NCBI RefSeq assembly: GCF_901538355.1
Contig: NZ_LR593887.1
Span: 4,254,920 to 4,318,919, forward strand
DNA: 64,000 nt
Source: Tuwongella immobilis
GTDB taxonomy: Bacteria > Planctomycetota > Planctomycetia > Gemmatales > Gemmataceae
Reading direction: 5' to 3'
Shown: positions 1 through 64,000 of the stretch, piece by piece
Numbering within the stretch: position 1 is the first letter of the stretch
Layout of the letters: each line of letters starts with the position of its first letter
Notes under the pieces: model-generated
Databases searched by the model: none
The model's input: the letters and a program-made list of their open reading frames with translations, nothing else
Told to the model about the DNA's origin: nothing
Translations under genes and position numbers: made by a program

Positions 1-2
1 CT

Positions 3-320
3 CACGGCATGGGCGGCGGCGGGCAAATGGCGTTCTACCTCGGATTCAATGCGCGGGAGCAATTCCGAGGCGTGGCGGCGATTGGTGCCGTGCCGTCGAG
101 TCCGCCCAAGGATAATCTCCCAGGTCGGCGGTTGTCGATCTTCCTGACCGTCGGCGAGAAAGATCCGTTGCGGCCGGAGGTGCTCGAAGCCAAGCCCAAG
201 CTCCTGGAAAAGCAACTCCCGCTGTTGTTCCGCGAACTGCCCGGCATGGGCAAAGAATATGTCGATGCTCCGACATTCGACGAACTCATTCGCTGGATCG
301 ATTCGCTTGATCGAATCTAA
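3..320 (+). CDS. alpha/beta-hydrolase-like protein, C-terminal fragment
   Basis: The reading frame is open from the left window edge, so only the last ~105 residues are seen. The fragment begins at a glycine-rich turn (HGMGGGGQMAF) in the place of an alpha/beta-hydrolase nucleophile elbow, followed by a helix, a strand ending in TVGEKDPL (typical position of the catalytic Asp strand) and a C-terminal helix (ELIRWIDSLDRI). The order fits the dienelactone-hydrolase/esterase fold. The usual GxSxG serine is not visible at the elbow, so the domain may be non-catalytic. Similar domains occur at the end of larger secreted planctomycete proteins; whether this one is such a fusion cannot be seen here. 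Confidence 0.6.
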   Translation, partial: HGMGGGGQMAFYLGFNAREQFRGVAAIGAVPSSPPKDNLPGRRLSIFLTVGEKDPLRPEVLEAKPKLLEKQLPLLFRELPGMGKEYVDAPTFDELIRWIDSLDRI

Positions 321-522
321 TTCCGCGGATTGAAACACGTCCATCCCCGCAATCGATATCCCGAGTTCGATTGCGGGGATGCTTCGTTTGCCCCATCCGT
401 TCACGCCTCACGCGAATGCTACGTTCCGACAGTCGAAAAAAGTCTTGCCTTCGCCATCCGGTCCGGGATAATAGAGTATCTGCGTTCGTCCGCCTGCCCT
501 GCCCTCCGATTTGTGAACGAAC

Positions 523-3500
523 ATGAAGCCGACCTACCTCCTTGCGGTTTCCACCGCATTGGCTTTCTTCGCTGGCTCGTTCTCGGCTCACGCCGCAGAG
601 CCGCCACAATTTGAACGCGACGTTCGCCCCATTCTCAAAGCATTCTGCCTCGATTGCCATGGCGGAAACGAGAAAGTCAGTGCCAAACTCGACTTACGTC
701 TCAAACGCTTCATGCTGCAAGGCGGCGAGAGCGGCGAAGCGATCGTGCCCGGCAAACCCGCCGAAAGTCTGCTCATCGAACGCATGAAGTCCGGCGAAAT
801 GCCGCCCGGCGAAAAGAAAGTGCCGGCATCGCAAATTGCGATTCTGGAACAATGGATCGCAGCCGGTGCCCCGACTCTTCGCCCCGAACCCGAGAAACTC
901 CCACCCGGATTGGATATCACCCCCGAAGAACGGGCCTACTGGTTCTATCAACCACTGAGTCGGCCTGCTGTGCCGCAAGTCAAACAGTCTCAACGAGTTC
1001 GGACGCCAATTGATGCGTTCATCCAGGCGAAACTCGAAGCGCAATCGCTGTCGATGAATGACGACGCCGATAAACGGACGCTGATTCGTCGGGCGACGCT
1101 CGACCTCACCGGGCTGCCACCCACCGAGGCGGAAGTGGCCGCATTCCTGGCCGACACCTCCGAGCAAGCGTATGATCGTCTGCTGGATCGCCTGTTAGCG
1201 TCGCCCGCTTATGGGGAACGCTGGGCGCGGCACTGGCTGGATGTGGTCGGTTACGCCGATTCGGAAGGCGATGCGACCAATGACACGCCGCGTGACGAAG
1301 CGTGGAGGTATCGGGATTATGTCATTCGTGCGATGAATGCGGATAAGCCGATCGCGCAATTCATCATCGAACAGATGGCTGGGGATGAGCTGATTCCGCG
1401 ACCTTGGAACAATCTCACGCCGTCGCAAGTGGAACTGCTCGCCGCGACGAATTTCCTGCGAATGGTCCCCGACACCACAGCCAGTCGCAACGGGCCTGCC
1501 GAGTCGCAACAGACGGTGGCGGATGCGGTTAAGGTGGTTGGCTCGACGCTCTTGGGGCTGTCGGTCGGCTGTGCCCAATGCCACGACCATCGCTATGACC
1601 CGATTCCGCAATCGGATTATTTCCGCTTCCGGGCGTTGCTGGAGCCGGCGTTGAATCCGGCGAATTGGCGAGTTCCCTCGCAACGTCGCGTCTCGTTATT
1701 CACCGATGCGGACCGGGCGAAGGCGGCGGCGGTGGATGCCGAAGTCAACAAAATGACGGCCGAATATTCGGCCAAAGAAGCGAAGGCGGTTCGAGCCGCA
1801 TTCGAGAAGGTTCTCGCCACCTTCCCGGCGGATCAGCAGCCGAATCTGAAAGCTGCTTTTGACACGCCAGCGGACAAACGAACGCCCGAACAGAAGCAGA
1901 TGGTTGCTTCCAATCCCAAATTGAATGTCACGCCTGGGGTACTGTATCAGTTCGATCCGCCAGCCCGGAAAGAACTCGATGACATGATGGCGAAGATCAA
2001 TCAGAAGCGGGCCGAACGTCCCGTGGAGCAATTTGTCTCGGCGGTGTTCGAGCATCCAGGCGAAATTCCGCCGACCAAAATCTTCCATCGCGGCGATTAT
2101 CGTGATCCGCGGTCGGAAGTGTTGCCCGGCGATTTGACCATTGCCGCGCCGGATGGCAAACGGCTGGAGCTGCCCAAAGATGATGCGGTCCTGCCGACAA
2201 CGGGCCGACGATTGGCCTATGCCAAATATTTGACCAGCGGCAATCATCCGCTGTTTGGCCGCGTGTTTGTCAATCGCATCTGGCTGCATCATTTCGGACG
2301 TGGAATTGTCGATACACCCGGCGAATTTGGGATTCTCGGCCAACGCCCCTCGCACCCGGAACTGCTCGATTGGCTGGCCACCGAGTTGGCCCAAAATGGC
2401 TGGAGTCTGAAGAAGCTCCACAAGACAATCATGCAATCGAGCGTGTATCGACAAAGTTCGGCCCGATCGCCGCAGAAGGATGCGGCGGATGGCGGCAATG
2501 CCCTGCTGGGGCGGTATCCCGTGCGACGGCTCGAAGCGGAGACACTCCGCGATTGCCTGCTCGTGGTCACCGGTCGGCTCGATTCAACCCAGTTCGGCCC
2601 GCCGCTTCCCGTGATGGAAGATACGGTGGGACAAGTGCTTACGCCGGATCAACAGCCGCGCCGCACGATCTATTTCCAACAACGGCGAAGCAAGCCGATT
2701 GCATTTCTGACGACCTTCGATGCCCCGTCGGGGGAGTTGAATTGCGATCGTCGCATCTCGAGCACCGCGGCCCCGCAAGCGCTGATGCTGATGAATAGCG
2801 ATTTCATGTTGCAACAAGCATCGCACTTTGCCACTCGCGTTCGCAAGGAAACGCCAGCCACGTTCGCGCTGCCTGCGAATCTGGTGGCGACGCTGCCACG
2901 CAGCGCATCCGACGCTTGGCAATATGGTTACGGCGAATGGGATGCCGCGAATAAGCGGTTGTCGAAATTCACGCCGCTGCCGCACTGGAGCGGTTCGACC
3001 TGGCAGGGTGGCCCACAGTTGCCCGATGCCGCCCATGGGTGGGCGATGCTGCATGCGTCGGGTGGCCATTCGGGGGATGCGCAACATTCGCCGATTCGTC
3101 GATGGGTCGCGCCGACTGCCGGCGTTGTGACGATTCGCGGCAAGCTGCACCATCCTTCGCCGGCGGGTGATGGTGTGCGTGGGCGGATTGTCTCGAGTCG
3201 GTCTGGCCTGCATAGTGAGTGGCATGTGAAGACGCGCTCCGAAGCGACTGATGCGTCGCAAATCACCGTGCAGCCAGGGGATACGATCGATTTCGTTCTT
3301 GATTGCGTTGGCGATGTCACCTCGGATTCGTTCGATTGGACCGTGCAACTCACGCTAACCGATGCCAAGAATGCGAGTGAATCGTGGGACTCTCGCACGG
3401 ATTTCCGAGGGCCGCAAGCAACGGGAGCGAATCTGGCGCAACTGGCCGCGCGGGCGTGGCAGATCGTGTATCAGCGTCCAATCCGGCAGGCGGAATTGGA

Positions 3501-3633
3501 CCTGGTGGTGGACTTTTTGGGCAAGCAAGTGCGGACTTATCGCGCCGCAAAGCATGCCGATCCTGAATTGGCGGCGCTGACCAACCTTTGCCAACAACTC
3601 CTGGCCTCGAACGAGTTTCTCTATGTGGACTGA
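523..3633 (+). CDS. PSCyt1-DUF1549-DUF1553 planctomycete cytochrome-like protein
   Basis: A 1036-residue exported protein. Residues 1-25 are a signal peptide ending AHAA. The planctomycete cytochrome C domain follows, with a CxxCH haem motif (CLDCH) at residues 42-46. DUF1549 spans about 160-370 and carries a second Cys/His cluster, CAQCHDH, near 350-356. DUF1553 (PSD1) covers about 560-775. The last ~260 residues are an extension with a beta-rich stretch and a final PSD1-like helical end. The downstream DUF1501 gene overlaps its stop codon by 11 bases, the usual pairing for these families. They form one of the most expanded families in Planctomycetes, generally linked to polysaccharide or sulfated-glycan metabolism; the biochemical role is unproven. 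Start ATG at 523 directly precedes a good signal peptide. Confidence 0.93.
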   Translation: MKPTYLLAVSTALAFFAGSFSAHAAEPPQFERDVRPILKAFCLDCHGGNEKVSAKLDLRLKRFMLQGGESGEAIVPGKPAESLLIERMKSGEMPPGEKKVPASQIAILEQWIAAGAPTLRPEPEKLPPGLDITPEERAYWFYQPLSRPAVPQVKQSQRVRTPIDAFIQAKLEAQSLSMNDDADKRTLIRRATLDLTGLPPTEAEVAAFLADTSEQAYDRLLDRLLASPAYGERWARHWLDVVGYADSEGDATNDTPRDEAWRYRDYVIRAMNADKPIAQFIIEQMAGDELIPRPWNNLTPSQVELLAATNFLRMVPDTTASRNGPAESQQTVADAVKVVGSTLLGLSVGCAQCHDHRYDPIPQSDYFRFRALLEPALNPANWRVPSQRRVSLFTDADRAKAAAVDAEVNKMTAEYSAKEAKAVRAAFEKVLATFPADQQPNLKAAFDTPADKRTPEQKQMVASNPKLNVTPGVLYQFDPPARKELDDMMAKINQKRAERPVEQFVSAVFEHPGEIPPTKIFHRGDYRDPRSEVLPGDLTIAAPDGKRLELPKDDAVLPTTGRRLAYAKYLTSGNHPLFGRVFVNRIWLHHFGRGIVDTPGEFGILGQRPSHPELLDWLATELAQNGWSLKKLHKTIMQSSVYRQSSARSPQKDAADGGNALLGRYPVRRLEAETLRDCLLVVTGRLDSTQFGPPLPVMEDTVGQVLTPDQQPRRTIYFQQRRSKPIAFLTTFDAPSGELNCDRRISSTAAPQALMLMNSDFMLQQASHFATRVRKETPATFALPANLVATLPRSASDAWQYGYGEWDAANKRLSKFTPLPHWSGSTWQGGPQLPDAAHGWAMLHASGGHSGDAQHSPIRRWVAPTAGVVTIRGKLHHPSPAGDGVRGRIVSSRSGLHSEWHVKTRSEATDASQITVQPGDTIDFVLDCVGDVTSDSFDWTVQLTLTDAKNASESWDSRTDFRGPQATGANLAQLAARAWQIVYQRPIRQAELDLVVDFLGKQVRTYRAAKHADPELAALTNLCQQLLASNEFLYVD

Positions 3634-5071
3634 ACCGGGCTTTTCGACGCGGCGCGAATTTCTCAATCGCTCGGCCTTCGGCATCGGGACGTTCGCGTTG
3701 GCGCAACTGCTGCAACAGGACCGACTTCTGGCCGATACGGTCAGCAAGCCGGGCGAGAATCTGCCGCTGAATCTCAAACCGCGACAACCGCATTTTGCCC
3801 CGAAGGCGAAAGCGATGATCTCGCTGTTCATGCACGGTGGCCCCTCGCATGTGGATTTGCTCGACCCGAAACCGGAATTGAGCAAACTGAACGGTAAAGA
3901 ATACAGCGGCGATATTCATTACAGCTTTGTGCAGCGCGCGAACAAGAAACTGTTCGGCACACCGTGGAAATTCGAGAAACGCGGCCAATGTGGAACGCCA
4001 GTTTCCGAACTTCTGCCGCACACTGCCAAAATCGTCGATGACATTTGCGTCGTGCGTTCTATGCACACCGGGCACAACGGCCACGAAGTTTCGATTCGCT
4101 ACTTTCATGGGGGCATCGCCGGGGTGACGGGTCGGCCGACGATGGGAAGTTGGCTGGTGTACGGGCTGGGGAGTGAGGCGCAAAATCTTCCCGCGTATAT
4201 GGTTCTGTCCGATCCGGGTGGGCATCCGGTGGATGGGACGCATAATTGGTCGTGTGGATTTATGCCGCCGTTGTATCAAGGGACGGTGTTGCGTCCGAAT
4301 GAGCCGCGCATTCTGAATTTGGATGCGCCGCCGCATTTGCGCGGGGAGCTGCAACGGCAGAATCTCGATTTGCTGGCGGCGATTAACCGCCAACATTTGC
4401 AGCAACATCCGGGTGAGGCCGACCTCGAAGGGCGAATCGCCAGCTATGAGTTGGCCGCCGCGATGCAGACCGCCGCGAAGGAAGCCCTCGATATTTCGCA
4501 AGAACCGCCGATGATTCATCGCATGTATGGCATCGATCAAGAGCATACGCGATCGTATGGCACCCGCTGCCTGATCGCCCGGCGATTGGTGGAGCGCGGC
4601 GTGCGATTCGTGCAATTATTCCTGGGCGGCCAGCCGTGGGACAATCACGAGAATATCCGATCTGGCCTTCCGAGCATCTGTCAAGCGACCGATCAACCGT
4701 GTGCGGCGCTGGTGATGGATCTGAAACAGCGTGGCCTGCTGGATAGCACAATCGTGCATTGGGGCGGTGAAATTGGTCGGCTGCCGGTCTGCGAAGGTGA
4801 CCTGAATCAGACGACCGGACGCGATCACAACGGGCAAGGATTTAGCATTTGGCTAGCGGGCGGTGGCATTAAAGGTGGCATGACCTTTGGATCGACTGAC
4901 GAAGTCGGTCACAAAGCCGCCGAAAATGTGGTCACCCCAAATGACTATCAAGCGACGATCTTTCATTTGTTAGGGCTGGATCATTCCAAGTTGGTGTATC
5001 ACCACAATGGTCGAGCGCAGCAAATTACCGATGGTCGCCCGGCGCGAATCGTGAAAGAAATCTTGGCGTAA
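3623..5071 (+). CDS. DUF1501 protein with Tat signal (sulfatase-fold family)
   Basis: A 482-residue protein of the DUF1501 family, an alkaline-phosphatase/sulfatase-like fold. The N-terminus has a twin-arginine signal (TRREFLNRS, Arg10-Arg11, then a hydrophobic stretch), so the protein is probably exported folded by the Tat system whose tatC lies at 22.7 kb. Conserved DUF1501 blocks are visible: FMHGGPSHVDLLDPK, RSMHTGHNGHE, YGTRCLIARRLVERGVRFVQL and GRDHNGQGFSIWLAGGG. Length is normal for the family. The start overlaps the PSCyt1 gene by 11 bases, implying co-transcription and translational coupling. The pairing suggests that both act in the same extracytoplasmic pathway; the substrate is unknown. 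Confidence 0.93.
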   Translation: MWTEPGFSTRREFLNRSAFGIGTFALAQLLQQDRLLADTVSKPGENLPLNLKPRQPHFAPKAKAMISLFMHGGPSHVDLLDPKPELSKLNGKEYSGDIHYSFVQRANKKLFGTPWKFEKRGQCGTPVSELLPHTAKIVDDICVVRSMHTGHNGHEVSIRYFHGGIAGVTGRPTMGSWLVYGLGSEAQNLPAYMVLSDPGGHPVDGTHNWSCGFMPPLYQGTVLRPNEPRILNLDAPPHLRGELQRQNLDLLAAINRQHLQQHPGEADLEGRIASYELAAAMQTAAKEALDISQEPPMIHRMYGIDQEHTRSYGTRCLIARRLVERGVRFVQLFLGGQPWDNHENIRSGLPSICQATDQPCAALVMDLKQRGLLDSTIVHWGGEIGRLPVCEGDLNQTTGRDHNGQGFSIWLAGGGIKGGMTFGSTDEVGHKAAENVVTPNDYQATIFHLLGLDHSKLVYHHNGRAQQITDGRPARIVKEILA

Positions 5072-5251
5072 CCAGTTCATTGAAAACGGTTTGCGACTGA
5101 TTTCCAGTCAGACGGGTCGTGTCTGTCGTGGCATTGAGTTCCTGCGTTCTGCCGTGATTCGCATCATGGCAGCCGTTTTCTTGCGCGGTCGTTCGCGGAT
5201 AATCCGCTAAGATACCAGCAGACGGCACGCGATCACCGTAGGAACGCCATT

Positions 5252-6037
5252 ATGCTACAGCGGAAGTACCTTTTTCCGAACGTCATCGAACTGAATTATC
5301 AGGCCGCCCAACTGTTGGGCGTGAATGTTTACCTGATTGATGGCGGTAGTGAATTTATTCTCATCGATATTGGCACGGAAGACACCGTTGAAGAGATTGT
5401 CGAACTGATTCGGCAAATGGACTTCAAATTGTCGAAGTGCAAAATGATTGTGGCGACACATGCCGATGCGGATCATATCCAGGGATTGCAGCGTGCCCGT
5501 GAGCTGCTGAAGGCACCCATTGCCGCGCATCCGGCCAGCGTCGGGCCGCTCGAAACCGCCGATGAAATTCAGACTTACGCTTCGATCGCGGCACAGAATA
5601 TCCATCTACCGCTTCGGCCGACGAAGATTGACATGCTGCTGAACGAAGGCGATGTCATCAAGGTGGGGAAACTGAAACTCAACGTCTGGCACACGCCGGG
5701 GCACACGCCGGGACAGTTGAGTTTCAAGATGGGCAATCTGCTGCTCAGCGGTGACAACATCTACAAAGATTCATGCGTTGGTGTGATTGACGCCCACCAT
5801 GGCTCGGATCTGCCAAAGTTCATCGAATCGCTCAAACGAATTCTGGCGGATGACAGCGAGTTTCTGCTGCCCAGTCATGGGCCAGTGTTCCGACGCGATC
5901 CGCAGATTATCCAAAAGGCGATTGACCGTCTGACGGCGTATCAGTTTATGCCGGATTTTGGCACCTGCGCGATTGCGTGGCCACTTCTGGATGAGTTTGC
6001 GTCCGATCTGGTGACCGGACGCATGCCCAATCTGTAA
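5252..6037 (+). CDS. MBL-fold metallo-hydrolase
   Basis: A 261-residue metallo-beta-lactamase-fold protein without signal peptide, so probably cytoplasmic. The metal-binding block reads THADADH at residues 69-75: the canonical HxHxDH has Asp in place of the second His. Further ligands are visible in HTPGHTPGQLSF (~149-160), LLSGDNIY (~168) and PSHGPVF near the C-terminus. Glyoxalase-II-like and related thioester or phosphodiester hydrolases share this layout. Its own promoter is likely in the 180-base gap upstream; the next gene is convergent with only 24 bases between stops. Substrate not predictable. Confidence 0.85.
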   Translation: MLQRKYLFPNVIELNYQAAQLLGVNVYLIDGGSEFILIDIGTEDTVEEIVELIRQMDFKLSKCKMIVATHADADHIQGLQRARELLKAPIAAHPASVGPLETADEIQTYASIAAQNIHLPLRPTKIDMLLNEGDVIKVGKLKLNVWHTPGHTPGQLSFKMGNLLLSGDNIYKDSCVGVIDAHHGSDLPKFIESLKRILADDSEFLLPSHGPVFRRDPQIIQKAIDRLTAYQFMPDFGTCAIAWPLLDEFASDLVTGRMPNL

Positions 6038-6061
6038 TCCACCGGCGAATCCCGAAATCCC

Positions 6062-7012
6062 TTACGCCCGCTCGCCCATTGTGGGGATGAGTCGAACGGC
6101 GGCGGGAGTGGTTTCGGTCTTTTCTTGAGCGGGCGGCGGGGTGGGTTTGGTCGTCTCGACGCGATTCGACCCCAACAGCACGGGCACACCGATGAGCATG
6201 GTGGCCAAGCCGAGGATGATCGCCCCGCAGAACGCATGCCAAAATTCGTAGCGCAGAATCGGCCAAAGTACCGCCATCCACAGAAGATACTGCAATAGAT
6301 TCAGCAGCAGATTCACGAACAATGTGCCGCCTTTGGGGACAATCAGCTTGCCCACGGTCTGATCCATCATCGTGCGATTGCCGCCGACTTCGCGGTACTC
6401 TTGCGGAGTGTTGAAGACGTAGCGGACTTTCCCGGTCGCATCTTTCTTCTCGACATCCACGGCTTGTAGTCGGATCGGCTCCTCGACATTCGGCAGCTTC
6501 ACCCGAATCGCCAGCACCATGGAATCGGTATCCGATCGATTAAAACTCAGCCCCTTGGCATCTTTGTAATCGCTGGTGCGGTATTCCGACCCGCGGCGCG
6601 CTCGGGTGGGCCGCGTGTAGGTGACTACCTTTTCGACGCCGGCTGGGGTGACGCGAATGGCATCAAAGGTATCGAGTTCGACAATGTCATACGCGGTAAA
6701 GTTCAAAAAGGTGTCGTATTTTCCGGGGCTTCGGCGATCGAGTGCGTACCAGATGGTGAGAAAAACGGCCATCACGGCCGCACCGGCAGCCGCTCGCCAG
6801 ATCAGCCCGGTTGCGGGAACATTGTAGAAATAGCCCTGCAAAATCAGCGAGCCGCCCCAGAGTGCCGCATATAACAGAATCAGCAACAGCAAAAATGTCA
6901 GCAATACCGCCACAGGATGCACTCCAGTTTCTGGGTCGATGGTTTCGCGCTGATCCCCGCAACCCGTTGTCACGCGTCTGGATATGGTGCGACGAATCGC
7001 TCGGCGAGTCAA
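6062..7012 (-). CDS. multi-pass membrane protein of unknown function
   Basis: Up to 316 residues on the minus strand. I do not recognise the family. Visible: a hydrophobic helix near residues 34-58 (LLTFLLLLILLYAALWGG), a second helix near 70-90, a long hydrophilic domain of ~140 residues that appears beta-rich, and two helices near 230-290 before a proline-rich tail. The N-terminal ~25 residues are very basic; translation may instead begin at an internal GTG close to the first helix. The gene is convergent with the MBL hydrolase and divergent from the coiled-coil gene at 7178. Confidence 0.7.
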   Translation of the reverse strand: MTRRAIRRTISRRVTTGCGDQRETIDPETGVHPVAVLLTFLLLLILLYAALWGGSLILQGYFYNVPATGLIWRAAAGAAVMAVFLTIWYALDRRSPGKYDTFLNFTAYDIVELDTFDAIRVTPAGVEKVVTYTRPTRARRGSEYRTSDYKDAKGLSFNRSDTDSMVLAIRVKLPNVEEPIRLQAVDVEKKDATGKVRYVFNTPQEYREVGGNRTMMDQTVGKLIVPKGGTLFVNLLLNLLQYLLWMAVLWPILRYEFWHAFCGAIILGLATMLIGVPVLLGSNRVETTKPTPPPAQEKTETTPAAVRLIPTMGERA

Positions 7013-7177
7013 TTGCTTTCCCGGAATGTGATTGATGAAGAAATTCCTGGAGTCGTTCGATAAAATAAACTCCGTTCGTCCTCGAATAACTTAGCAGGAA
7101 CGGGAGCCAGGAGAGACGATCCCCAACAACTCCCCAATCTCATGAAATCACCAATTTCGCTTTGAGGACCGCCTATC

Positions 7178-7942
7178 ATGTTCAAAAAGCTGGCCGTTTA
7201 CGGGACAGCCGGTCTGATCGCAACCGGGGTCATCTCGCAAACCCGCCTGGGCAGCTACGTCGGGACGCTGTTCAACCAAGTCACGACCGGCCTGCAAGAA
7301 TCGGTATCGCCCGAATTGGAATTAGAACGCATCAAATTCGAACTGTCGCATCTGGATCAAGACATCGATCATGCGACGACACAACTGGCAGAAGAAACCA
7401 CGGCCATTCGCTTGTTGAATGAAGAAATCACGGCCACCAGAGAGCGATTGGAACAATCCGAAGTCGCCCTGCGCAAACGTGGTGAAGAATTGAAGAAAGG
7501 CCAAGTGAACGTGTCGATCGCTGGCCGCACGCCAAGCATCGACGAAGCCACCCGACTGCTGCGGGAAGATGTCGATCGCTTGGGTTCGCAACGCCGAGAG
7601 CTGGCCAACCAAGAACGGATTCTCAGCCTGCGTCAAAACACGCAGTCGTTGGTGGCCAAACAGCGTGAAACGCTCGTCCGTCAGAAGGCCGAACTGACCG
7701 CTGCCGTCGCGGAAATGGAAAGCGATCTGAAACTGGTCCGATTGGAACAGATGGAAAGCCAATATCAATCGGATGATACGCGTTTGGCCGACATCAAGAA
7801 GTCGCTGAAGGATCTGCGTCGCAAGGTGATGGTCCAAAAGGAAAAGTTGAATCTGGTCAACCAAGTCGAAGAACAACCAACCGGTGGTGAATCGGTGGAT
7901 GAGATTCTTGGTCGGCTCAACGGTCCCGCAGCCCGCGAATAA
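7178..7942 (+). CDS. membrane-anchored coiled-coil protein
   Basis: A 254-residue protein with one hydrophobic N-terminal segment (about residues 5-20) followed by an almost uninterrupted heptad-rich coiled coil from ~45 to ~230, rich in E, L, R and Q. It superficially resembles PspA or myosin-like membrane-tethered coiled coils, but no family signature is visible. A strong hairpin terminator follows, so it is transcribed separately from the FHA/kinase cluster downstream. Function unknown; a structural or scaffolding role is only a guess from its shape. Confidence 0.8.
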   Translation: MFKKLAVYGTAGLIATGVISQTRLGSYVGTLFNQVTTGLQESVSPELELERIKFELSHLDQDIDHATTQLAEETTAIRLLNEEITATRERLEQSEVALRKRGEELKKGQVNVSIAGRTPSIDEATRLLREDVDRLGSQRRELANQERILSLRQNTQSLVAKQRETLVRQKAELTAAVAEMESDLKLVRLEQMESQYQSDDTRLADIKKSLKDLRRKVMVQKEKLNLVNQVEEQPTGGESVDEILGRLNGPAARE

Positions 7943-7960
7943 GTTGCGAGTCGGGAACGC

Positions 7961-7999
7961 ACAACCCACGGCCCGGATTCAACCGGAGTCGTGGGTTGT
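7961..7999 (+). terminator. intrinsic terminator after the coiled-coil gene
   Basis: A perfect 10-bp stem (ACAACCCACG at 7961-7970 and CGTGGGTTGT at 7990-7999) with a loop that can form an inner CCGG stem, followed by TTTGATTGT. It lies 19 bases after the stop of the coiled-coil gene. Confidence 0.8.
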
Positions 8000-8056
8000 T
8001 TGATTGTCGCGGCCCCATGCGGGTCGCTTTTTCCGATGATCTTGCGAGAATCCCCC

Positions 8057-9487
8057 ATGGCATCGCCCCCGTGGTTAGTCCTGCGTCAGGCGAACGAAGC
8101 CCTGAAGAACGCCCGTCCGGAAGATGCCGCCCGGTTGCTTCAGCCATTGGTGCAACAGGGGTATCGGCAAGCCTACGCGATGCAAAGCCAAGTCATGCGG
8201 GCATTTGTGGAGCGTGCCCTGCGATCGTTGCGTCAGGACGATATCGAATCGGCCTGGGCGGATCTGATTCGCGCGGAACGCATCGACCGTGTGGACGCCG
8301 TCGCTGTTCAGCTCCGCGAAACGCTCACCCGATTGGGATTGGCCCAACTGCGGGCACTGCTCGAAAGCGGGAAGGCGTTGCCCGCCGTGGAATGCGCGGT
8401 GCGTTTGCGCGATCGCGGCGTGCGTCACCCGGAGTTGCATCAGCATTTGGAGGCTGCCCAGGAATGGGTATTGGCCAATGAAATTGCCGAACGCGGCGAT
8501 TTTCTGCTCGCGCAACAGACCAGCGAACGCATTCGCAAACTGTTGGTCTGCCCCTTCACTGGCTTGAATCAATGGCAGGCCGAACTATCCGAACGCATGG
8601 GGCGATTTCGAACCGCCATTGATGCCATGCTCGAGGCCGTCAGTCAGCATGATTGGTCGGATGTGCTGAAGTGGGCGGAACAAGCGATTGCCGCCGCGCC
8701 GCAGAATCGCGATGCCCAGCAGATGCGCGACCGAGCGTGGGATGCGCTCAAATCGGCGGCACCGGTCACGAATCCCTCGCGAATCGCGGAGTGGTCGTCG
8801 ATCGCTCCGGGGTCGGGATCGGGTGGTGATCCGCTGCCATTTCCAGTGGCGAATTTGCCGCCACCGCCACCGCCACCGAATGCACCCGTTCGACGATTTT
8901 TCCTGTGGATTGACGGTGTCGCTGGCTTTCTCGTCTGCCTGAACCCGCGAATCACCATCGGGCAAGCGATCGGCGAAGCACCGGTGGATATTCCGCTGTA
9001 TGCGGATGTCTCGCGGATGCATGCCAGCCTTACCCGCGACGAAGAAGGCTATCAGCTGGAAGCGAGCAAATCCGTCTTGCTAAATGGCCGCAATACCGAA
9101 CGGGCACTGCTGCAACATGGCGACCGCATTACGCTGGGGAATTCCTGCCAACTGACGTTCACCCGTCCGCTGGCGATCAGCAGCACGGCCAAACTCACGC
9201 TGGTCAGCGGGCATCGCCTCCCCACATCCGTGGATGGCATTGTGTTGATGTCGGATTCCCTGCTGATGGGACCCGAAACGAATACCCATGTGGCGATTCC
9301 GGGGTTGAAACTGCCACTCATCCTGCTGCGGACTCGCGATGGCTTGGCGGTCAAGCATGCCGCGAATTATCGCATTGACGGGGTGATCTGCTCGGATCGC
9401 ACGGAGTTGACACTCCCGGCGCATGTGTACAACGAGCATTTTTCGCTGACCTTGGAGCCGGCCCCGAATCGACTTGCGGGAACCTAA
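8057..9487 (+). CDS. TPR-like plus FHA-domain protein
   Basis: Start chosen at ATG 8057 (MASPPWLVL); two earlier in-frame ATGs at 7991 and 8036 exist, but the first lies in the terminator. The N-terminal ~230 residues are helical with TPR-like repetition (EALKNARPEDAARLLQPL). A proline run (LPPPPPPP) near residue 275 links to an FHA-like domain with the phosphothreonine-binding SRMHASL motif near 318-324 and LLNGRNTERALLQHGDRI after it. A further ~110 residues follow. FHA domains bind phosphothreonine peptides, and the next gene encodes a Ser/Thr kinase, so this is probably its substrate reader or scaffold. The 79-base gap suggests one operon. Confidence 0.8.
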   Translation: MASPPWLVLRQANEALKNARPEDAARLLQPLVQQGYRQAYAMQSQVMRAFVERALRSLRQDDIESAWADLIRAERIDRVDAVAVQLRETLTRLGLAQLRALLESGKALPAVECAVRLRDRGVRHPELHQHLEAAQEWVLANEIAERGDFLLAQQTSERIRKLLVCPFTGLNQWQAELSERMGRFRTAIDAMLEAVSQHDWSDVLKWAEQAIAAAPQNRDAQQMRDRAWDALKSAAPVTNPSRIAEWSSIAPGSGSGGDPLPFPVANLPPPPPPPNAPVRRFFLWIDGVAGFLVCLNPRITIGQAIGEAPVDIPLYADVSRMHASLTRDEEGYQLEASKSVLLNGRNTERALLQHGDRITLGNSCQLTFTRPLAISSTAKLTLVSGHRLPTSVDGIVLMSDSLLMGPETNTHVAIPGLKLPLILLRTRDGLAVKHAANYRIDGVICSDRTELTLPAHVYNEHFSLTLEPAPNRLAGT

Positions 9488-9566
9488 GCGGAACCCATCA
9501 AATACCGGGCGGTGTGGAACGAATTTCCTGGCACAGTGACCGCGACGAGATTCCGGGGAAGTACCC

Positions 9567-11348
9567 ATGAAGTTTACTTATCGCACCGGCCAACGTCCGC
9601 TCGATGGCTACACCATCAAACGCGGATTGGGGCAAGGCGGCTTCGGCGAAGTCTATTTTGCCATCAGCGACGCGGGCAAAGAAGTCGCACTCAAACTCAT
9701 TCGCGGACACCACCAAGTGGAACTCCGCGGCATCGGCCACTGCCTGAATCTCAAGCATCCCAACCTCGTTCATTTGTACGATTTACGCCGCGATTCCCAG
9801 GAAAATCCCTGGCTGATCATGGAATTCGTCCAGGGCGAATCGCTGGCCCAGGTGATGCACAATCACCCCAAGGGATTGCCCGAACCACTGGCCTGCGAAT
9901 GGTTTCTGCTCATGGCCAAGAGCATTGGCTATCTGCACGACCATGGTGTGGTGCACCGCGATTTGAAGCCCGGCAACGTGTTCATCGAAAATGGCCAACC
10001 CAAAATCGGCGATTACGGCCTGTGCAAATCGATGACCGAAAGCCAAGGTGCCGCCCAAACGTACAACGTGGGCACCGTGCATTACATGGCCCCGGAAATC
10101 TCCAACGGCACCTACAACAAATCGATCGACATTTATGCCAGTGGGGTGATGCTTTACGAAATGTTCACCGGACGGCCGCCATTTGAAGGCGAGAGCGTCG
10201 GCGAAATTCTGCTGAAGCACATGACCGAGACGCCTGACCTGTCCAAGGTGGCGGCAACGTATCGGCCGATTCTCGAAAAAGCGATGGCGAAAAGTCCCAA
10301 TCGGCGATTTGCCAGCATGGCGGAGATGGCCAGCGCCCTGGAGCGCGCCATTCGCCCCGAATCGCAACTCGCGGTCACCTTTCCGGGTCAGCCCGCCAAC
10401 GGCACGCCGCCGGTTCCCCCGGTGACGCAGCGGGCTTCGGGTGAGTCGGCATCGCTATCCACGCCGCACATGGGATTGCCGATCCAAACGACGCCTGGCA
10501 CGGGAGTTCCGGTGCTGGGAATGCCCCCCGCGCACGGTCTGCCGCCGACGATGATTCCCGGCCTGGATGCCCCGAATCCGATGGGTCGGCCGTTGCCGGG
10601 ACACGATGGGCCAATTGTCACCCGAGCGCGGCCGCCGATTTCCGGTAGCAGCATGAGCACGGCTTCCGGTTCGAGTGAACGAGTCGCACGGCCGCTCTTG
10701 GATGTTGTTCTATCGCTGATGCGAATTCCGCTGTTGGCGACCGTTCCCACAGCGGCCTGGGCGATTTGGACTCGGTCGCTGGATACGCTCGAATTGGGCC
10801 GACTGTATGTGCTGATTGTGTTGGTCGCCGCGGCGGTGGTGATTCCGGGCATCTCCTGGGCACGCAATCCCGCCGGCAGCACACTCGGACGCCGCGTGCT
10901 GATGACCTTCCTTGGCCTCGTCATCGGCTTAGGCGGAATGCTGCTCGAAGGCTGGACAATCGTCCCGAATTGGGAGCAACTGCCGATATGGAATCAGCCG
11001 GAAACCTGGCGCGCGTTTCTGGGCATTGAGCCTGAGGGACAAGCCGCGTTCGTGAAAATCTTGGTCTTTTTCATGGTCGGTCTGGGAGTTCTTCGCTGGT
11101 GGCTGGCGATTGACCCGCGACGCCCCGAGCGATTTAGCCTCTTCCCGCTTTTGGCTGCGGGATTCTGGTCCGTGGTGCTCTCGTTTGAGTGGCCCAAGGC
11201 ATCGGCACCTGCGTATTTGTTGATGACGCTCCCGGCGGCGGCACTGGTTATCCAATTTGCAGTCCCCTGGCAAAAGGCAACGGTGAAAACCGTCTCGCGC
11301 CGGCTGCGTTTACAACCCAAACCCACCTCGGATTCCGCCACGGTCTGA
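9567..11348 (+). CDS. membrane-bound Ser/Thr protein kinase (PknB type)
   Basis: A 593-residue kinase. Visible: glycine loop GQGGFGEVY near 25-33, catalytic Lys in VALKLIR, catalytic loop HRDLKPGNVF, a DFG variant DYG (IGDYGLCKS), APE motif (MAPEI) and SIDIYASGVMLYEMFTGRPPFEG. The kinase domain ends near residue 265, followed by a Pro/Gly-rich linker (~270-370) and five or six hydrophobic helices (~390-575). The kinase therefore sits on the cytoplasmic side of a membrane with a multi-pass C-terminus instead of the single helix plus sensor seen in PknB. Flanked by an FHA protein and, downstream, an ECF sigma factor, which suggests a phosphorylation-controlled transcription circuit. Confidence 0.92.
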   Translation: MKFTYRTGQRPLDGYTIKRGLGQGGFGEVYFAISDAGKEVALKLIRGHHQVELRGIGHCLNLKHPNLVHLYDLRRDSQENPWLIMEFVQGESLAQVMHNHPKGLPEPLACEWFLLMAKSIGYLHDHGVVHRDLKPGNVFIENGQPKIGDYGLCKSMTESQGAAQTYNVGTVHYMAPEISNGTYNKSIDIYASGVMLYEMFTGRPPFEGESVGEILLKHMTETPDLSKVAATYRPILEKAMAKSPNRRFASMAEMASALERAIRPESQLAVTFPGQPANGTPPVPPVTQRASGESASLSTPHMGLPIQTTPGTGVPVLGMPPAHGLPPTMIPGLDAPNPMGRPLPGHDGPIVTRARPPISGSSMSTASGSSERVARPLLDVVLSLMRIPLLATVPTAAWAIWTRSLDTLELGRLYVLIVLVAAAVVIPGISWARNPAGSTLGRRVLMTFLGLVIGLGGMLLEGWTIVPNWEQLPIWNQPETWRAFLGIEPEGQAAFVKILVFFMVGLGVLRWWLAIDPRRPERFSLFPLLAAGFWSVVLSFEWPKASAPAYLLMTLPAAALVIQFAVPWQKATVKTVSRRLRLQPKPTSDSATV

Positions 11349-11367
11349 GCCAGACGGAGAAGCAATC

Positions 11368-12039
11368 ATGTGGAAATCGATGCTGCCCATGCTGGCGATC
11401 CTGCTCCCGGTCGGAATCGTCGCCGCACAAGAACCGGTCGGCGGCGTCAATCCCGCTGCGCTCGCCACCGAACGAACCGCTCCGGGACAATCGGCCAGTC
11501 AGGAATTCATCGCCGAGCCATCGAGCAATCACGGCCTGCGGCTGCGCGTGGAAAGTTCCTGGCAACCGTCACCCGAACGTGCTTTGGATGATGCCATCGA
11601 ATCCGCATGGCTGAAACTCCAAGTCCATCTGGAACACGCCCAGCCGCCGATCCGATCGAGCCTCAGTCGGGAGCGCATTCGCACACTGGTGCAAAATCCG
11701 CAGATTCCGGCACGCATGGAATGGTTCGGTCCACCAATCGCCGCGAATATGTACAAGCAAACCATTGAGTTGGAACTTGCCCCCGAGATTCTCCGCGAAT
11801 TGCGGGCACGGGATCGCGTGACATCGGCCTTGGTCGGCATCGGTTCCGGGTTTTTCGTGCTTGCCTTGATCGTGGGATTGTGGAAAATCAACGATTGGAC
11901 ATTGGGCTATCTCCGTGGCTGGTTGCGAGCCGTGGGATTACTCGCGATTGTCCTCATTCTGGCATTCGTCATCATCTGGTTTTCGCTCCCGGTTCAACCC
12001 CGAGTAGGATCATGGCTGTTAACAGTGATTCCCTCCTGA
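11368..12039 (+). CDS. small membrane protein in the kinase-sigma cluster
   Basis: A 223-residue protein of no recognised family. It has an N-terminal signal peptide (MLPMLAILLPVGIVAAQ), a ~120-residue extracytoplasmic part, and two hydrophobic helices near 150-170 and 185-210. The topology (outside domain, membrane helices, almost no cytoplasmic part) does not look like a standard anti-sigma factor with a cytoplasmic zinc motif. It starts 20 bases after the kinase and its end overlaps the ECF sigma gene by 28 bases, so all are probably made together. A role in sensing or in tethering the kinase or sigma factor is inference from position. Confidence 0.75.
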   Translation: MWKSMLPMLAILLPVGIVAAQEPVGGVNPAALATERTAPGQSASQEFIAEPSSNHGLRLRVESSWQPSPERALDDAIESAWLKLQVHLEHAQPPIRSSLSRERIRTLVQNPQIPARMEWFGPPIAANMYKQTIELELAPEILRELRARDRVTSALVGIGSGFFVLALIVGLWKINDWTLGYLRGWLRAVGLLAIVLILAFVIIWFSLPVQPRVGSWLLTVIPS

Positions 12040-12659
12040 TTCAGCAAATCCGAAATGGCGACCAGCAAGCGTGGCAGCGACTCATCGAGCGCTACGAAGG
12101 CCGCCTGTTCGCCTTCGCGGAGAGCCGACTTCGCGACCATGCCATGAGTGAAGATGTGGTGCAGGAAACCTTCTATGGCTTTCTGACCAGTCTGCCCAAC
12201 TACGACGATCGCCGGGAACTTCAAACCTGGCTCTTCAGCATTGCTGGCTACAAAGTCACCGATCAACTCCGCAAGCGGCAACGCAAGGGAATGGTGACCT
12301 CCTCCGGCGATTCCGAAGATGATATCATCGATCAGCAATACGACCCCTATCAGCCGAGTCCGTCCAGTTTCGCCCGGCGAGACGAACGACGCGAATTGGA
12401 AGAAAAGGCACTCAGCCGCGCCTTGCAATCGACGATCCGCACTTGGATGGACAAAGGCGACTATCTGAAGGTGCAGGTTTTGGAATTGTTGTTCGTCAAA
12501 GGCATGGCCAATCGCGATGTCGCCCGGATGCTCCAACTCAGCGAGCAGCAGGTGGCCAATATCCGATTCGCCGCCATGAAGCGCATCGGCGAGCACGTCC
12601 GCAACGCCGGTCTTTCCCCGGACGTATTCCCCGAATTGGCCACACCGGAAGCCGTGTAA
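12012..12659 (+). CDS. ECF-type RNA polymerase sigma factor
   Basis: A 215-residue sigma-70 family factor. Start chosen at ATG 12012 (MAVNSDSLLIQQIRNGD), giving a normal ECF N-terminus. Region 2 is seen as WQRLIERYEGRLFAFAESRL, then EDVVQETFYGFL and LQTWLFSIAGYKVTDQLRK; region 4 includes LELLFVKGMANRDVARML and EQQVANIRFAAMKRI. Between them lies a charged linker of ~45 residues. No anti-sigma factor with the usual features is adjacent; instead the operon encodes a Ser/Thr kinase and an FHA protein. Known STK-linked ECF groups are activated by phosphorylation in region 2, which is a plausible but untested parallel. Confidence 0.92.
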   Translation: MAVNSDSLLIQQIRNGDQQAWQRLIERYEGRLFAFAESRLRDHAMSEDVVQETFYGFLTSLPNYDDRRELQTWLFSIAGYKVTDQLRKRQRKGMVTSSGDSEDDIIDQQYDPYQPSPSSFARRDERRELEEKALSRALQSTIRTWMDKGDYLKVQVLELLFVKGMANRDVARMLQLSEQQVANIRFAAMKRIGEHVRNAGLSPDVFPELATPEAV

Positions 12660-12662
12660 CAT

Positions 12663-12701
12663 TTCGCCGCAACACTTGCATCATCATGTCGTTGCGGCGA
12701 A
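12663..12701. terminator. bidirectional hairpin terminator between sigma factor and panB
   Basis: A perfect 11-bp stem (TTCGCCGCAAC at 12663-12673 and GTTGCGGCGAA at 12691-12701) with a 17-base loop in the short gap between two convergent genes. No long T run is present. Confidence 0.65.
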
Positions 12702-12722
12702 TGCGAATGCGACCGACACCGC

Positions 12723-13535
12723 TTAGGATTTGAATTGGTGGTCCGCATCCGGGAATCGTCCCTGGCGGACTTCCTCGCAGTATCGGGCGGCAGCGTCGTG
12801 AATGATCGGCCCAAGCTCGGCATAGCGTTTGACAAATTTCGGGCGAAACTCGCCGAATAATCCCAACACATCGTGATACACCAACACTTGCCCATCGCAC
12901 CCGACACCGGCACCGATTCCGATGGTCGGAATCGCGATCGAATCGCTGATCTTCTTCGCTAATTCGGCGGGGATGCATTCCAACACGATGCTAAACGCCC
13001 CGGCCTGCTCGACGGCTTTGGCATCGCGAAGGAGTTGTTCCTCGGCCCGTTGGACTTTGAACCCGCCCATGCGATGGATCGATTGCGGCGTTAATCCCAA
13101 ATGTCCCATCACCGGAATATCCGCAGATACGACTTTCGCAATCGCGTCGGCCGATCGCTCCCCACCTTCGAGCTTGACAGCGTGCGCGCCGCCTTCCTGA
13201 ATCGCCCGCCCTGCCGAAATCAACGCTTGCTCGGGGCTGACCTGATACGTCATAAACGGCAGGTCGGTAATCAGCAGCGCCCGTTGGGTCCCTCGTGCCA
13301 CGCAGCGGGTGTGGTAAATCATCTCGTCAAGTGTGACGGTCAGGCAATGCGGGTTCCCCTGCACGACCATGCCGAGCGAATCGCCAATGAGAATCGCGTC
13401 GACTCCTGCCTGATCCAACAAGCGAGCGCTGGTGAAATCGTAAGCGGTCAGCACGGCCAATTTCTGGCCACGGCCTTTCGCCGCGATGAATTCGGGGACC
13501 GTCATGGGTTTGGCTGGTGGCGTGTGGGTACTCAT
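12723..13535 (-). CDS. panB: 3-methyl-2-oxobutanoate hydroxymethyltransferase
   Basis: A 270-residue PanB, the first step of pantothenate synthesis: transfer of a hydroxymethyl group from methylenetetrahydrofolate to ketoisovalerate. Family motifs are clear: VLTAYDFTSARLLDQAGVD, LIGDSLGMVVQGN, the catalytic region GGAHAVKLEGGE, GHLGLTPQS and TIGIGAGVGCDGQVLVYHDVLG. Start chosen at MSTHTPPAKPMT because longer forms add a low-complexity, non-conserved N-terminus. It is a lone gene here; panC and panD are not in the window. Divergent from the DCC protein gene. Confidence 0.96.
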   Translation of the reverse strand: MSTHTPPAKPMTVPEFIAAKGRGQKLAVLTAYDFTSARLLDQAGVDAILIGDSLGMVVQGNPHCLTVTLDEMIYHTRCVARGTQRALLITDLPFMTYQVSPEQALISAGRAIQEGGAHAVKLEGGERSADAIAKVVSADIPVMGHLGLTPQSIHRMGGFKVQRAEEQLLRDAKAVEQAGAFSIVLECIPAELAKKISDSIAIPTIGIGAGVGCDGQVLVYHDVLGLFGEFRPKFVKRYAELGPIIHDAAARYCEEVRQGRFPDADHQFKS

Positions 13536-13716
13536 GCGCTGCCCCCTGAATCGTTGAACCGCTGCCGAACATCCAATGCACAAGTGGCGCATTCGCCAGA
13601 ATCCGCCAGATCCCGCCATCCGATTCCGCGGCGATCGCTTCAGAAGTGGTCGCCAACCTGGGACAGCGGTGTATACCATAGTAGTAGGGACAACGCCCCG
13701 GAAAGTGAGTGGGCAT

Positions 13717-14193
13717 ATGGAAAGCTCGGTTGCAACTCCCCTTCGGACCGATCAGGGGATCGTTTTATTCGATGGAACCTGCGCATTCTGTCGCAAGTCG
13801 ATCTCGATTTTGAAGAAACTCGATTGGCGTGGCAAATTGCAGTATCAAGATGCCACCGATCAGGCCCATTGGCCAACCACCGAAACGCCGCTGCAAATGT
13901 CGCGGCTGATGGAAGAAATGCACGTCGTCACCCCGGACCGCAAGCGGGTGTTCGCCGGATTCCGTGCCTTTCGCTGGATTGCCGGTCGGCTCCCGCTGCT
14001 GATGCCGCTGGTGCCGTTCTTCTACATTCCGGGTGTGCCGCAATTGGGGCAGCGGATTTATCTGCTGATTGCGAAATATCGCTATCAACTGGTCCCCTGT
14101 CATGATGGGGTCTGTTCGCTACCGCCGCGAAAACCGCAAACCCCGAAAGCGAAACCGGCCGAGACCGCAGATTCGAGCGGTGCCAAGGGATAA
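13717..14193 (+). CDS. DCC-family thiol-disulfide oxidoreductase-like protein
   Basis: A 158-residue DUF393/DCC protein. The eponymous motif is seen as FDGTCAFCRKS near residues 18-28, a thioredoxin-fold-like CxxC. Downstream AFRWIAGRLPLLMPLVPFFYIPGV is a hydrophobic helix pair typical of the family. A C-terminal tail of ~25 residues is Lys/Pro/Ala rich and probably disordered. ATG 13717 is used because the conserved domain starts shortly after it and upstream codons are not conserved. Substrate unknown. Confidence 0.88.
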   Translation: MESSVATPLRTDQGIVLFDGTCAFCRKSISILKKLDWRGKLQYQDATDQAHWPTTETPLQMSRLMEEMHVVTPDRKRVFAGFRAFRWIAGRLPLLMPLVPFFYIPGVPQLGQRIYLLIAKYRYQLVPCHDGVCSLPPRKPQTPKAKPAETADSSGAKG

Positions 14194-14351
14194 CGGGTGT
14201 CGGCGATCGATCGGCGATTCCGCGAGATGGAAGAATCTCTCGGAGTTTCCGTTGCCCCATGCTTGACCGCACCGGGCGAGTCGCCTACCTTGATCAAATT
14301 CGACCACGGCCGTCTCGCAGACGGACTCTCTCCGACGGATAGGTAGGCAGT

Positions 14352-15359
14352 ATGGGACGGCGATTTATCGAGCAATTGTCCGACGGCGATACCGTTGAAG
14401 ACATTTATCTGGTCACCGATCGGCAATATCGTGCCAATCGGAACGGTGTCTTCTACATCCAACTCGATCTGCGGGACAAATCCGGGCAGATGAACGCCCG
14501 CTTTTGGAACGCGTCCGAAGCGCTGTTCAAATCGTTCGGACACGGCGATTTTCTGCTCGTCAAAGGCAAAGTGCAATCGTTCCAAGGCGGCCTGCAACTG
14601 ATTCTGACCAGCCTGGAACGCGTCGAAGAATCCCAGATCGAATTGGGCGACTTTCTCCCCCGGACGCCGTGCGATGCCCGCAAGCTCGAAGAGCGGTTGC
14701 GTTCCACACTGCTGAAACTGACCAATCCGCATCTGCGGGCATTGGCCGAATGTTACTTCATGGATTCGGCGTTCATGCTGGGATTCACTCAAGCGCCGGC
14801 GGGGGTGCGGGTGCATCATGCCTACATTGGCGGCTTGTTGGAACACGTCGTCGCCATGATCGACGCCGCCGAGCGACTGTTGCCGTTGTATCCCGAGATT
14901 GATCGCGAAGTGCTGCTGTTCGGCATCTTCCTGCACGATTCCGGCAAAGTCCGCGAGTTGGTCTATAGCCGCGCCTTTGGCTACAGCGATGAAGGGCAGT
15001 TACTGGGCCACCTTGCGATTGGCTGTCAGATTCTGGAAGACAAAATTCGGCAAGTGCCCGAACTGACGGAAGAACCGTTCCCCGCCGAACTCCGTCTGCG
15101 ACTGCAACATATGATCCTGGCGCATCACGGGGAGCTGCAATACGGCTCGCCGAAAGTGCCGATGACGCCGGAAGCGGTGATGCTGCACGCGATCGACAAT
15201 CTGGATTCGCGGCTGCACATCTACAAACGCGAAATTAAGGAAGATCGCGGCCCCTCGGCGTGGACGCCGTTTAATTCCGCGCTCCAACGACGGATTTACA
15301 AAGGGGGCACCGACGGGGCCGGAGCCGACTACGCCGCACCGATGGAAAGCCACGACTAA
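14352..15359 (+). CDS. YhaM-like 3'-5' exoribonuclease (OB fold plus HD domain)
   Basis: A 335-residue protein with an N-terminal OB-fold nucleic-acid-binding domain (YLVTDRQYRANRNGVFYIQL to LTSLERVEE, about 17-95) and an HD-superfamily hydrolase domain (HHAYIGGLLEHVVAMI; LLFGIFLHDSGKVREL with His-Asp near 195; ILAHHGELQYGSPK; EAVMLHAIDNLDSRL). This is the architecture of YhaM/CBF1-type 3'-5' exoribonucleases. It lies 80 bases upstream of rnr, another 3'-5' exoribonuclease, so the pair forms an RNA-decay locus. Confidence 0.92.
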   Translation: MGRRFIEQLSDGDTVEDIYLVTDRQYRANRNGVFYIQLDLRDKSGQMNARFWNASEALFKSFGHGDFLLVKGKVQSFQGGLQLILTSLERVEESQIELGDFLPRTPCDARKLEERLRSTLLKLTNPHLRALAECYFMDSAFMLGFTQAPAGVRVHHAYIGGLLEHVVAMIDAAERLLPLYPEIDREVLLFGIFLHDSGKVRELVYSRAFGYSDEGQLLGHLAIGCQILEDKIRQVPELTEEPFPAELRLRLQHMILAHHGELQYGSPKVPMTPEAVMLHAIDNLDSRLHIYKREIKEDRGPSAWTPFNSALQRRIYKGGTDGAGADYAAPMESHD

Positions 15360-15439
15360 CGGCAAGAATCGGCGAAATTCCGGCAACGATGTGAACACCA
15401 CCACGCGGGCGCGTGTCGTCTTGCAGGGAGATTTCGCCG

Positions 15440-17584
15440 ATGTCAGAACTCGAATCGCGCCTGCTGGCCACACTCAACAGCAGGCATTACAAACCGCTCA
15501 CGCTCAAAGCCTTGGCTCGTCGATTGGGTCTAGTCTCGGGCAACGACCGCGAATTCCGCAAGGTCGTCCGAGGACTCGTCCAAACTGGCCGCGCCCAATT
15601 TGATCGTGACCACCAACTCCGCGCCACACCACCGCACGGAACCGTCGTCGGACTCTTCCGCCGCACGCATTCCGGTCGGGGAGTCGTGCGTGCCCATCAT
15701 GGTCAAGCGCATCGCGTCGCGCAAGAAATCGCCATCGCCGAGCATGATTGTCTGGATGCCGCCAATGGCGATGAAGTGCTGGTGAAACTCGCCAAGAAGC
15801 CGAGCCGCACGGAAGCCTACGCCACCGGCGAAGTCGTGAAGGTGCTGCAACGCAACACGCGAAATTTCGTCGGAACTTATTACGAACACCGCGAGCAAGG
15901 CTACGTTCGCGTCGTGGGCACGCAATTTCCGCAAGGAATCTGGGTGGGTGATCCCGGTGCCAAAGGTGCCAAACCAGACGATCAAGTCGTCATCGAAATG
16001 CTGCGGTTTCCGACGCTGACCGATGAACGCGGCCAAGCGGTCATTACCGAAGTTCTCGGCGAACGCGGCAAGCCCGGCGTCGATGTGCTGATGGTGATCC
16101 GCTCGCACGATCTCCCCGATGCGTTTCCCGAAGATGTCCTTGCCGATGCCCGGCATCAAGCGGAACTGTTTCACGAGGACGATTTCAGCGGGCGGACCGA
16201 TTTCACGCAATCGCTGGTCATTTCAATTGATCCGATCGATGCCCGCGATTTCGACGATGCCGTCGCCCTGCACAAAGATGCGAAAACCGGCAACTGGGTG
16301 CTGGAAGTGCATGTCGCGGATGTCGCCCACTTCGTGCCGCCCGGTTCGCCGCTCGACCGTGAAGCACGTCGCCGTGGCACCAGCGTCTATCTTCCGGGTC
16401 GCGTCCTGCCGATGATTCCGGAGTTAATCTCCAACGGTCTGGCGAGTTTGCAGCAGGATCGCGTGCGCTACGTTCGCACGGCCGTGCTGGAATTTCAACC
16501 CGATGGCACACCCGTCTCTGCCGATTTTCATAACGGCGTCATCCGGAATCGTCGCCGCTTCACCTATGAAGAAGTGTCTGAATTTCTGGCCAAGCCGGAA
16601 GCCGTTGGCGATGAACAACTTGCGCCGGAATTGCGCCAGACGCTCTTGAATATGCGCGAGCTAGCAATCATGCTCCGCGCCCGACGATTCAAGCGCGGCG
16701 CACTCGAACTGACCATGCCCGAAGCTGTCTTGGAATACGATTCCGAAGGCAAAGTCAGCGGCGCGCATCTGGCCGTGCACGACATCAGCCACCAAATCAT
16801 CGAAGAATTCATGCTGGCGGCCAATACCGCTGTGGCGACATTATTTCACGATCGCAAGATCGCCACCATGCGACGGATTCACCCCGCCCCGGAACCGTCC
16901 GCACTCGAACAATTCGCCGACTTCGTCAATCATCTCGGCTATCGTGTCAAACGATCGCAAGACCGATTTGAATTGCAGCGCGTGCTCGAACATTCTCGAA
17001 TCAAAGGTGAGGCCCCCGCCGTCCATTACGCCCTGCTCCGCAGTCTCAAACAGGCCCAATACGGCCCAATGGAAGAGGAACACTACGCGCTGGCCATCGA
17101 ACATTATTGTCACTTCACGTCGCCCATTCGCCGCTATCCGGATCTCGTCGTTCACCGCATGTTGGCGCAACTCATTGCCGGCAGACGGCCCGGAAGCGAT
17201 GTCTCGGAGTTGACCGCACTCGGCGACCAATGCAGCCGACTGGAACGCCGGGCCGAGAAAGCCGAACGCGAACTCGTCCGCCTCAAACTGCTGACGTTTC
17301 TCAGCACCCGAATCGGCATGCAGATGCCCGCCACCATCACCAGCGTTTCGGAGTACGGCTTCTTCGCCGTCGGCAACCACCTCCCAGTCGATGGCATGGT
17401 CCACATCTCCACGCTCGAAGACGATTACTACTATTTCGACGACGCCACGCATACACTTTCCGCCAGCAAAGGCAAAAAACGCTACCGCCTCGGCGACACC
17501 ATCACCGTCGAAATCCTCCGAGTCGACCTCACCAAACGCACCCTCGACCTCAAAGCCGCCCGCCCTCCCCGTGCCTCGGTATAA
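15440..17584 (+). CDS. rnr: ribonuclease R
   Basis: A 714-residue RNase II/R family 3'-5' exoribonuclease. Order: N-terminal winged helix (LTLKALARRLGLVSGNDREF), cold-shock domains (~70-220), catalytic RNB domain with SIDPIDARDFDDAVAL supplying the metal-binding Asp residues, HRRMLAQL-like block VVHRMLAQLIAG, and a C-terminal S1 domain (MPATITSVSEYGFFAVGN to TVEILRVDLTKRTLDL). Start chosen at ATG 15440, nine bases after a GGGAG ribosome site; an ATG at 15413 lies ahead of that site. The usual basic tail after S1 is absent. Degrades structured RNA and, in other bacteria, works with tmRNA, whose gene is at 54.2 kb. Confidence 0.96.
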   Translation: MSELESRLLATLNSRHYKPLTLKALARRLGLVSGNDREFRKVVRGLVQTGRAQFDRDHQLRATPPHGTVVGLFRRTHSGRGVVRAHHGQAHRVAQEIAIAEHDCLDAANGDEVLVKLAKKPSRTEAYATGEVVKVLQRNTRNFVGTYYEHREQGYVRVVGTQFPQGIWVGDPGAKGAKPDDQVVIEMLRFPTLTDERGQAVITEVLGERGKPGVDVLMVIRSHDLPDAFPEDVLADARHQAELFHEDDFSGRTDFTQSLVISIDPIDARDFDDAVALHKDAKTGNWVLEVHVADVAHFVPPGSPLDREARRRGTSVYLPGRVLPMIPELISNGLASLQQDRVRYVRTAVLEFQPDGTPVSADFHNGVIRNRRRFTYEEVSEFLAKPEAVGDEQLAPELRQTLLNMRELAIMLRARRFKRGALELTMPEAVLEYDSEGKVSGAHLAVHDISHQIIEEFMLAANTAVATLFHDRKIATMRRIHPAPEPSALEQFADFVNHLGYRVKRSQDRFELQRVLEHSRIKGEAPAVHYALLRSLKQAQYGPMEEEHYALAIEHYCHFTSPIRRYPDLVVHRMLAQLIAGRRPGSDVSELTALGDQCSRLERRAEKAERELVRLKLLTFLSTRIGMQMPATITSVSEYGFFAVGNHLPVDGMVHISTLEDDYYYFDDATHTLSASKGKKRYRLGDTITVEILRVDLTKRTLDLKAARPPRASV

Positions 17585-17593
17585 CACCTGGGT

Positions 17594-17656
17594 GTGGCAC
17601 GCTGCCCGTATGGGGGGTGGGACGCTGTCCGTGTGGGGTGTGGGACGCTGTCCCAC
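17594..17656. repeat. short tandem GTGGGACGCTGTCC units
   Basis: Three units related to GTGGGACGCTGTCC begin at 17594, 17618 and 17640 (spacing 24 and 22 bases), separated by GTGTGGGG-like spacers. They start directly after the rnr stop codon. The last unit completes a palindrome, GTGGGAC-GCT-GTCCCAC. The mirror-image cluster at 18942-19031 has four units. Confidence 0.8.
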
Positions 17657-17938
17657 GCCCTGGCCAAGGGAACGGCGTCCCCTTGGCGATCCCCGTCTTC
17701 GCTCCGATCATTTTTCGGGGCGATCGATTGACGTTGTCAATTCGCTCACCCCGAAAAATGCTCCTCGCGGGGGCCACGTTTGGGGCTTGTTGGCGGGAGA
17801 CTATCGCAGGCTGATGCCCCTCTTCGGGCATTCCTCAGCCGGGATCGTCGATCCGGGGATCAGGGTGGGACGCTGTCCCACGCCCTGGCAAAGGGAACGG
17901 CGTCTCCTTGGCGATCGCGGCTTCGCTCCGATCATTTT
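17636..17938 (+). repeat. left arm of a ~303-bp inverted repeat
   Basis: These bases reappear in reverse complement at 18655-18958 with only two or three differences seen by eye (one G insertion and one G/T change near the inner end). Inside are smaller palindromes: GTGGGAC-GCT-GTCCCAC twice, CCAAGGG..CCCTTGG types, and a long hairpin with arms CATTTTTCGGGG and CCCCGAAAAATG (17709-17760). A related hairpin, arms CATTTTCCGAG and CTCGGAAAATG (17933-17981), extends the left side only. Confidence 0.93.
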
Positions 17939-18192
17939 CCGAGTCGTGCGTCGTCTACGACAAATCCCGCCTCGGAAAATGCTCCTCGCGGTGGGACACT
18001 TCGTGATTTCTGATGGGTGGATTGCTCCGGAACAATCGGCCGGGGCACCGAGTAGTTGTGCTCGTGATCTCGGTTGGGCATTGCGAGCCAGATTGGGATT
18101 GATGCTGTTGGGTGGAGGAACATTCGAACTGACAGGTTCTGTCGGGAACGTGGTAGCACACCGGACCGGAAGGATGGTCGAGTTCCCTTTTT

Positions 18193-18531
18193 CTATGATG
18201 TCAAATCGAGGAACGCTTTCGCAAGTTGGCGAACATTTGCCCACAAAGGCGAGGTTCTCAAGCTGTCTGGGGTCCACAAAGCCGCATTCACTTCTCCACT
18301 CATGTCGCGAAGTAGTTCATCGATTTGCCGGACGATTGCCTGTTGCTCTTCGCTCACTTGTCCTGCAGCAACGAGCTGATCCACAAGAATCGCCTGATCG
18401 TCAAATTGAAGTGCAAGTTCATCGATTCCAACAGGATGCTCAAGTCGACTCAGTTCACGGAGTTGCTCGTTCGCTTCGAAGGAGAGCAACCGAACTGCGA
18501 GAATCAGCGGCGCAGAAGTCCGTTCAATCAT
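18193..18531 (-). CDS. orphan 112-residue protein inside the inverted repeat
   Basis: A 112-residue, acidic, probably all-helical cytoplasmic protein with no recognisable family. Segments such as HPVGIDELALQFDDQAILVDQL and SEEQQAIVRQIDELLRDMSGEV look like amphipathic helices. A GAGGGTG ribosome site sits about 8 bases before the ATG, supporting translation. It is the only plausible gene between the two inverted-repeat arms, and base composition here is less GC-rich than in the arms. It could be cargo of a mobile repeat or a resident gene that was bracketed by repeat copies. Confidence 0.6.
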   Translation of the reverse strand: MIERTSAPLILAVRLLSFEANEQLRELSRLEHPVGIDELALQFDDQAILVDQLVAAGQVSEEQQAIVRQIDELLRDMSGEVNAALWTPDSLRTSPLWANVRQLAKAFLDLTS

Positions 18532-18654
18532 AAAAAAATCACCCTCGACGGATCATCCACTTGGATTGGATCGCTTGCCGTGACGCTCAGAATGATCAAT
18601 TAAGAGTGTGTTGGGTTCGTTTCTTGACTCCAATCCACAATACCACGCACCCAA

Positions 18655-18958
18655 AAAATGATCGGAGCGAAGACGCGATCGCCAAGGAGACGCCGTTCCC
18701 TTTGCCAGGGCCGTGGGACAGCGTCCCACCCTGATCCCCGGATCGACGATCCCGGCTGAGGAATGCCCGAAGAGGGGCATCAGCCTGCGATAGTCTCCCG
18801 CCAACAAGCCCCAAACGTGGCCCCCGCGAGGAGCATTTTTCGGGGTGAGCGAATTGACAACGTCAATCGATCGCCCCGAAAAATGATCGGAGCGAAGACG
18901 GGGATCGCCAAGGGGACGCCGTTCCCTTGGCCAGGGCGTGGGACAGCGTCCCACACCC
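18655..18958 (-). repeat. right arm of the ~303-bp inverted repeat
   Basis: Reverse complement of 17636-17938 at close to 99% identity by eye, including the nested palindromes. The two arms bracket ~716 bases holding the 112-residue gene. Near identity over 300 bases implies recent duplication, inversion or gene conversion. No transposase is encoded between or beside the arms. Confidence 0.93.
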
Positions 18959-19031
18959 ACACACGGACAGCGTCCCACACCCACACACGGACAGCGTCCC
19001 ACACCCCTCCCACAGACAGCGTCCCACACAC
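18942..19031. repeat. four tandem 24-bp GACAGCGTCCCACACC units
   Basis: Units start at 18942, 18966, 18990 and 19015 (spacing 24, 24, 25). Each holds GACAGCGTCCCACAC followed by a CCACACACG-like spacer. They lie in the convergent space beyond the zinc-ribbon gene stop and may act as its transcription end. Confidence 0.85.
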
Positions 19032-19074
19032 ACTTCACACCCGTCTCCCGATGCACCGACGGCCATCCGTGCAA

Positions 19075-20235
19075 TTAACCTTTGAAGGTCTGGACGAGGG
19101 CGACGATTCCACCGATGGCGGCGGCGATGAGGAGGACGAGGCGGATGATCTTCCAGATGCTCCAGGGGCGGTCGCCGGCGACTTCACCGGTTTGGCCGTT
19201 GACGAGCACTTGGTAGGTTTTGTCTTTGAATTGGTAGCTGGTGATCCACAGTGGCAACAGAATATGTTTGAAGGTGACGCCGACGTGGGCGGTTTCGACG
19301 GAGTCGATGCGTTGGTGGTCGCCACCGATGTCTTGGCGGATGAGCGAGCGAATTTCGTCGTCCATAATCGACTTGGCTTCGTCGAAGCCTTCGCGGAGAT
19401 CGACGACATAGCGTTCGGTGGTGAACCCCGAGAGGAAATCGGGTTGGAAATTCTCCAGGTCGCCGAGTTTCCAGGATTGTAGTTTTTTGATGAGCTTGGC
19501 GGGCATGGATCGGGAGCCGCAGACGAGCACATCATCAAAGAAATGATTGATCTGCCCGCTCACCCAGGTCCATCGGGTGCGGGTTTCGGTGCGGGATTTG
19601 CCCTCGGAATCGCGGACGGTGACGGTGTAGTTATCGCCGCGTTGGCCTGTGTAGGCAGAATAGGTCATGGAATCATACGTCCAATAGGGCGTATAAATCC
19701 CATTCAGTCGGCCCAGCAGTGCGAGGACTTTCAGCCGGGTGGGGGCGAACCAGAGCGATTGAATCCACTTTTGAAAGGCGGCGACGGCTTCGCCTTTTTG
19801 CACTTGGAATGGCAGGAGTGATTCCGGCTGGATCATCACTGCGGCGGCGTGCGGTTCGGTGGTCAGGTGCGTGTTGCAATAGGGGCAGCGCTCGGTGACA
19901 ACGGTGTCATCGAGCAGGACTTTGGCGCCACATCCGCCGCAATCGATTTCGTTGGTGTGGCCGGGAAGTTGGCTTTGTTCTTTGCCCATGTGGGCGAGAT
20001 AGGCTTCGAAGTCGCGTTCGATGACATTGCTGGTATCGGCCGTGATTTCCTGCGAATGTCCGCAATAGGGACATTTCAGATTGCGTTCGCCGGGATTGTA
20101 ATCGAGGCGCGCCCCACATTGGCCGCAGGGAAATTTCCGGCCACTGGGTGGGGAGTTGACCACCACGGGGGGGCGGACAATGGCATCACGGGAATCAGCG
20201 GAATCATCCGGGGCATCGTGCGACATCGACGACAT
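19075..20235 (-). CDS. double zinc-ribbon membrane protein partnered with SPFH protein
   Basis: A 386-residue protein starting MSSMSHDAPDD. Two zinc ribbons are visible: CGQCGARLDY..CPYCGH (~36-60) and CGGCGAKVLL..CPYCNTH (~100-125). A ~220-residue domain of unknown fold follows (YWTYDSMTYSAYTGQRGDNY, TRWTWVSGQINHFFDDVLV), then one C-terminal transmembrane helix (IIRLVLLIAAAIGGIVALV). Proteins of this type are sometimes annotated as PriA-like because of the zinc ribbons, but no helicase motifs exist. It is 90 bases downstream of the SPFH/GYF_2 gene on the same strand, a recurrent pairing suggesting a joint membrane-associated function. Confidence 0.82.
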   Translation of the reverse strand: MSSMSHDAPDDSADSRDAIVRPPVVVNSPPSGRKFPCGQCGARLDYNPGERNLKCPYCGHSQEITADTSNVIERDFEAYLAHMGKEQSQLPGHTNEIDCGGCGAKVLLDDTVVTERCPYCNTHLTTEPHAAAVMIQPESLLPFQVQKGEAVAAFQKWIQSLWFAPTRLKVLALLGRLNGIYTPYWTYDSMTYSAYTGQRGDNYTVTVRDSEGKSRTETRTRWTWVSGQINHFFDDVLVCGSRSMPAKLIKKLQSWKLGDLENFQPDFLSGFTTERYVVDLREGFDEAKSIMDDEIRSLIRQDIGGDHQRIDSVETAHVGVTFKHILLPLWITSYQFKDKTYQVLVNGQTGEVAGDRPWSIWKIIRLVLLIAAAIGGIVALVQTFKG

Positions 20236-20324
20236 CCTTTTCGGGGCAAGGGCGATCCGCCGATTCGGCACCCCACGCGGGCTGGAAAGTGCCAACGTGG
20301 GGCCGATGAACCAGCGGGGGACCG

Positions 20325-21479
20325 TTAGGCACCGGGCATGGGTGGCGGCAAGTGGGCAAACAGAGTCGCCAGTTCCGGCAGATTGCTCGCGGCGTCCCAG
20401 TTGGCCATGCCGACTTTCCAGACCAGTGTTTGTCGCGTGATTGTGCCATTTTGCACATACGCCTGCAAGGTCGGCCAATCAAATGGTCCGGCTTGCTGGC
20501 CGTTGATGGCAACAAACAATTGCACGGGAGCTTGCGGTGGGAGCGTCGGCGGCATCACGGTGGAACCGGGCATCGCCGGTGGGGCGCTCACGGGAGTGCC
20601 CACGGGAACCGGTTGAACGGCGTTGGCCATCGCGCCGGCCATTTGTCCGCCCACGGCAAAGCCAGCGCCAAGCCCGACGCCCACTCCGGCGGCTCCGCCC
20701 GGATTTTGAGCGGCGTCCCGCATCGCATCGGCGGCTTGGAAGCGGGTATATTGATCGACGTTGCCCAGCAGACTCATCTGCGATCGCTTATCCAACGCAG
20801 CTTCGACTTCGGGCGGCAGCGAGATATTTTCGATGTAAAACAACGTCAATGCCAGCCCCATCGACATCAGATCGGGGGAGATGCGTTCGCGGGCCAGCGT
20901 GCTCATGCGGTCGTAGTTCCCCGCCAGTTCCAGAATGGGAATCTTGGCTTGGCCGACCACATCGGTGAATCGAGATACGATGGTATTGCGCAACTGCTGC
21001 GAGATTTCGTAACTTTCGAAGCTGGGGTCGGTCGCCACCAACTGCTTCAGGAACGCACCGGGATCCGACACACGGAACGCATACGTGCCAAACGCGCGAA
21101 TGCGGATGGGCCCGAATTCGGCGTCGCGGAGCATGATCGGATTGGCGGTGCCCCACTTTTGATCGGTCCACTGCTTGGTGGAAACGAAGTAGACTTCCGC
21201 TTTGAACGGCGAGCTAAACCCGTACTTCCAGCCCTTCAGGGTGGAGAGAATGGGGACGTTCTGCGTCTCCAGCGTGTACATGCCCGGCGGGAACACGTCC
21301 GCGATTTGGCCTTCGTTGACAAACACGGCGGCCTGTCCTTCGCGGACGGTCAACTTGGCACCGTACTTGATTTCGTTGTTGTATCGGGGGAATCGATACG
21401 CCAGCGTTTCGTTATGGTTCGGCTCCGTCCATTCGATAATGTCGATGAACTCGCCGCGCAGTTTGTCAAAGAATCCCAT
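20325..21479 (-). CDS. SPFH-domain protein with C-terminal GYF_2 domain
   Basis: A 384-residue protein. The N-terminal ~280 residues match the SPFH/'virion core protein' (YdjI-like) family: MGFFDKLRGEFIDIIEWTEP, AVFVNEGQIADVFPPGMYTL, GTYAFRVSDPGAFLKQLVAT and ISLPPEVEAALDKRSQM. A glycine/alanine-rich linker follows, then a GYF_2 domain (INGQQAGPFDWPTLQAYVQNG, TLVWKVGMANWD, ~325-375). SPFH proteins scaffold membrane microdomains; GYF_2 domains bind proline-rich peptides. Together with the downstream zinc-ribbon membrane protein it likely forms a membrane complex of unknown purpose. Confidence 0.88.
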   Translation of the reverse strand: MGFFDKLRGEFIDIIEWTEPNHNETLAYRFPRYNNEIKYGAKLTVREGQAAVFVNEGQIADVFPPGMYTLETQNVPILSTLKGWKYGFSSPFKAEVYFVSTKQWTDQKWGTANPIMLRDAEFGPIRIRAFGTYAFRVSDPGAFLKQLVATDPSFESYEISQQLRNTIVSRFTDVVGQAKIPILELAGNYDRMSTLARERISPDLMSMGLALTLFYIENISLPPEVEAALDKRSQMSLLGNVDQYTRFQAADAMRDAAQNPGGAAGVGVGLGAGFAVGGQMAGAMANAVQPVPVGTPVSAPPAMPGSTVMPPTLPPQAPVQLFVAINGQQAGPFDWPTLQAYVQNGTITRQTLVWKVGMANWDAASNLPELATLFAHLPPPMPGA

Positions 21480-21572
21480 CTGTGTGCCTCGATACCATCC
21501 GACCGGGTCGCGCCTGTCTGGTGATTATGAAACCAGACAACGGAAAATGCAATCGTCCAGGTTGTTGGAAAG

Positions 21573-22061
21573 TCATTCGTTGGATTTGGGCGAGTCTTGC
21601 ACTGGTTTCGCGAGCCAGACCAAACTCAATTGGCGAAGTTGCAAGCCGACTTGGGACAGCGATCGGTTGGCGGATTCGACCTGTTTGTCGGTGACCGCTT
21701 TTCGCAGCGTGGGGAGCAATTCCGTCAACTGATTGGCGGCGTTGGTGAGCAGGGTTTTCTTTGTCGGATCGGATTCCTCGAATTGCGTCAACTGCGGAAT
21801 GCTCATCTGAATGGCCGCGAGTTCACGATCCATCCCGACCCAATCATCGAGATAGAATGCTTCAATCGCTTGCGTGAGATGCTGCCGATTGGTGGTGATC
21901 CATTCCGGAATCGACGTGATGGGCGTTTCGACAGGGCGAGGCGGCACGACAAGATTTTCTCGCGGTGCCGCACAGCCAACGATGCTGAGAAAACTGAACA
22001 AGCCTAGCCAAACGGCTAGGCGAGTGAATTTCGAGATTGGAGTGGTGATCACGGTGCGCAT
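21573..22061 (-). CDS. predicted lipoprotein
   Basis: A 162-residue exported protein. After a basic N-terminus comes a hydrophobic segment ending in the lipobox LSIVGC (Cys about residue 30), so it is probably lipid-anchored. The mature part is helical (TTNRQHLTQAIEAFYLDDWVGM; NAANQLTELLPTLRKAV) with no family I recognise. The next gene upstream on the same strand is another small lipoprotein, 34 bases away or less, so they may be co-transcribed. Confidence 0.8.
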   Translation of the reverse strand: MRTVITTPISKFTRLAVWLGLFSFLSIVGCAAPRENLVVPPRPVETPITSIPEWITTNRQHLTQAIEAFYLDDWVGMDRELAAIQMSIPQLTQFEESDPTKKTLLTNAANQLTELLPTLRKAVTDKQVESANRSLSQVGLQLRQLSLVWLAKPVQDSPKSNE

Positions 22062-22094
22062 CCTACGAGTGGTTCGCGGCGCACCGAGTCGAAA

Positions 22095-22325
22095 TCACCG
22101 CCCGGTCGGCCCATACCGACCCGAGAGCGAATCCGGGGTCACCGCTCGATCATCAATCGGAACCGCAGTACTGGCCCGTTCCCGCGGTTTTTGTTCCGAG
22201 ATGGTATAGAACGGATCGTCAATGTTTCCATTCTGTTGACGACTTTTTACAGGGCCAAGCGTATTTTGGCATCCGGTTGCCAGCAGCAATACACTCATGA
22301 GGATGGGCAATCGCATCGACAGCAT
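22095..22325 (-). CDS. small predicted lipoprotein
   Basis: A short gene of 76 residues (73 if it begins at the second ATG, 22316). The sequence MRLPILMSVLLLATGCQ has a clear lipobox ending at Cys. The ~55-residue mature part is polar and likely disordered (SRQQNGNIDDPFYTISEQK). It precedes the other lipoprotein on the same strand. Longer N-terminal extensions are possible but would bury the lipobox. Confidence 0.65.
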   Translation of the reverse strand: MLSMRLPILMSVLLLATGCQNTLGPVKSRQQNGNIDDPFYTISEQKPRERASTAVPIDDRAVTPDSLSGRYGPTGR

Positions 22326-22686
22326 CCTTGTCATGCAAGTCACAGAAGCAACAACGTCTGTGAAAACTATGGCACCCGTTTGCAGGCCAAGCGAATCGAT
22401 CTGCAGCAACCGGGGGCAGAAATTCCGCAGCGATCTCCGCAGAGTCGGCAAAACTGCTGAAACTGACGACACCGATTCCTTGCGACGAATTACCCCCAAC
22501 CGGACGGATTGTCAATCTCGCTTGCGGGGATAACTTGTGAAGTATGGAAATGCTTCGTACAATGACGACAATCGATCGATCTCGTGACCGGACCGGCACC
22601 CTCGCCGGGCGGACTGACCGCTTTGTTTCCCCGCCAACCGCCCGGCACCTACGCCTGGGGTTGCCCTACACGCGCAGGGTTACCCG
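22326..22686. other. intergenic region upstream of tatC
   Basis: About 360 bases between the divergent lipoprotein and tatC genes. I see no gene with credible start and codon use, no strong hairpin and no convincing promoter match. It must contain at least the promoters of both flanking genes. Confidence 0.4.
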
Positions 22687-23760
22687 ATGAGTTCCCGACG
22701 ACCAGACTATTCGGATGATATCTTCGCCGATTCACGAATGCCGTTCACCGAGCATATCGAGGAACTTCGCAAGCATATCATTCGGGCGTTGTACGGCTTT
22801 GCGATCTTCCTGGTGATCGGCTTTGTGTTCGATTCCATCGGATGGATGACAAACACGGGCATCGGCCTGGGGAAACCCGCGTTTGAATTCATCAAAGAAC
22901 CCGTCGAAGAACAGGTCAAAGAATTCTACGACCGCCGATTGCAACGGGTGCGGGATCGCATCAAAGCCCTGGAACCCAATTCGGATTCCAAGCTGCGAAA
23001 TACGACCGAACTGAAGGCGGAGATTGATGTTGCGTCGCTCAAACCGCACTTGAAGTTCACCGAAGAACCGTCCACGCCGACGATCCCAATCACGATTCGG
23101 GTGCCGGTGGTGGATGTGTTCCTGGCCTCCAAAGATGGCGAGAACGATTCCGGCAGCCGGAAATACCTCACCACACTCGGCGTGCAAGAAGCGTTTGTCG
23201 TCTATTTCAAGGTGTCGATTCTCTGCGGCGTCATCTTGTCTAGCCCGTGGTTATTCTATCAGGCGTGGTCGTTTGTCGGGGTGGGGCTTTATCCTCACGA
23301 ACGGCGATATGTCCATGTCTATCTGCCATTTAGCATCGGGCTGTTCCTCGCCGGGGCTGCGTTGTGCCAATTCGTTGCCTTGCCCAAAGCCGTTGGCGCA
23401 CTGTTGGCATTCAACGACTGGTTAGACCTGGACCCCGATTTGCGCTTGAGCGAATGGCTTGGCTTTGCGGTGATCATGCCGCTGGTGTTTGGTGTGTCGT
23501 TCCAGACGCCAATTTTCATGATTTTCTTCCAACGGATTGGATTGTTCACCGCCGACGATTATGTCGCGCAGTGGCGAGTTGCCGTAATGTCGCTTGCCGT
23601 GGTGGCGGCGGTTCTGACTCCCACCCCAGACGCCGTTTCGATGAGCGTTCTGTTCGTCCCCATGTTCGGCTTGTACTGGCTGGGGATCGTTCTGTGTCGG
23701 CTCTCGCCAGTCACCGGCCCAGACGAGGATTTGGATGAACTGGACGATGTGAGCATCTGA
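22687..23760 (+). CDS. tatC: Sec-independent translocase subunit TatC
   Basis: A 357-residue TatC, the twin-arginine signal receptor in the cytoplasmic membrane. Conserved parts: MPFTEHIEELRKHIIRAL before helix 1, FKVSILCGVILSSPWLFYQAWSFV, GLYPHERRYVHVYLPFS, GVSFQTPIFMIFFQRIGL and LTPTPDAVSMSVLFVPMF. It is ~100 residues longer than E. coli TatC because of a charged insertion in the first extracytoplasmic loop (about residues 60-165), which includes a predicted coiled coil. No tatA/B is adjacent. The stop is three bases from the start of cobA-hemD. Substrates likely include the DUF1501 protein at 3.6 kb. Confidence 0.95.
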   Translation: MSSRRPDYSDDIFADSRMPFTEHIEELRKHIIRALYGFAIFLVIGFVFDSIGWMTNTGIGLGKPAFEFIKEPVEEQVKEFYDRRLQRVRDRIKALEPNSDSKLRNTTELKAEIDVASLKPHLKFTEEPSTPTIPITIRVPVVDVFLASKDGENDSGSRKYLTTLGVQEAFVVYFKVSILCGVILSSPWLFYQAWSFVGVGLYPHERRYVHVYLPFSIGLFLAGAALCQFVALPKAVGALLAFNDWLDLDPDLRLSEWLGFAVIMPLVFGVSFQTPIFMIFFQRIGLFTADDYVAQWRVAVMSLAVVAAVLTPTPDAVSMSVLFVPMFGLYWLGIVLCRLSPVTGPDEDLDELDDVSI

Positions 23761-23763
23761 CCT

Positions 23764-25353
23764 ATGCAGGAATCGGAGATTCGCCCGGGGACCGTCTATC
23801 TGGTCGGTGGCGGCCCGGGCGACCCCGGATTACTGACCCTTCGCGCGGTGGAATGTCTCCGCAAAGCCGATGTGGTCATCTACGATCAACTCGTTTCGCC
23901 CCGTGCTTTGGATTTCGTCCCGTTGGCGGCCCAGCGAATTTGCGTACGGGATCTGGCCGGCTACCATCCCGATCGTTGGCCGCATATCTATCATGCCATG
24001 ATCGATGCGGCGCTCGAAGGCAAGACCGTCGTGCGACTCAAAGGCGGCGATCCCAACATCTTCGGTCGCGGCGGCGAAGAAGCCGAATGCCTGCGCTCCA
24101 AGGGCATTCCCTATGAGATGATTCCCGGTGTGACCACCGCACTCGCCTGCGGCTCCTACCTGGAAATTCCGCTCACACACCGGGCACATGCGAGCGCGTT
24201 GGCGATCATTACCGGGCACGAAAATCCCACGAAGGGGCAAACTCGCCTCGATTGGGCTGCGATTGCTCGCTTTCCAGGCACGCTTGCCATTTATATGGGC
24301 ATCGCTCGCCTGCCGTTGATCGTCAGCGAACTGGTAGCGAACGGCATGCCGGATACCACCCCCGCATGCATTGTCTACAAGGCCACCACCGGCCATCAGC
24401 TTTCGGTCACGGCGACGCTCCGGGATCTGGATGAGTCGCGCCGCCGAAACGGGATTGATACCCCCGCGCTGGTGCTGATTGGGCAAGTGGTTGCGCTCAA
24501 GCCGGTCAAATCGTGGTTTGAGCAGCAGCCGTTGTTGAATCAACGGGTGCTGGTGACGCGCCCACGCGAACAATCCCAAGAGATGATCCACCAATTGGAA
24601 CGTCTCGGGGCGGTCACCTATTCGCTTCCCGCGATTGAGATTCGGGAACCGGCGAATTGGGCTCCCGTGGATGATGCGATTGATCGCCTGCGCGATGGGG
24701 CATACGATTGGCTGGTGTTTACCAGTGCCAATGGCGTGCGTGGCTTCTTCCGTCGCGTGTTGGAAATTGGCCGCGATTTGCGAATCCTGGGCAACACCCG
24801 ATTGGCAGCCGTGGGACCATCCACCGCGCAAGCCCTGACGGAATACCATCTTCGGGCGGATTTAGTTCCCGAGGATGAATACCAAGCGGAAGCCCTGGCC
24901 GCCAAATTAGGTCAGCAAGTGGATGCCCACCGGGTGCTGTTGGCACGCGGCGATCGAGGCCGGGAGACGCTCCGCGAGCAACTCACGCCGCGGGCGCATG
25001 TCGAGCAAATTGTCGTTTATTCGCAGGTAGATGCGATTGACCCGAATCATGAAATGTTCGATGCGCTCCGACGTGGGGAATTGGATTGGATCACGTTGAC
25101 CAGTTCCAACATCGCACGAGCCGTAATTGGATCATTCGATCAGACAATTCGAGATCGGGTGCTTCGCGGAGATATGAAAGTGGTGACCATCAGCCCACTG
25201 ACGAGTGCCACGGTCCGCGAATTGGGATTCCCAGTGACTGCCGAAGCGAACCCTTCGACGGCCAACGGAATCATCGATGCAATTCGGCAATTAGTCGCCG
25301 CTCAGAAGGCTTCGGAGCAGGAGTCCAATTCGGACGCCATCTCCGAAGTCTGA
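23764..25353 (+). CDS. uroporphyrinogen-III C-methyltransferase / synthase fusion
   Basis: A 529-residue bifunctional CobA-HemD protein. Residues ~8-250 are the SAM-dependent uroporphyrin-III methyltransferase (VYLVGGGPGDPGLLTL, VVRLKGGDPNIFGRGGEE, VPGVTTALACGSYLEIPLTHR). Residues ~262-515 are uroporphyrinogen-III synthase (RVLVTRPREQSQEMIHQLE, DWLVFTSANGVRGFF, AVGPSTAQALTE, DWITLTSSNIARAVI). It closes hydroxymethylbilane to uroporphyrinogen III and then directs it toward sirohaem or cobalamin. Fusion of these steps is common in several phyla. Likely co-transcribed with tatC. Confidence 0.95.
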   Translation: MQESEIRPGTVYLVGGGPGDPGLLTLRAVECLRKADVVIYDQLVSPRALDFVPLAAQRICVRDLAGYHPDRWPHIYHAMIDAALEGKTVVRLKGGDPNIFGRGGEEAECLRSKGIPYEMIPGVTTALACGSYLEIPLTHRAHASALAIITGHENPTKGQTRLDWAAIARFPGTLAIYMGIARLPLIVSELVANGMPDTTPACIVYKATTGHQLSVTATLRDLDESRRRNGIDTPALVLIGQVVALKPVKSWFEQQPLLNQRVLVTRPREQSQEMIHQLERLGAVTYSLPAIEIREPANWAPVDDAIDRLRDGAYDWLVFTSANGVRGFFRRVLEIGRDLRILGNTRLAAVGPSTAQALTEYHLRADLVPEDEYQAEALAAKLGQQVDAHRVLLARGDRGRETLREQLTPRAHVEQIVVYSQVDAIDPNHEMFDALRRGELDWITLTSSNIARAVIGSFDQTIRDRVLRGDMKVVTISPLTSATVRELGFPVTAEANPSTANGIIDAIRQLVAAQKASEQESNSDAISEV

Positions 25354-25373
25354 ATCGGGAAAAGACTCGGGAA

Positions 25374-25580
25374 TTAGCGAATATCGCGCAGTGAATTGAA
25401 GCCGAGATAGCCGACAATTCCTGCTGCGATAATTCCCGCGATATCCACAAGCACGAATGGGGAGGATTTATCCGGAGGTGTATTGCTGCTAAATGGGAAT
25501 CCGACGAACAAATCCAGCAGGAATACCAACAGCAGCGCCCCGGCTACGCCTAAGGCGAAGAAACACAGCCCCTTCTCCAT
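25374..25580 (-). CDS. small two-helix membrane protein
   Basis: A 68-residue protein with two hydrophobic helices (residues ~4-26, LCFFALGVAGALLLVFLLDLF, and ~40-60, FVLVDIAGIIAAGIVGYLGF). Start is ATG 25580, placed after a GGGGG ribosome site; a TTG 12 bases earlier is also possible. No recognised family. Convergent with cobA-hemD. Confidence 0.6.
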   Translation of the reverse strand: MEKGLCFFALGVAGALLLVFLLDLFVGFPFSSNTPPDKSSPFVLVDIAGIIAAGIVGYLGFNSLRDIR

Positions 25581-25757
25581 GATCGCCCCCAAGCGAGTCG
25601 TGCAATATCGGATCGTTGTACGAACCGAGAATCAGCTAGTGAAGTATCCTATCGTCCAATGGCAATCTCCGCAACCATCGAACAGGACTCCCTTTCGGGA
25701 TTCGCATCGGAATTCTCTGAGCCATCGGCACAATTGACGTAATCGGGAGCCTAGTCC

Positions 25758-26477
25758 ATGCTCACGCCCCGCGAGTTATTCGTTGAATGCGTCCCCAATC
25801 TTTCGGAATCCTTCCGCATCGATGCGGCCCGATTGTTGGAACCTGAGCATTGGCATCGGCTGGCGGATCGTTGCTCGGGATGGCTCGATGCGCCGATCCC
25901 GCCAACCCGACCGCTCCCTCATTTTGACGTGGAAGTCACGCCGCCGTTGGAGCCAATGTTTCAACCGCTGCGTTCCGTGCTGCGCTCGGGGGTTCGCTCC
26001 CGCGTCGCAGAATTGGCGCAACTCCTGGAATCAACCGGACTTGCAAATCTTCTGACGCTCTTAGGCCAGCGTTGGACGCCGGGTAGTTTGCATGACGCCC
26101 GCGCCATTCCGCCGTTGCGGGCGACATTGCTCACTGCAGCGACCACCGCACATGGGAGCGACGGATTATCGGTGTTGGGCCGTGCATTGGCCAAGCACAT
26201 TCATCGCCACCCCTCGCCATTCTGGGGGGCCGAGCCGCTCACCGGCTCCGCCTCCGCCAAGAATGCACGAGCCTTGGAGCGATTGCAAGCCCTTCTCGAA
26301 CAATTCACCTGGTGGAACGTCTTCGGCCACTTTGCCCACGAAACAGTTTACGAAATTCGAGAACCCAGCGGTTATGGAGCCCGCTGGGGCCACGACGGCA
26401 CCCAATTGATCGGCCTGCTCAGCCCATTCGATGCCGAATTGTTCCCGACTCGCTCGGAGCGGGATTTGCCAAGCTGA
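25758..26477 (+). CDS. hypothetical protein
   Basis: A 239-residue soluble protein with no recognised domain or signal. Predicted mostly helical; conserved-looking stretches include WGAEPLTGSASAKNARALERL and EQFTWWNVFGHFAHETVYEI near the C-terminus. Codon use and spacing (58 bases before the altronate-dehydratase gene, same strand) support a real gene. No functional assignment is justified. Confidence 0.7.
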   Translation: MLTPRELFVECVPNLSESFRIDAARLLEPEHWHRLADRCSGWLDAPIPPTRPLPHFDVEVTPPLEPMFQPLRSVLRSGVRSRVAELAQLLESTGLANLLTLLGQRWTPGSLHDARAIPPLRATLLTAATTAHGSDGLSVLGRALAKHIHRHPSPFWGAEPLTGSASAKNARALERLQALLEQFTWWNVFGHFAHETVYEIREPSGYGARWGHDGTQLIGLLSPFDAELFPTRSERDLPS

Positions 26478-26534
26478 CAGGAAAGCGGTAATCTGGATAT
26501 ATCGTGCCCTTGTCTCTCGCCGGAGTCCGCGTCG

Positions 26535-28103
26535 ATGCCTACGATCCCGCTTTCCCAAGTTGCCATTCACCTGCGTCCCAATGACAATGTGGCGATTGCC
26601 AACAAAGTCATTCCGCCTGGCAGCGAATTGGATGTTCACGGTCAAGCCATCATGGTCCCCGCGCGGATCGGGATGGGGCACAAAGTTGCCATCAAGCCCA
26701 TTGGTGCGGGCGAAGCAATTCTGAAGTATGGCCAAATCATCGGCTTTGCCAAAACCGACATCGGTGTCGGCGAACACGTCCACACGCACAACGTCAAAGC
26801 CGAAGCATTCAGCCGTGATTATGCCTTCTGCCAAGATGTGCCCCCGCCGCAAGCACCGCCCGCAAAGTCTCGCACCTTCATGGGTTACGATCGCGGCCCG
26901 AATAAACCGGACCATCTTCGCTACGGCACCCGCAACTATATCGCCATCATCAGCACCGTCAACTGCTCCGCCGGCACGAGCAAGTACGTTGCCGAGCGCG
27001 TTCGCGCCAGCGGAATCCTCGAGAAATATCCCAACGTCGATGGCATCGTTCCAATCATCCACAAGCAAGGTTGCGGCATGGCCTACGGTGGTGAAGACCA
27101 CCAGCAACTCGACCGCACCCTCGCTGGCTTCGCTCGACATCCCAACGTCGGTGCGTATATCCTCATCGGCCTGGGCTGCGAAACCGGCCAAGCCATCCAC
27201 TTGATTCAGAACGAAGGGCTGGAACTCATCCAGCTTGGCATGCGCAAACAGCCGATTGTCTTTTCCATCCAAGAATGTGGTGGAATCGCCAAGACGGTTG
27301 CCGCCGCCACGCAAGCGGTCATCGATCTGCTGCCGATGGTCAACAATATCCAACGGGTCGAACTTCCCGCCAAGCACCTGATCCTCGGCACCAATTGCGG
27401 TGGTTCGGATGGGAACTCCGGCGTGAGTGCCAACCCCGCACTCGGAATCGCCAGCGACCTCATCATTCAGCAGGGCGGAACTTCGATTCTCGGCGAAACC
27501 ACCGAAATCTACGGCGCAGAGCATCTGCTGACCCGCCGCGCCGTCAGTCGCGAAGTCGGCGAGAAACTCATCGAACGCATCAAATGGTGGGAATGGTACA
27601 CCAGCACGTTCAAAGCCGAAATCAACAACAATCCCTCCGTCGGCAACAAAGAAGGCGGCCTGACCACCATCTTCGAAAAGTCGCTGGGCGCGATTGCCAA
27701 GTCCGGCTCGACGGCCATGGTCGATGTGGTTCGCTATGCCGAGCCGGTCACCAAGAAGGGCTTTGTCGTCATGGATACGCCCGGCTATGATCCGGTGAGC
27801 ATGACCGGCATCGTCGCCGGCGGTGCCAACGTCCTGGTGTTCACCACCGGTCGCGGCTCCGTCTTCGGTTGCAAACCGGTGCCGTCGATCAAAGTGGCCA
27901 CCAACTCGCCGCTGTACAATCATATGATCGACGACATGGACATCAACGCGGGCAAAGTCCTCGAAGGCGCCACCCTGGAAGCCGTCGGCGAAGAAATCTT
28001 CGAAGAGATCCTCGCCGTCGCCAGCGGCAAAAAGACCAAGTCCGAACTCAACGGCGTCGGCGAAGAAGAATTCGCGCCGTGGAGCATCGGCCCCACGCTG
28101 TAA
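26535..28103 (+). CDS. UxaA-family altronate dehydratase (SAF plus catalytic domain)
   Basis: A 522-residue UxaA/GarD family hydro-lyase, which dehydrates a sugar acid such as altronate to a 2-keto-3-deoxy acid. Residues 1-95 are the SAF domain (IHLRPNDNVAIANKVIPPGSE; KIGFAKTDIG-like GQIIGFAKTDIGVGEHVHTHN). The catalytic part includes YGTRNYIAIISTVNCS, HKQGCGMAYGG, LGTNCGGSDGNSGVSANPALG, ETTEIYGAEHLL and KVATNSPLYNHMIDDMDINAG. Cys residues in these blocks fit the family's iron dependence. No other hexuronate gene lies nearby, so the actual substrate (altronate, galactarate or other) is open. Confidence 0.92.
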   Translation: MPTIPLSQVAIHLRPNDNVAIANKVIPPGSELDVHGQAIMVPARIGMGHKVAIKPIGAGEAILKYGQIIGFAKTDIGVGEHVHTHNVKAEAFSRDYAFCQDVPPPQAPPAKSRTFMGYDRGPNKPDHLRYGTRNYIAIISTVNCSAGTSKYVAERVRASGILEKYPNVDGIVPIIHKQGCGMAYGGEDHQQLDRTLAGFARHPNVGAYILIGLGCETGQAIHLIQNEGLELIQLGMRKQPIVFSIQECGGIAKTVAAATQAVIDLLPMVNNIQRVELPAKHLILGTNCGGSDGNSGVSANPALGIASDLIIQQGGTSILGETTEIYGAEHLLTRRAVSREVGEKLIERIKWWEWYTSTFKAEINNNPSVGNKEGGLTTIFEKSLGAIAKSGSTAMVDVVRYAEPVTKKGFVVMDTPGYDPVSMTGIVAGGANVLVFTTGRGSVFGCKPVPSIKVATNSPLYNHMIDDMDINAGKVLEGATLEAVGEEIFEEILAVASGKKTKSELNGVGEEEFAPWSIGPTL

Positions 28104-28122
28104 TCGCCCCCGCAGCACGCCA

Positions 28123-28157
28123 GCGTCCCACATGTGCCGACAAGCGGTGTGAGACGC
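28123..28157. repeat. REP-like hairpin related to the 17.6-19.0 kb palindromes
   Basis: Arms GCGTCCCACA (28123-28132) and TGTGAGACGC (28148-28157) pair at nine of ten positions and resemble the GTGGGACGCTG core of the repeat island. It lies 20 bases past the altronate-dehydratase stop and may end its transcript. Confidence 0.55.
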
Positions 28158-28196
28158 TGCCGATGTCTGTGTCTGCTTCTGTCTATCACAGGCCCG

Positions 28197-28226
28197 GTGC
28201 CCCTACCGTCTCACCGGTAGGGGCAC
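28197..28226. terminator. strong hairpin, possible terminator
   Basis: Perfect 12-bp stem: GTGCCCCTACCG (28197-28208) and CGGTAGGGGCAC (28215-28226) with a 6-base loop. It is 94 bases past the altronate-dehydratase stop. No T run follows. The rest of the 28.1-28.58 kb gap, apart from the hairpins listed here, holds nothing I can support as a gene. Confidence 0.5.
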
Positions 28227-28498
28227 GCGGTCCGCTTGGCATTGCCCTTCTCGCCCCCCCCGCAAAATTCTGGGACGCTCGGTAAACGCCGTCCATCCAA
28301 TTCCGCAAACTCGGATTCAATGAATCCCGATCGGATTCGCTGTTCTTCATCGCGGTGCCTCTGCACGACGCACCGGGGTAAGTCACTCCCATGCCATCGC
28401 GGTTCTGCCTGCGATGCGCACGGGCATCCACGATGGTCATTCCTCGTCGGCTGAGTTTCCGGCTGCTGAAAGATGCGGGCATCGGGGTAGGAACGAAA

Positions 28499-28536
28499 CC
28501 GCCCCCCAGGGACGCGGAGTCTCTGGGGGGCGGGGA
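28499..28536 (-). terminator. hairpin terminator after ppdK
   Basis: An inverted repeat with arms CCGCCCCCCAGGGAC and GTCTCTGGGGGGCGG (one mismatch) around a GCGGA loop, 40 bases downstream of the ppdK stop on the minus strand. Confidence 0.65.
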
Positions 28537-28575
28537 TGACTCGATTGAGCGGAAGCTCAGTCCGAGTGAAGCGGA

Positions 28576-31317
28576 TTACTTGTTTTCGAGGGCGGCTTGA
28601 GCGGCGGCCAGGCGGGCGATGGGCACCCGGAACGGCGAGCAGCTGACATAGTTCAAGCCGATGCGATGGCAGAACTTGACCGAGTCGGGTTCGCCGCCGT
28701 GTTCGCCGCAAATGCCGATCTTGATATCGGTGCGTTGGGCGCGGCCGCGTTCGACGCCGATCTTCATCAGCCCACCAATGCCATCGAAATCGATAACTTG
28801 GAACGGGTCTTTCGGCACAATGTCGCCTTCGATGTACGACCGAATGAACGAGCCGTAGTCATCGCGGGACATTCCGAGACCGGTTTGGGTCAAGTCGTTG
28901 GTGCCGAAGCTGAAGAACTGCGCTTCCTTGGCGATATCGCCAGCGGCGATACAGGCGCGGGGCAGTTCGATCATCGTGCCGACTTGGTACGGCACGGTGA
29001 CGCCGGCTTCTTCGAACACCTTCTTGGCGGTTTCGTGGACCAGCTTGGCTTGCGACTTGAGTTCCGGCAGGAAGCCGACGAGCGGAATCATGATTTCCGG
29101 CTCGACGTCGATGCCTTCCTTCTTCACGTTGACAGCCGCTTCCAGGATGGCGCGGGCTTGCATCTCGGTGATTTCCGGATAGACGATGCCCAATCGGCAG
29201 CCACGGAAGCCGAGCATTGGGTTGAATTCATGCAGCGCTTTGACGCGTTCTTCGATGACTTCAACCGAGACGCCCATTTGGGCGGCCATTTCGGCTTGGC
29301 CCTTGGCATCGTGCGGCAGGAACTCGTGCAGCGGCGGATCCAGGGTGCGGATCGTGACCGGCTTGCCCTTCATCGCGCGGAACAGACCTTCGAAGTCGCC
29401 CCGTTGGAACGGCAGCAGCTTCTCGAGTGCCTTCTTGCGATCGGCGACCGAACCGGCGAGAATCATTTCGCGCATCGGAACGATGTGATCGAAGAACATG
29501 TGTTCGGTGCGGCACAGGCCGATGCCTTCCGCGCCGAAGGCGACGGCGGCTTCCGCTTGTTCGGGCTTGTCGGCGTTGGTGCGGATCTTCAGCTTGCGGA
29601 CGGAGTCAGCCCACTCCATCATTCGAGCGAACTTCTGATACGTCGTCGATTCGGAAGGCTTCATCGTCTTGTCGATGAGGACCGAGACGACTTCGCTGGG
29701 GCGGGTGGCGGCTTGGCCAGCCATCACTTCGCCGGTGAATCCGTCGATCGAAATGAAGTCGCCTTCCTTGAGCACCGTCGAGCCAACGGTCACGGTGCGG
29801 GCGGTGTAATCGATTTGCAGCGCGGAGCAACCGACGACGCAAACCTTACCCATTTGGCGGCTAACGAGCGCGGCGTGCGACGAGGCACCACCGAACGCGG
29901 TCAGAATGCCGTCGGCGGCTTGCATCCCGCGAATGTCTTCCGGGCTGGTTTCGCGGCGGACGAGGATCACGCGGCTTTCGGGCGAACGATTGCCATGGGC
30001 ATCGGCCTTGAAGCCAGCGACGTAGCTTTCCGCATCATCGGCGAAGAACTTGATCACACCCGTGGCCGCGCCGGGGCCGGCATTGATGCCCTTGGCCAGC
30101 AGCTTGCCTTCGGCGATGATCTTCCGCTTCGATTCCGGATCGAAGATCGGTTGGAGCAGTTGGTTCAGGTCGTCGGGCGGAATGCGGCCAACGCTGATGG
30201 CTTCGTTTTGGGTGATGAGGCCTTCATCAACCATATCGACTGCGAAGTGAACGGCGGCGAAGCCGGTTCGCTTGCCGTTGCGGGTTTGCAGCATCCACAG
30301 CTTGCCTTGTTGCACCGTGAATTCGATGTCTTGGACATCGCGGTAGTGCTTTTCGAGAATGCCGCGGATTTGATCGAGCTGGGCGTAAACTTCCGGCATT
30401 TCCTTCTTCAGCTCGGCGATCTTCTTGGGGGTGCGGATGCCCGCAACCACGTCTTCGCCTTGAGCGTTGATGAGGTATTCGCCGTAGAATTCCTTTTCCC
30501 CGGTGGCGGGGTCGCGGGTGAAGGCCACGCCGGTGGCGCAGTCATCGCCCATGTTGCCGAACACCATCGAGCAGATGTTGGCCGCGGTGCCCCAGCTTGC
30601 GGGGTAACCGTATTGACGGCGATAAACCACCGCGCGGTCGTTGTTCCACGAATCAAACACGGAGCCGATTGCGCCGTAGAGTTGTTCACGGGCATCTTCC
30701 GGGAAGTCTTTGCCGGTGCGATCCTTGACGGCCTTCTTGAAGCGAACGACGAGTTCCTTGAGGTCGGCGACAGTCAGATCGCTGTCGTTTTCGACCTTGC
30801 GCTCGTGCTTGAGTTCGTCCATGATGTGTTCGAACGGATCGATTTCTTGCTTGGTCTGCGGCTTGAGGCCGAGCACAACGTCGCCGAACATTTGCACGAA
30901 TCGGCGATAGCTATCCCAAGCGAATCGTTCGTTGCCGGTCTTCTTGATCAAGCCTTGCAGGGTGGCTTCGTTCAGACCGATGTTCAGAACGGTGTCCATC
31001 ATCCCCGGCATCGAGACGCGAGCGCCCGAGCGGCAGGAAACGAGCAACGGATTTTCGGTATCGCCAAACTTGGCACCCATCACCGCTTCGGTCTTGGCCA
31101 GCGCTTCTTCGATCTGGGCCTTCAGATCGGCGGGATATTGCAGATTGTTGTCGTAATAGTGGGTGCAAACTTCGGTCGTGATCGTGAAGCCCGCGGGTAC
31201 CGGCAAGCCGATGTTGGTCATCTCGGCGAGGTTAGCCCCCTTGCCGCCGAGCAGTTCCTTCATCTTGGCATCGCCTTCGGCCTTGCCGCCACCAAAGAAA
31301 TATACAAGCTTCGCCAT
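28576..31317 (-). CDS. ppdK: pyruvate, phosphate dikinase
   Basis: A 913-residue PPDK, reversibly converting pyruvate, ATP and phosphate to phosphoenolpyruvate, AMP and pyrophosphate. Start chosen at [16 protein letters not shown]. The ATP-grasp N-terminal domain has [21 protein letters not shown]; the swivelling domain carries the phospho-His in [16 protein letters not shown] (His ~480); the C-terminal barrel has [16 protein letters not shown] and [13 protein letters not shown] with the catalytic Cys. Length is normal. It stands alone and is divergent from folP. The complementary strand is also open over nearly the whole gene, which is a codon-bias effect. Confidence 0.97.
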
Positions 31318-31710
31318 GGGAAAAGAGTGCCTCTTCTGCGAGATGACATGCTCGATAGACCGCCAGAGTTTCCGCAACTCTGGTGGACCGTCACGATTCA
31401 TGCGTTTACCCGAGCTATCACCTCAAATGTATGGAGGCTTTCCGGCATCGTCCAACTTGTCTGCGATTTCCTGCCCAACATCCTCGCAGCCGATCGCCGA
31501 ATCCGCCCGAACCGCGAGCAGTCTGGCACGCGCACGCCGATTCTGCGATTCCGCTTCCGTCGCCCGAAATGCTTATCCCACCGAAATTTCCGACCATTCG
31601 GATCGCAATTGACGCCGTGGCGTGGGACTGGCCTTGACAATCGCGGTGCGGCGCTCAAATGAATGCGACAGACCGAATCGCTTGGCAACATTTGCAAAAG
31701 GAACCGCACC
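31318..31710. other. divergent intergenic region ppdK/folP
   Basis: About 393 bases between the divergent ppdK and folP starts. A small inverted repeat (CCAGAGTTTCCGCAACTCTGG, arms CCAGAGTT/AACTCTGG, around 31361-31381) is visible on the ppdK side. No convincing gene or promoter is visible; both promoters must lie here. Confidence 0.4.
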
Positions 31711-32577
31711 ATGCCCGAGACGCCGCACCAGTGGCATTGTCGCCAGCACATTTTGGAGATGCGAACGCGCCCGCTGGTGATGGGGATTTTGAACGTCACC
31801 CCGGACAGCTTTTCGGATGGCGGAAAGCATCTGCATCAGCATGATGCTCTGGAAGCAGCGCGGCGGATGATCGCCGATGGGGCGGACATTCTGGACATTG
31901 GCGGAGAATCGTCGCGTCCGGGTTCGCAGCCGATCTCGCTGGATGAAGAATTGCAGCGGGTCATTCCGGTGGTGGAGCGAATTTCGGCTGAATCGCCGAT
32001 CCCGATTTCTGTGGATACCACCAAGCCGGAAGTCGCCCGCCAAGCGTTGCAAGCCGGTGCCTGCATCATCAATGATATCACAGCGTTGCGCGATCCGGCG
32101 ATGGTCGCCGTGGCACGGGACTTTCAGGCGGGAGTCGCTCTGATGCATATGCAAGGCACCCCCGCGACCATGCAGCAGAATCCGCAATATGAAGATGTTG
32201 TAACCGAGGTCCGAGGGTTCTTAGAATCGCGGTTGCACGATTTGATTCATGCGGGTATAGCTTGGGAACGCATGGTGATTGATCCGGGCATTGGCTTCGG
32301 GAAAACGATCGACCACAACCTCCGCCTTTTGGCAGAGTTGCCCCAATTTCTTCGGCTGAACCGGCCGGTGCTGTTGGGTGTCTCTCGCAAGGGATTCATC
32401 GGAACGATTCTCCAACGCTCGATGGCGGAGCGATTGGCAGGTTCGTTGGCGGTGGCGGCAATGGCGGTCACACAGCAGTCGGCTCAGATCTTGCGTGTTC
32501 ACGATGTCGCGGCGACCCGCGATGTCGTCGTGTTGCTTTCGACCATCCGCCAGGCCGCACCCAATCCCGGGACGTAA
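31711..32577 (+). CDS. folP: dihydropteroate synthase
   Basis: A 288-residue DHPS joining p-aminobenzoate to dihydropterin pyrophosphate in folate synthesis. Motifs: LVMGILNVTPDSFSDGG, ADILDIGGESSRPGS, PISVDTTKPEVARQAL, INDITALRD, LMHMQGTPATMQ, VIDPGIGFGKTIDHN and LLGVSRKGFIGTIL. Start ATG 31711 follows an AAAGGA site; an upstream in-frame ATG at 31663 gives a poorly conserved 16-residue extension. First gene of an apparent operon with cdaA, a YbbR protein and proA; the cdaA start is 16 bases after its stop. Confidence 0.96.
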   Translation: MPETPHQWHCRQHILEMRTRPLVMGILNVTPDSFSDGGKHLHQHDALEAARRMIADGADILDIGGESSRPGSQPISLDEELQRVIPVVERISAESPIPISVDTTKPEVARQALQAGACIINDITALRDPAMVAVARDFQAGVALMHMQGTPATMQQNPQYEDVVTEVRGFLESRLHDLIHAGIAWERMVIDPGIGFGKTIDHNLRLLAELPQFLRLNRPVLLGVSRKGFIGTILQRSMAERLAGSLAVAAMAVTQQSAQILRVHDVAATRDVVVLLSTIRQAAPNPGT

Positions 32578-32592
32578 CCGGAGGGCGACTCC

Positions 32593-33450
32593 ATGGGCAA
32601 ACCCGTTCAAGTGCTGTTCGACTCGATGGACAGTCGAGACCTGATCGAGATTGCCATTTTGGCGGTCGGCATCTACGCGGTGTTGCGCTTTCTGCGTCGC
32701 ACTCGAGGAGCCGGGATCGTCCGTGGCTTGGGCATCGTCTTTTGCGGCTTCTTTTTAGTCGCCCAGTTGCTGATTGCCCGATTCGATCTGACGGAATTGG
32801 GCAAAGTCCTCGATTATATTCTTGCCACGACCGTCTTCGGCTTGCTGGTGATTTTCCAACCCGAATTGCGCCGTGGCTTGATGCTGTTGGGCCAATATCG
32901 TGGCCTGCAATTTCTGGGCGTGGCCGATGAGTTGCCCAGTATTTCCAAATCGCTCACCGACACGGCATTGGCATTGTCGAAAGATCGTGTCGGCGGGCTG
33001 ATTGCCGTCCAGCGCGAACAATCGTTGCAGCCGTACATCGAAACCGGCGAACGCATCGATTCCGAATTGTCGATTCCGTTGCTTCGCACGATTTTTCACG
33101 ATCAAACGCCGCTACATGATGGCGCGGTGATCGTGCAACGCGGGCGAATCATTGCGGCAGCGTGCCAGTTGCCGTTGGGCAATCCCCCCGTGGGATTACG
33201 CACCGGCATGCGTCACCGAGCCGCCATCGGCCTGAGCGATGAAACCGATGCCCTGCTGCTGATTGTCAGCGAAGAATCGGGCCGAATTTCGCTGGCCATG
33301 CACGGCCAACTCGAGATCGTACCTCGCGATCAACTGGCGAAACGGCTGGCGGAAGAACTCGACGCCCCGTCCGCGCCCGCCGAAGCAAAACGGAGTTATT
33401 GGAATCGCATTTTGCGTGCCGGTCGCAAATCGGTGACGCCGGTGAGCTAA
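32593..33450 (+). CDS. cdaA: diadenylate cyclase CdaA (c-di-AMP synthase)
   Basis: A 285-residue membrane diadenylate cyclase making cyclic di-AMP from ATP. Three hydrophobic helices occupy ~10-90 (IEIAILAVGIYAVLRFL, GLGIVFCGFFLVAQLLIARF, VLDYILATTVFGLLVIF). The DAC domain (~100-260) shows IAVQREQSLQPYIETG, the DGA motif in TPLHDGAVIV (~173-180) and the RHR motif in GMRHRAAIGLS (~206-210). The next gene encodes YbbR repeats, matching the cdaA-cdaR arrangement of Firmicutes. Linked to osmotic, potassium and cell-wall control in other bacteria. Confidence 0.95.
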   Translation: MGKPVQVLFDSMDSRDLIEIAILAVGIYAVLRFLRRTRGAGIVRGLGIVFCGFFLVAQLLIARFDLTELGKVLDYILATTVFGLLVIFQPELRRGLMLLGQYRGLQFLGVADELPSISKSLTDTALALSKDRVGGLIAVQREQSLQPYIETGERIDSELSIPLLRTIFHDQTPLHDGAVIVQRGRIIAAACQLPLGNPPVGLRTGMRHRAAIGLSDETDALLLIVSEESGRISLAMHGQLEIVPRDQLAKRLAEELDAPSAPAEAKRSYWNRILRAGRKSVTPVS

Positions 33451-33482
33451 CGCCCCGCCCTGCTTGGAGATGAGGTTCCCCC

Positions 33483-34685
33483 ATGCTCGACCGCTTGATT
33501 TCCGTTGCTGTTGCGGTGTCGCTGGCGTTTCTCGTCTGGCTGCACTCACGGACCCGCGAACAAGAGACGCTCGACAACATCCCCATTCCGGTGCAGATTC
33601 AACTCTCCGCCCAAGATACGGAGCGCTACCTGCTGGAACTCAACGGCCCCAGCCAAGTGGTGGCGAGTTTCACGGGTCCGGCAGCGCGAATTCGAGAACT
33701 GCGCGGCCAACTGCAACGGGGCGAAATCCACGTTGCCAGCCACTACGCCGTCAGTGCGGATCGCGCCAACGAAGCCCGCTATCTGGACACCATCGGCGTC
33801 AAGCCCGAGGAAATTCAAGTCCCGCCCGGCGTGCATGTGACCGTGTTGGCCGGACAAAATCGCATTCCAGTCACCATTCGCCGCATGATTGAACGACCGC
33901 TCCCTGTCACTTTGGATCACGCATTGGATGACCGATTGGGGACACTGCAAATCGAACCGCCAACCGTGGTGGTGCGCGGCCCGCAAGAAGTGGTCGAACG
34001 ACTGGCGAGCATTCCCACGCGACCGTTTTTGTTGCCGCGCAACACCCCCACCGATTCGCTGGAAGATGTCCCCCTGCGGAGTGGCATGGATCTGCGCGAT
34101 GAAATCGATGGGCAAACCATCCACACCTTCCCCGATCGCGTGATGGTGCGAGCGACGTTGCGTCCCAAGCGGAAGACCTACGAAGTGCGAATTCCGGTGC
34201 AATTTCTCTGCCCGGCGAACTGCCCCTGGCAACCGCAATGGGCATCGCAAACGAAAATCATCGAAAACGACCCCAGCCAAACTCGCACCGAACCCACGGG
34301 AATGATTACCGTCAAACTCATTGGCCCAGCGCAGGACGAAGCCCCGCCGGTGCGCGCATTCGTCGACCTGACCGGCCGCGAGTTCCAAATTTTGGGCGAT
34401 TTACGGCCGCGTCTGTATACCGATGAGCCGATTCAGCTACAATTACCCAAAGAATTCCAGGTCACGCATTGCCCCTCCCGCGTGGAAGCCTTCCATTTGT
34501 ACCCGCGATATCCTCGGGCGGAACGGTTGGAATTTCTCTCTCCGGGGTTGGCAGCACCGTTACCGCTGCTCCCATCGGACGTTGCGGAACCGACGGAAGG
34601 CCAAAAATTGCTCATGCCCGCAGCGAGCGGATTGTTTCCCAAAATGGTTGAAGGTTCTCGACGCGAAGGAAAGGCATCGCCGTGA
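33483..34685 (+). CDS. YbbR-repeat protein (CdaR-like)
   Basis: A 400-residue protein with an N-terminal hydrophobic anchor ([18 protein letters not shown]) and extracytoplasmic YbbR-type beta repeats (~35-350; repeated patterns such as [60 protein letters not shown]). In Firmicutes CdaR binds and modulates CdaA through the membrane; its location right after cdaA supports the same role. Its stop overlaps the proA GTG start by four bases. Confidence 0.9.
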
Positions 34686-35980
34686 GTCAGCTTGCATCTG
34701 CCCCTTTGGAATCGCTCCCTGCCGAATCACTGGTCGGATTGTGTGATACGCTCGCCAGCCAAGCCCGCATCGCGGCCACGGAACTGGCGAGTGTCCGCAG
34801 CGATGCCAAAAATCGCTGGCTGATCGCCGCCGCCGACGCACTCGTGGCCGCCACAGAATCCCTGCTGGCGGCCAACGCCGTTGATGTGGCCTCCGCTACC
34901 GCCAACGGACTCTCCGCGGCATCCATCGATCGTCTCACCTTCACCCCCGGTCGCATCCAGAAAGCCGCCGAGGGATTGCGCCAGATTGCCAGCCTACCCG
35001 ATCCGGTCGGCCGCATTCGCGACGGGCAAGTCCGCCCCAACGGCTTGCAGGTGCAAAAGATCGGCGTTCCGCTGGGAGTGATTCTGTTCATTTACGAATC
35101 GCGGCCGAATGTCACGCTGGACGCGGCGGGCCTATGCGTGAAAAGCGGCAACGCCGTCATTCTGCGCGGTGGGTCGGAGGCGTTTCATTCCAACACTGCC
35201 CTGCACCGACTTCTAGCGGGGTTGCTGCCGCAATTCGGATTGCCGGAACACGCCGTGCAACTGGTGCCCACGCAGGACCGCGCCGCCGTCGGCCACCTGC
35301 TGCGCATGGGCGACCGCATCGACTTGGCGATTCCGCGCGGCGGCGAAAGCCTGATCCGCCGCGTTGCCGCGGAAGCGACCATGCCGGTACTCAAGCATTA
35401 TGATGGGATTTGTCATGTATATGTGGATGCCGCCGCCGATCTGGAGATGGCCGAGCGGATCATCATCAACGCCAAATGTCAGCGGCCCGGCGTTTGCAAT
35501 GCGGCCGAGACGGTGCTGATTCACCGCGACATTGCCGCCACGTTTCTGCCGCGATTGGGAACTGCGTTAACTGGGCAAGGTGTCGAAATTCGCGGCTGCG
35601 AAAAAACCCGTCAATTCATTCCGAATGCAACGATTGTGACGGAAAAAGACTTTTCGACTGAACACCTCGCCTTGATCCTGTCGATGAGTGTGGTATCCGA
35701 TCTGACCGAAGCGATTCGCCATATTCGGCGATTCGGTTCGAAGCATACGGATGCCATCATTACCCGCGATTTGCCAACTGCCCAACGATTTGTGCAGGAG
35801 GTCGATTCGGCCGCAGTGGTGGTGAATGCCAGTACGCGATTCAACGATGGCTTTGAGTTGGGCTTGGGGGCGGAAATCGGCATTAGCACGGATAAATTCC
35901 ATGCCCGTGGCCCCTGCGGACTCGAAGAGTTGACGAGCTATAAATACGTCATCACCGGCATGGGCCAAATTCGGGAGTAA
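34682..35980 (+). CDS. proA: gamma-glutamyl phosphate reductase
   Basis: A 432-residue ProA, the NADPH-dependent second step of proline synthesis. Start is GTG 34682, overlapping the YbbR stop (GTGA). Motifs: [54 protein letters not shown], the catalytic Cys region [17 protein letters not shown], and [33 protein letters not shown]. Its product is the same semialdehyde/P5C made in reverse by PutA at 39.6 kb. proB is not nearby. Confidence 0.96.
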
Positions 35981-36022
35981 TCGCCCGCAATCGCCCAGCG
36001 CAACAGTGCAAACGAGGGACGC

Positions 36023-37651
36023 ATGGGGATTGCCGGTCTACTGATCGGAACGATGCTCAGCACACTGCTGCTGGTGGTGTTTGGCCGACGCCGGAAGGTG
36101 CGTTTGGTTCAACCACCCAAGCCGAGCCGATCCTCGGTCAGCCCAGCACGCCCCAGCCGCAATCTCGTCGCGGTCCCCATGCCCGTCATGGCGACCGCCC
36201 ATCGAGCACCGGCAGTCGCCCGTCAGCACCTGGATTTACTCCAAGGTGGCCTGATTAGCGAATCCACATTGGAATCCACCAAAAGCGAACTATCCACGCT
36301 CCTGGAACAAGGCAAACAAACCCTCGTCGAATCCCGCCTGCAAGCGGGGCTGCAATATGTGGTGCAGGTGCGAGCGCTGGCCGAAATCGGTACCGAAGCC
36401 GCCGGTCGCGTGTTGGAACGGCAGATCGACCGCCGACTGAGCGACGATCCGCTGGAACAGGCGTGGTACCGCATCGATTTGGCCCATAGTCTGCGACAAA
36501 TGCGCCGCCGCGAAAGTCTGCCTCGGTTATTGGAATCGTCCGCCACCGCCATTGATGAGCCGCTGTGTCATCTTTGGGCCGCTGAGTTGGTCGGCTTCCC
36601 CGGCTTCGGCGAAATGGTGCTGTCCAGCAATTCGGTGCTGGCAACGCATGCCCGACGGGTGCTGACCGTCGCCATGGAAGGCTTTCGATTTGGCACCGTG
36701 CCGCTGTCGCTGCTGGTTGAAGCGAAACTTGGCGAAGTGATGCGCCGACTGTTCCAACAATCGCCAACCATGGGCGATCCGCTCACCGCTCGCGTGGCGC
36801 TGGAAGTGTTGCGGCAACTGCGTCGAGTCGAGCATGTGCGGCGAGCGCTGGCCGGTGACCCCGCATGGGCGGCGGCACTCGATCGTCAGTTCAAGCGATT
36901 GGCGAGTATCGAAGCGCATTGCCGCAGCTACCTGGAACGTGCGCTGTTGGATCTCCCCGAGCGGCTCCCGATCGCGGCCCCGGCAGAGCAGGTTGAAATT
37001 CTGCTCACGATGCATTCGCTGCGGTGTGGTCATGCGTCGCTGATACCGTTGGTGATGGATCGCAACTATCCGCATCGGTCGGTGGCGATGAGCTGCTTGG
37101 CCTGGGCGAGTGATCCCAAGTCGCGGGATGTGCTCGTGGGGCTGGCCAATCAAGCCTTCCCGACGCATGGCGATTTCCACCGGGTGGATGCGTTCACCGT
37201 GCGAGATCGTCTTGCTCTCCTGCGAGCGTTGCATCGTCATGGGACGCCGTCTGCCGAGAAGTTGCTGCTTCGCATTGTCCGCAGCGATGATCCGACGTTT
37301 CGACTGCATGCGATTCGCAGTCTGGGTTGGAACGACCCGACCGATCCGGCCGCGGTGGTGGGTACGCTGCAACAAGCGAGTCTGGATCCCCACCCGGAAA
37401 TTCGCCAGCGAGCAGTCGCGGCGTTGGCCCGATTGGGCGATCGTGCCGCACTGCAGGAAGTCCGCGAACGATTGGCTGTGGATTCGCACGATGAACAACG
37501 GCAAGGCATGCAGTTAATCATCGAAGAAGGGTTGAGCTGGTTGTGGCCGGATCTGGATCGATTGGCCGATGCGGAAGATCCCGAAGTCGCGTTTCTCGCG
37601 CGGGAAGCCTTGGAACAGATGCGCGAAGATTGCTTGGGTCCGCTCGCGTGA
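36023..37651 (+). CDS. membrane-anchored HEAT-repeat-like protein
   Basis: A 542-residue protein with an N-terminal membrane helix (GIAGLLIGTMLSTLLLVVFGR) and a basic, proline-rich linker, then ~450 residues of helical repeats. The clearest HEAT-like units are near 405-470 (DPTFRLHAIRSLGWNDPTDP; DPHPEIRQRAVAALARLGDR). No catalytic motif. Such anchored solenoids usually mediate protein contacts. It lies 43 bases after proA and may share its transcript, with a lipoprotein gene 44 bases downstream. Confidence 0.78.
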   Translation: MGIAGLLIGTMLSTLLLVVFGRRRKVRLVQPPKPSRSSVSPARPSRNLVAVPMPVMATAHRAPAVARQHLDLLQGGLISESTLESTKSELSTLLEQGKQTLVESRLQAGLQYVVQVRALAEIGTEAAGRVLERQIDRRLSDDPLEQAWYRIDLAHSLRQMRRRESLPRLLESSATAIDEPLCHLWAAELVGFPGFGEMVLSSNSVLATHARRVLTVAMEGFRFGTVPLSLLVEAKLGEVMRRLFQQSPTMGDPLTARVALEVLRQLRRVEHVRRALAGDPAWAAALDRQFKRLASIEAHCRSYLERALLDLPERLPIAAPAEQVEILLTMHSLRCGHASLIPLVMDRNYPHRSVAMSCLAWASDPKSRDVLVGLANQAFPTHGDFHRVDAFTVRDRLALLRALHRHGTPSAEKLLLRIVRSDDPTFRLHAIRSLGWNDPTDPAAVVGTLQQASLDPHPEIRQRAVAALARLGDRAALQEVRERLAVDSHDEQRQGMQLIIEEGLSWLWPDLDRLADAEDPEVAFLAREALEQMREDCLGPLA

Positions 37652-37695
37652 TGCGACCGGCGAACGGGTCAATGATTGACCCAGGAGTGTGCAGG

Positions 37696-38577
37696 ATGCA
37701 ACCGAATCGTCGCGTTCTTGGCTCGTTCTTGTGTGGACTGGCGCTGCTGTCTGGCTGTAAGTCGGGCAACTCCGGTCCCATGCAGGATGATCCGCTGTTC
37801 CAATCCCGCACGCCGCTGCCCGGTGGCACCTACACCGCTGCGCCGCCGCTCGTGTCTCGGGGTGAACCACACGCCCCGAATTCCCCCATGCTGCCGATTC
37901 ATCGCAATCAGCCGAGTTTATTGGCGCAAGCGAATCGGCCCCCCGCACCGGGTAAGCCCGTGTCGCTGGCCCCGCCGATTGAGCATGCCCAAGAGCTGAA
38001 GCCGACGAACACGCCACCGCCGCCTGAGATGCCGGTGATTCAACTCTCCCGTGGCCCGGTCGAGAATATCGCCGTGCCCAAGGGTGATCCGAATCGGCCG
38101 GAATCGCCCATCGCCATTTCGGAAGGGCTGGGCGATTCCTTCCAGAAAAATCCGACGGCGAAACCCGCAGTGGCCACCAGCGAATCCGTCGGTCCGACTG
38201 CCACCTTAGCCAGCGGCAATGGCCAACCCGCGCCGGTGATCGCCGCGTCACTTTCCAGCGGCAAGCCGCCGGTGGAAGTCAATGGCGTGTATGGACATGG
38301 GACGAATCATGCGTGGCTGCAAGGCGTGGTCGATCGGCATTATCGTGGCTATTGGAATTTGCGATACCATGATGCCAGTCAGGAAGATGCCTGGGGTGGC
38401 AAGGTGAAGCTGCTCGATGATGCGCGGCTCTCGTCCCTCCGCGATGGGGATGTGGTGTTTGTTGAAGGCGAAGTGCTCCGCAAGGATGACTCCGCCTCCA
38501 ACGAGGCTCGCGATGGCTATCCGACCTATCGGATTACCAATATCTGGGTGATTTCTCGAAAGCCCGCAGTCGAGTGA
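37696..38577 (+). CDS. proline-rich lipoprotein
   Basis: A 293-residue lipoprotein. Start ATG 37696 is 8 bases after an AGGAG site; an ATG at 37672 is less well placed. Lipobox LLSGC at ~18-22. Residues ~25-190 are Pro/Ser/Asn-rich and probably disordered; the C-terminal ~100 residues (YRGYWNLRYHDASQEDAWGGKV, LRDGDVVFVEGEVLRKDDSA, YRITNIWVISRKP) look like a small beta domain, perhaps an OB-like fold. No family recognised. Confidence 0.8.
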   Translation: MQPNRRVLGSFLCGLALLSGCKSGNSGPMQDDPLFQSRTPLPGGTYTAAPPLVSRGEPHAPNSPMLPIHRNQPSLLAQANRPPAPGKPVSLAPPIEHAQELKPTNTPPPPEMPVIQLSRGPVENIAVPKGDPNRPESPIAISEGLGDSFQKNPTAKPAVATSESVGPTATLASGNGQPAPVIAASLSSGKPPVEVNGVYGHGTNHAWLQGVVDRHYRGYWNLRYHDASQEDAWGGKVKLLDDARLSSLRDGDVVFVEGEVLRKDDSASNEARDGYPTYRITNIWVISRKPAVE

Positions 38578-38599
38578 GATCGACGCCAGTGCTCCAAAG

Positions 38600-39556
38600 T
38601 CACGGCACGGTCACGACATAGACTTTCGTGTTATCGTGCCCGGTGACCAGAAGTTTGCCATCCGGACTGTAGGCGATGCAATACGCGGGCGACTTCACGC
38701 GATATTTCACCAACGGCTGCGTCTTGAGATCTTTGGCCAAATCCCAAACCGAGACATTCCCGGCGTAACCGGCCACGGCCAACTGTTTGGTCTTGGCCGA
38801 GTAGGTCGCCCCGAACGGATCATCCGAGAACGGCCCGACTTTTTGCACTTCGGCACCCTTCTCCACATCCCACACGCGGACGAATCGATCCAAGCCAATC
38901 GAAATCACCTGTTTGCCATCCGGCGTGAATTGCGCTCCGGTCGCGGCCAGATCGTGCCCCTTGAGCTGCTTGAATTCCTTCTGCGACTTCGTGTCATAAA
39001 TCCGCACAAGGGCATCGCCCCCCGCCGTGACCAGCTTCGTGCCATCCGGGCTATACGCAACGGTGTAGACGGATCCGCCAGTGGCTCCGAGATTCTTCAG
39101 CTCCTTGCCATCGGCCGGATTCCACAGACGAACCGTCTTATCGGCACTGCCCGACGCCAATGCTTTGCCATCGGGGCTGAAGGCGATGCCATCGACAATG
39201 TCGGCATGCCCCTTGATTTCGAGCTTTTGCTTGCCATCGTCGGGATTCCACAGTCGGATCGTCTTATCCAGGCTGGAACTGGCCAGCGTCTTGCCATCCG
39301 GACTGAAGGCGACGGAATAGACCGGCCCAGTATGACCGGAAATGACGCGGAGTTCTTTGAGTGTGTTGCCGGTGACGCTCCACAATTTGATGCTGTTGTC
39401 GAACCCGGCGGTAGCCAGCAGCTTGCCATCGGGGCTAAAGGCCACGGCATGGACCAACGCGGCGTGTGCGGGGACTTCCACCGGAGTCGGCTGAGCCGTC
39501 CCCAGCAGAACCATGCCGAGCCAAAGGGGAATGGTTGCAATGAGTCGATAACGCAT
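38600..39556 (-). CDS. secreted WD40-repeat protein, one seven-bladed propeller
   Basis: A 318-residue protein with a signal peptide (LIATIPLWLGMVLLGTAQ) starting MRYRL. Seven WD40 units of ~41 residues can be counted, most with FSPDGK and ending in xxLWxx (for example VAFSPDGKLLATAGFDNSIKL and VAFSPDGKTLASSSLDKTIRL); blade 6 is degenerate (YSAKTKQLAVAG). Seven blades close a single propeller, so the mature protein is the propeller alone outside the cytoplasm. A protein-binding role is the usual one; the partner is unknown. Confidence 0.88.
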   Translation of the reverse strand: MRYRLIATIPLWLGMVLLGTAQPTPVEVPAHAALVHAVAFSPDGKLLATAGFDNSIKLWSVTGNTLKELRVISGHTGPVYSVAFSPDGKTLASSSLDKTIRLWNPDDGKQKLEIKGHADIVDGIAFSPDGKALASGSADKTVRLWNPADGKELKNLGATGGSVYTVAYSPDGTKLVTAGGDALVRIYDTKSQKEFKQLKGHDLAATGAQFTPDGKQVISIGLDRFVRVWDVEKGAEVQKVGPFSDDPFGATYSAKTKQLAVAGYAGNVSVWDLAKDLKTQPLVKYRVKSPAYCIAYSPDGKLLVTGHDNTKVYVVTVP

Positions 39557-39634
39557 GAATCGTCCTCGCAAGGTGGGTCGTACGGTGGGCACCCCGCGAG
39601 GCCGACTTCCGAATCCGCGAAACCGAAGTGGCGG

Positions 39635-42600
39635 TTAGTCGGTCATGACCTCCGGGGCAAATCCTCGTCGCAGCGTATTCTCGGTGATCGTCCGAGGCAA
39701 CAGAAATTGCAGCAGGTAATCCGGTCCGCCCGCTTTTGAGCCAATTCCCGATAGTCGGAACCCGCCAAACGGTTGCCGATCCACCAATGCACCAGTGATC
39801 TTGCGATTCACGTACAGATTCCCCACCCGGAATTTCCGTTTGACGGTGGCGATATTTTGCGGCGAGCGCGAAAAGATTCCGCCCGTCAGCGCAAATCGCG
39901 TGCCGTTGGCAATCGCCAGGGCTTCGTCCAGATTCGCGGCTTTGGTGACGGCCAGCACCGGCCCGAAAATTTCATCCTGGGCCAAACTCGCATTCGGCGG
40001 CACATCCACAAACACATGCGGCGCCACATAAAATCCTTCGTTGGCCAACTCGCCGACATCGCCGCCGAAGGCGAGTTTCGCTTCGGATTTGCCAACTTCA
40101 ATCATCTTCAGAATGCGATTGCGGGCCTCGGCATCGATCACCGGTGGCACACCACAACCCGGTTCATCCGCCGGGGCCACGGTCAGCGCTTTGGTCGCTT
40201 CCACCAGCCGCTCGACGAAGCGGTCGTAGATGGGTTCCAGCACAATCGCGCGGGATCCCGCCGAGCATTTCTGGCCGGCGAATCCGAATGCGCTATCGAC
40301 CACCCCCTTCACCGCCTCGTCCAAATCGGCATCGCCATCGACGATCATGGCGTTTTTGCCGCCCAATTCGGCGATGACTTTCTTGATGTGCAGTTGCCCC
40401 TGGGGTGTCTCGCCGGCCAGTTTGTTGATGGCCAGCCCCACGCCCAGCGAGCCGGTGAAGGCGATCAGAGCAACATCGGGGTGTTGCACCAGAATCGGGC
40501 CAATGACCTCGCCGACGCCGGGCAGATAATTCACCACCCCCGCGGGGACACCCGCTTCTTCCAGAATGCGCTGCAACAACGCGGCGATGACCGGCGATTG
40601 CTCGGCGGGCTTCATAATCACCGTGTTGCCCGTCACCAGCGCCGCGCTGACCATTCCAGTGAGAATCGCCAACGGGAAATTCCACGGGGCGATGACGACA
40701 GCCACGCCGCGCGGCTCGTAGAACGTCTCATTCGCTTCGCCGGGCAGATTCCGATGGCGGGAATGGGCCAGACGTTCCATGCCGGTAGCGTAGTATTCCA
40801 GAAAATCGATCGCCTCGGCCACATCGCCATCCGACTCCCGCCACGGCTTGGCGGATTCCAGGGTGATCCAGGCCGCGAGTTCGAATCGACGTTGGCGGAT
40901 GATCGCCGCGGCCTTGCGGAGGATTTCGGCCCGCACTTCCACGTCGGTATCCCGCCAGGAGTCGAACGCCCGCTTGGCGGTCTCAATGGCTTGCAAGGTG
41001 TGGCTTGGCCCGGCGGCGGCGACTTGGCCGACCAGTTGCCGCGCATGCGAGGGATTCACCGATTCGATCCATGCACCGGTTTCCACGGGCTTGCCGCCAA
41101 TGCTCAGCGGGTAGCCGCGACCGAGTTGGCCGCGCACCTGGTCCAACGCCGCTTGCATGCGTTGCTGATTGGCTTCGCGGCTGAAATCGATTGGCGGTTC
41201 ATTCGTGAAGGGTCGCTCGGCAACGACTGTCGCGGGGGTATGGGATGCGGCCGATGTTGCGGCGGCGGCGTGGCCATTTCGGGACTCGGATCCATTGCGA
41301 AGTTCGGCTCGCGCTTGCGGATTCATCAACAACTCCTCTTCCGGCAAATGATCGTGGAATCCCGCCCGCAAGAATGATTCGTTCGACGTATTTTCTAACA
41401 ACCGGCGGACCAAATAAGCCATGCCCGGCAGCAATTGCCCGTAGGGGGTGTAAATCCGCACCCGCCGCCGCAAGGATTGTAGGCTGGAGGCGATGCGATC
41501 GGCCATGCCATAAAGCATCTGGAATTCATACGCATTTTCCGGGACGCCGAATTCCTCGGCGGCGGCCATCATCGCGGCGATACTGCGCAGGTTGTGACTG
41601 CCGAACGCGGGTCGCAGCCAGCGCCAATTCTCCATCAAATAGCGGCCGCAGCGTTCAAACGATGCATCCGATTGCCACTTTTCCGTGAATACCGGAACCA
41701 TCCAATCGTTCTGCGCGGCGATGACGGTTTCGTAATCCCAATACGCCCCTTTGACCAAGCGAATCCAGACCGGGGTGCCCCGTGATTTCGCCCATTGGCC
41801 GAGCGCGTGCAGATCCGCCTCGGTATCGCGCAGATAGGCTTGCATGGCGATTCCGACATCTGGCCAGTCTCGGAATTCCGGTTCCATCAGCAGATCGCGG
41901 AAAATCTTCAGCGTCACATCTTTGAACGAATACTGCTCCATATCAAAATTGACGAACGCCCCCAGCTGCTTCGCTTGTCGCAGAATCGGACGCAGCCGCG
42001 AATTCACGACACGGGCTGTCCCCACCGGGTCAATCGGGTCGAATTGGGAATAGAGCGCCGACAATTTCACCGACACATTTACGCGCGGAATCGCGCGATC
42101 ATGGTCGCGATCGATGGCTTCGATGGTTGGCCAGGAGTTCACCGTGGTGGACAATCCGTCGAGCAGTTCGTGATACTGCTGCGCCACGGCATCTGCTTCC
42201 GGTTCGGTGATGGTGGCCTCTCCCAACAGGTCGATGGTGAAGGCCAACGAGCGTTGCCGCATGCCCGCCACGGCTGCCACGGCCTCGGCGACATTGGTGC
42301 CCGCAATAAATCGACGTGCCAACCGCTCCGCATTCCATCGGGCGGACCAGGCCAGGAATCGCCCGGCAAGTCCCCGACTGGGAATCCACGGCAGCCCCGC
42401 CCGCACAATCCACGGCATGAGTTCTCGTTGTTCGCCGAGATATTCGCGCAAATGCTGGCTGATGGATTCCGAATTCTTCAAGAGCGGTAGTGCGTCGATA
42501 AACCGAAAGAGTTGGACCTTTAAGGCGGGATTGCTCATGGTGAACCCCATGAGTTGATCGTCGAACCAAGCGGGGGTGCCCAGCAATGGTTCAGACCGAT

Positions 42601-42664
42601 CGATTCCCGCGAACAACGCTCGCCCAATGGTCTGGATTCGAGCCTCTCGATCGAAACCCGACAT
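39635..42664 (-). CDS. putA: bifunctional proline dehydrogenase / P5C dehydrogenase
   Basis: A 1009-residue enzyme oxidising proline to glutamate. The FAD-dependent proline dehydrogenase barrel spans ~90-450 (NVSVKLSALYSQFDP, DMEQYSFKDVTLKIF, WIRLVKGAYWDYE, FGSHNLRSIAAMMA, YEFQMLYGMAD, RRLLENTSNESFLR). After a variable linker the aldehyde dehydrogenase domain (~540-1000) shows APWNFPLAILTGMV, AELGGKNAMIVDGDADLDEA with the catalytic Glu (~765) and GQKCSAGSRAIV with the catalytic Cys (~799). No N-terminal ribbon-helix-helix domain is present, so it is not an autoregulatory PutA. Confidence 0.96.
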   Translation of the reverse strand: MSGFDREARIQTIGRALFAGIDRSEPLLGTPAWFDDQLMGFTMSNPALKVQLFRFIDALPLLKNSESISQHLREYLGEQRELMPWIVRAGLPWIPSRGLAGRFLAWSARWNAERLARRFIAGTNVAEAVAAVAGMRQRSLAFTIDLLGEATITEPEADAVAQQYHELLDGLSTTVNSWPTIEAIDRDHDRAIPRVNVSVKLSALYSQFDPIDPVGTARVVNSRLRPILRQAKQLGAFVNFDMEQYSFKDVTLKIFRDLLMEPEFRDWPDVGIAMQAYLRDTEADLHALGQWAKSRGTPVWIRLVKGAYWDYETVIAAQNDWMVPVFTEKWQSDASFERCGRYLMENWRWLRPAFGSHNLRSIAAMMAAAEEFGVPENAYEFQMLYGMADRIASSLQSLRRRVRIYTPYGQLLPGMAYLVRRLLENTSNESFLRAGFHDHLPEEELLMNPQARAELRNGSESRNGHAAAATSAASHTPATVVAERPFTNEPPIDFSREANQQRMQAALDQVRGQLGRGYPLSIGGKPVETGAWIESVNPSHARQLVGQVAAAGPSHTLQAIETAKRAFDSWRDTDVEVRAEILRKAAAIIRQRRFELAAWITLESAKPWRESDGDVAEAIDFLEYYATGMERLAHSRHRNLPGEANETFYEPRGVAVVIAPWNFPLAILTGMVSAALVTGNTVIMKPAEQSPVIAALLQRILEEAGVPAGVVNYLPGVGEVIGPILVQHPDVALIAFTGSLGVGLAINKLAGETPQGQLHIKKVIAELGGKNAMIVDGDADLDEAVKGVVDSAFGFAGQKCSAGSRAIVLEPIYDRFVERLVEATKALTVAPADEPGCGVPPVIDAEARNRILKMIEVGKSEAKLAFGGDVGELANEGFYVAPHVFVDVPPNASLAQDEIFGPVLAVTKAANLDEALAIANGTRFALTGGIFSRSPQNIATVKRKFRVGNLYVNRKITGALVDRQPFGGFRLSGIGSKAGGPDYLLQFLLPRTITENTLRRGFAPEVMTD

Positions 42665-42838
42665 GCAATATCCTCGTGGATCAAGGCAATCAGAGAGGTG
42701 GCTGTGCCATTCTACGCCGCCGATGCGAATCGTCAGGTGGGCGGTTGCGGGGAATGGTTGTTTTGACTAAGATGCGATTTCAGTCAAATCGAAACGGTGT
42801 CGTTTGGATCGCAACCTTGTGCGTGTGTTGGGTTTGTC

Positions 42839-43675
42839 ATGGCAGCTTCGGTCGGCAAATTTCAGGTACTTGGCACGCTCGGCACCGGGGCGCACAGCAC
42901 GATTTTGCACATTCGTCGCGCCAGCGATTCCCGCGAGTACGCGCTCAAAGTCGTGAACATCGACGATGAAGACGATGTCAAGTTTCTCGAGCAAGCGCGT
43001 CACGAATTCCGCGTCGCGAAAATGCTCGATCATCCCAACCTGATTAAAATTTCGATTGCCGAAGAAGAACGCACTTGGCTGTTTCGAGTCAAGAAAATTC
43101 AACTGCTGATCGAATATGTTCGAGGCAAAGCATTGGATCAGGTGCCGCTGATGGCCCCGACCAAGCTGCTGGTGGTGGCCCAAAAGATTGCCGCGGGGAT
43201 GGTGCATATGCACCGGCGTGGCGTGTATCACGCGGATCTGAAGCCGAATAACATCATGATGGCCCCCGGTGGCGTCGTGAAAATTATCGACTTCGGCCTG
43301 GCGTGGATCAAAGGCGAGGAAAAAGACCGGGTGCAAGGCACGCCGGAATATATGGCCCCGGAAACGGTCAAAGATAAAGTCGTGAACGATGCCACCGAGA
43401 TTTTCAATTTCGGGGCAACCCTGTATCGTTTGTTGACGCTTCGGAATTCTCCGAATCTGTTGGAAGCGATGGAGACGATGAAGGTCAATGACAAGGTTTG
43501 GCGCGAATTGCTCAAACCAATCACAGACTTTAATCCGAAGGTGCCGGCGGAATTGGCGAACCTGGTGCATCAATGCCTGGAATATTCGCCCAAACGTCGG
43601 CCGCAATCGATGAGCGATGTTCAAGAACGAATCACCCAATTGATGCAAGAACTGGGTGTGGAAGATGATGCGTAG
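42839..43675 (+). CDS. compact Ser/Thr protein kinase
   Basis: A 278-residue protein consisting of a kinase domain only. Start chosen at MAASVGKFQVLG. Glycine-rich turn GTGAHSTILHI, catalytic Lys in YALKVVN, catalytic loop YHADLKPNNIM (the Arg of HRD is Ala, the Asp and Lys remain), intact DFG (IIDFGLAW), APE (MAPETV) and EIFNFGATLYRLLT, where the usual Asp of subdomain IX is Glu. An HxD without Arg suggests that activation-loop phosphorylation is not needed. Its stop is 124 bases before a DUF3754 membrane protein, a possible partner. Confidence 0.88.
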   Translation: MAASVGKFQVLGTLGTGAHSTILHIRRASDSREYALKVVNIDDEDDVKFLEQARHEFRVAKMLDHPNLIKISIAEEERTWLFRVKKIQLLIEYVRGKALDQVPLMAPTKLLVVAQKIAAGMVHMHRRGVYHADLKPNNIMMAPGGVVKIIDFGLAWIKGEEKDRVQGTPEYMAPETVKDKVVNDATEIFNFGATLYRLLTLRNSPNLLEAMETMKVNDKVWRELLKPITDFNPKVPAELANLVHQCLEYSPKRRPQSMSDVQERITQLMQELGVEDDA

Positions 43676-43799
43676 GCCCATCCGAATTCGGGTGTGCCTT
43701 GCAGACTGACCAGAGTATTGCTTGCTGTTCGACCCACAACCCACCCGGCAGGACGACTGGGGCGGTGTTCTCCCGGTTGGGGCCGTCAGGAGCGTGCGT

Positions 43800-45017
43800 A
43801 TGGCCGATTTCGACGATCGTGAGCATTTTATTCCGCTGCGAAGCACCGATCTGGTGCAACTGCTTGTGGATGAGAAAAATCCGCTGGGCGGCCCGACGCT
43901 CAGCGAAGGTGAGCAGCATCAGTTTCGACAATTCTCTCGACTGGTGGGTGCCCACTTCCATCAGCACTTCCATCAACAGATGGTGGACCTCAAAGACGCC
44001 TACACCGAATTCGATCCCGACCGGGATACCCGATCGCTCAAGCCGCTCAATGATGCGGACCGAGCGACGGCGCAAGCCGATATGCTGAAGCTCATTGATG
44101 GGCTACTGCAGAAGGCGAATTACACCCGACTCAACCGCGAAGAAATCCAAGAAGTCATGGACGGTGCCAGCGATTGGGGCATCGACATGGAAGTGGATTG
44201 GAGCGTCTTCGATGAGTTGGAAGTCTACTATCGCGGCGACATGCGAGAAAAGCGCATCAAGCGTAGCCTGATGACGCTGTTTCGCAAGCGGGAACGCGAG
44301 GTGAAAGTCTTTCGCCGCATGGTGGTGATCCTCAAGCAGAATGATCACCCACGACTCGGGCCGACGGCCGATACCCGCAATATCTTCCTGAAGTTGTTCA
44401 AAGATATTCCGCAAGTGGACTTGGAAATGGTGCTGCCCGGCACCCGCATGAAGATGCCCAAGTTGGAGCGTGGCAAACTCATCGCCTCGCTGATTTCTAC
44501 CGTGGCGATGATGATTTGGAAGATTTTCACCACGGTGACGGCGGTAGCAATCACGGTGGGCACGCTGTTTAGCCTCACCTTCCTGATGCCGCTCGCAGTG
44601 GTGGTGGGCTATGGCTACAAGCAGTATTCCAGCTATCAGGTGACGAAGCAGACGTATCAATTCCGGCTGACGCAGACGCTTTATTTCCAAACGCTGGACA
44701 ACAACGCCGGGGTGCTGTTCCGACTGCTGGATGAGGCCGAAGAACAAGAATGCCGCGAGGCGATTCTGGCCTACTTCTATTTGTGGCGCTACGCGGGCAG
44801 CCAAGGCTGGTCGTTGGAAGCGCTGGATGATTACATCGAATTGGAATTGGAAAAACGGCTGAACCTGCGCATCGATTTCGAAATCAGTGATGCCATGGAA
44901 AAGCTCGAACGAATCGGGTTGGTGGAGAAGGTCTACGATCGCTATCGGGCGATTCCGCTCGACGAAGCCGTCAGTCGGCTCCAACAAGTCGGGACCGAGC
45001 AGTTCCAAACAGTCTAA
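43800..45017 (+). CDS. DUF3754-type membrane protein
   Basis: A 405-residue protein resembling the DUF3754/TMEM143-like family. Start ATG 43800 is 7 bases after AGGAG. The soluble N-terminal ~220 residues include EVDWSVFDELEVYYRGDMRE and RRMVVILKQNDHPRLG; two membrane helices follow (~235-285, LIASLISTVAMMIWKIFTTV and TLFSLTFLMPLAVVVGYGY), then a helical C-terminal domain (LYFQTLDNNAGVLFRLLDEA, ILAYFYLWRYAGSQ). Function unknown in bacteria. Downstream of a kinase on the same strand. Confidence 0.78.
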   Translation: MADFDDREHFIPLRSTDLVQLLVDEKNPLGGPTLSEGEQHQFRQFSRLVGAHFHQHFHQQMVDLKDAYTEFDPDRDTRSLKPLNDADRATAQADMLKLIDGLLQKANYTRLNREEIQEVMDGASDWGIDMEVDWSVFDELEVYYRGDMREKRIKRSLMTLFRKREREVKVFRRMVVILKQNDHPRLGPTADTRNIFLKLFKDIPQVDLEMVLPGTRMKMPKLERGKLIASLISTVAMMIWKIFTTVTAVAITVGTLFSLTFLMPLAVVVGYGYKQYSSYQVTKQTYQFRLTQTLYFQTLDNNAGVLFRLLDEAEEQECREAILAYFYLWRYAGSQGWSLEALDDYIELELEKRLNLRIDFEISDAMEKLERIGLVEKVYDRYRAIPLDEAVSRLQQVGTEQFQTV

Positions 45018-45108
45018 CGGACGATGCGATCGGTCGCGCCATCTCGCATCGGGCGAGTTGTGCGCGACCGTTTCGCTTGGCAGGTTTTTTGAATTGGGAT
45101 CGTACCAC

Positions 45109-46218
45109 ATGTCGAATCGCTGGATTGCCGACCGCGCGAGCCGCATCGAAGCCTCGGGCATTCGCAAAATCTTTGAATTGGCCAAAGGGTTGCAGAATCC
45201 GGTCAATCTCTCCATTGGCCAGCCCGATTTCGATGTGCCGGAAGTCGTCAAAGTCGCTGCCAAGTCGGCCATTGATCGGGGACTCAACGGATATACCGTG
45301 ACTCAGGGGATTCCCGAGCTGCGGCAAGTCATCCAAAGCTATGTCTCGCAGACTTACCCGACGCAAGATCGCACGGTGATGATTACCAGCGGCACCTCCG
45401 GCGGGCTGCTGATGGCGATGATGGCCACCATCAATCCCGGCGATGAGGTGATTCTGTTTGAGCCGTATTTCGTCAGCTATCCGCACCTGGTGACGATGGT
45501 CGGTGGCACTCCGGTGATTCTCAATACGTATCCGAATTTCCATATCGACATCGACCAAGTGTCCGCTGCGATCACGCCGCGCACCAAGGCGATTCTCTTC
45601 TCATCTCCATCGAATCCCACCGGCGTCACCGTCCCGCCGGAGACGCTCCGACAGCTTGCCGAATTATGCGAAGAACGCGGGATTCTGATTATCTCCGACG
45701 AGATTTACCGCGAATACACATACGATGAACCATTCGCCAGCATCGCAGAATATTCGCCGAATGTGATCTCTGTGGATGGCTTCGGCAAATCGCATGGCAT
45801 GACCGGCTGGCGGATCGGCTTTGCGCATGGGCCGCGCGAATTGATCGAAGAAATGACCAAAATTCAACAATATACCTTCGTCTGCGCTCCCGCCCCGGTC
45901 CAATATGCCGCCGTGGAAGCCTGGAAACTCCCCACCGAGGAGACGATCGAACGCTACCGTCAAAAGCGGGATCGCGTGATTGAGGGATTGAACGATCGCT
46001 TTGAGATGGTGGTGCCCGGCGGCGCGTTCTATTTGTTTCCCAAAGTTCCCTGGGGTTCGGGCACACAGTTTGTGGAAGAAGCCATCCGCCACAATCTGTT
46101 GATTATCCCTGGAATCGCCTTTGGCCGACAAGATACCCACTTCCGCATCAGTTATGCAGCAAGCGATGAGATGCTGGATCGGGGGATCGAAATTCTCAAT
46201 CGAATCGCGCGAACGTAG
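45109..46218 (+). CDS. class I PLP-dependent aminotransferase
   Basis: A 369-residue fold-type I aminotransferase of the aspartate-aminotransferase-like group. Visible: NLSIGQPDFDVPEVV, ITSGTSGGLLMAMM, LFSSPSNPTGVTVP, IISDEIYREYTYD, the PLP lysine in FGKSHGMTGWRIGF (Lys ~227) and an Arg near FRISYAAS that would bind substrate carboxylate. Slightly shorter than AspC. The amino-acid substrate cannot be fixed from sequence; aspartate, aromatic or alanine-type activity are all possible. Confidence 0.92.
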   Translation: MSNRWIADRASRIEASGIRKIFELAKGLQNPVNLSIGQPDFDVPEVVKVAAKSAIDRGLNGYTVTQGIPELRQVIQSYVSQTYPTQDRTVMITSGTSGGLLMAMMATINPGDEVILFEPYFVSYPHLVTMVGGTPVILNTYPNFHIDIDQVSAAITPRTKAILFSSPSNPTGVTVPPETLRQLAELCEERGILIISDEIYREYTYDEPFASIAEYSPNVISVDGFGKSHGMTGWRIGFAHGPRELIEEMTKIQQYTFVCAPAPVQYAAVEAWKLPTEETIERYRQKRDRVIEGLNDRFEMVVPGGAFYLFPKVPWGSGTQFVEEAIRHNLLIIPGIAFGRQDTHFRISYAASDEMLDRGIEILNRIART

Positions 46219-46376
46219 GCGATGGTTGGAATTCGACCCGGCCAGCGACTCGGAATTGCGTCACGAGGCGGGACATGCGTAGAATGTGCAGAGTTTGCGA
46301 GGTCCCCGCCTCGAATTGTCCGGACAGGAATGGAATCGTCGAGAATCGATTGATTCCTTACGAAAGGATAGCACGC

Positions 46377-48935
46377 ATGAATCGGGTTGTATGGGTGGCA
46401 TTGCTAGGGGCCATCGCCATGGCCTGGGGCACGGCACCTGCCCGGGCGGCAGAACCGCCGAAGATGTACGCACTGATTGTGGGTGCGGGGGATTTTAGCG
46501 ATCCAGCCATCAAAACCCGCCCCACTGCGGTCAGCGATGCGATTGCCTTGTATGAAACGCTGACGAATCCCGATTATCGTGGGATTCCGAAAGAAAACGT
46601 CACCCTGCTGCTTTCGTCGAAGCAAGAGCAATACGGGGCCAAGCCCGCAACGAAAGATAACATTCTGGCCGCGCTGAAGGCGTTGTCGAAAGTCGCCCAG
46701 AAAGATGATCTCGTCTTCATTAGTCTGTTCGGTCAAGGTGCCTCGATCGGTCAGCGCACCTGCTATTTCTGCCAAGATTCGACCGTGAAAGACCGTGGCA
46801 ACAATGCCCTGGTGGGTGGCGCGGTCGAAAACGAATGCAAGAACTTGGCCAGCCAGCACTTATTCGTGACGTTGGACATCCACTTCAAAGGCTTTGATCC
46901 GGGCAAAGAAAACATCGGCGAGCCGCGATTGCTCGACCTCACCCGCGCATTTCTGGGCATTGTCGATGAAGAAGCCACCATTCCGACTGGCAAAACGGTG
47001 GTGCTGGCAAGCCGCAGCCCAGTGTCGCTGGTCGCCCCGAACAAGGGCGGCATCTTCGGAATCGCCTTGATTGAAGCATTGCAAGGCAAAGCGGATGTCG
47101 AAGGCGATGGCGCCGATGGTCTGGTGACGGTGGAAGAAGCGGCAACGTATCTGGAAAAGCGGGTGCCGGAATTGGCCCGCGAATTTGGCACCAGCCGCGA
47201 AGAAAAGGAACAAGAACCGATCGCGCTGCGGGGCACCAGCCGCTTCGAACTCACGCACAATCCCGCCGAATGGCCGCGTACCAAGGAACGCCTGGAAAAG
47301 TTTGCGAAACTCGCGGGCCAACTCTCCGACGCCGAGAAGCTCGAAGGCGAAAAGTTGCTCGGTCGCATGCCGAAACTCAAGGCGTTGAAGGAATTGCGTC
47401 AGGAGTATCAAAAGCTGGCCGATGGCGTGATCGCGCTGGGTGCCTTCCAAGATGCTCGCAAGCGGATCGAAGAATCCCGCGTGTTGGAACCGGAAATCGC
47501 CAAGAAGTATGCCGACCGCGTGATGGCCGGGATCGATCTGGTGGCGGATGAATACATCAAGATTCTGAATCGTGGCGAAATGACCGCGGATGCGATCAAC
47601 GGCTTGTACAAGCGAGCCGATGAAACCGTGCCGCCGGAACTGGCCAAGAAGTTGGATTCCGCCAAGGAAATGGACCGTTTGGAGCTGAAAGATCTGCTCG
47701 CCGAAGCCCGATTGTCGCTGGGCAAACGCGAAGATTTGGACGGCACCAAAGACGCGGATATGTCGCTGCAAATGACGCTGGTGAAGCTCGATCCCTACAC
47801 CATCTATATTGATGCGGAAGAGATCAAGCGGACGGAAAGCCAGTTGACGGGCCGCTTCACGGGGATTGGCGTGCAAATTCGCCGCGACCTCAGCCGCGAC
47901 GGGCTGCTGGTCATCACCCCGATCAAGGGCAGCCCCGCCTACAAAGCTGGCCTGCAAGCAGGCGACCTGATTACGTCGATCATCCGCGAAGTGGACAACA
48001 ACGGCGATCCGCTGGACAAGCCGGAAGTCGTTTCCACCAAGGGGATGCGCGTCGATGAAGCCGTGAAGAAAATTCTCGGCCAAGAAGGGACCGAAGTGAA
48101 GTTGACCGTCGAACGCGAAGGCGAAGCCGCCCCGCTGACAATCACCCTGACCCGCGCTCGCATCGATGTCGAAAGCGTGCTGGGTGTCATTCGCAAGCCG
48201 GATGATTCTTGGGAATATTACATCGACAAGGCTCAGAAGATTGCCTACATCCGCTTGACCCAGTTCACGGAAAAGTCGGGCCGCGAATTGTCCCGCGTCG
48301 TGCGTCAACTCGAACGCGAAGGGGCCAAGGGGCTGATTCTGGACGTGCGTGGGAATCCGGGTGGCTACCTGACCTCGGCGGTGGAAATCTGCGATCTGTT
48401 CATTGATGACGGCGTGATTGTCCGCATCCGCCCCCGCAAGGGTCGGCAAGTGGAATACACCGGCCGCATGGATGGCAGCGTGCTGGATCTGCCGATGGTC
48501 TGCCTGATCAACGGCGAATCGGCATCGGCGAGCGAAATTCTCTCCGCCTGCCTGCAAGACCATGGCCGAGCGATCATCATGGGCAGCCGCAGCTATGGCA
48601 AGGGGAGCGTGCAGAACATTCAATCGTTCTCACCGACTCAGGCCAAGATCAAGCTGACAACGGCAACCTTCTGGCGACCCAGTGACAAGAATCTGAACAA
48701 GCCCTCCACCAAGGGCAAGGAAGAAGAAGACTGGGGCGTTCGTCCGGATAAGAAGTACGAGCTGATCCTGCCGCCGGAAGAAGGTGCCTTGCTGGACAAA
48801 GAACTGCAAGAACGCGAGATTATTCCGGCCAAGAACAAGAAGGCGGCCCCCAAGACCGAGAAGCCGTTCCAAGACCGTCAATTGGACATGGCCATCGAAT
48901 ATCTTCGCGGCCAAGTGAAGCTCAGTTCCAAGTAA
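46377..48935 (+). CDS. S41 C-terminal-processing peptidase fused to a degenerate caspase-like domain
   Basis: An 852-residue exported protein. After a signal peptide (ending APARAAEPP) residues ~28-290 follow the caspase/metacaspase fold (YALIVGAGDFSD; VFISLFGQGAS; HLFVTLDIHFKG), but the catalytic His of the GHG motif is Gln (FGQG, ~118) and the Cys position is His (LDIHFKG, ~167), so that part should be inactive. A helical linker leads to a PDZ domain (~490-590, GLLVITPIKGSPAYKAGLQA) and an S41 peptidase with LDVRGNPGGYL, catalytic Ser in GESASASEIL (~715) and Lys in SRSYGKGSV (~741). RBS AAAGGA precedes ATG 46377. The protease half should be active outside the cytoplasm. Confidence 0.9.
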   Translation: MNRVVWVALLGAIAMAWGTAPARAAEPPKMYALIVGAGDFSDPAIKTRPTAVSDAIALYETLTNPDYRGIPKENVTLLLSSKQEQYGAKPATKDNILAALKALSKVAQKDDLVFISLFGQGASIGQRTCYFCQDSTVKDRGNNALVGGAVENECKNLASQHLFVTLDIHFKGFDPGKENIGEPRLLDLTRAFLGIVDEEATIPTGKTVVLASRSPVSLVAPNKGGIFGIALIEALQGKADVEGDGADGLVTVEEAATYLEKRVPELAREFGTSREEKEQEPIALRGTSRFELTHNPAEWPRTKERLEKFAKLAGQLSDAEKLEGEKLLGRMPKLKALKELRQEYQKLADGVIALGAFQDARKRIEESRVLEPEIAKKYADRVMAGIDLVADEYIKILNRGEMTADAINGLYKRADETVPPELAKKLDSAKEMDRLELKDLLAEARLSLGKREDLDGTKDADMSLQMTLVKLDPYTIYIDAEEIKRTESQLTGRFTGIGVQIRRDLSRDGLLVITPIKGSPAYKAGLQAGDLITSIIREVDNNGDPLDKPEVVSTKGMRVDEAVKKILGQEGTEVKLTVEREGEAAPLTITLTRARIDVESVLGVIRKPDDSWEYYIDKAQKIAYIRLTQFTEKSGRELSRVVRQLEREGAKGLILDVRGNPGGYLTSAVEICDLFIDDGVIVRIRPRKGRQVEYTGRMDGSVLDLPMVCLINGESASASEILSACLQDHGRAIIMGSRSYGKGSVQNIQSFSPTQAKIKLTTATFWRPSDKNLNKPSTKGKEEEDWGVRPDKKYELILPPEEGALLDKELQEREIIPAKNKKAAPKTEKPFQDRQLDMAIEYLRGQVKLSSK

Positions 48936-48988
48936 GCGCGAAATAATCGACGGTCTAGTTCGATTATTCGAACGAAACCGCAAACCCC

Positions 48989-49024
48989 ACAGGACCCTAC
49001 CGATTTTCCTCGGTGGGGTCTTGT
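48989..49024 (+). terminator. intrinsic terminator after the S41 peptidase
   Basis: An 11-bp stem GACCCTACCGA / TCGGTGGGGTC (one G-T pair) around a TTTTCC loop, followed by TTGTGCTTTCT, about 55 bases after the stop codon. Confidence 0.7.
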
Positions 49025-49177
49025 GCTTTCTCGATACCAATTTGCACTCATCCGAAATTGGCGCATGATTGCGTTAACTTCGACGCAAGTTGATCGCTCG
49101 CCGACTCGACGTCACGCGATCCGTCGAGAAACCCCAACCCTTTCGATTGACATCCATCGGATGCGGGGAAGCCTGGT

Positions 49178-49594
49178 ATGATCCGTTCGCGTTTACTCGC
49201 TCATCTCGCCTTCGGTGGCGTGATACTCACCGTGACTGGGTGCTGCTCAGACCGTCCGGGTCTGTTCTCCCGGCTCCGCAACAAGGACTGCTGCGAAGAG
49301 ACCGTTGTGATGGAAACGGTCGAAGGCCCGTATCTGATGGCTCCTGGAATGACGGTGTCCCAGCCGATGGTGCTGGAACCGGCGCCGTTGAATCCGCAAG
49401 GGGGATCGCCTTCGATTCAGGAAATTCCCATCAATCCGCCGTCTGCTCCCTTGGGGCCACCCAATCGGATTCCGCCACAACCCGGTGTGCAGGAACAACC
49501 GCCTGCCCGCCCCATGCCGGCTGACCCCAGCATGACTCAATTGAACCTCAACAAGACCGTCACCCAACCGAAGCTGGCCCCACCCTCACAATAA
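49178..49594 (+). CDS. small proline-rich lipoprotein
   Basis: A 138-residue protein with a lipobox (GVILTVTGC, Cys ~22) and another Cys right after it. The mature region is Pro/Gln-rich and low-complexity (SAPLGPPNRIPPQPGVQEQP), with CCEETVVMETVEGPYL near its start. Probably an outer-surface or envelope lipoprotein; no family recognised. Convergent with the cysteine-rich protein gene, sharing a terminator. Confidence 0.75.
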   Translation: MIRSRLLAHLAFGGVILTVTGCCSDRPGLFSRLRNKDCCEETVVMETVEGPYLMAPGMTVSQPMVLEPAPLNPQGGSPSIQEIPINPPSAPLGPPNRIPPQPGVQEQPPARPMPADPSMTQLNLNKTVTQPKLAPPSQ

Positions 49595-49621
49595 CTGGCT
49601 TCGAGTGGTTTCCCCAAACGC

Positions 49622-49668
49622 AGACACGACGGCTTCGGGTTCCCCCCCGATCGCCGTCGTGTCTGTGT
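49622..49668. terminator. bidirectional hairpin terminator
   Basis: Perfect 13-bp stem CAGACACGACGGC / GCCGTCGTGTCTG with a ~19-base loop, in the gap between the convergent lipoprotein gene and the cysteine-rich protein gene. Confidence 0.75.
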
Positions 49669-49700
49669 TGTTGCAGCCATCAACCGTCAACGATCACGAC

Positions 49701-50681
49701 TTACCGAGCAGGATTCAGCACAGGCGTCGGATACGTCGTGCGTTGGGTATAATTCGGTTGCACTTGCACACCCGGATACCCCACTGGGGCAATCGTGTTC
49801 GGCGTGGCATAGGCCGAATTCGCCGAGTTCACCGGTGCATAGGCAGATCGCTGAGCCACGGGCAACGGCGCGGGAATCGTCATTCCAGGCAGCGGATTCG
49901 CCGGTGCAAATCGGGCTTGCGGCAGCGGTTGCGCCATGGGAGCCGGAGCGGGTTGCGCCATCGGCGCGGGCATCGCTTGCGGATAGCTGCCGGGCAGACT
50001 GATCATCGGTGCCCCGACCGGACCACATCCCGGAGCCGCGCAACCCACCGTCCCACAAGGAGTTCCGCACGGCGTGCCGCAAGTCGTGCAGGCACCACCA
50101 CGCAGCCCCTTGGTGCGGCAGATCGAACAATCCGCATATCCGGTCAACGGAGCTTGCGACGCTCGAGCATGGATATATTCCCAGGGTTCCGGCTGACGGC
50201 TGGTCGGCGTCATCGGATAGCGACAAGTCTTCGACGGGCGATAGAATAGCCAATCTTTCAGCTTTTCCAGACAGCCTTTTTCACAGCCCGTGGTCGCACA
50301 TCCGGTGTTGCAGGTCGGCCCACAGGCACCGTAAGCAGTCGGCGCGGCATAGGAGTGAGCATAGTTCGGCACCGGAGCGACCATTGGAGCGGGGGCGAAG
50401 TTCGGAGCGCAGTTCGTGCAACCCGCCTGTTGAAACGTCGGCACGCGAGCCGGCGGCTGGGTGTAGACGAATCCCGCCGTGGCCGTGGGATATTGCCCCA
50501 CCGTGTTCGGCACCATTCCTGGCGGAACTGTTGCCGCTGCCGGAATCCGCGTTCCCGGCAGATACCCCGCTGGGGCGACCGGATGATTCGAAACCGGCGG
50601 ATAATCCGCCTTCACCGGATTGATCAGCCCCACCAAGCTCGCCACACTCGCCAAACCTGCCAGCAACATGCGTCGGTTCAT
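49701..50681 (-). CDS. secreted cysteine- and proline-rich protein
   Basis: A 326-residue exported protein (signal peptide MLLAGLASVASLVGLINPVKA). Cysteines cluster in pairs: GCTNCA, CGPTCNTGCATTGCEKGCLE, CSICRTK, CTTCGTPCGTPCGTVGC. A short conserved-looking block KLKDWLFYRPSKTCRYPMTP sits in the middle. The rest is Pro/Ala/Tyr-rich. Abundant paired Cys in an exported protein suggests disulfide cross-linking, as in proteinaceous planctomycete envelopes, but this is inference. Confidence 0.8.
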   Translation of the reverse strand: MNRRMLLAGLASVASLVGLINPVKADYPPVSNHPVAPAGYLPGTRIPAAATVPPGMVPNTVGQYPTATAGFVYTQPPARVPTFQQAGCTNCAPNFAPAPMVAPVPNYAHSYAAPTAYGACGPTCNTGCATTGCEKGCLEKLKDWLFYRPSKTCRYPMTPTSRQPEPWEYIHARASQAPLTGYADCSICRTKGLRGGACTTCGTPCGTPCGTVGCAAPGCGPVGAPMISLPGSYPQAMPAPMAQPAPAPMAQPLPQARFAPANPLPGMTIPAPLPVAQRSAYAPVNSANSAYATPNTIAPVGYPGVQVQPNYTQRTTYPTPVLNPAR

Positions 50682-50849
50682 GATCCGCTCTCCCCCTGCG
50701 GTCGCCGATGGCTCACCGTTCCCTCCCGGTTTCGCCCTCGGTAAATTCCTCAGATCCTGTATCGACGGTGCAACAGGATCTTCCGCAGGTTACGCAGATC
50801 AATCACTCCAGGATCAATCGCCTCCGCAAGAACAATCGGTACAGAACCC

Positions 50850-51743
50850 CTATTCTACCGGGACGATGCCCGATGCGGAGACCGAATCACCGCGCTGCAC
50901 GGGCCGTTTCGCTCGCAGCAGCGACACGCATGGCAACGCCCGATCTTGTTGTGCCACCAGAATTTGCGCCGATGATCGCCCGCGAAACAACGCCACCTCC
51001 GCGGCCGATCGCGCCAACGGAGCGGTATTGCACTCGCCGCTGAGGTGCAGCAAAATCAAATGCTTCAGCAGCACATCCCGCGAGTGGGCAACCACCTCTT
51101 GGACCAGTTCGCTCGCCTGCCGATTGGAGAGATGCCCTTCATTCCCCAGCACGCGATCGATCAAATACCGTGGCCGAGAACTGCGTCGCTCCATCGCCTC
51201 ATCGTGATTGAATTCCACCGCCAACAGATCGACATTGGCCATCGCTTGCAATTGCGACTGATCCCACGTCCCAAGATCCGAGGCATATGCCATCGACCAG
51301 AGCGGCCCGAACAACGCCTGTTCCTCGAAGCGAAAGCCGAACGTCGGGCGGGCATCATGCGACACCCAAAACGGCGTGGCCGAGATGCGATCCGTCACCC
51401 GGAATGGCTCGTTGGGCAAGAAAAAATGCACAAGCCCCAACGCTTTCATGCGTTCCAGTTCGGTCCAGGCATAGCCCATGCTCAAAAAGTGATCGGCATG
51501 ACAGAACAATGGAATCCGATGCTGCAACAACCAATCCAGCGAGCGCGGCTTCCAGTGATCGCCATGGGTGTGGGTCAGCACCGCCGCGCGGATCGAGCGG
51601 ACATCCGCTCCAATGGTGGCAAGCCGACTTTGCAGCGTGCGCGGGCTGAGTCCCACATCGATCAGAACACTCTGCCCACCCGATTGCAGGAATCCGACAT
51701 TGCCTCGGGAGCCGCTGGCCAATTGGCTGAATTGAATCGACAC
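50850..51743 (-). CDS. MBL-fold hydrolase, YycJ/WalJ-like
   Basis: A 297-residue metallo-beta-lactamase-fold protein with the start MSIQFSQLASGSRGNVGFLQ, characteristic of the YycJ/WalJ group, and the metal motif LTHTHGDHWK (~57-66). Further matches: YASDLGTWDQSQL, AVEFNHDEAM and GNEGHLSNRQASELV. In Firmicutes WalJ belongs to the WalKR locus and is tied to DNA-replication/cell-wall coordination; no walKR genes are adjacent. The C-terminal ~50 residues are not typical of the group. Complete metal ligands suggest an active enzyme. Confidence 0.88.
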   Translation of the reverse strand: MSIQFSQLASGSRGNVGFLQSGGQSVLIDVGLSPRTLQSRLATIGADVRSIRAAVLTHTHGDHWKPRSLDWLLQHRIPLFCHADHFLSMGYAWTELERMKALGLVHFFLPNEPFRVTDRISATPFWVSHDARPTFGFRFEEQALFGPLWSMAYASDLGTWDQSQLQAMANVDLLAVEFNHDEAMERRSSRPRYLIDRVLGNEGHLSNRQASELVQEVVAHSRDVLLKHLILLHLSGECNTAPLARSAAEVALFRGRSSAQILVAQQDRALPCVSLLRAKRPVQRGDSVSASGIVPVE

Positions 51744-51925
51744 AACGCCTCCCTTCGCAATTTCGGCAGAATCCGCGATCCCATCGCTTATACCGAGAAT
51801 GCCGCTTCCCGGAAACCTCCGTTGCCCGGCGATGCATCGGATTCGCTTGCTTGTCGGGCGGCAGCACGAATGCTATGCTTATGGGTACGTCCCACCGCAA
51901 CCTTCCAAGTCGAGAGGCGTGTTCG

Positions 51926-52318
51926 ATGGCCGACAAAAAAACCATTCTGATCGTGGACGACGACCACGAATTAATCGATGGCCTGCGGGCACTGTTGGAA
52001 CGCCAAGGGTTCCACATCATCCAAGCCTCAGATGGGCATCAAGGCAAGCAAATGATCTATCATCACAAGCCAGACTTGGTGATTTTGGACATGATGATGC
52101 CGCGGATGGGTGGTTATCCGGTGCTGGAGCATTTCCGCGACAAAGGCGGCGCCCCACCAATTATCATGATTACCGCCAATGAAGGCAGCCGGCACAAAGC
52201 CTATGCCGAATATCTGGGCGTCGTCGATTACATCCGCAAGCCCTTCCCCATGGAACGGTTACTGGATGCCGTCAATCGCGCGTTCAACCCACCTTCGGAA
52301 GAAGAAAAGACAGTCTGA
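51926..52318 (+). CDS. stand-alone response-regulator receiver domain
   Basis: A 130-residue CheY-like receiver without output domain. Start ATG 51926 (MADKKTILIVDDDHEL). Acidic pocket DDD near the N-terminus, phospho-acceptor Asp in LVILDMMMPRMGG (~54), Thr in IMITANEG and Lys in YIRKPFPMERLL. No histidine kinase is adjacent, so the phosphodonor is encoded elsewhere. A hairpin terminator follows directly. Confidence 0.92.
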   Translation: MADKKTILIVDDDHELIDGLRALLERQGFHIIQASDGHQGKQMIYHHKPDLVILDMMMPRMGGYPVLEHFRDKGGAPPIIMITANEGSRHKAYAEYLGVVDYIRKPFPMERLLDAVNRAFNPPSEEEKTV

Positions 52319-52330
52319 CTCAAACCATAC

Positions 52331-52355
52331 AACCCGAGTCAGACCGACTCGGGTT
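52331..52355. terminator. bidirectional terminator overlapping a stop codon
   Basis: Arms AACCCGAGTC (52331-52340) and GACTCGGGTT (52346-52355) with loop AGACC, then GTTCC. On the minus strand the arms also encode the last residues and stop of the convergent 101-residue gene. Confidence 0.75.
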
Positions 52356-52644
52356 GTTCCGGATTGGATTCCGCCGTTGCCACACATTTCAGATCACGGT
52401 CGCAACCTTCCCCGACCATCGTAAACACCCGAGTCGGTTCCAAGGTCTCGCCTGGAGCCAATCGGCATTGGGCACGTCGCTCTTGTGCCGCTTGGAACAA
52501 TTGGCTCACACAGCGGGGACAACTCAAGGCATAGGTTTTGAGTTCGGCGGTGACACCGTCGCTCCACCGCGCAGCGATTTTGAAGGAAGCGAGTTCGCCA
52601 CACCCCACCGCATAACAACGAACCGGATACGGGGGCATCGGCAT
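52339..52644 (-). CDS. small cysteine-containing hypothetical protein
   Basis: A 101-residue protein (start ATG 52644, or 52638). Cysteines in CYAVGCGE and SCPRCVSQ, plus one in MVGEGCDRDLKC, suggest a zinc-binding fold. No family recognised. Its 3' end lies inside the hairpin terminator of the receiver gene. Upstream by 36 bases on the same strand is rnc, so it may be the last gene of the rnc transcript. Confidence 0.65.
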   Translation of the reverse strand: MPMPPYPVRCYAVGCGELASFKIAARWSDGVTAELKTYALSCPRCVSQLFQAAQERRAQCRLAPGETLEPTRVFTMVGEGCDRDLKCVATAESNPEQPESV

Positions 52645-52680
52645 CGCAACCACTCCCAAAGAACAACCATCGCACGCCGG

Positions 52681-53412
52681 TCAATCCGACGGATACGGAA
52701 TCTCCTGGCCATTGATGAACGCCAACGCATTCACCGCCGCCTTCACTTCCGCCTCTTTCTTATTCCGTCCCCACGCGGCCGGGTAGCATTTGCGGTTCAT
52801 TTCCGCCGCAACCTTAAAACACTTGTTGTGATCCGGCCCCTGTTCATCCAACAGCAGATAGCGTGGCGTCGTCCCAAACTGTTTCTGGCCAAGCTGTTGC
52901 AGCATCGACTTCGCATTCGCCCCGTTCAGATTGGCGACGACCCGATCGATTTCCGGCCCGATGAACTGCAACAAAAATGTCCGCGCAACATCCAACCCGG
53001 CATCCAAATAAATCGCGGCCACCAACGACTCAAAAACATCCGCAAGCATATTTTCAGGAACATCATTGCGAAGCTGCATCCCCTTGCCGACAATCAGGAA
53101 TGACCCCAGCCCAAGTTGCTCGCTGAATCGGGCACACGCCGCGCGGCTCACCACCGCCGACTTGACATCGGTCATTTCGCCTTCTTGAAAGTCCGGGAAT
53201 CGAAGAAAGACCTGCTCGCAGGTGATCAGCCCCAACACCGAGTCGCCCAAAAATTCCAAGCGTTCGTTGGAACATTGCCGACTGTTCGCACCCGAGGAAT
53301 GCGTCAGCGCATACAGAAGCAATTGCGGCCGTTGGAAAGTGTAGCCAATCCGCTGCTGACACTCCGCCAAGACATCGCGTTCGGGTTGGTTGGTGACAGG
53401 TTTCGATGGCAT
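52681..53412 (-). CDS. rnc: ribonuclease III
   Basis: A 243-residue RNase III cleaving double-stranded RNA in rRNA and mRNA processing. The signature NERLEFLGDSVLGLITCEQVF holds catalytic acidic residues; further ones are in ENMLADVFESLVAAIYLDAG. A C-terminal dsRNA-binding domain (~165-240) has NAKSMLQQLGQKQFG and NRKCYPAAWGRNKKEAEVKA. Normal length. The upstream MobA-like gene is on the same strand 39 bases away. Confidence 0.96.
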   Translation of the reverse strand: MPSKPVTNQPERDVLAECQQRIGYTFQRPQLLLYALTHSSGANSRQCSNERLEFLGDSVLGLITCEQVFLRFPDFQEGEMTDVKSAVVSRAACARFSEQLGLGSFLIVGKGMQLRNDVPENMLADVFESLVAAIYLDAGLDVARTFLLQFIGPEIDRVVANLNGANAKSMLQQLGQKQFGTTPRYLLLDEQGPDHNKCFKVAAEMNRKCYPAAWGRNKKEAEVKAAVNALAFINGQEIPYPSD

Positions 53413-53451
53413 AAAACAACCTGTACAAAAGATGGCGATTTTTCTAAGTTA

Positions 53452-54096
53452 TCACGCCCCATTCGGATTGTCAACTTGCGAACAGACACGGATTGCATTC
53501 TCATAATCATCCGGTGTGTTGATATTTCGCAGACACAACAAATCGGGATCGACTTGCTGAATTTCCGCCGCCGAAACCCATTCCGTCGATCCACAATCCG
53601 CCAAGCGTCGCGGCCGCCGTTCCCCCGCTTCAAATTGACGCAACATCTCTGGCAAAAACGACATCGCGTAAAGTGCTGTCAACGGATACCGCTGCCCATC
53701 GACCACCGGCATCCGCACCATCGCCCCCTGCCACCCATCAATCAGTTTTGATATAACGGCAGGCGAAAGAAACGGCTGATCGCATCCACACACCAACACC
53801 GCATCCACCATCGGTTGTAACGCAATCATCGCCGTCAGAATTCCGCCCAATGGACCCTCGCCCGGCCAGCGATCCACCTCCCAAAACACCCCCAAATGAC
53901 CCGATAATCGTCCGGAGATCACCGAATGCCACGGTTGCCCGGCCGCGCTGACCACCACAATCGGCGAACACCCAGACGACAATTGTCGAATCACGCGAGC
54001 CAGCATCGGCTCCCCAGCAATTTCGAGCATCGCCTTGGGCCGCCCCATCCGCCGCGATTCGCCCCCCGCCAGCACCACTCCCGCAATCCGACGCAT
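53452..54096 (-). CDS. mobA: MobA-like nucleotidyltransferase
   Basis: A 214-residue NTP-transferase of the MobA family (molybdenum cofactor guanylyltransferase). Start chosen at MRRIAGVVLAGGESRRMGRPK, which contains the nucleotide-binding GGxSxRMGxxK motif. Further: VLVCGCDQPFLSP (metal-binding Asp) and a C-terminal NINTPDDYENA typical of MobA. It would attach GMP to molybdopterin; a MocA/IspD-like sister activity cannot be excluded. Confidence 0.87.
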   Translation of the reverse strand: MRRIAGVVLAGGESRRMGRPKAMLEIAGEPMLARVIRQLSSGCSPIVVVSAAGQPWHSVISGRLSGHLGVFWEVDRWPGEGPLGGILTAMIALQPMVDAVLVCGCDQPFLSPAVISKLIDGWQGAMVRMPVVDGQRYPLTALYAMSFLPEMLRQFEAGERRPRRLADCGSTEWVSAAEIQQVDPDLLCLRNINTPDDYENAIRVCSQVDNPNGA

Positions 54097-54215
54097 GCGC
54101 CACTCCCCCAAGCCGATCCGCAATCGTGCCCTGCTCCACGATAAATCCACCGATTCCGAATTGCGCTCTTGATTTTCATCCCCCCGCAACGAATAACAAG
54201 TTGGTGACTCCAAAC

Positions 54216-54595
<380 letters not shown>

Positions 54596-54611
54596 TTTTG
54601 GCCTTTTCCTG

Positions 54612-54696
54612 ATGGCTCCCTGTGAGCGGCATTCGGTTCCCTAAAGTGGCTATAAACCAGCACTTAGGGTTCAAAATGTCCATCACAGGGAGCCAT
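54612..54696. repeat. large nested hairpin between ssrA and integrase
   Basis: Perfect 14-bp outer arms ATGGCTCCCTGTGA (54612-54625) and TCACAGGGAGCCAT (54683-54696). Inside, CCCTAA and TTAGGG with GTG/CAC form a second stem. It directly follows ssrA and precedes (on the minus strand follows) the integrase stop, so it may terminate both transcripts; it could also belong to the attachment region. Confidence 0.7.
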
Positions 54697-54709
54697 TCGC
54701 ATTCATACG

Positions 54710-55903
54710 CTACGCCTGTTTTTGCGTCGGGTTTGCGCCGCTTTTTGCGCCGCCTTGCCCGTCTCTGATCTGATCCCAATTCGCCGCCGTATCGAAAGCC
54801 ACATCAGTCGGATCAACATAGTGTCGCAATGCGATCGACGGCGTGTTACCTAGCCATTTGGTCACTACCGCCAATGGAAATTTTCCGGCCAGATCAGACT
54901 CACATGAAGATCTGAGCGAGTGCCAAAGTCTTGGCCAAGGTTCAACTCCCGCGCGGCGGAGCACCTTTCCGAGGGTCGAACGAAGATTGGCATTCCGCCA
55001 ACCATGCGGTCCCATGGCCCGCTTGCGATACATTTCCGGAATCACGAAGATCGTTCCCGGCTCGGCAGCCTCAAACGCTGCTTCGAGATATGGTCGGATT
55101 GATGGGAACAATGGAATGATCCGATGCGGCTTCCCTTGTCGGGAAGTCTTTGGGCTTGGCACCGCGATCCGGTTGCGCTCCCAATCGACATCGGCCCAGG
55201 TCAAGCTGAACGGTTCCGACGGAGTCCGCAGACCGCCAAATCGGGCCAGCGCAACCAGCAGTCTCCACCAAACGTTCGGGCAATGGTCAATCACTCGGAT
55301 CACATCCGCTGTCGGCACGTATGCTCGCCGCTCCGAAACATTGCCGGTGCGATGCCGAACATGTTTCCACGCGTTCGCTTGGATGATGCCTTTACGAACC
55401 GCATCATCAAAAAATTGTCGTGCGTGGGTCAGCCGTTTGTGGATAGTTGAAGCGCGGAGATTGCGTTCCATCAGCGATTGGCGAAATCGCTCACCATCCT
55501 CGGCAGTCATCGATTGGAGCGATCGACCGGGAAACATAATCGTCAAATCACGAATCACCTGTCCCCAAGCGATCAGCGATTGTTTGGCGTATCCACTGGT
55601 TTTCCGGTCATCCAACCAATCTTGCAAATACCCCACGAAGTCATTCGTTTTTTCCAACCCAATCAGTCCAACCGCCGCGAGTTTCTCGCGCAATTGATCG
55701 CCCAGCGACTCAATCCAGATCGCCGTTTCGCGGGGCATGGGTTGGCCGCTGATCTTCGCTCCGAGGATTGCTTCCACCTGCCGGCAGATCGAATCCGCAT
55801 CTTTCCGACTCATCTTCCCCAAGCGGATGGTTCGCCGGTGATCATCAATTCCCTTGAATTGGATGCGCCGCCGTCCGTTGGGGTCGTTAATCACACTTGC
55901 CAC
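54710..55903 (-). CDS. tyrosine recombinase / phage-type integrase
   Basis: A 397-residue integrase. Start chosen at GTG 55903 (MASVINDPNGRRRIQF) because AGGAG lies 8 bases upstream; an ATG at 55936 would add 11 residues. Arm-binding and SAM-like core domain ~60-200; catalytic domain ~215-380 with Arg in FGGLRTPSE, HSLRSS supplying His and Arg, and the nucleophile Tyr in ALRHYVDPTD. The second conserved His (usually LGH) is Asn in WLGNTP. It lies beside ssrA and is oriented towards it, so it should integrate and excise this element at the ssrA end. Confidence 0.93.
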   Translation of the reverse strand: MASVINDPNGRRRIQFKGIDDHRRTIRLGKMSRKDADSICRQVEAILGAKISGQPMPRETAIWIESLGDQLREKLAAVGLIGLEKTNDFVGYLQDWLDDRKTSGYAKQSLIAWGQVIRDLTIMFPGRSLQSMTAEDGERFRQSLMERNLRASTIHKRLTHARQFFDDAVRKGIIQANAWKHVRHRTGNVSERRAYVPTADVIRVIDHCPNVWWRLLVALARFGGLRTPSEPFSLTWADVDWERNRIAVPSPKTSRQGKPHRIIPLFPSIRPYLEAAFEAAEPGTIFVIPEMYRKRAMGPHGWRNANLRSTLGKVLRRAGVEPWPRLWHSLRSSCESDLAGKFPLAVVTKWLGNTPSIALRHYVDPTDVAFDTAANWDQIRDGQGGAKSGANPTQKQA

Positions 55904-56165
55904 GGTGTGTTCTCCTAGTGACCGTCCCGGGGTCATCAGCAGGCTATCCAATCGACATAGGTGACACAATTCCAACTGGTCAAAATTCCAGATTTTCGAC
56001 GAATTTATCTGGACACATTATCATTGTGAATTTATGTTTATATACGCACCATTACCTGTAGTTTGAATCCCTTGCGCTCCCTGCAATTACCTCCGGTGGA
56101 ATCCCAAGCGAGGCGATTGCGTTCCGTTGAAGCGACACCGTTGCGATCTTGGTGAGGCACTGTCC

Positions 56166-56654
56166 GTGGAACAGTTTCTGACCGCCGCCCGAGTTGCGCG
56201 AACGCTTGCGATTGCAGCAAGCGAGCTGGAATCGTTTCTGCTGGAGCACAATGGCCCCAAACCGATCCAATTGGGGAATCGCGGTTTGCGTTGGCGGCGG
56301 TCAGAAATCGAGTTGTGGATTGAGCAGCTGATTGACCACCCGCGCCCAGTCATTCGCCAACCTGAATCGGTTGCTGAAACCGCTCCGCCGGTGCAATCTG
56401 CTGAGCCACTGCCCGCCGCTGCAACAACGTCTGCTTTACCAGCGCGGGAACTGTTGCCCACATTGGCGCAAGAAATTCTCCAGGTATTGCAGGAAGCAAA
56501 TGATTGGTTGCACGCAGCCGAGATTGCCTACCGAATTTCATCAGATGTGAGCTGCAGTGCTGGCAATTGGAACCGCATGATCCGCCGCCTGAAGACTGAG
56601 CATTGGATCATCTCCCACCCCAAACTTGGCTATCGGATCCGATCCAGAAGCTGA
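56166..56654 (+). CDS. AlpA-like DNA-binding protein with second winged helix
   Basis: A 162-residue protein. Start taken as GTG 56166, 8 bases after GGTGAGG; a TTG at 56127 is an alternative. The N-terminal ~55 residues match the AlpA/excisionase-type winged helix (PKPIQLGNRGLRWRRSEIEL, WIEQLID). A Pro/Ala-rich linker leads to a second likely winged helix (LPTLAQEILQVLQEANDWLH to LKTEHWIISHPKLGYRI). It may act as recombination directionality factor or as a regulator. Divergent from the integrase, with a 260-base AT-rich gap holding both promoters. A possible terminator hairpin, GGGCCGATC / GATCGGTCC, follows near 56726-56752. Confidence 0.65.
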   Translation: MEQFLTAARVARTLAIAASELESFLLEHNGPKPIQLGNRGLRWRRSEIELWIEQLIDHPRPVIRQPESVAETAPPVQSAEPLPAAATTSALPARELLPTLAQEILQVLQEANDWLHAAEIAYRISSDVSCSAGNWNRMIRRLKTEHWIISHPKLGYRIRSRS

Positions 56655-56834
56655 TCGCATCGATTCACTTCCCAACGTGTCAATGCCCGTTGGTTGCCCA
56701 TGTTCGTTTTTAGGCGGCAGGCGGGCCGATCTTCTGCTCGGATCGGTCCGTAAGCGGGTAAGCCATCATTTCACAACACAAACGCGAATGATCACCTCAA
56801 AAAGATCAACCAAATTGTACAGGATGCCTCCAAT

Positions 56835-56943
56835 GGGCAGGCACCCATTGGGCAACGATGGGGCAATCAAAGGGCAACGAAAGGGCACCCATGAGGCAAG
56901 GTCAAGGCAACGATCGGGCAAATCATGAGGCAATCAAGAGGCG
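56835..56943 (+). repeat. array of RGGCA boxes at 11-bp spacing (iteron-like)
   Basis: GGGCA or AGGCA begins at 56835, 56850, 56861, 56872, 56883, 56894, 56905, 56916, 56928 and 56939 (last one AGGCG): after the first box the steps are 11,11,11,11,11,11,12,11. The 6-base spacers are partly conserved (consensus about RGGCAAYSAWR). The period is not a multiple of three, and it lies between convergent genes, so neither coding nor an ordinary promoter explains it. One box per DNA helical turn points to cooperative protein binding, as at replication or partition sites. Confidence 0.85.
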
Positions 56944-57019
56944 ATGAGAAAACTCAACTCATTGCATAGACTGGCGATGTCGAGGTGAAATCGAGCTGTG
57001 GAATCATGAAGCAGATATG

Positions 57020-57054
57020 AGGTCACTGGATGATGCGATTCCCCAACCAGTGAC
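57020..57054 (-). terminator. hairpin downstream of the secreted cargo gene
   Basis: Arms GTCACTGG (57020-57027) and CCAGTGAC (57047-57054), perfect 8 bp, about 50 bases after the stop of the minus-strand gene. No T run. The rest of the 56.65-57.1 kb gap is the RGGCA array. Confidence 0.45.
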
Positions 57055-57101
57055 GCTCCTCGTGACTACCGGAGAATTCCCCATGGTTTTAAGCAGAACA
57101 G

Positions 57102-58439
57102 TTATTCGCTTTTCAGCTCATTCAAAATTGATTGGGCCTCAGTCTGAACAGGAAGCGAATAAAGTGGACCGGAGTAGATTTTTAGTGTCTCAGTCACCCA
57201 TTTGGATTTTGGAAGGAGTTCAAGGTTCAGTCGCAAATGCTGAAGCAACAAACGGGAATGCTCTTGATGGCTCTTAATCCACTTCGGATTCGTCGCGTAT
57301 TGCGAGAGACATTTTGCAACAACGGGCACGTGAATTTCTGGGTTTGGAAGATCGCCGAGACGCTGACTGGCTTTGATTGATTCCTCGGGTGTGTATCGAT
57401 CACACGCCGCAAGACGGAGGACAAAATGAATCCGAGGCAGAACCTTTTGAAGTGTCACGTCTGCAGGGCTGTTGTTCGGGGGGACGTTTGCAAGCCAGGT
57501 AGCATAGAGTTCACGATGGTATTTCAATCCGCCTTTTTCCCCAAGATCGCGGACCTTCGATGCCGCCGCTTCGAATTCAACTTCTGGCGCATCGACTCTC
57601 AACGCCTTCGCGATCTCGTCTTCCGTCATCTCCAGGGGAGATTCCTTCATCGGCTCTTTGGTTGCCGATGGAATGCGTGCCACTGGGGTCAATGTTTGTT
57701 TTCGCCGTTTGGTGACATCCTCAATGGCAGTCTGTTTTTCCAACTTAGAAAATTCGTCCCGCAAAGACTTCAACAAAGTGAACGCGCGGGAGCGTTTTGC
57801 CGCGGTGGTTTTTGGGGATCGAGCCAACTGGGCCAAACAAATAATCGCATGACGGCGGCAATCAAGTGGAAAGATTGTTTTCGCTTTGTCCGCACTTGGT
57901 TGCGCGATCCGGAACAACAAGTCTGGATTAATGACCAATGCAAAGTGTTCGTCCATAAGAGCCGTGATGAGTTCCAGCATCACCAGCAATCGTTCTTCGC
58001 CTGATGGGGCAAGCGAACGCGTTTCAGTGGTGGCGATTCGTGCAAACTCAAGCATGAGATCTTCTGAATAAAGTGAGACATCCTGCGGCTGTTTCACGAG
58101 TTTCGCAGCACAATTTCGACGGGTTTCCAAGCTGTCTTTTCCCGGAACGCGATTCGAGACAACCTCCTGATAAAACGGATGCAGATCTGGAAGAATTTTT
58201 GAAAGTGCATCTGATGCGGCTGAACCAATCCCTTTGGCTCTCATCATCCCGTAGAGGGTTGGAGCAAACTGGACTGCAGCAGGCCCTTTGTCCCCGAGTT
58301 GTTGAATGGCTTTGATCTTGGAGAGGGCATTACCGTTTTTGAGAGCGTCTCGAATTGCATCAAAATCATCCGCTTTGCAGATAAGCGGAATAGCAAAAAT
58401 GAGTAACAGCCCAAATATCAGACGATTCCAACCAAGCAT
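57102..58439 (-). CDS. secreted helical-repeat protein, element cargo
   Basis: A 445-residue protein with a signal peptide (LIFGLLLIFAIPLICKADD). The mature part is helical with weak HEAT-like repetition (SKIKAIQQLGDKGPAAVQFA; AASKVRDLGEKGGLKYHREL; KASQRLGDLPNPEIHVPVVA). No catalytic motif and no phage family recognised. Its style matches host planctomycete secreted proteins and its codon use seems less GC-biased than the core genes, so it is probably cargo carried by the element. Same strand as the upstream ribbon-helix-helix gene, 57 bases away. Confidence 0.75.
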   Translation of the reverse strand: MLGWNRLIFGLLLIFAIPLICKADDFDAIRDALKNGNALSKIKAIQQLGDKGPAAVQFAPTLYGMMRAKGIGSAASDALSKILPDLHPFYQEVVSNRVPGKDSLETRRNCAAKLVKQPQDVSLYSEDLMLEFARIATTETRSLAPSGEERLLVMLELITALMDEHFALVINPDLLFRIAQPSADKAKTIFPLDCRRHAIICLAQLARSPKTTAAKRSRAFTLLKSLRDEFSKLEKQTAIEDVTKRRKQTLTPVARIPSATKEPMKESPLEMTEDEIAKALRVDAPEVEFEAAASKVRDLGEKGGLKYHRELYATWLANVPPNNSPADVTLQKVLPRIHFVLRLAACDRYTPEESIKASQRLGDLPNPEIHVPVVAKCLSQYATNPKWIKSHQEHSRLLLQHLRLNLELLPKSKWVTETLKIYSGPLYSLPVQTEAQSILNELKSE

Positions 58440-58496
58440 AAAGTGGCTCCTGAAAGAATTGGAACCACTGCAAAGTACAACGGAGGTGCAGGTGAA

Positions 58497-58754
58497 TCAA
58501 TCAGAACTAGTTTGTTGTTTGTCAGGTGGGGGAGGCCAACAACCAGCTTTTTTCAAAAACTCTCGAATTGCAGCTCGCAAGACATCGCTTTCTCGCGGTC
58601 GAACATCAGCACGATCGAGATATTGCGCCAAAGCAGCTTCAAGATCAGCAGTTAGGGTAACAGTGATGCGTTTGTGCGCGTAGTGGCCAGCACCACGGGG
58701 GCGTTCGTCGGGAGTTTCAGGATTAGCCGGATTCTTCTCCATCAGGGCGATCAT
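58497..58754 (-). CDS. ribbon-helix-helix DNA-binding protein
   Basis: An 85-residue protein with a CopG/ParD-like ribbon-helix-helix: RITVTLTADLEAALAQYLDR and ESDVLRAAIREFLKKA (~30-72), preceded by a polar arm and followed by a Pro-rich tail. Start ATG 58754 is 8 bases after AGGAG. It is divergent from the early operon, and the gap contains a palindrome lying inside the operon promoter, so it is the natural candidate for the operon repressor. No toxin gene partner follows. Confidence 0.85.
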   Translation of the reverse strand: MIALMEKNPANPETPDERPRGAGHYAHKRITVTLTADLEAALAQYLDRADVRPRESDVLRAAIREFLKKAGCWPPPPDKQQTSSD

Positions 58755-58822
58755 ACTTCCGCTCCTCTCTGGAACCAAGGCCCGCAACGACATCACGAGT
58801 AACAACTTAGCACATTTATCTT

Positions 58823-58829
58823 CTACTGT
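58823..58829 (+). promoter_or_regulatory. extra half-operator
   Basis: CTACTGT, identical to the right half of the palindrome at 58858-58874, 45 bases from that half. It lies on the side of the ribbon-helix-helix gene and may serve autoregulation. Confidence 0.45.
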
Positions 58830-58854
58830 GAATAGTTCATCTATTTTATTTCAG

Positions 58855-58883
58855 TTGACAGTAGATGCTACTGTGGCTATTCT
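58855..58883 (+). promoter_or_regulatory. sigma-70-type promoter of the early operon
   Basis: TTGACA (58855-58860), a 17-base spacer and TATTCT (58878-58883), 66 bases ahead of the first gene of the operon. The -35 box is perfect and the -10 has four of six consensus bases. Confidence 0.7.
58858..58874. promoter_or_regulatory. palindromic operator within the promoter
   Basis: ACAGTAG-ATG-CTACTGT, perfect 7-bp arms with a 3-base centre, overlapping the end of the -35 box and filling the spacer. Bound protein would block RNA polymerase. The adjacent ribbon-helix-helix protein is the likely ligand. Confidence 0.65.
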
Positions 58884-58948
58884 TCGTCACTATTGATCCT
58901 GTGACATCAATAGCGAATTGAACCCATCCGAGTTCGAGGTATCGGGAA

Positions 58949-59173
58949 ATGAGCATGGAAATCCTGAAGGCCAAAGAACCAGAGTTGCCGGTGATCGCTC
59001 TGCGAGTCGATCAGGCGGCGAAGTCGCTCGGGGTCAGCGACAAGACCATCTACCGAATGATCAAGGCCGGGCTACCCCATCTGCGATTTGGCGGATGTCT
59101 GCTGATCCCGGTGGATGGAGCGCGGGCATGGATCGCCGAGCAATCCAAATCGGAGGTGGCAACGGATGAATAA
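58949..59173 (+). CDS. excisionase-like helix-turn-helix protein
   Basis: A 74-residue protein of the HTH_17/excisionase family: LRVDQAAKSLGVSDKTIYRM followed by the wing LRFGGCLLIPVDGARAWIAE. Such proteins assist excision or regulate early genes. First gene of a tightly packed operon; its stop overlaps the next start by 8 bases. A second ATG two codons on is possible. Confidence 0.85.
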   Translation: MSMEILKAKEPELPVIALRVDQAAKSLGVSDKTIYRMIKAGLPHLRFGGCLLIPVDGARAWIAEQSKSEVATDE

Positions 59174-59546
59174 GCCGATCGTGATGGATCCACTGCCATC
59201 CTGGTCAAGGCCGGCATTGCTGGGGCCGCAATTGAAATTCGCGGTGACCGCTGGGCGTGTCTCGTGCGCTGAATTTGGCAGTCATTTCGCGGCCATCGAA
59301 TGGATGGCCTGGTACGTGCAACAGCAGTTGCACGGGACCACGTCAAATCTCGACATCATCCAGCGGATGAAAACCGAGATCGAGGCGGCAGCATCGACCG
59401 ACGATCCAACCCAACTGCTGGATCGCATCGCCGAATTGCAGGTTCTCCTGTGGGAACTCAATCGGCGAGCGGGGAATGGGCCTGTGGAGCTGCTGATTGC
59501 GGCCCATGGCAAGGTATCCGAAAGTCTGAAAGGAATTCAGGGATGA
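59166..59546 (+). CDS. hypothetical element protein
   Basis: A 126-residue protein, start MNKPIVMDPLPSW at 59166 overlapping the previous gene. Predicted helical, with acidic stretches (IIQRMKTEIEAAASTDDPTQ; LLDRIAELQVLLWELNRRAG). No family recognised. Overlap on both sides by 8 and 4 bases supports it as a translated gene. Confidence 0.75.
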   Translation: MNKPIVMDPLPSWSRPALLGPQLKFAVTAGRVSCAEFGSHFAAIEWMAWYVQQQLHGTTSNLDIIQRMKTEIEAAASTDDPTQLLDRIAELQVLLWELNRRAGNGPVELLIAAHGKVSESLKGIQG

Positions 59547-60052
59547 GCAGAATAACGGCCGAATACGAACGCGAATTGCGAAAGACCGAGGCTGCTACAA
59601 GGTTAGCGGCAAAGGGTCGGGAAATGCTCCAGCAACGCGAATACGAGCGTGAATTGCAACGCTCACGCATCGAAGAACGTAGGGCGTTGGATCGCCGTCA
59701 CGAATGGCAATTTCTCTGGGCAGCGATGGATGAGCAACTCGGTGCGTTGAATCCGTGGGCATTAGATACGGTTCCGCCAGAATTCAAATCGAATCCCCAT
59801 TGGACATTTGATTTGCGGCCATTTGGCAATGCGTCAATGCGAGTCACTTTTCACTGCCCAAGAACAACGGGGCTGTGGGTACTCGCCCAGATCGGCTATC
59901 CGGAGACGGTGCAGCAATCCGGTGAGACACTGCAATTCCTTGATTGGAAAGTGCTCGAAGGCAATGAGCTTCCCATCGTCCTGGCCATTCTGCAGGAGAT
60001 GGAAAAACGAATCGCAGAAAACGAATTCGGGAACACGAGCGATCATGCGTAA
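59543..60052 (+). CDS. hypothetical element protein with N-terminal coiled coil
   Basis: A 169-residue protein starting at ATG 59543 (ATGA overlap with the previous stop). The first ~60 residues are a highly charged coiled coil (EYERELRKTEAATRLAAKGR); the remainder appears an alpha/beta domain (NPHWTFDLRPFGNASMRVTF, VLAQIGYPETVQQSGETLQF). No family recognised. Confidence 0.75.
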   Translation: MSRITAEYERELRKTEAATRLAAKGREMLQQREYERELQRSRIEERRALDRRHEWQFLWAAMDEQLGALNPWALDTVPPEFKSNPHWTFDLRPFGNASMRVTFHCPRTTGLWVLAQIGYPETVQQSGETLQFLDWKVLEGNELPIVLAILQEMEKRIAENEFGNTSDHA

Positions 60053-60067
60053 GGGGGAATGCCCCGC

Positions 60068-60214
60068 ATGAACCCGGTTCCGTCCGGTGGGGGTGGTCCC
60101 CGCCGGAAGGGTACACGTTGGAAACACCCTGGCCCGCCGGTCGGCGCGGTGCCGACAGTCGATCCGTTCCGGGGTCACACGACGGGCCAGGGTTGCGCCT
60201 TCAATTCGACCTGA
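60068..60214 (+). CDS. possible 48-residue basic protein
   Basis: A short open frame (start ATG 60068, 10 bases after GGGGG; an ATG at 60059 is too close to that site). Product is Gly/Pro/Arg-rich (MNPVPSGGGGPRRKGTRWK). It fills an otherwise empty gap in the operon, but the same DNA forms two strong hairpins, so an RNA role is an equally good reading. Confidence 0.35.
   Translation: MNPVPSGGGGPRRKGTRWKHPGPPVGAVPTVDPFRGHTTGQGCAFNST
60084..60106 (+). repeat. strong hairpin in the operon
   Basis: Arms CCGGTGGGG (60084-60092) and CCCCGCCGG (60098-60106), 9 bp with one G-T pair, 5-base loop. Confidence 0.6.
60126..60193 (+). ncRNA. candidate structured RNA element (three-way junction)
   Basis: Outer 11-bp stem ACCCTGGCCCG (60126-60136) with CGGGCCAGGGT (60183-60193), perfect. 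Inside are a hairpin GTCGGC-GCGGT-GCCGAC (60140-60156) and a weaker one GATCC..GGGTC (60161-60176). The fold would be a 68-nt three-way junction. It has no tRNA features. It could be a small RNA, a cis-regulatory element in the operon mRNA, or a DNA cruciform site. Confidence 0.45.
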
Positions 60215-60251
60215 TTTCCACTGACTCTAACGACTCCCGAGGAACCTTGCC

Positions 60252-60473
60252 ATGGCCAAGGCACACTACCGGTGCGCAAAAACTGGTGCACTCTTGCTGC
60301 CTGAATTACCCCCAGCGGATGTCGGGCCGACCCAGTCCATTCCTGGTTCCGAGGAACGGCAAGCCGTCTATGCGGCACGATTCGCTGCCGGGCTTCCGAT
60401 GTTCGATCCCCTTGATTTCAAGGACAACGAGGACTTTCGCCCCATCGAATTGTTCAGCAAACGTAGCGCGTGA
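60252..60473 (+). CDS. small hypothetical element protein
   Basis: A 73-residue protein preceded by a GAGGAA ribosome site. Visible: YRCAKTGALLLPELPPAD and FDPLDFKDNEDFRPIELFSK. No family recognised. Same strand and operon as its neighbours. Confidence 0.65.
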   Translation: MAKAHYRCAKTGALLLPELPPADVGPTQSIPGSEERQAVYAARFAAGLPMFDPLDFKDNEDFRPIELFSKRSA

Positions 60474-60515
60474 ATTGCATCCCGATCCTGACATGATCCC
60501 GAAAAGGAAATTCCC

Positions 60516-60740
60516 ATGATGACTGTGCTTGTTCCCGGTGAAGCCCTTCTCATTGGTGATGTACTGGTAACGCTGGTGGGTGGCACTCCCAGCCGAGCGA
60601 TGGTGCGGATTACCAAGCCCAGCGCAACCCATGTTCAATTGCTCGATGACCACGAAGCAGAAGAAACCATGCACGCGCTGCGGGGAATCGATTCGATCGA
60701 TCTTTGCCCGCCGGAAGAACCGGAGTCATTGCATGCCTGA
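60516..60740 (+). CDS. CsrA-like small protein
   Basis: A 74-residue protein whose first ~45 residues follow the CsrA/RsmA pattern: PGEALLIGDVLVTLVGG aligns with the GExxxIGDxVxVxVxxV core, and MVRITKPSATHVQLLDD with VRIGVxAPxxVxVxRxE. The critical RNA-binding Arg of CsrA's C-terminal part is not obvious. AAGGAAA precedes the start. If it is a CsrA paralogue, it could act on element or host mRNA after infection. Its stop overlaps the next gene by 8 bases. Confidence 0.55.
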   Translation: MMTVLVPGEALLIGDVLVTLVGGTPSRAMVRITKPSATHVQLLDDHEAEETMHALRGIDSIDLCPPEEPESLHA

Positions 60741-61071
60741 TGCGCTGTTGCGGGCTCCGATCGCCGCCCCGCACTCCGATCTGCCCCGCTCGCTGCTGGT
60801 GGTGATTCACCCCAGCGGCGCGGGCGGGCCGGTGATCGAGCTGCATCATCTGTGCGAGATTGCCGGCGTGCCGTGGGTGGTGCTGTCTCGGATGAGCGGA
60901 GATGTCTTTCGCCCGGCAGCGCAGCGGCTGCGGGCACTGGAACAACTACCGACGGGCGACCGCTCGGCGCATCGTCTGGAATCGGGCTGGTTGGTCGGTC
61001 GAGGCGAATTGTCTCCCGCATGGATCGGCCCGGATTGGGGGTTGCTCAACGACCTGGCGCGGGCCGGGTAA
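60733..61071 (+). CDS. hypothetical element protein
   Basis: A 112-residue protein, start ATG 60733 inside the end of the previous gene. Features: SLLVVIHPSGAGGPVIELHH near the N-terminus and GPDWGLLNDLARAG at the end. No recognised family. Ten bases separate it from the Rad52-like gene. Confidence 0.65.
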   Translation: MPDALLRAPIAAPHSDLPRSLLVVIHPSGAGGPVIELHHLCEIAGVPWVVLSRMSGDVFRPAAQRLRALEQLPTGDRSAHRLESGWLVGRGELSPAWIGPDWGLLNDLARAG

Positions 61072-61081
61072 CGAGGTACGC

Positions 61082-61885
61082 ATGAGCGAAGCATTGTTGG
61101 TGTGCATCATGGATGCGTTGGCCAAGCCATTCGATCCCAGCGAGATCAAATGGAAGCCAAAGACCATTCGCGGGGACAAAGCCCTGATGCTCCCGTATGT
61201 GGATGCACGGGTGGTTATGGATCGGCTGGATGAAGTCATGACCATTGGCGGCTGGCACGATACCTACAAGGAATTAACCAGCGAAGCCGGTTCGGTGGAA
61301 TGCACGCTGTCGCTGTTCATCAATGGGCAATGGATCAGCAAATCCAATGTGGGATCGCTAAGCGAACAACCCGACGATGGGGACAAGCTAAAAGCAGCGT
61401 ATTCCGATGCCCTGAAGCGGGCCGCGGTGAACTGGGGAATCGGTCGGTATCTCTACCGATGCGCTCCCCAATGGGTGGCATTCGACCCTGCCAAGAAAGT
61501 GCCGGTTGGCCATCCGAAATTGGTCATTCCACCGCGAAATCGAAAAGCGTTGTCCGGTGGGGCCATGCTGCCGGATTCACCGATCTGCCAAGAGCAATCG
61601 GAGCGGCTCTCGAAGGTGATTCGACAACTCGCCGAGGCGGTGGATGTCAAGCCGGGGGTGATTTGGCGAAAGTTGTTGGCCAAGCTGAATCTGGGGGCGG
61701 AAGTCACCATGAGCCAGCTCACCGTGCAGCAGTATCAGCACGCGTGCAAAATCGTGTTGGATGAACTGGTGCTCCTCGAAACACCAACGCACGTCCCAGT
61801 CATTGCCCAGGAACGGGGGGATGCCTTCGAGCCTCCCCAAGGCAACGCGGCCCCATTCGCATTGGAACCCCCCGCACGAGGATGA
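61082..61885 (+). CDS. Rad52-type single-strand annealing protein
   Basis: A 267-residue protein of the Rad52/22 (DdrA-like) family found in phages. Visible conserved blocks: LMLPYVDARVVMDRLDEVM, IGGWHDTYKEL, VECTLSLFINGQWISKSNVG, and KLKAAYSDALKRAAVNWGIG, RYLYRCAPQW. The C-terminal ~110 residues are variable and end Pro/Ala-rich. Phage annealing proteins pair single strands during recombination-dependent replication or repair. Placed directly upstream of the replication genes, as in other temperate phages. Confidence 0.85.
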   Translation: MSEALLVCIMDALAKPFDPSEIKWKPKTIRGDKALMLPYVDARVVMDRLDEVMTIGGWHDTYKELTSEAGSVECTLSLFINGQWISKSNVGSLSEQPDDGDKLKAAYSDALKRAAVNWGIGRYLYRCAPQWVAFDPAKKVPVGHPKLVIPPRNRKALSGGAMLPDSPICQEQSERLSKVIRQLAEAVDVKPGVIWRKLLAKLNLGAEVTMSQLTVQQYQHACKIVLDELVLLETPTHVPVIAQERGDAFEPPQGNAAPFALEPPARG

Positions 61886-61891
61886 TTCGCC

Positions 61892-62284
61892 ATGTCATCG
61901 GAATGGATGCCGATTCCGCTCACGCTGGCCAAAGATGTTCGGCTGGATGAGCTTGCGTTTCGCTTGCGGGTGAATCGCTGCTGGGTGTTGGGTGTGCTGA
62001 TCGACTTGTGGACCACCGCTTACCACCAAGCCGCCGATGGTGTGTTCCCGGTATTTCGCCCGGAGACGCTGGATGCGATCTATGGCATCCACGGTCTGTG
62101 CCGCGAGTTGGCCAAATTGGGTTGGGTGGAGATCGATGGCGACTCGCTCAGGCTGCCTCGCTTTCGGGAACAGTTTGGCTCCGAGGCAAGGCGTCGGGCG
62201 ATGGAGTCGCGCCGGAAGGCGAATAGCCGATCCCGCAGCGAGTTACCTGCTTCCCGAAATCCGCGAACCAACCCCGCCGCGTGA
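61892..62284 (+). CDS. initiator-like protein, N-terminal domain only
   Basis: A 130-residue protein paralogous to the N-terminal ~110 residues of the next gene: EWMPIPLTLAKDVRLDELAF against DWMPVRLSLTSDMRIQQIAA, then VLGVLIDLWTTAYHQAADGV against VVGALIDLWTNANLQTMEGV. The fold is a winged helix like phage replisome-organiser N-termini. It ends in a basic Ser/Arg-rich tail and lacks the repeats and C-terminal domain of its neighbour. A tandem duplication is likely; it may compete for or share the same DNA site. Confidence 0.8.
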   Translation: MSSEWMPIPLTLAKDVRLDELAFRLRVNRCWVLGVLIDLWTTAYHQAADGVFPVFRPETLDAIYGIHGLCRELAKLGWVEIDGDSLRLPRFREQFGSEARRRAMESRRKANSRSRSELPASRNPRTNPAA

Positions 62285-62299
62285 AAGGAGAAATACCCA

Positions 62300-63397
62300 A
62301 TGGCACTCGATTGGATGCCGGTGCGGCTCTCCCTCACCAGTGATATGCGAATTCAGCAGATCGCAGCGCAATTGAACGTCACTCGTTATCACGTTGTGGG
62401 AGCGTTGATCGATTTGTGGACCAATGCGAACCTTCAGACCATGGAAGGTGTGTTCCGCTATTTCCCGCGTCAGAAGCTGGACATGGTTTATCAACTGCCT
62501 GGCTTTGCCCAAGCCTTGGAGGAACTGGGTTGGATTTCATTCCAAGGCAACAGTTTGAAGATTGAGAACTTTGAAGAACACAACGGAAAAGGAGCCCGTC
62601 GTCGGGCACTCGAAAACCGCCGAAAAGCGATTAGCCGTGAAAAACAACGAGTCCACAAGACGGCGCAAGATGTCTTCGACGAAGCGGACGAAAATGCGGA
62701 CACCCTGACCGATGGTCCGCATGAAGACGGACTGTTTGCGCCCGTGGTGCGGACAGATGCGGACAAAAATGCGGACACATGCGCCTCTCATGCGGACAAA
62801 AATGCGGACACATGCGCCCCACATGCGGCAAAAAATGCGGACACATGCGCCTCTCATGCGGACAATCGCGGACGTGCTGCGCCCCAAGAACAACAACAAC
62901 AACAATATATACAGAGAGGAAGAATCCTCTCTGTACTCTCCTCTTGCTCGGAGCCGGAACAATCCGGCCCCGAACCAACGCCACCCGCCGCCAAACCGAA
63001 ATCGGTTCCCGGCCTTTGGGGCAAACCACCGATCCAATTCGATCCCGCCCAAAGCACCTGGGTGGGGATCACCGATGCGATTCGCTCATCCTGGGCCGTT
63101 GCCTGCCCAGCGGTGGACATCGATCACGAGTTGGCCAAGTCCGCCACCTGGGTGGCAAGCATCGGCGCGAAGGGCCGGAAGTCAAACTATCGCGCCTTCC
63201 TGACCAAGTGGATGTTGCGATCTCAGGAGCAATCCAGTCGCAAAGGCGGCCAGCCGCCTCGGCAGTCGCTTCCGAAGCCTCCAGGCGACACTTCTCCCAT
63301 CTCGATGAGCCGCGACGAACTACGGGCCGAATTTCGCAAACTCTCCGAATCCGCTCCACCACCGGTTCCCGAAGGAGGTGACGAATGGATGCAATGA
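62300..63397 (+). CDS. phage replisome-organiser-like replication protein
   Basis: A 365-residue protein. Residues 1-110 form the DNA-binding winged helix shared with the previous gene (WMPVRLSLTSDMRIQQIA, GVFRYFPRQKLDMVYQL). The middle is low complexity: three 11-residue repeats (ADKNADTCASH type, ~153-185), then a poly-Gln run. Residues ~255-320 (STWVGITDAIRSSWAVACPA; WVASIGAKGRKSNYRAFLTK) resemble the C-terminal helicase-loading region of phage O-type proteins. The DNA of the middle region looks like an origin (separate entries). RBS GAAAGGAG precedes ATG 62300. Confidence 0.8.
   Translation: MALDWMPVRLSLTSDMRIQQIAAQLNVTRYHVVGALIDLWTNANLQTMEGVFRYFPRQKLDMVYQLPGFAQALEELGWISFQGNSLKIENFEEHNGKGARRRALENRRKAISREKQRVHKTAQDVFDEADENADTLTDGPHEDGLFAPVVRTDADKNADTCASHADKNADTCAPHAAKNADTCASHADNRGRAAPQEQQQQQYIQRGRILSVLSSCSEPEQSGPEPTPPAAKPKSVPGLWGKPPIQFDPAQSTWVGITDAIRSSWAVACPAVDIDHELAKSATWVASIGAKGRKSNYRAFLTKWMLRSQEQSSRKGGQPPRQSLPKPPGDTSPISMSRDELRAEFRKLSESAPPPVPEGGDEWMQ
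62757..62855 (+). repeat. three tandem 33-bp repeats within the replication gene
   Basis: Units at 62757-62789, 62790-62822 and 62823-62855, each starting ATGCGGACAAAAATGCGGAC and ending in CATGCGCC plus four or five bases; a partial fourth begins at 62856 and a diverged copy lies at 62682-62703. The GCGGAC core occurs about ten times between 62684 and 62873. The repeats keep the reading frame (11 residues each). Confidence 0.9.
62889..62935 (+). other. candidate replication origin: AT-rich stretch and palindrome
   Basis: After the 33-bp repeats come a CAA trinucleotide run and AATATATA (62889-62910), then a perfect palindrome TACAGAGAGGA-AGAA-TCCTCTCTGTA (62910-62935). Iterons, AT-rich DNA and an inverted repeat in this order inside the initiator gene match the layout of the lambda origin in gene O. 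Confidence 0.55.
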
Positions 63398-64000
63398 GCG
63401 TGCCGGAGTGGTATCTCTCGCTGGTGGAGAAACACCGTGCCTTGCTCCTCGGCGATGCCAAAGCCATCCAGCACTTGCACGCCTGGTTCCAGATCTTTTC
63501 ACGGGCTGCATATACCGAAGCCGAGTTAGCACAAGCATTTGCGGCGATGGAGGCGGATCCACACCGCCCCGGCTGGCGGAAAGAGCAATTGGCCTACATC
63601 CAACGCCAGATTCACCGTCAACGGGATGCCAGTCGGCGCGGTGGCGGTGAGGCCCGCGATGGGCCGAAGTGCCCATTGTGCAACGGGATGGCCGTTGTCT
63701 CGGTGCCGTTCCGGGGCGATGTCCGGGATGGCAATTGGGTGGCTCCATTTCGCCGCGTCACGGTGGCATGCAGTTGCCCCGCCGGCGAGCGAACCGCCCA
63801 GTGGTTCCGCGAGGAAGTCGAGCCCGGCCGCCCCCGATATTCGAAACCGATCATGCGACTCGTGGACTACGAGTTTCGCAATCCGCTCTGGCAGGAGCAG
63901 TTGAAATACCGCGAGGAAGATCTCCTCGTGGAAAGAAAGGTCATTGGACTCACGGAAGAGGCTGATTTCCAGCTTGGAAAGATCGGCCGAATGCCACGAA
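63385..64000 (+). CDS. zinc-binding element protein, truncated by the window end
   Basis: Open frame with no stop before the window edge, at least 205 residues. Start ATG 63385 is 6 bases after GGAGG and overlaps the previous gene by 13 bases. The N-terminal ~85 residues are helical (VPEWYLSLVEKHRALLLGDA; YTEAELAQAFAAMEADPHRP). CPLCNG and, ~35 residues later, CSCPAG could bind one zinc. Position after the initiator, where lambda-like phages place the helicase loader, makes a replication role plausible, but no family is recognised. Confidence 0.75.
   Translation, partial: MDAMSVPEWYLSLVEKHRALLLGDAKAIQHLHAWFQIFSRAAYTEAELAQAFAAMEADPHRPGWRKEQLAYIQRQIHRQRDASRRGGGEARDGPKCPLCNGMAVVSVPFRGDVRDGNWVAPFRRVTVACSCPAGERTAQWFREEVEPGRPRYSKPIMRLVDYEFRNPLWQEQLKYREEDLLVERKVIGLTEEADFQLGKIGRMPR

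What the first reader, a model, noticed from the sequence alone, without database searches (positions are those of the whole stretch)
56835..56943. Nine helically phased RGGCA boxes in a convergent intergenic gap
Boxes occur at steps of 11,11,11,11,11,11,12,11 bases after an outlying first copy. The spacing puts each box on the same DNA face. The gap lies between genes that both end there, so it is not a promoter region, and the period excludes coding. This looks like an iteron, partition or packaging site of the ssrA-integrated element, or arm sites of its integrase. I know of no standard element with this exact layout.
Basis: partly seen in the sequence, partly recalled or inferred. Interest (0 to 1): 0.75.

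Follow-up and report, generated by a model that had tools for sequence, protein, structure and literature searches.

The report
Prophage regulator's helically phased binding array
Behind the gene for a two-domain DNA-binding protein of a planctomycete prophage lies a row of ten short GGGCA-type boxes, one per helix turn; four sister prophages in the same genome carry their own box clusters at the same place, so this is most likely the protein's docking strip and a control site of the virus.

Summary
Shuffles of the gap never gave more than two in phase.

The element is a tailed prophage at ssrA, one of five related prophages in this genome. Each has an AlpA-like + winged-helix gene (here 56127-56654) and an element-specific box cluster in that gene's linker and just behind its stop codon: GGGCA (window and tRNA-Val element), GGGACA (two elements), TTAGCCA/CTCAGCCA (one). 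Box type follows similarity of this protein, not of the integrase. Best reading: a cooperative docking array for the AlpA-winged-helix protein; Apl/Xis/BldC-type proteins bind direct repeats one helix turn apart.

Main rival: an origin. More than 50 viral contigs carry heterogeneous GGGCA arrays with 11-bp steps inside DnaD-like helicase-loader genes. But here the replication gene has its own in-gene array (TGCGGACA), and the gap array has no strong AT-rich flank. Integrase arm sites are disfavoured; partition has no positive support. The convergent gap looks secondary, because a reverse gene pair lies between array and downstream operon. No binding or function was tested.

The parts
56835..56943 (+). 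main phased array: 10 RGGCA boxes (56835, 56839, 56850, 56861, 56872, 56883, 56894, 56905, 56916, 56928) plus AGGCG at 56939
56684..56699 (-). inverted pair of GGGCA boxes, 11 bp apart, just after the AlpA-wHTH stop codon; the tRNA-Val sister has TGCCCGTAGAAATGGGCA at the same place
56410..56459 (-). two GGGCA boxes (56410, 56455) in the linker of the AlpA-wHTH gene
   Evidence: sister elements also have box clusters in the linker
56830..56851 (.). 8-bp inverted repeat CCAATGGG/CCCATTGG around the first boxes
   Evidence: sequence
56722..56750 (+). strong hairpin CGGGCCGATC..GATCGGTCCG after the AlpA-wHTH gene; possible terminator, but no T run
   Evidence: one search finds no terminator-like site
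56127..56654 (+). AlpA-wHTH gene (start may be 56169): AlpA-like domain + disordered linker + winged helix; proposed binder of the boxes
   Evidence: Pfam AlpA PF05930 3.3e-6, phrog_66 1.7e-5, two-domain model pLDDT 71
54710..55912 (-). tyrosine integrase of the element
   Evidence: Pfam PF00589 5e-8; five related copies in the genome
54216..54595 (+). tmRNA gene (ssrA), next to the integrase end of the element
57102..58805 (-). reverse gene pair (445-aa protein of unknown family, 102-aa weak RHH protein) lying between array and alpA2; likely cargo
   Evidence: not seen at this place in the sister elements
58949..59173 (+). second, short AlpA/Xis-size protein (HTH_17); more likely excisionase
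   Evidence: 1.7e-8
61892..63397 (+). rep1 and rep2 replication initiation proteins
   Evidence: phrog_2509 1.8e-23 and 1.8e-36
62748..62865 (+). in-gene array of rep2 (TGCGGACA boxes, 10-12 bp steps): the dedicated replication-origin candidate

Best explanation
The array is the docking strip of the AlpA-winged-helix protein encoded immediately upstream. Protomers are inferred to bind the boxes side by side on one face of the helix, about one per turn, to cooperate, bend the DNA and form a short filament. Because the boxes lie in and just behind the gene, and in three sister prophages just in front of the next gene (alpA2), the filament most likely gates transcription from the control region into the downstream operon and feeds back on its own gene, as Apl does in the switch region of phage 186. 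Shown: the phased boxes; box clusters at the same place in five sister elements; box type tracking protein similarity. Inferred: binding, cooperativity, regulatory output.
For: All five elements have private box clusters at the AlpA-wHTH gene and its 3' gap. By gene+gap count: GGGCA-type 17 of 54 in the window (p 2e-6) and 13 of 60 in the tRNA-Val element (p 9e-4); GGGACA 5 of 8 (p 5e-5) and 11 of 13 (p 1e-11); TTAGCCA/CTCAGCCA 8 of 9 (p 3e-9). Each box type is significantly clustered only in its own element(s) (boxes were chosen by inspection, so p values are optimistic). Box type follows AlpA-wHTH similarity (44% for the two GGGCA elements, 66% for the two GGGACA elements, at most 32% otherwise) and not integrase similarity (window closest to a GGGACA element, 53%; 39% to its GGGCA partner). 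Arrays persist in window and L009 although flanking DNA is no longer alignable. AlpA domain by Pfam/PHROG; weak fold hits to RdfS, GIsul2 excisionase and BldC-DNA. Apl: six-bp direct repeats 10-11 bp apart, seven in the switch region (PMC7498355); BldC and RdfS: head-to-tail binding (PMC5859096, PMC11963761).
Against: No binding data. Five elements give only three box types, so the covariation has few independent points. In two elements the boxes behind the gene are palindromic (CTTGTCCCGGGACAA in one), which fits a dimeric winged helix better than an AlpA-type filament, so which domain reads the boxes is open. No sigma-70-like promoter was found in the gap (planctomycete promoters may differ). 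The GGGCA box and spacing also match viral in-gene replication arrays.
Confidence: 0.42

Rival explanations
1. Iteron-type replication origin (or accessory/incompatibility iterons): an initiator (AlpA-wHTH, rep1 or an ancestral Rep) binds the boxes to start or count replication of the excised element.
For: More than 50 viral contigs carry RGGCA arrays with 11-bp steps (many with one 12-bp first step) inside a forward ORF, mostly about 310-345 nt after its start; the six PHROG-scanned examples match DnaD-like helicase loader / O-like families (phrog_2514, E 4e-13 to 1e-37), and the 60 bp downstream average 72% AT. The 16-mer GGGCAATCAAAGGGCA is shared with two of them. pSK41 RepA_N initiators bind boxes lying centrally in rep, and ori is predicted downstream of rep in other plasmids (PMC5703833).
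Against: The element's rep2 has its own in-gene array, and one sister has another rep-like gene with its own in-gene 12-bp array. No strong AT-rich flank (window 55% AT, L009 45%). AlpA-wHTH has no recognised helicase-loader or primase part. Profile comparison of AlpA-wHTH with the DnaD-like set is not significant.
Confidence: 0.3
2. Excisionase or integrase arm sites: a nucleoprotein strip used in site-specific recombination at ssrA.
For: AlpA is the excisionase of the ssrA-integrated prophage CP4So (PMC5148205); excisionases bind direct repeats one turn apart; the integrase starts about 0.9 kb from the array.
Against: The array is 2.2 kb from the ssrA end and no GGGCA cluster lies near it. 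The integrase N-terminal region is 51-90% identical across the five elements although the boxes differ, and box type does not follow the integrase. A separate short AlpA/Xis-size protein (58949-59173) is the likelier excisionase.
Confidence: 0.1
3. Partition site (parC-like array) stabilising the excised element.
For: Phased direct repeats of about 11 bp are known in partition sites (own knowledge); TubR is among the winged-helix fold matches of the second domain, but so are dozens of unrelated wHTH proteins.
Against: No ParM/ParA/TubZ-like gene was seen among the element proteins scanned; the element is an integrated tailed prophage with terminase and head genes.
Confidence: 0.04
4. Neutral minisatellite left by slippage.
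For: The L009 array has near-identical units; control patterns are about as common as GGCA arrays in class genomes.
Against: In the window the box columns are invariant while spacers are diverged, and box clusters recur at the same place in five elements.
Confidence: 0.05

Closest known systems
Apl operators of phage 186, and RDF/Xis-type direct repeats (PMC7498355)
   Same: Short direct repeats about 10-11 bp apart; seven in the early control region; DNA-binding protein of the RDF type encoded by the same phage
   Different: Here nine to ten boxes with a GGC core; no second set found at the ssrA end; the protein is an AlpA domain fused to a winged helix; boxes also lie inside the gene
In-gene iteron origins: pSK41 RepA_N (PMC5703833), lambda ori inside O (own knowledge), and the viral DnaD-like loader genes found here
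   Same: Arrays tied to the gene of the DNA-binding protein; for the viral loaders the same GGGCA box, 11-bp step and one 12-bp step
   Different: Main array lies outside the gene; no strong AT-rich flank; the element has a separate Rep gene with its own in-gene array
BldC operators (PMC5859096) and RdfS (PMC11963761)
   Same: MerR/AlpA-type wHTH proteins binding head-to-tail on repeated sites
   Different: BldC and RdfS lack the second winged helix; BldC consensus repeats are about 9 bp and AT-rich; RdfS shows no clear box
AlpA of CP4So, relative of AlpA of CP4-57 (PMC5148205)
   Same: AlpA-family protein of an ssrA-integrated prophage
   Different: That AlpA is an excisionase; no phased GGGCA array was found described in the passages read

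Membership tests
Apl/Xis-type RDF operator array | direct repeats about one helix turn apart, at least three adjacent | tested here: met
Apl/Xis-type RDF operator array | RDF/AlpA-family protein encoded by the element next to the array | tested here: met
   Pfam PF05930 3.3e-6 and phrog_66 1.7e-5
Apl/Xis-type RDF operator array | a set of the same sites at the attachment site | tested here: not met
   no GGGCA cluster near the ssrA end in the window; the other end of the element was not examined
Apl/Xis-type RDF operator array | cooperative binding and DNA bending by the protein | not testable with these tools
   needs purified protein
In-gene iteron origin (RepA_N / DnaD-like loader) | array inside the initiator gene right after its DNA-binding domain | tested here: not met
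   main array lies 180 bp after the gene end, only two boxes in the linker; met for rep2 with another box
In-gene iteron origin (RepA_N / DnaD-like loader) | adjacent AT-rich unwinding region | tested here: not met
   55% AT (window) and 45% AT (L009) in 60 bp downstream against 72% in viral arrays
In-gene iteron origin (RepA_N / DnaD-like loader) | supports autonomous replication with its initiator | not testable with these tools
   needs a mini-replicon
Integrase arm-type sites | close to the recombination core | tested here: not met
   2.2 kb from the ssrA end
Integrase arm-type sites | site type follows the integrase arm-binding domain | tested here: not met
Partition site | adjacent partition NTPase gene | tested here: inconclusive
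   none among the proteins scanned; not every gene of the element was scanned

The most novel reading that the evidence does not exclude
A family of prophage proteins with two DNA-binding heads (AlpA + winged helix) carries its private, helically phased recognition array in and behind its own gene, as one cassette whose box sequence evolves with the protein. It would be an intermediate between excisionase-type regulators and replication initiators, able to serve as control filament and as accessory origin.
Probability: 0.3. Interest if true: 0.65.

Novelty: new variant of a known kind. Interest (0 to 1): 0.5.

Why it matters
Five sister prophages in one genome, with three box types that appear to track one protein, give a natural experiment on how a phage DNA-binding protein and its sites evolve together. 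The search also suggests that phased boxes inside phage replication genes are a readable signature: it points to candidate replication origins in many uncultivated viral contigs, which would make origin location directly testable.

Tried and rejected
General planctomycete motif: GGCA(N7GGCA)x3 occurs in 14 of 297 class genomes, about as often as the backwards control, so the array is element-specific. AlpA-wHTH relatives outside this genome: no close relative in IMG/VR other than the element itself; in class genomes outside this one only weak partial hits. Other pattern hits in relatives (L010-L021): none of those compared carries the element's genes, so not used. rep1/rep2 as binder: rep2 has its own TGCGGACA array, and several phrog_2509 genes in other planctomycetes carry differing in-gene boxes. 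Coding explanation: an 11-bp step changes frame at each box. Structured RNA: only tmRNA found by Rfam; the folding z of -2.5 was not pursued. Profile comparison of the DnaD-like set with AlpA-wHTH or rep2: not significant. Sigma-54-like promoter (GG/GC spacing): considered from the sequence and dropped, because the -12 TTGC is absent. Genome-collection scan for GGGCA x5: mixed contexts, a few in loader-like genes.

Full report
WHAT IS THERE. Ten strict RGGCA boxes lie between 56835 and 56932, nine of them in a chain of 11-bp steps with one 12-bp step; an AGGCG follows at 56939. The gap's longest phased chain is 9 against at most 2 in 20,000 shuffles, and in the repeat units the GGC core is invariant while most spacer columns are 22-36% identical. 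An inverted box pair lies at 56684-56699, an 8-bp inverted repeat at the head of the array and a hairpin at 56722-56750. No sigma-70-like promoter or standard terminator was found in the gap.

THE ELEMENT. The window lies in a 6.69-Mb genome. The ssrA gene (54216-54595) is followed by an integrase, an AlpA-like + winged-helix gene (56127-56654), the array, a reverse gene pair (57102-58805), a short AlpA-2 gene, an Erf-like annealing protein and two replication initiation proteins. Further on come terminase, major head protein, head-tail adaptor and tape measure, so it is a tailed prophage. IMG/VR holds it as a 43.6-kb viral contig. The genome has four more elements with related integrases (41-55% identity); three lie at tRNA genes, and for the fourth (L031) no tRNA was found nearby.

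PHYLOGENETIC FOOTPRINT. Only one of the four sisters has a GGGCA array (tRNA-Val element, L009:7244-7303 and pairs further on), directly behind its AlpA-wHTH gene. DNA around the two arrays is no longer alignable, whereas a 4.7-kb replication block further right is 92% identical; the boxes therefore outlived their surroundings. The other three sisters have different box clusters at the same place, in the linker of the gene and just behind its stop codon: GGGACA in two, TTAGCCA/CTCAGCCA in one. Each box is significantly clustered only in its own element or pair of elements (post-hoc boxes, so the p values are optimistic). The grouping by box matches AlpA-wHTH similarity and not integrase similarity. 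In these three sisters the boxes lie between AlpA-wHTH and the next same-strand gene, alpA2. In the window a reverse gene pair lies between array and alpA2, so the 'convergent gap' is probably secondary (inference).

THE PROTEIN. Pfam gives AlpA (3.3e-6) and PHROG an excisionase/regulator family (1.7e-5). A four-sequence AlphaFold model shows two ordered DNA-binding-type domains and a disordered linker (mean pLDDT 71). Among its weak fold matches are the excisionases RdfS and GIsul2 and BldC on DNA, which fit the AlpA half (E above 0.1); the other half is a common winged helix. Published work shows that Apl of phage 186 and other RDFs bind direct repeats spaced one helix turn, cooperatively and with bending, with seven operators in the 186 switch region (PMC7498355), and that BldC binds head-to-tail on repeats (PMC5859096). 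This makes a cooperative docking strip the best reading. What it controls is inferred.

THE ORIGIN RIVAL. A scan of IMG/VR with five phased boxes found 114 stretches against 29 for the backwards control. Of the forward hits, 63 had non-identical spacers (identity below 0.8) against 13 in the control. Most of the heterogeneous ones examined lie inside a forward ORF, mostly about 310-345 nt from its start; the six scanned with PHROGs match DnaD-like helicase loaders. Many begin with a 12-bp step, and AT-rich DNA follows (72% in 60 bp on average). Several control hits (ACGGA boxes) also lie in replication-type ORFs, and planctomycete relatives of rep2 carry yet other boxes. These look like in-gene origins of the kind known in pSK41 (PMC5703833). 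The window array shares box, step and even a 16-mer with two of them, so an origin role stays open. Against it: rep2 has its own array at 62748-62865, the gap array has no strong AT-rich flank, and AlpA-wHTH has no recognised replication domain.

OTHER ELEMENTS. Around related integrases in other planctomycetes, two loci show palindromic or paired boxes at the end of a gene with a C-terminal winged-helix-like region: L357 (CGAAGATTGCCA boxes behind an ATPase-type gene) and L351 (GAAGGTGGCCA boxes); L349 shows a similar tail cluster. These are reading-level observations, but they fit a rule in which a winged-helix coding region is followed by its own boxes.

VERDICT. Observation confirmed. Known kind (phased operator/iteron array of a mobile element), in a variant form: a fused AlpA-winged-helix protein whose private boxes lie in and behind its gene. 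Confidence is moderate that this protein is the binder (about 0.6) and lower for the regulatory function as stated (0.42).

Noticed in passing
window 62748-62865: rep2 gene carries an in-gene array of TGCGGACA boxes at 10-12-bp steps (33-bp higher repeat), a likely replication origin of the element
   Followed up: partly
L093-L204 (IMG/VR loci), e.g. L122:2331-2990, L143:8358-9053, L165:6603-7388: More than 50 viral contigs have GGGCA arrays with 11-bp steps inside replication-type genes (DnaD-like helicase loader where scanned), often with a 12-bp first step and an AT-rich end: a possible general signature of in-gene phage origins
   Followed up: partly
L211, L212, L217, L218, L219, L225, L228, L235: Analogous in-gene arrays with ACGGA boxes in replication-type ORFs turned up in the backwards-control scan
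   Followed up: partly
L030:10505 and L031:10974: 12-bp repeats (GTACCTG boxes); in L030 they lie inside a rep-like gene
   Followed up: partly
L357:10468-10948 and L351:2235-2441: Box clusters (CGAAGATTGCCA; GAAGGTGGCCA) at the end of genes with a C-terminal winged-helix-like region, next to related integrases
   Followed up: partly
L009:6651: AlpA-wHTH gene of the tRNA-Val element has an in-frame TAG after the AlpA domain
   Followed up: no
window 54710-56127: The window element has no CI-like repressor gene between integrase and AlpA-wHTH, unlike the four sister elements
   Followed up: no
window 17590-17653 and 18941-19033: Two tandem arrays of 23-24-bp units (GGACAGCGTCCCACACCC-like, opposite orientations) outside the element
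   Followed up: no
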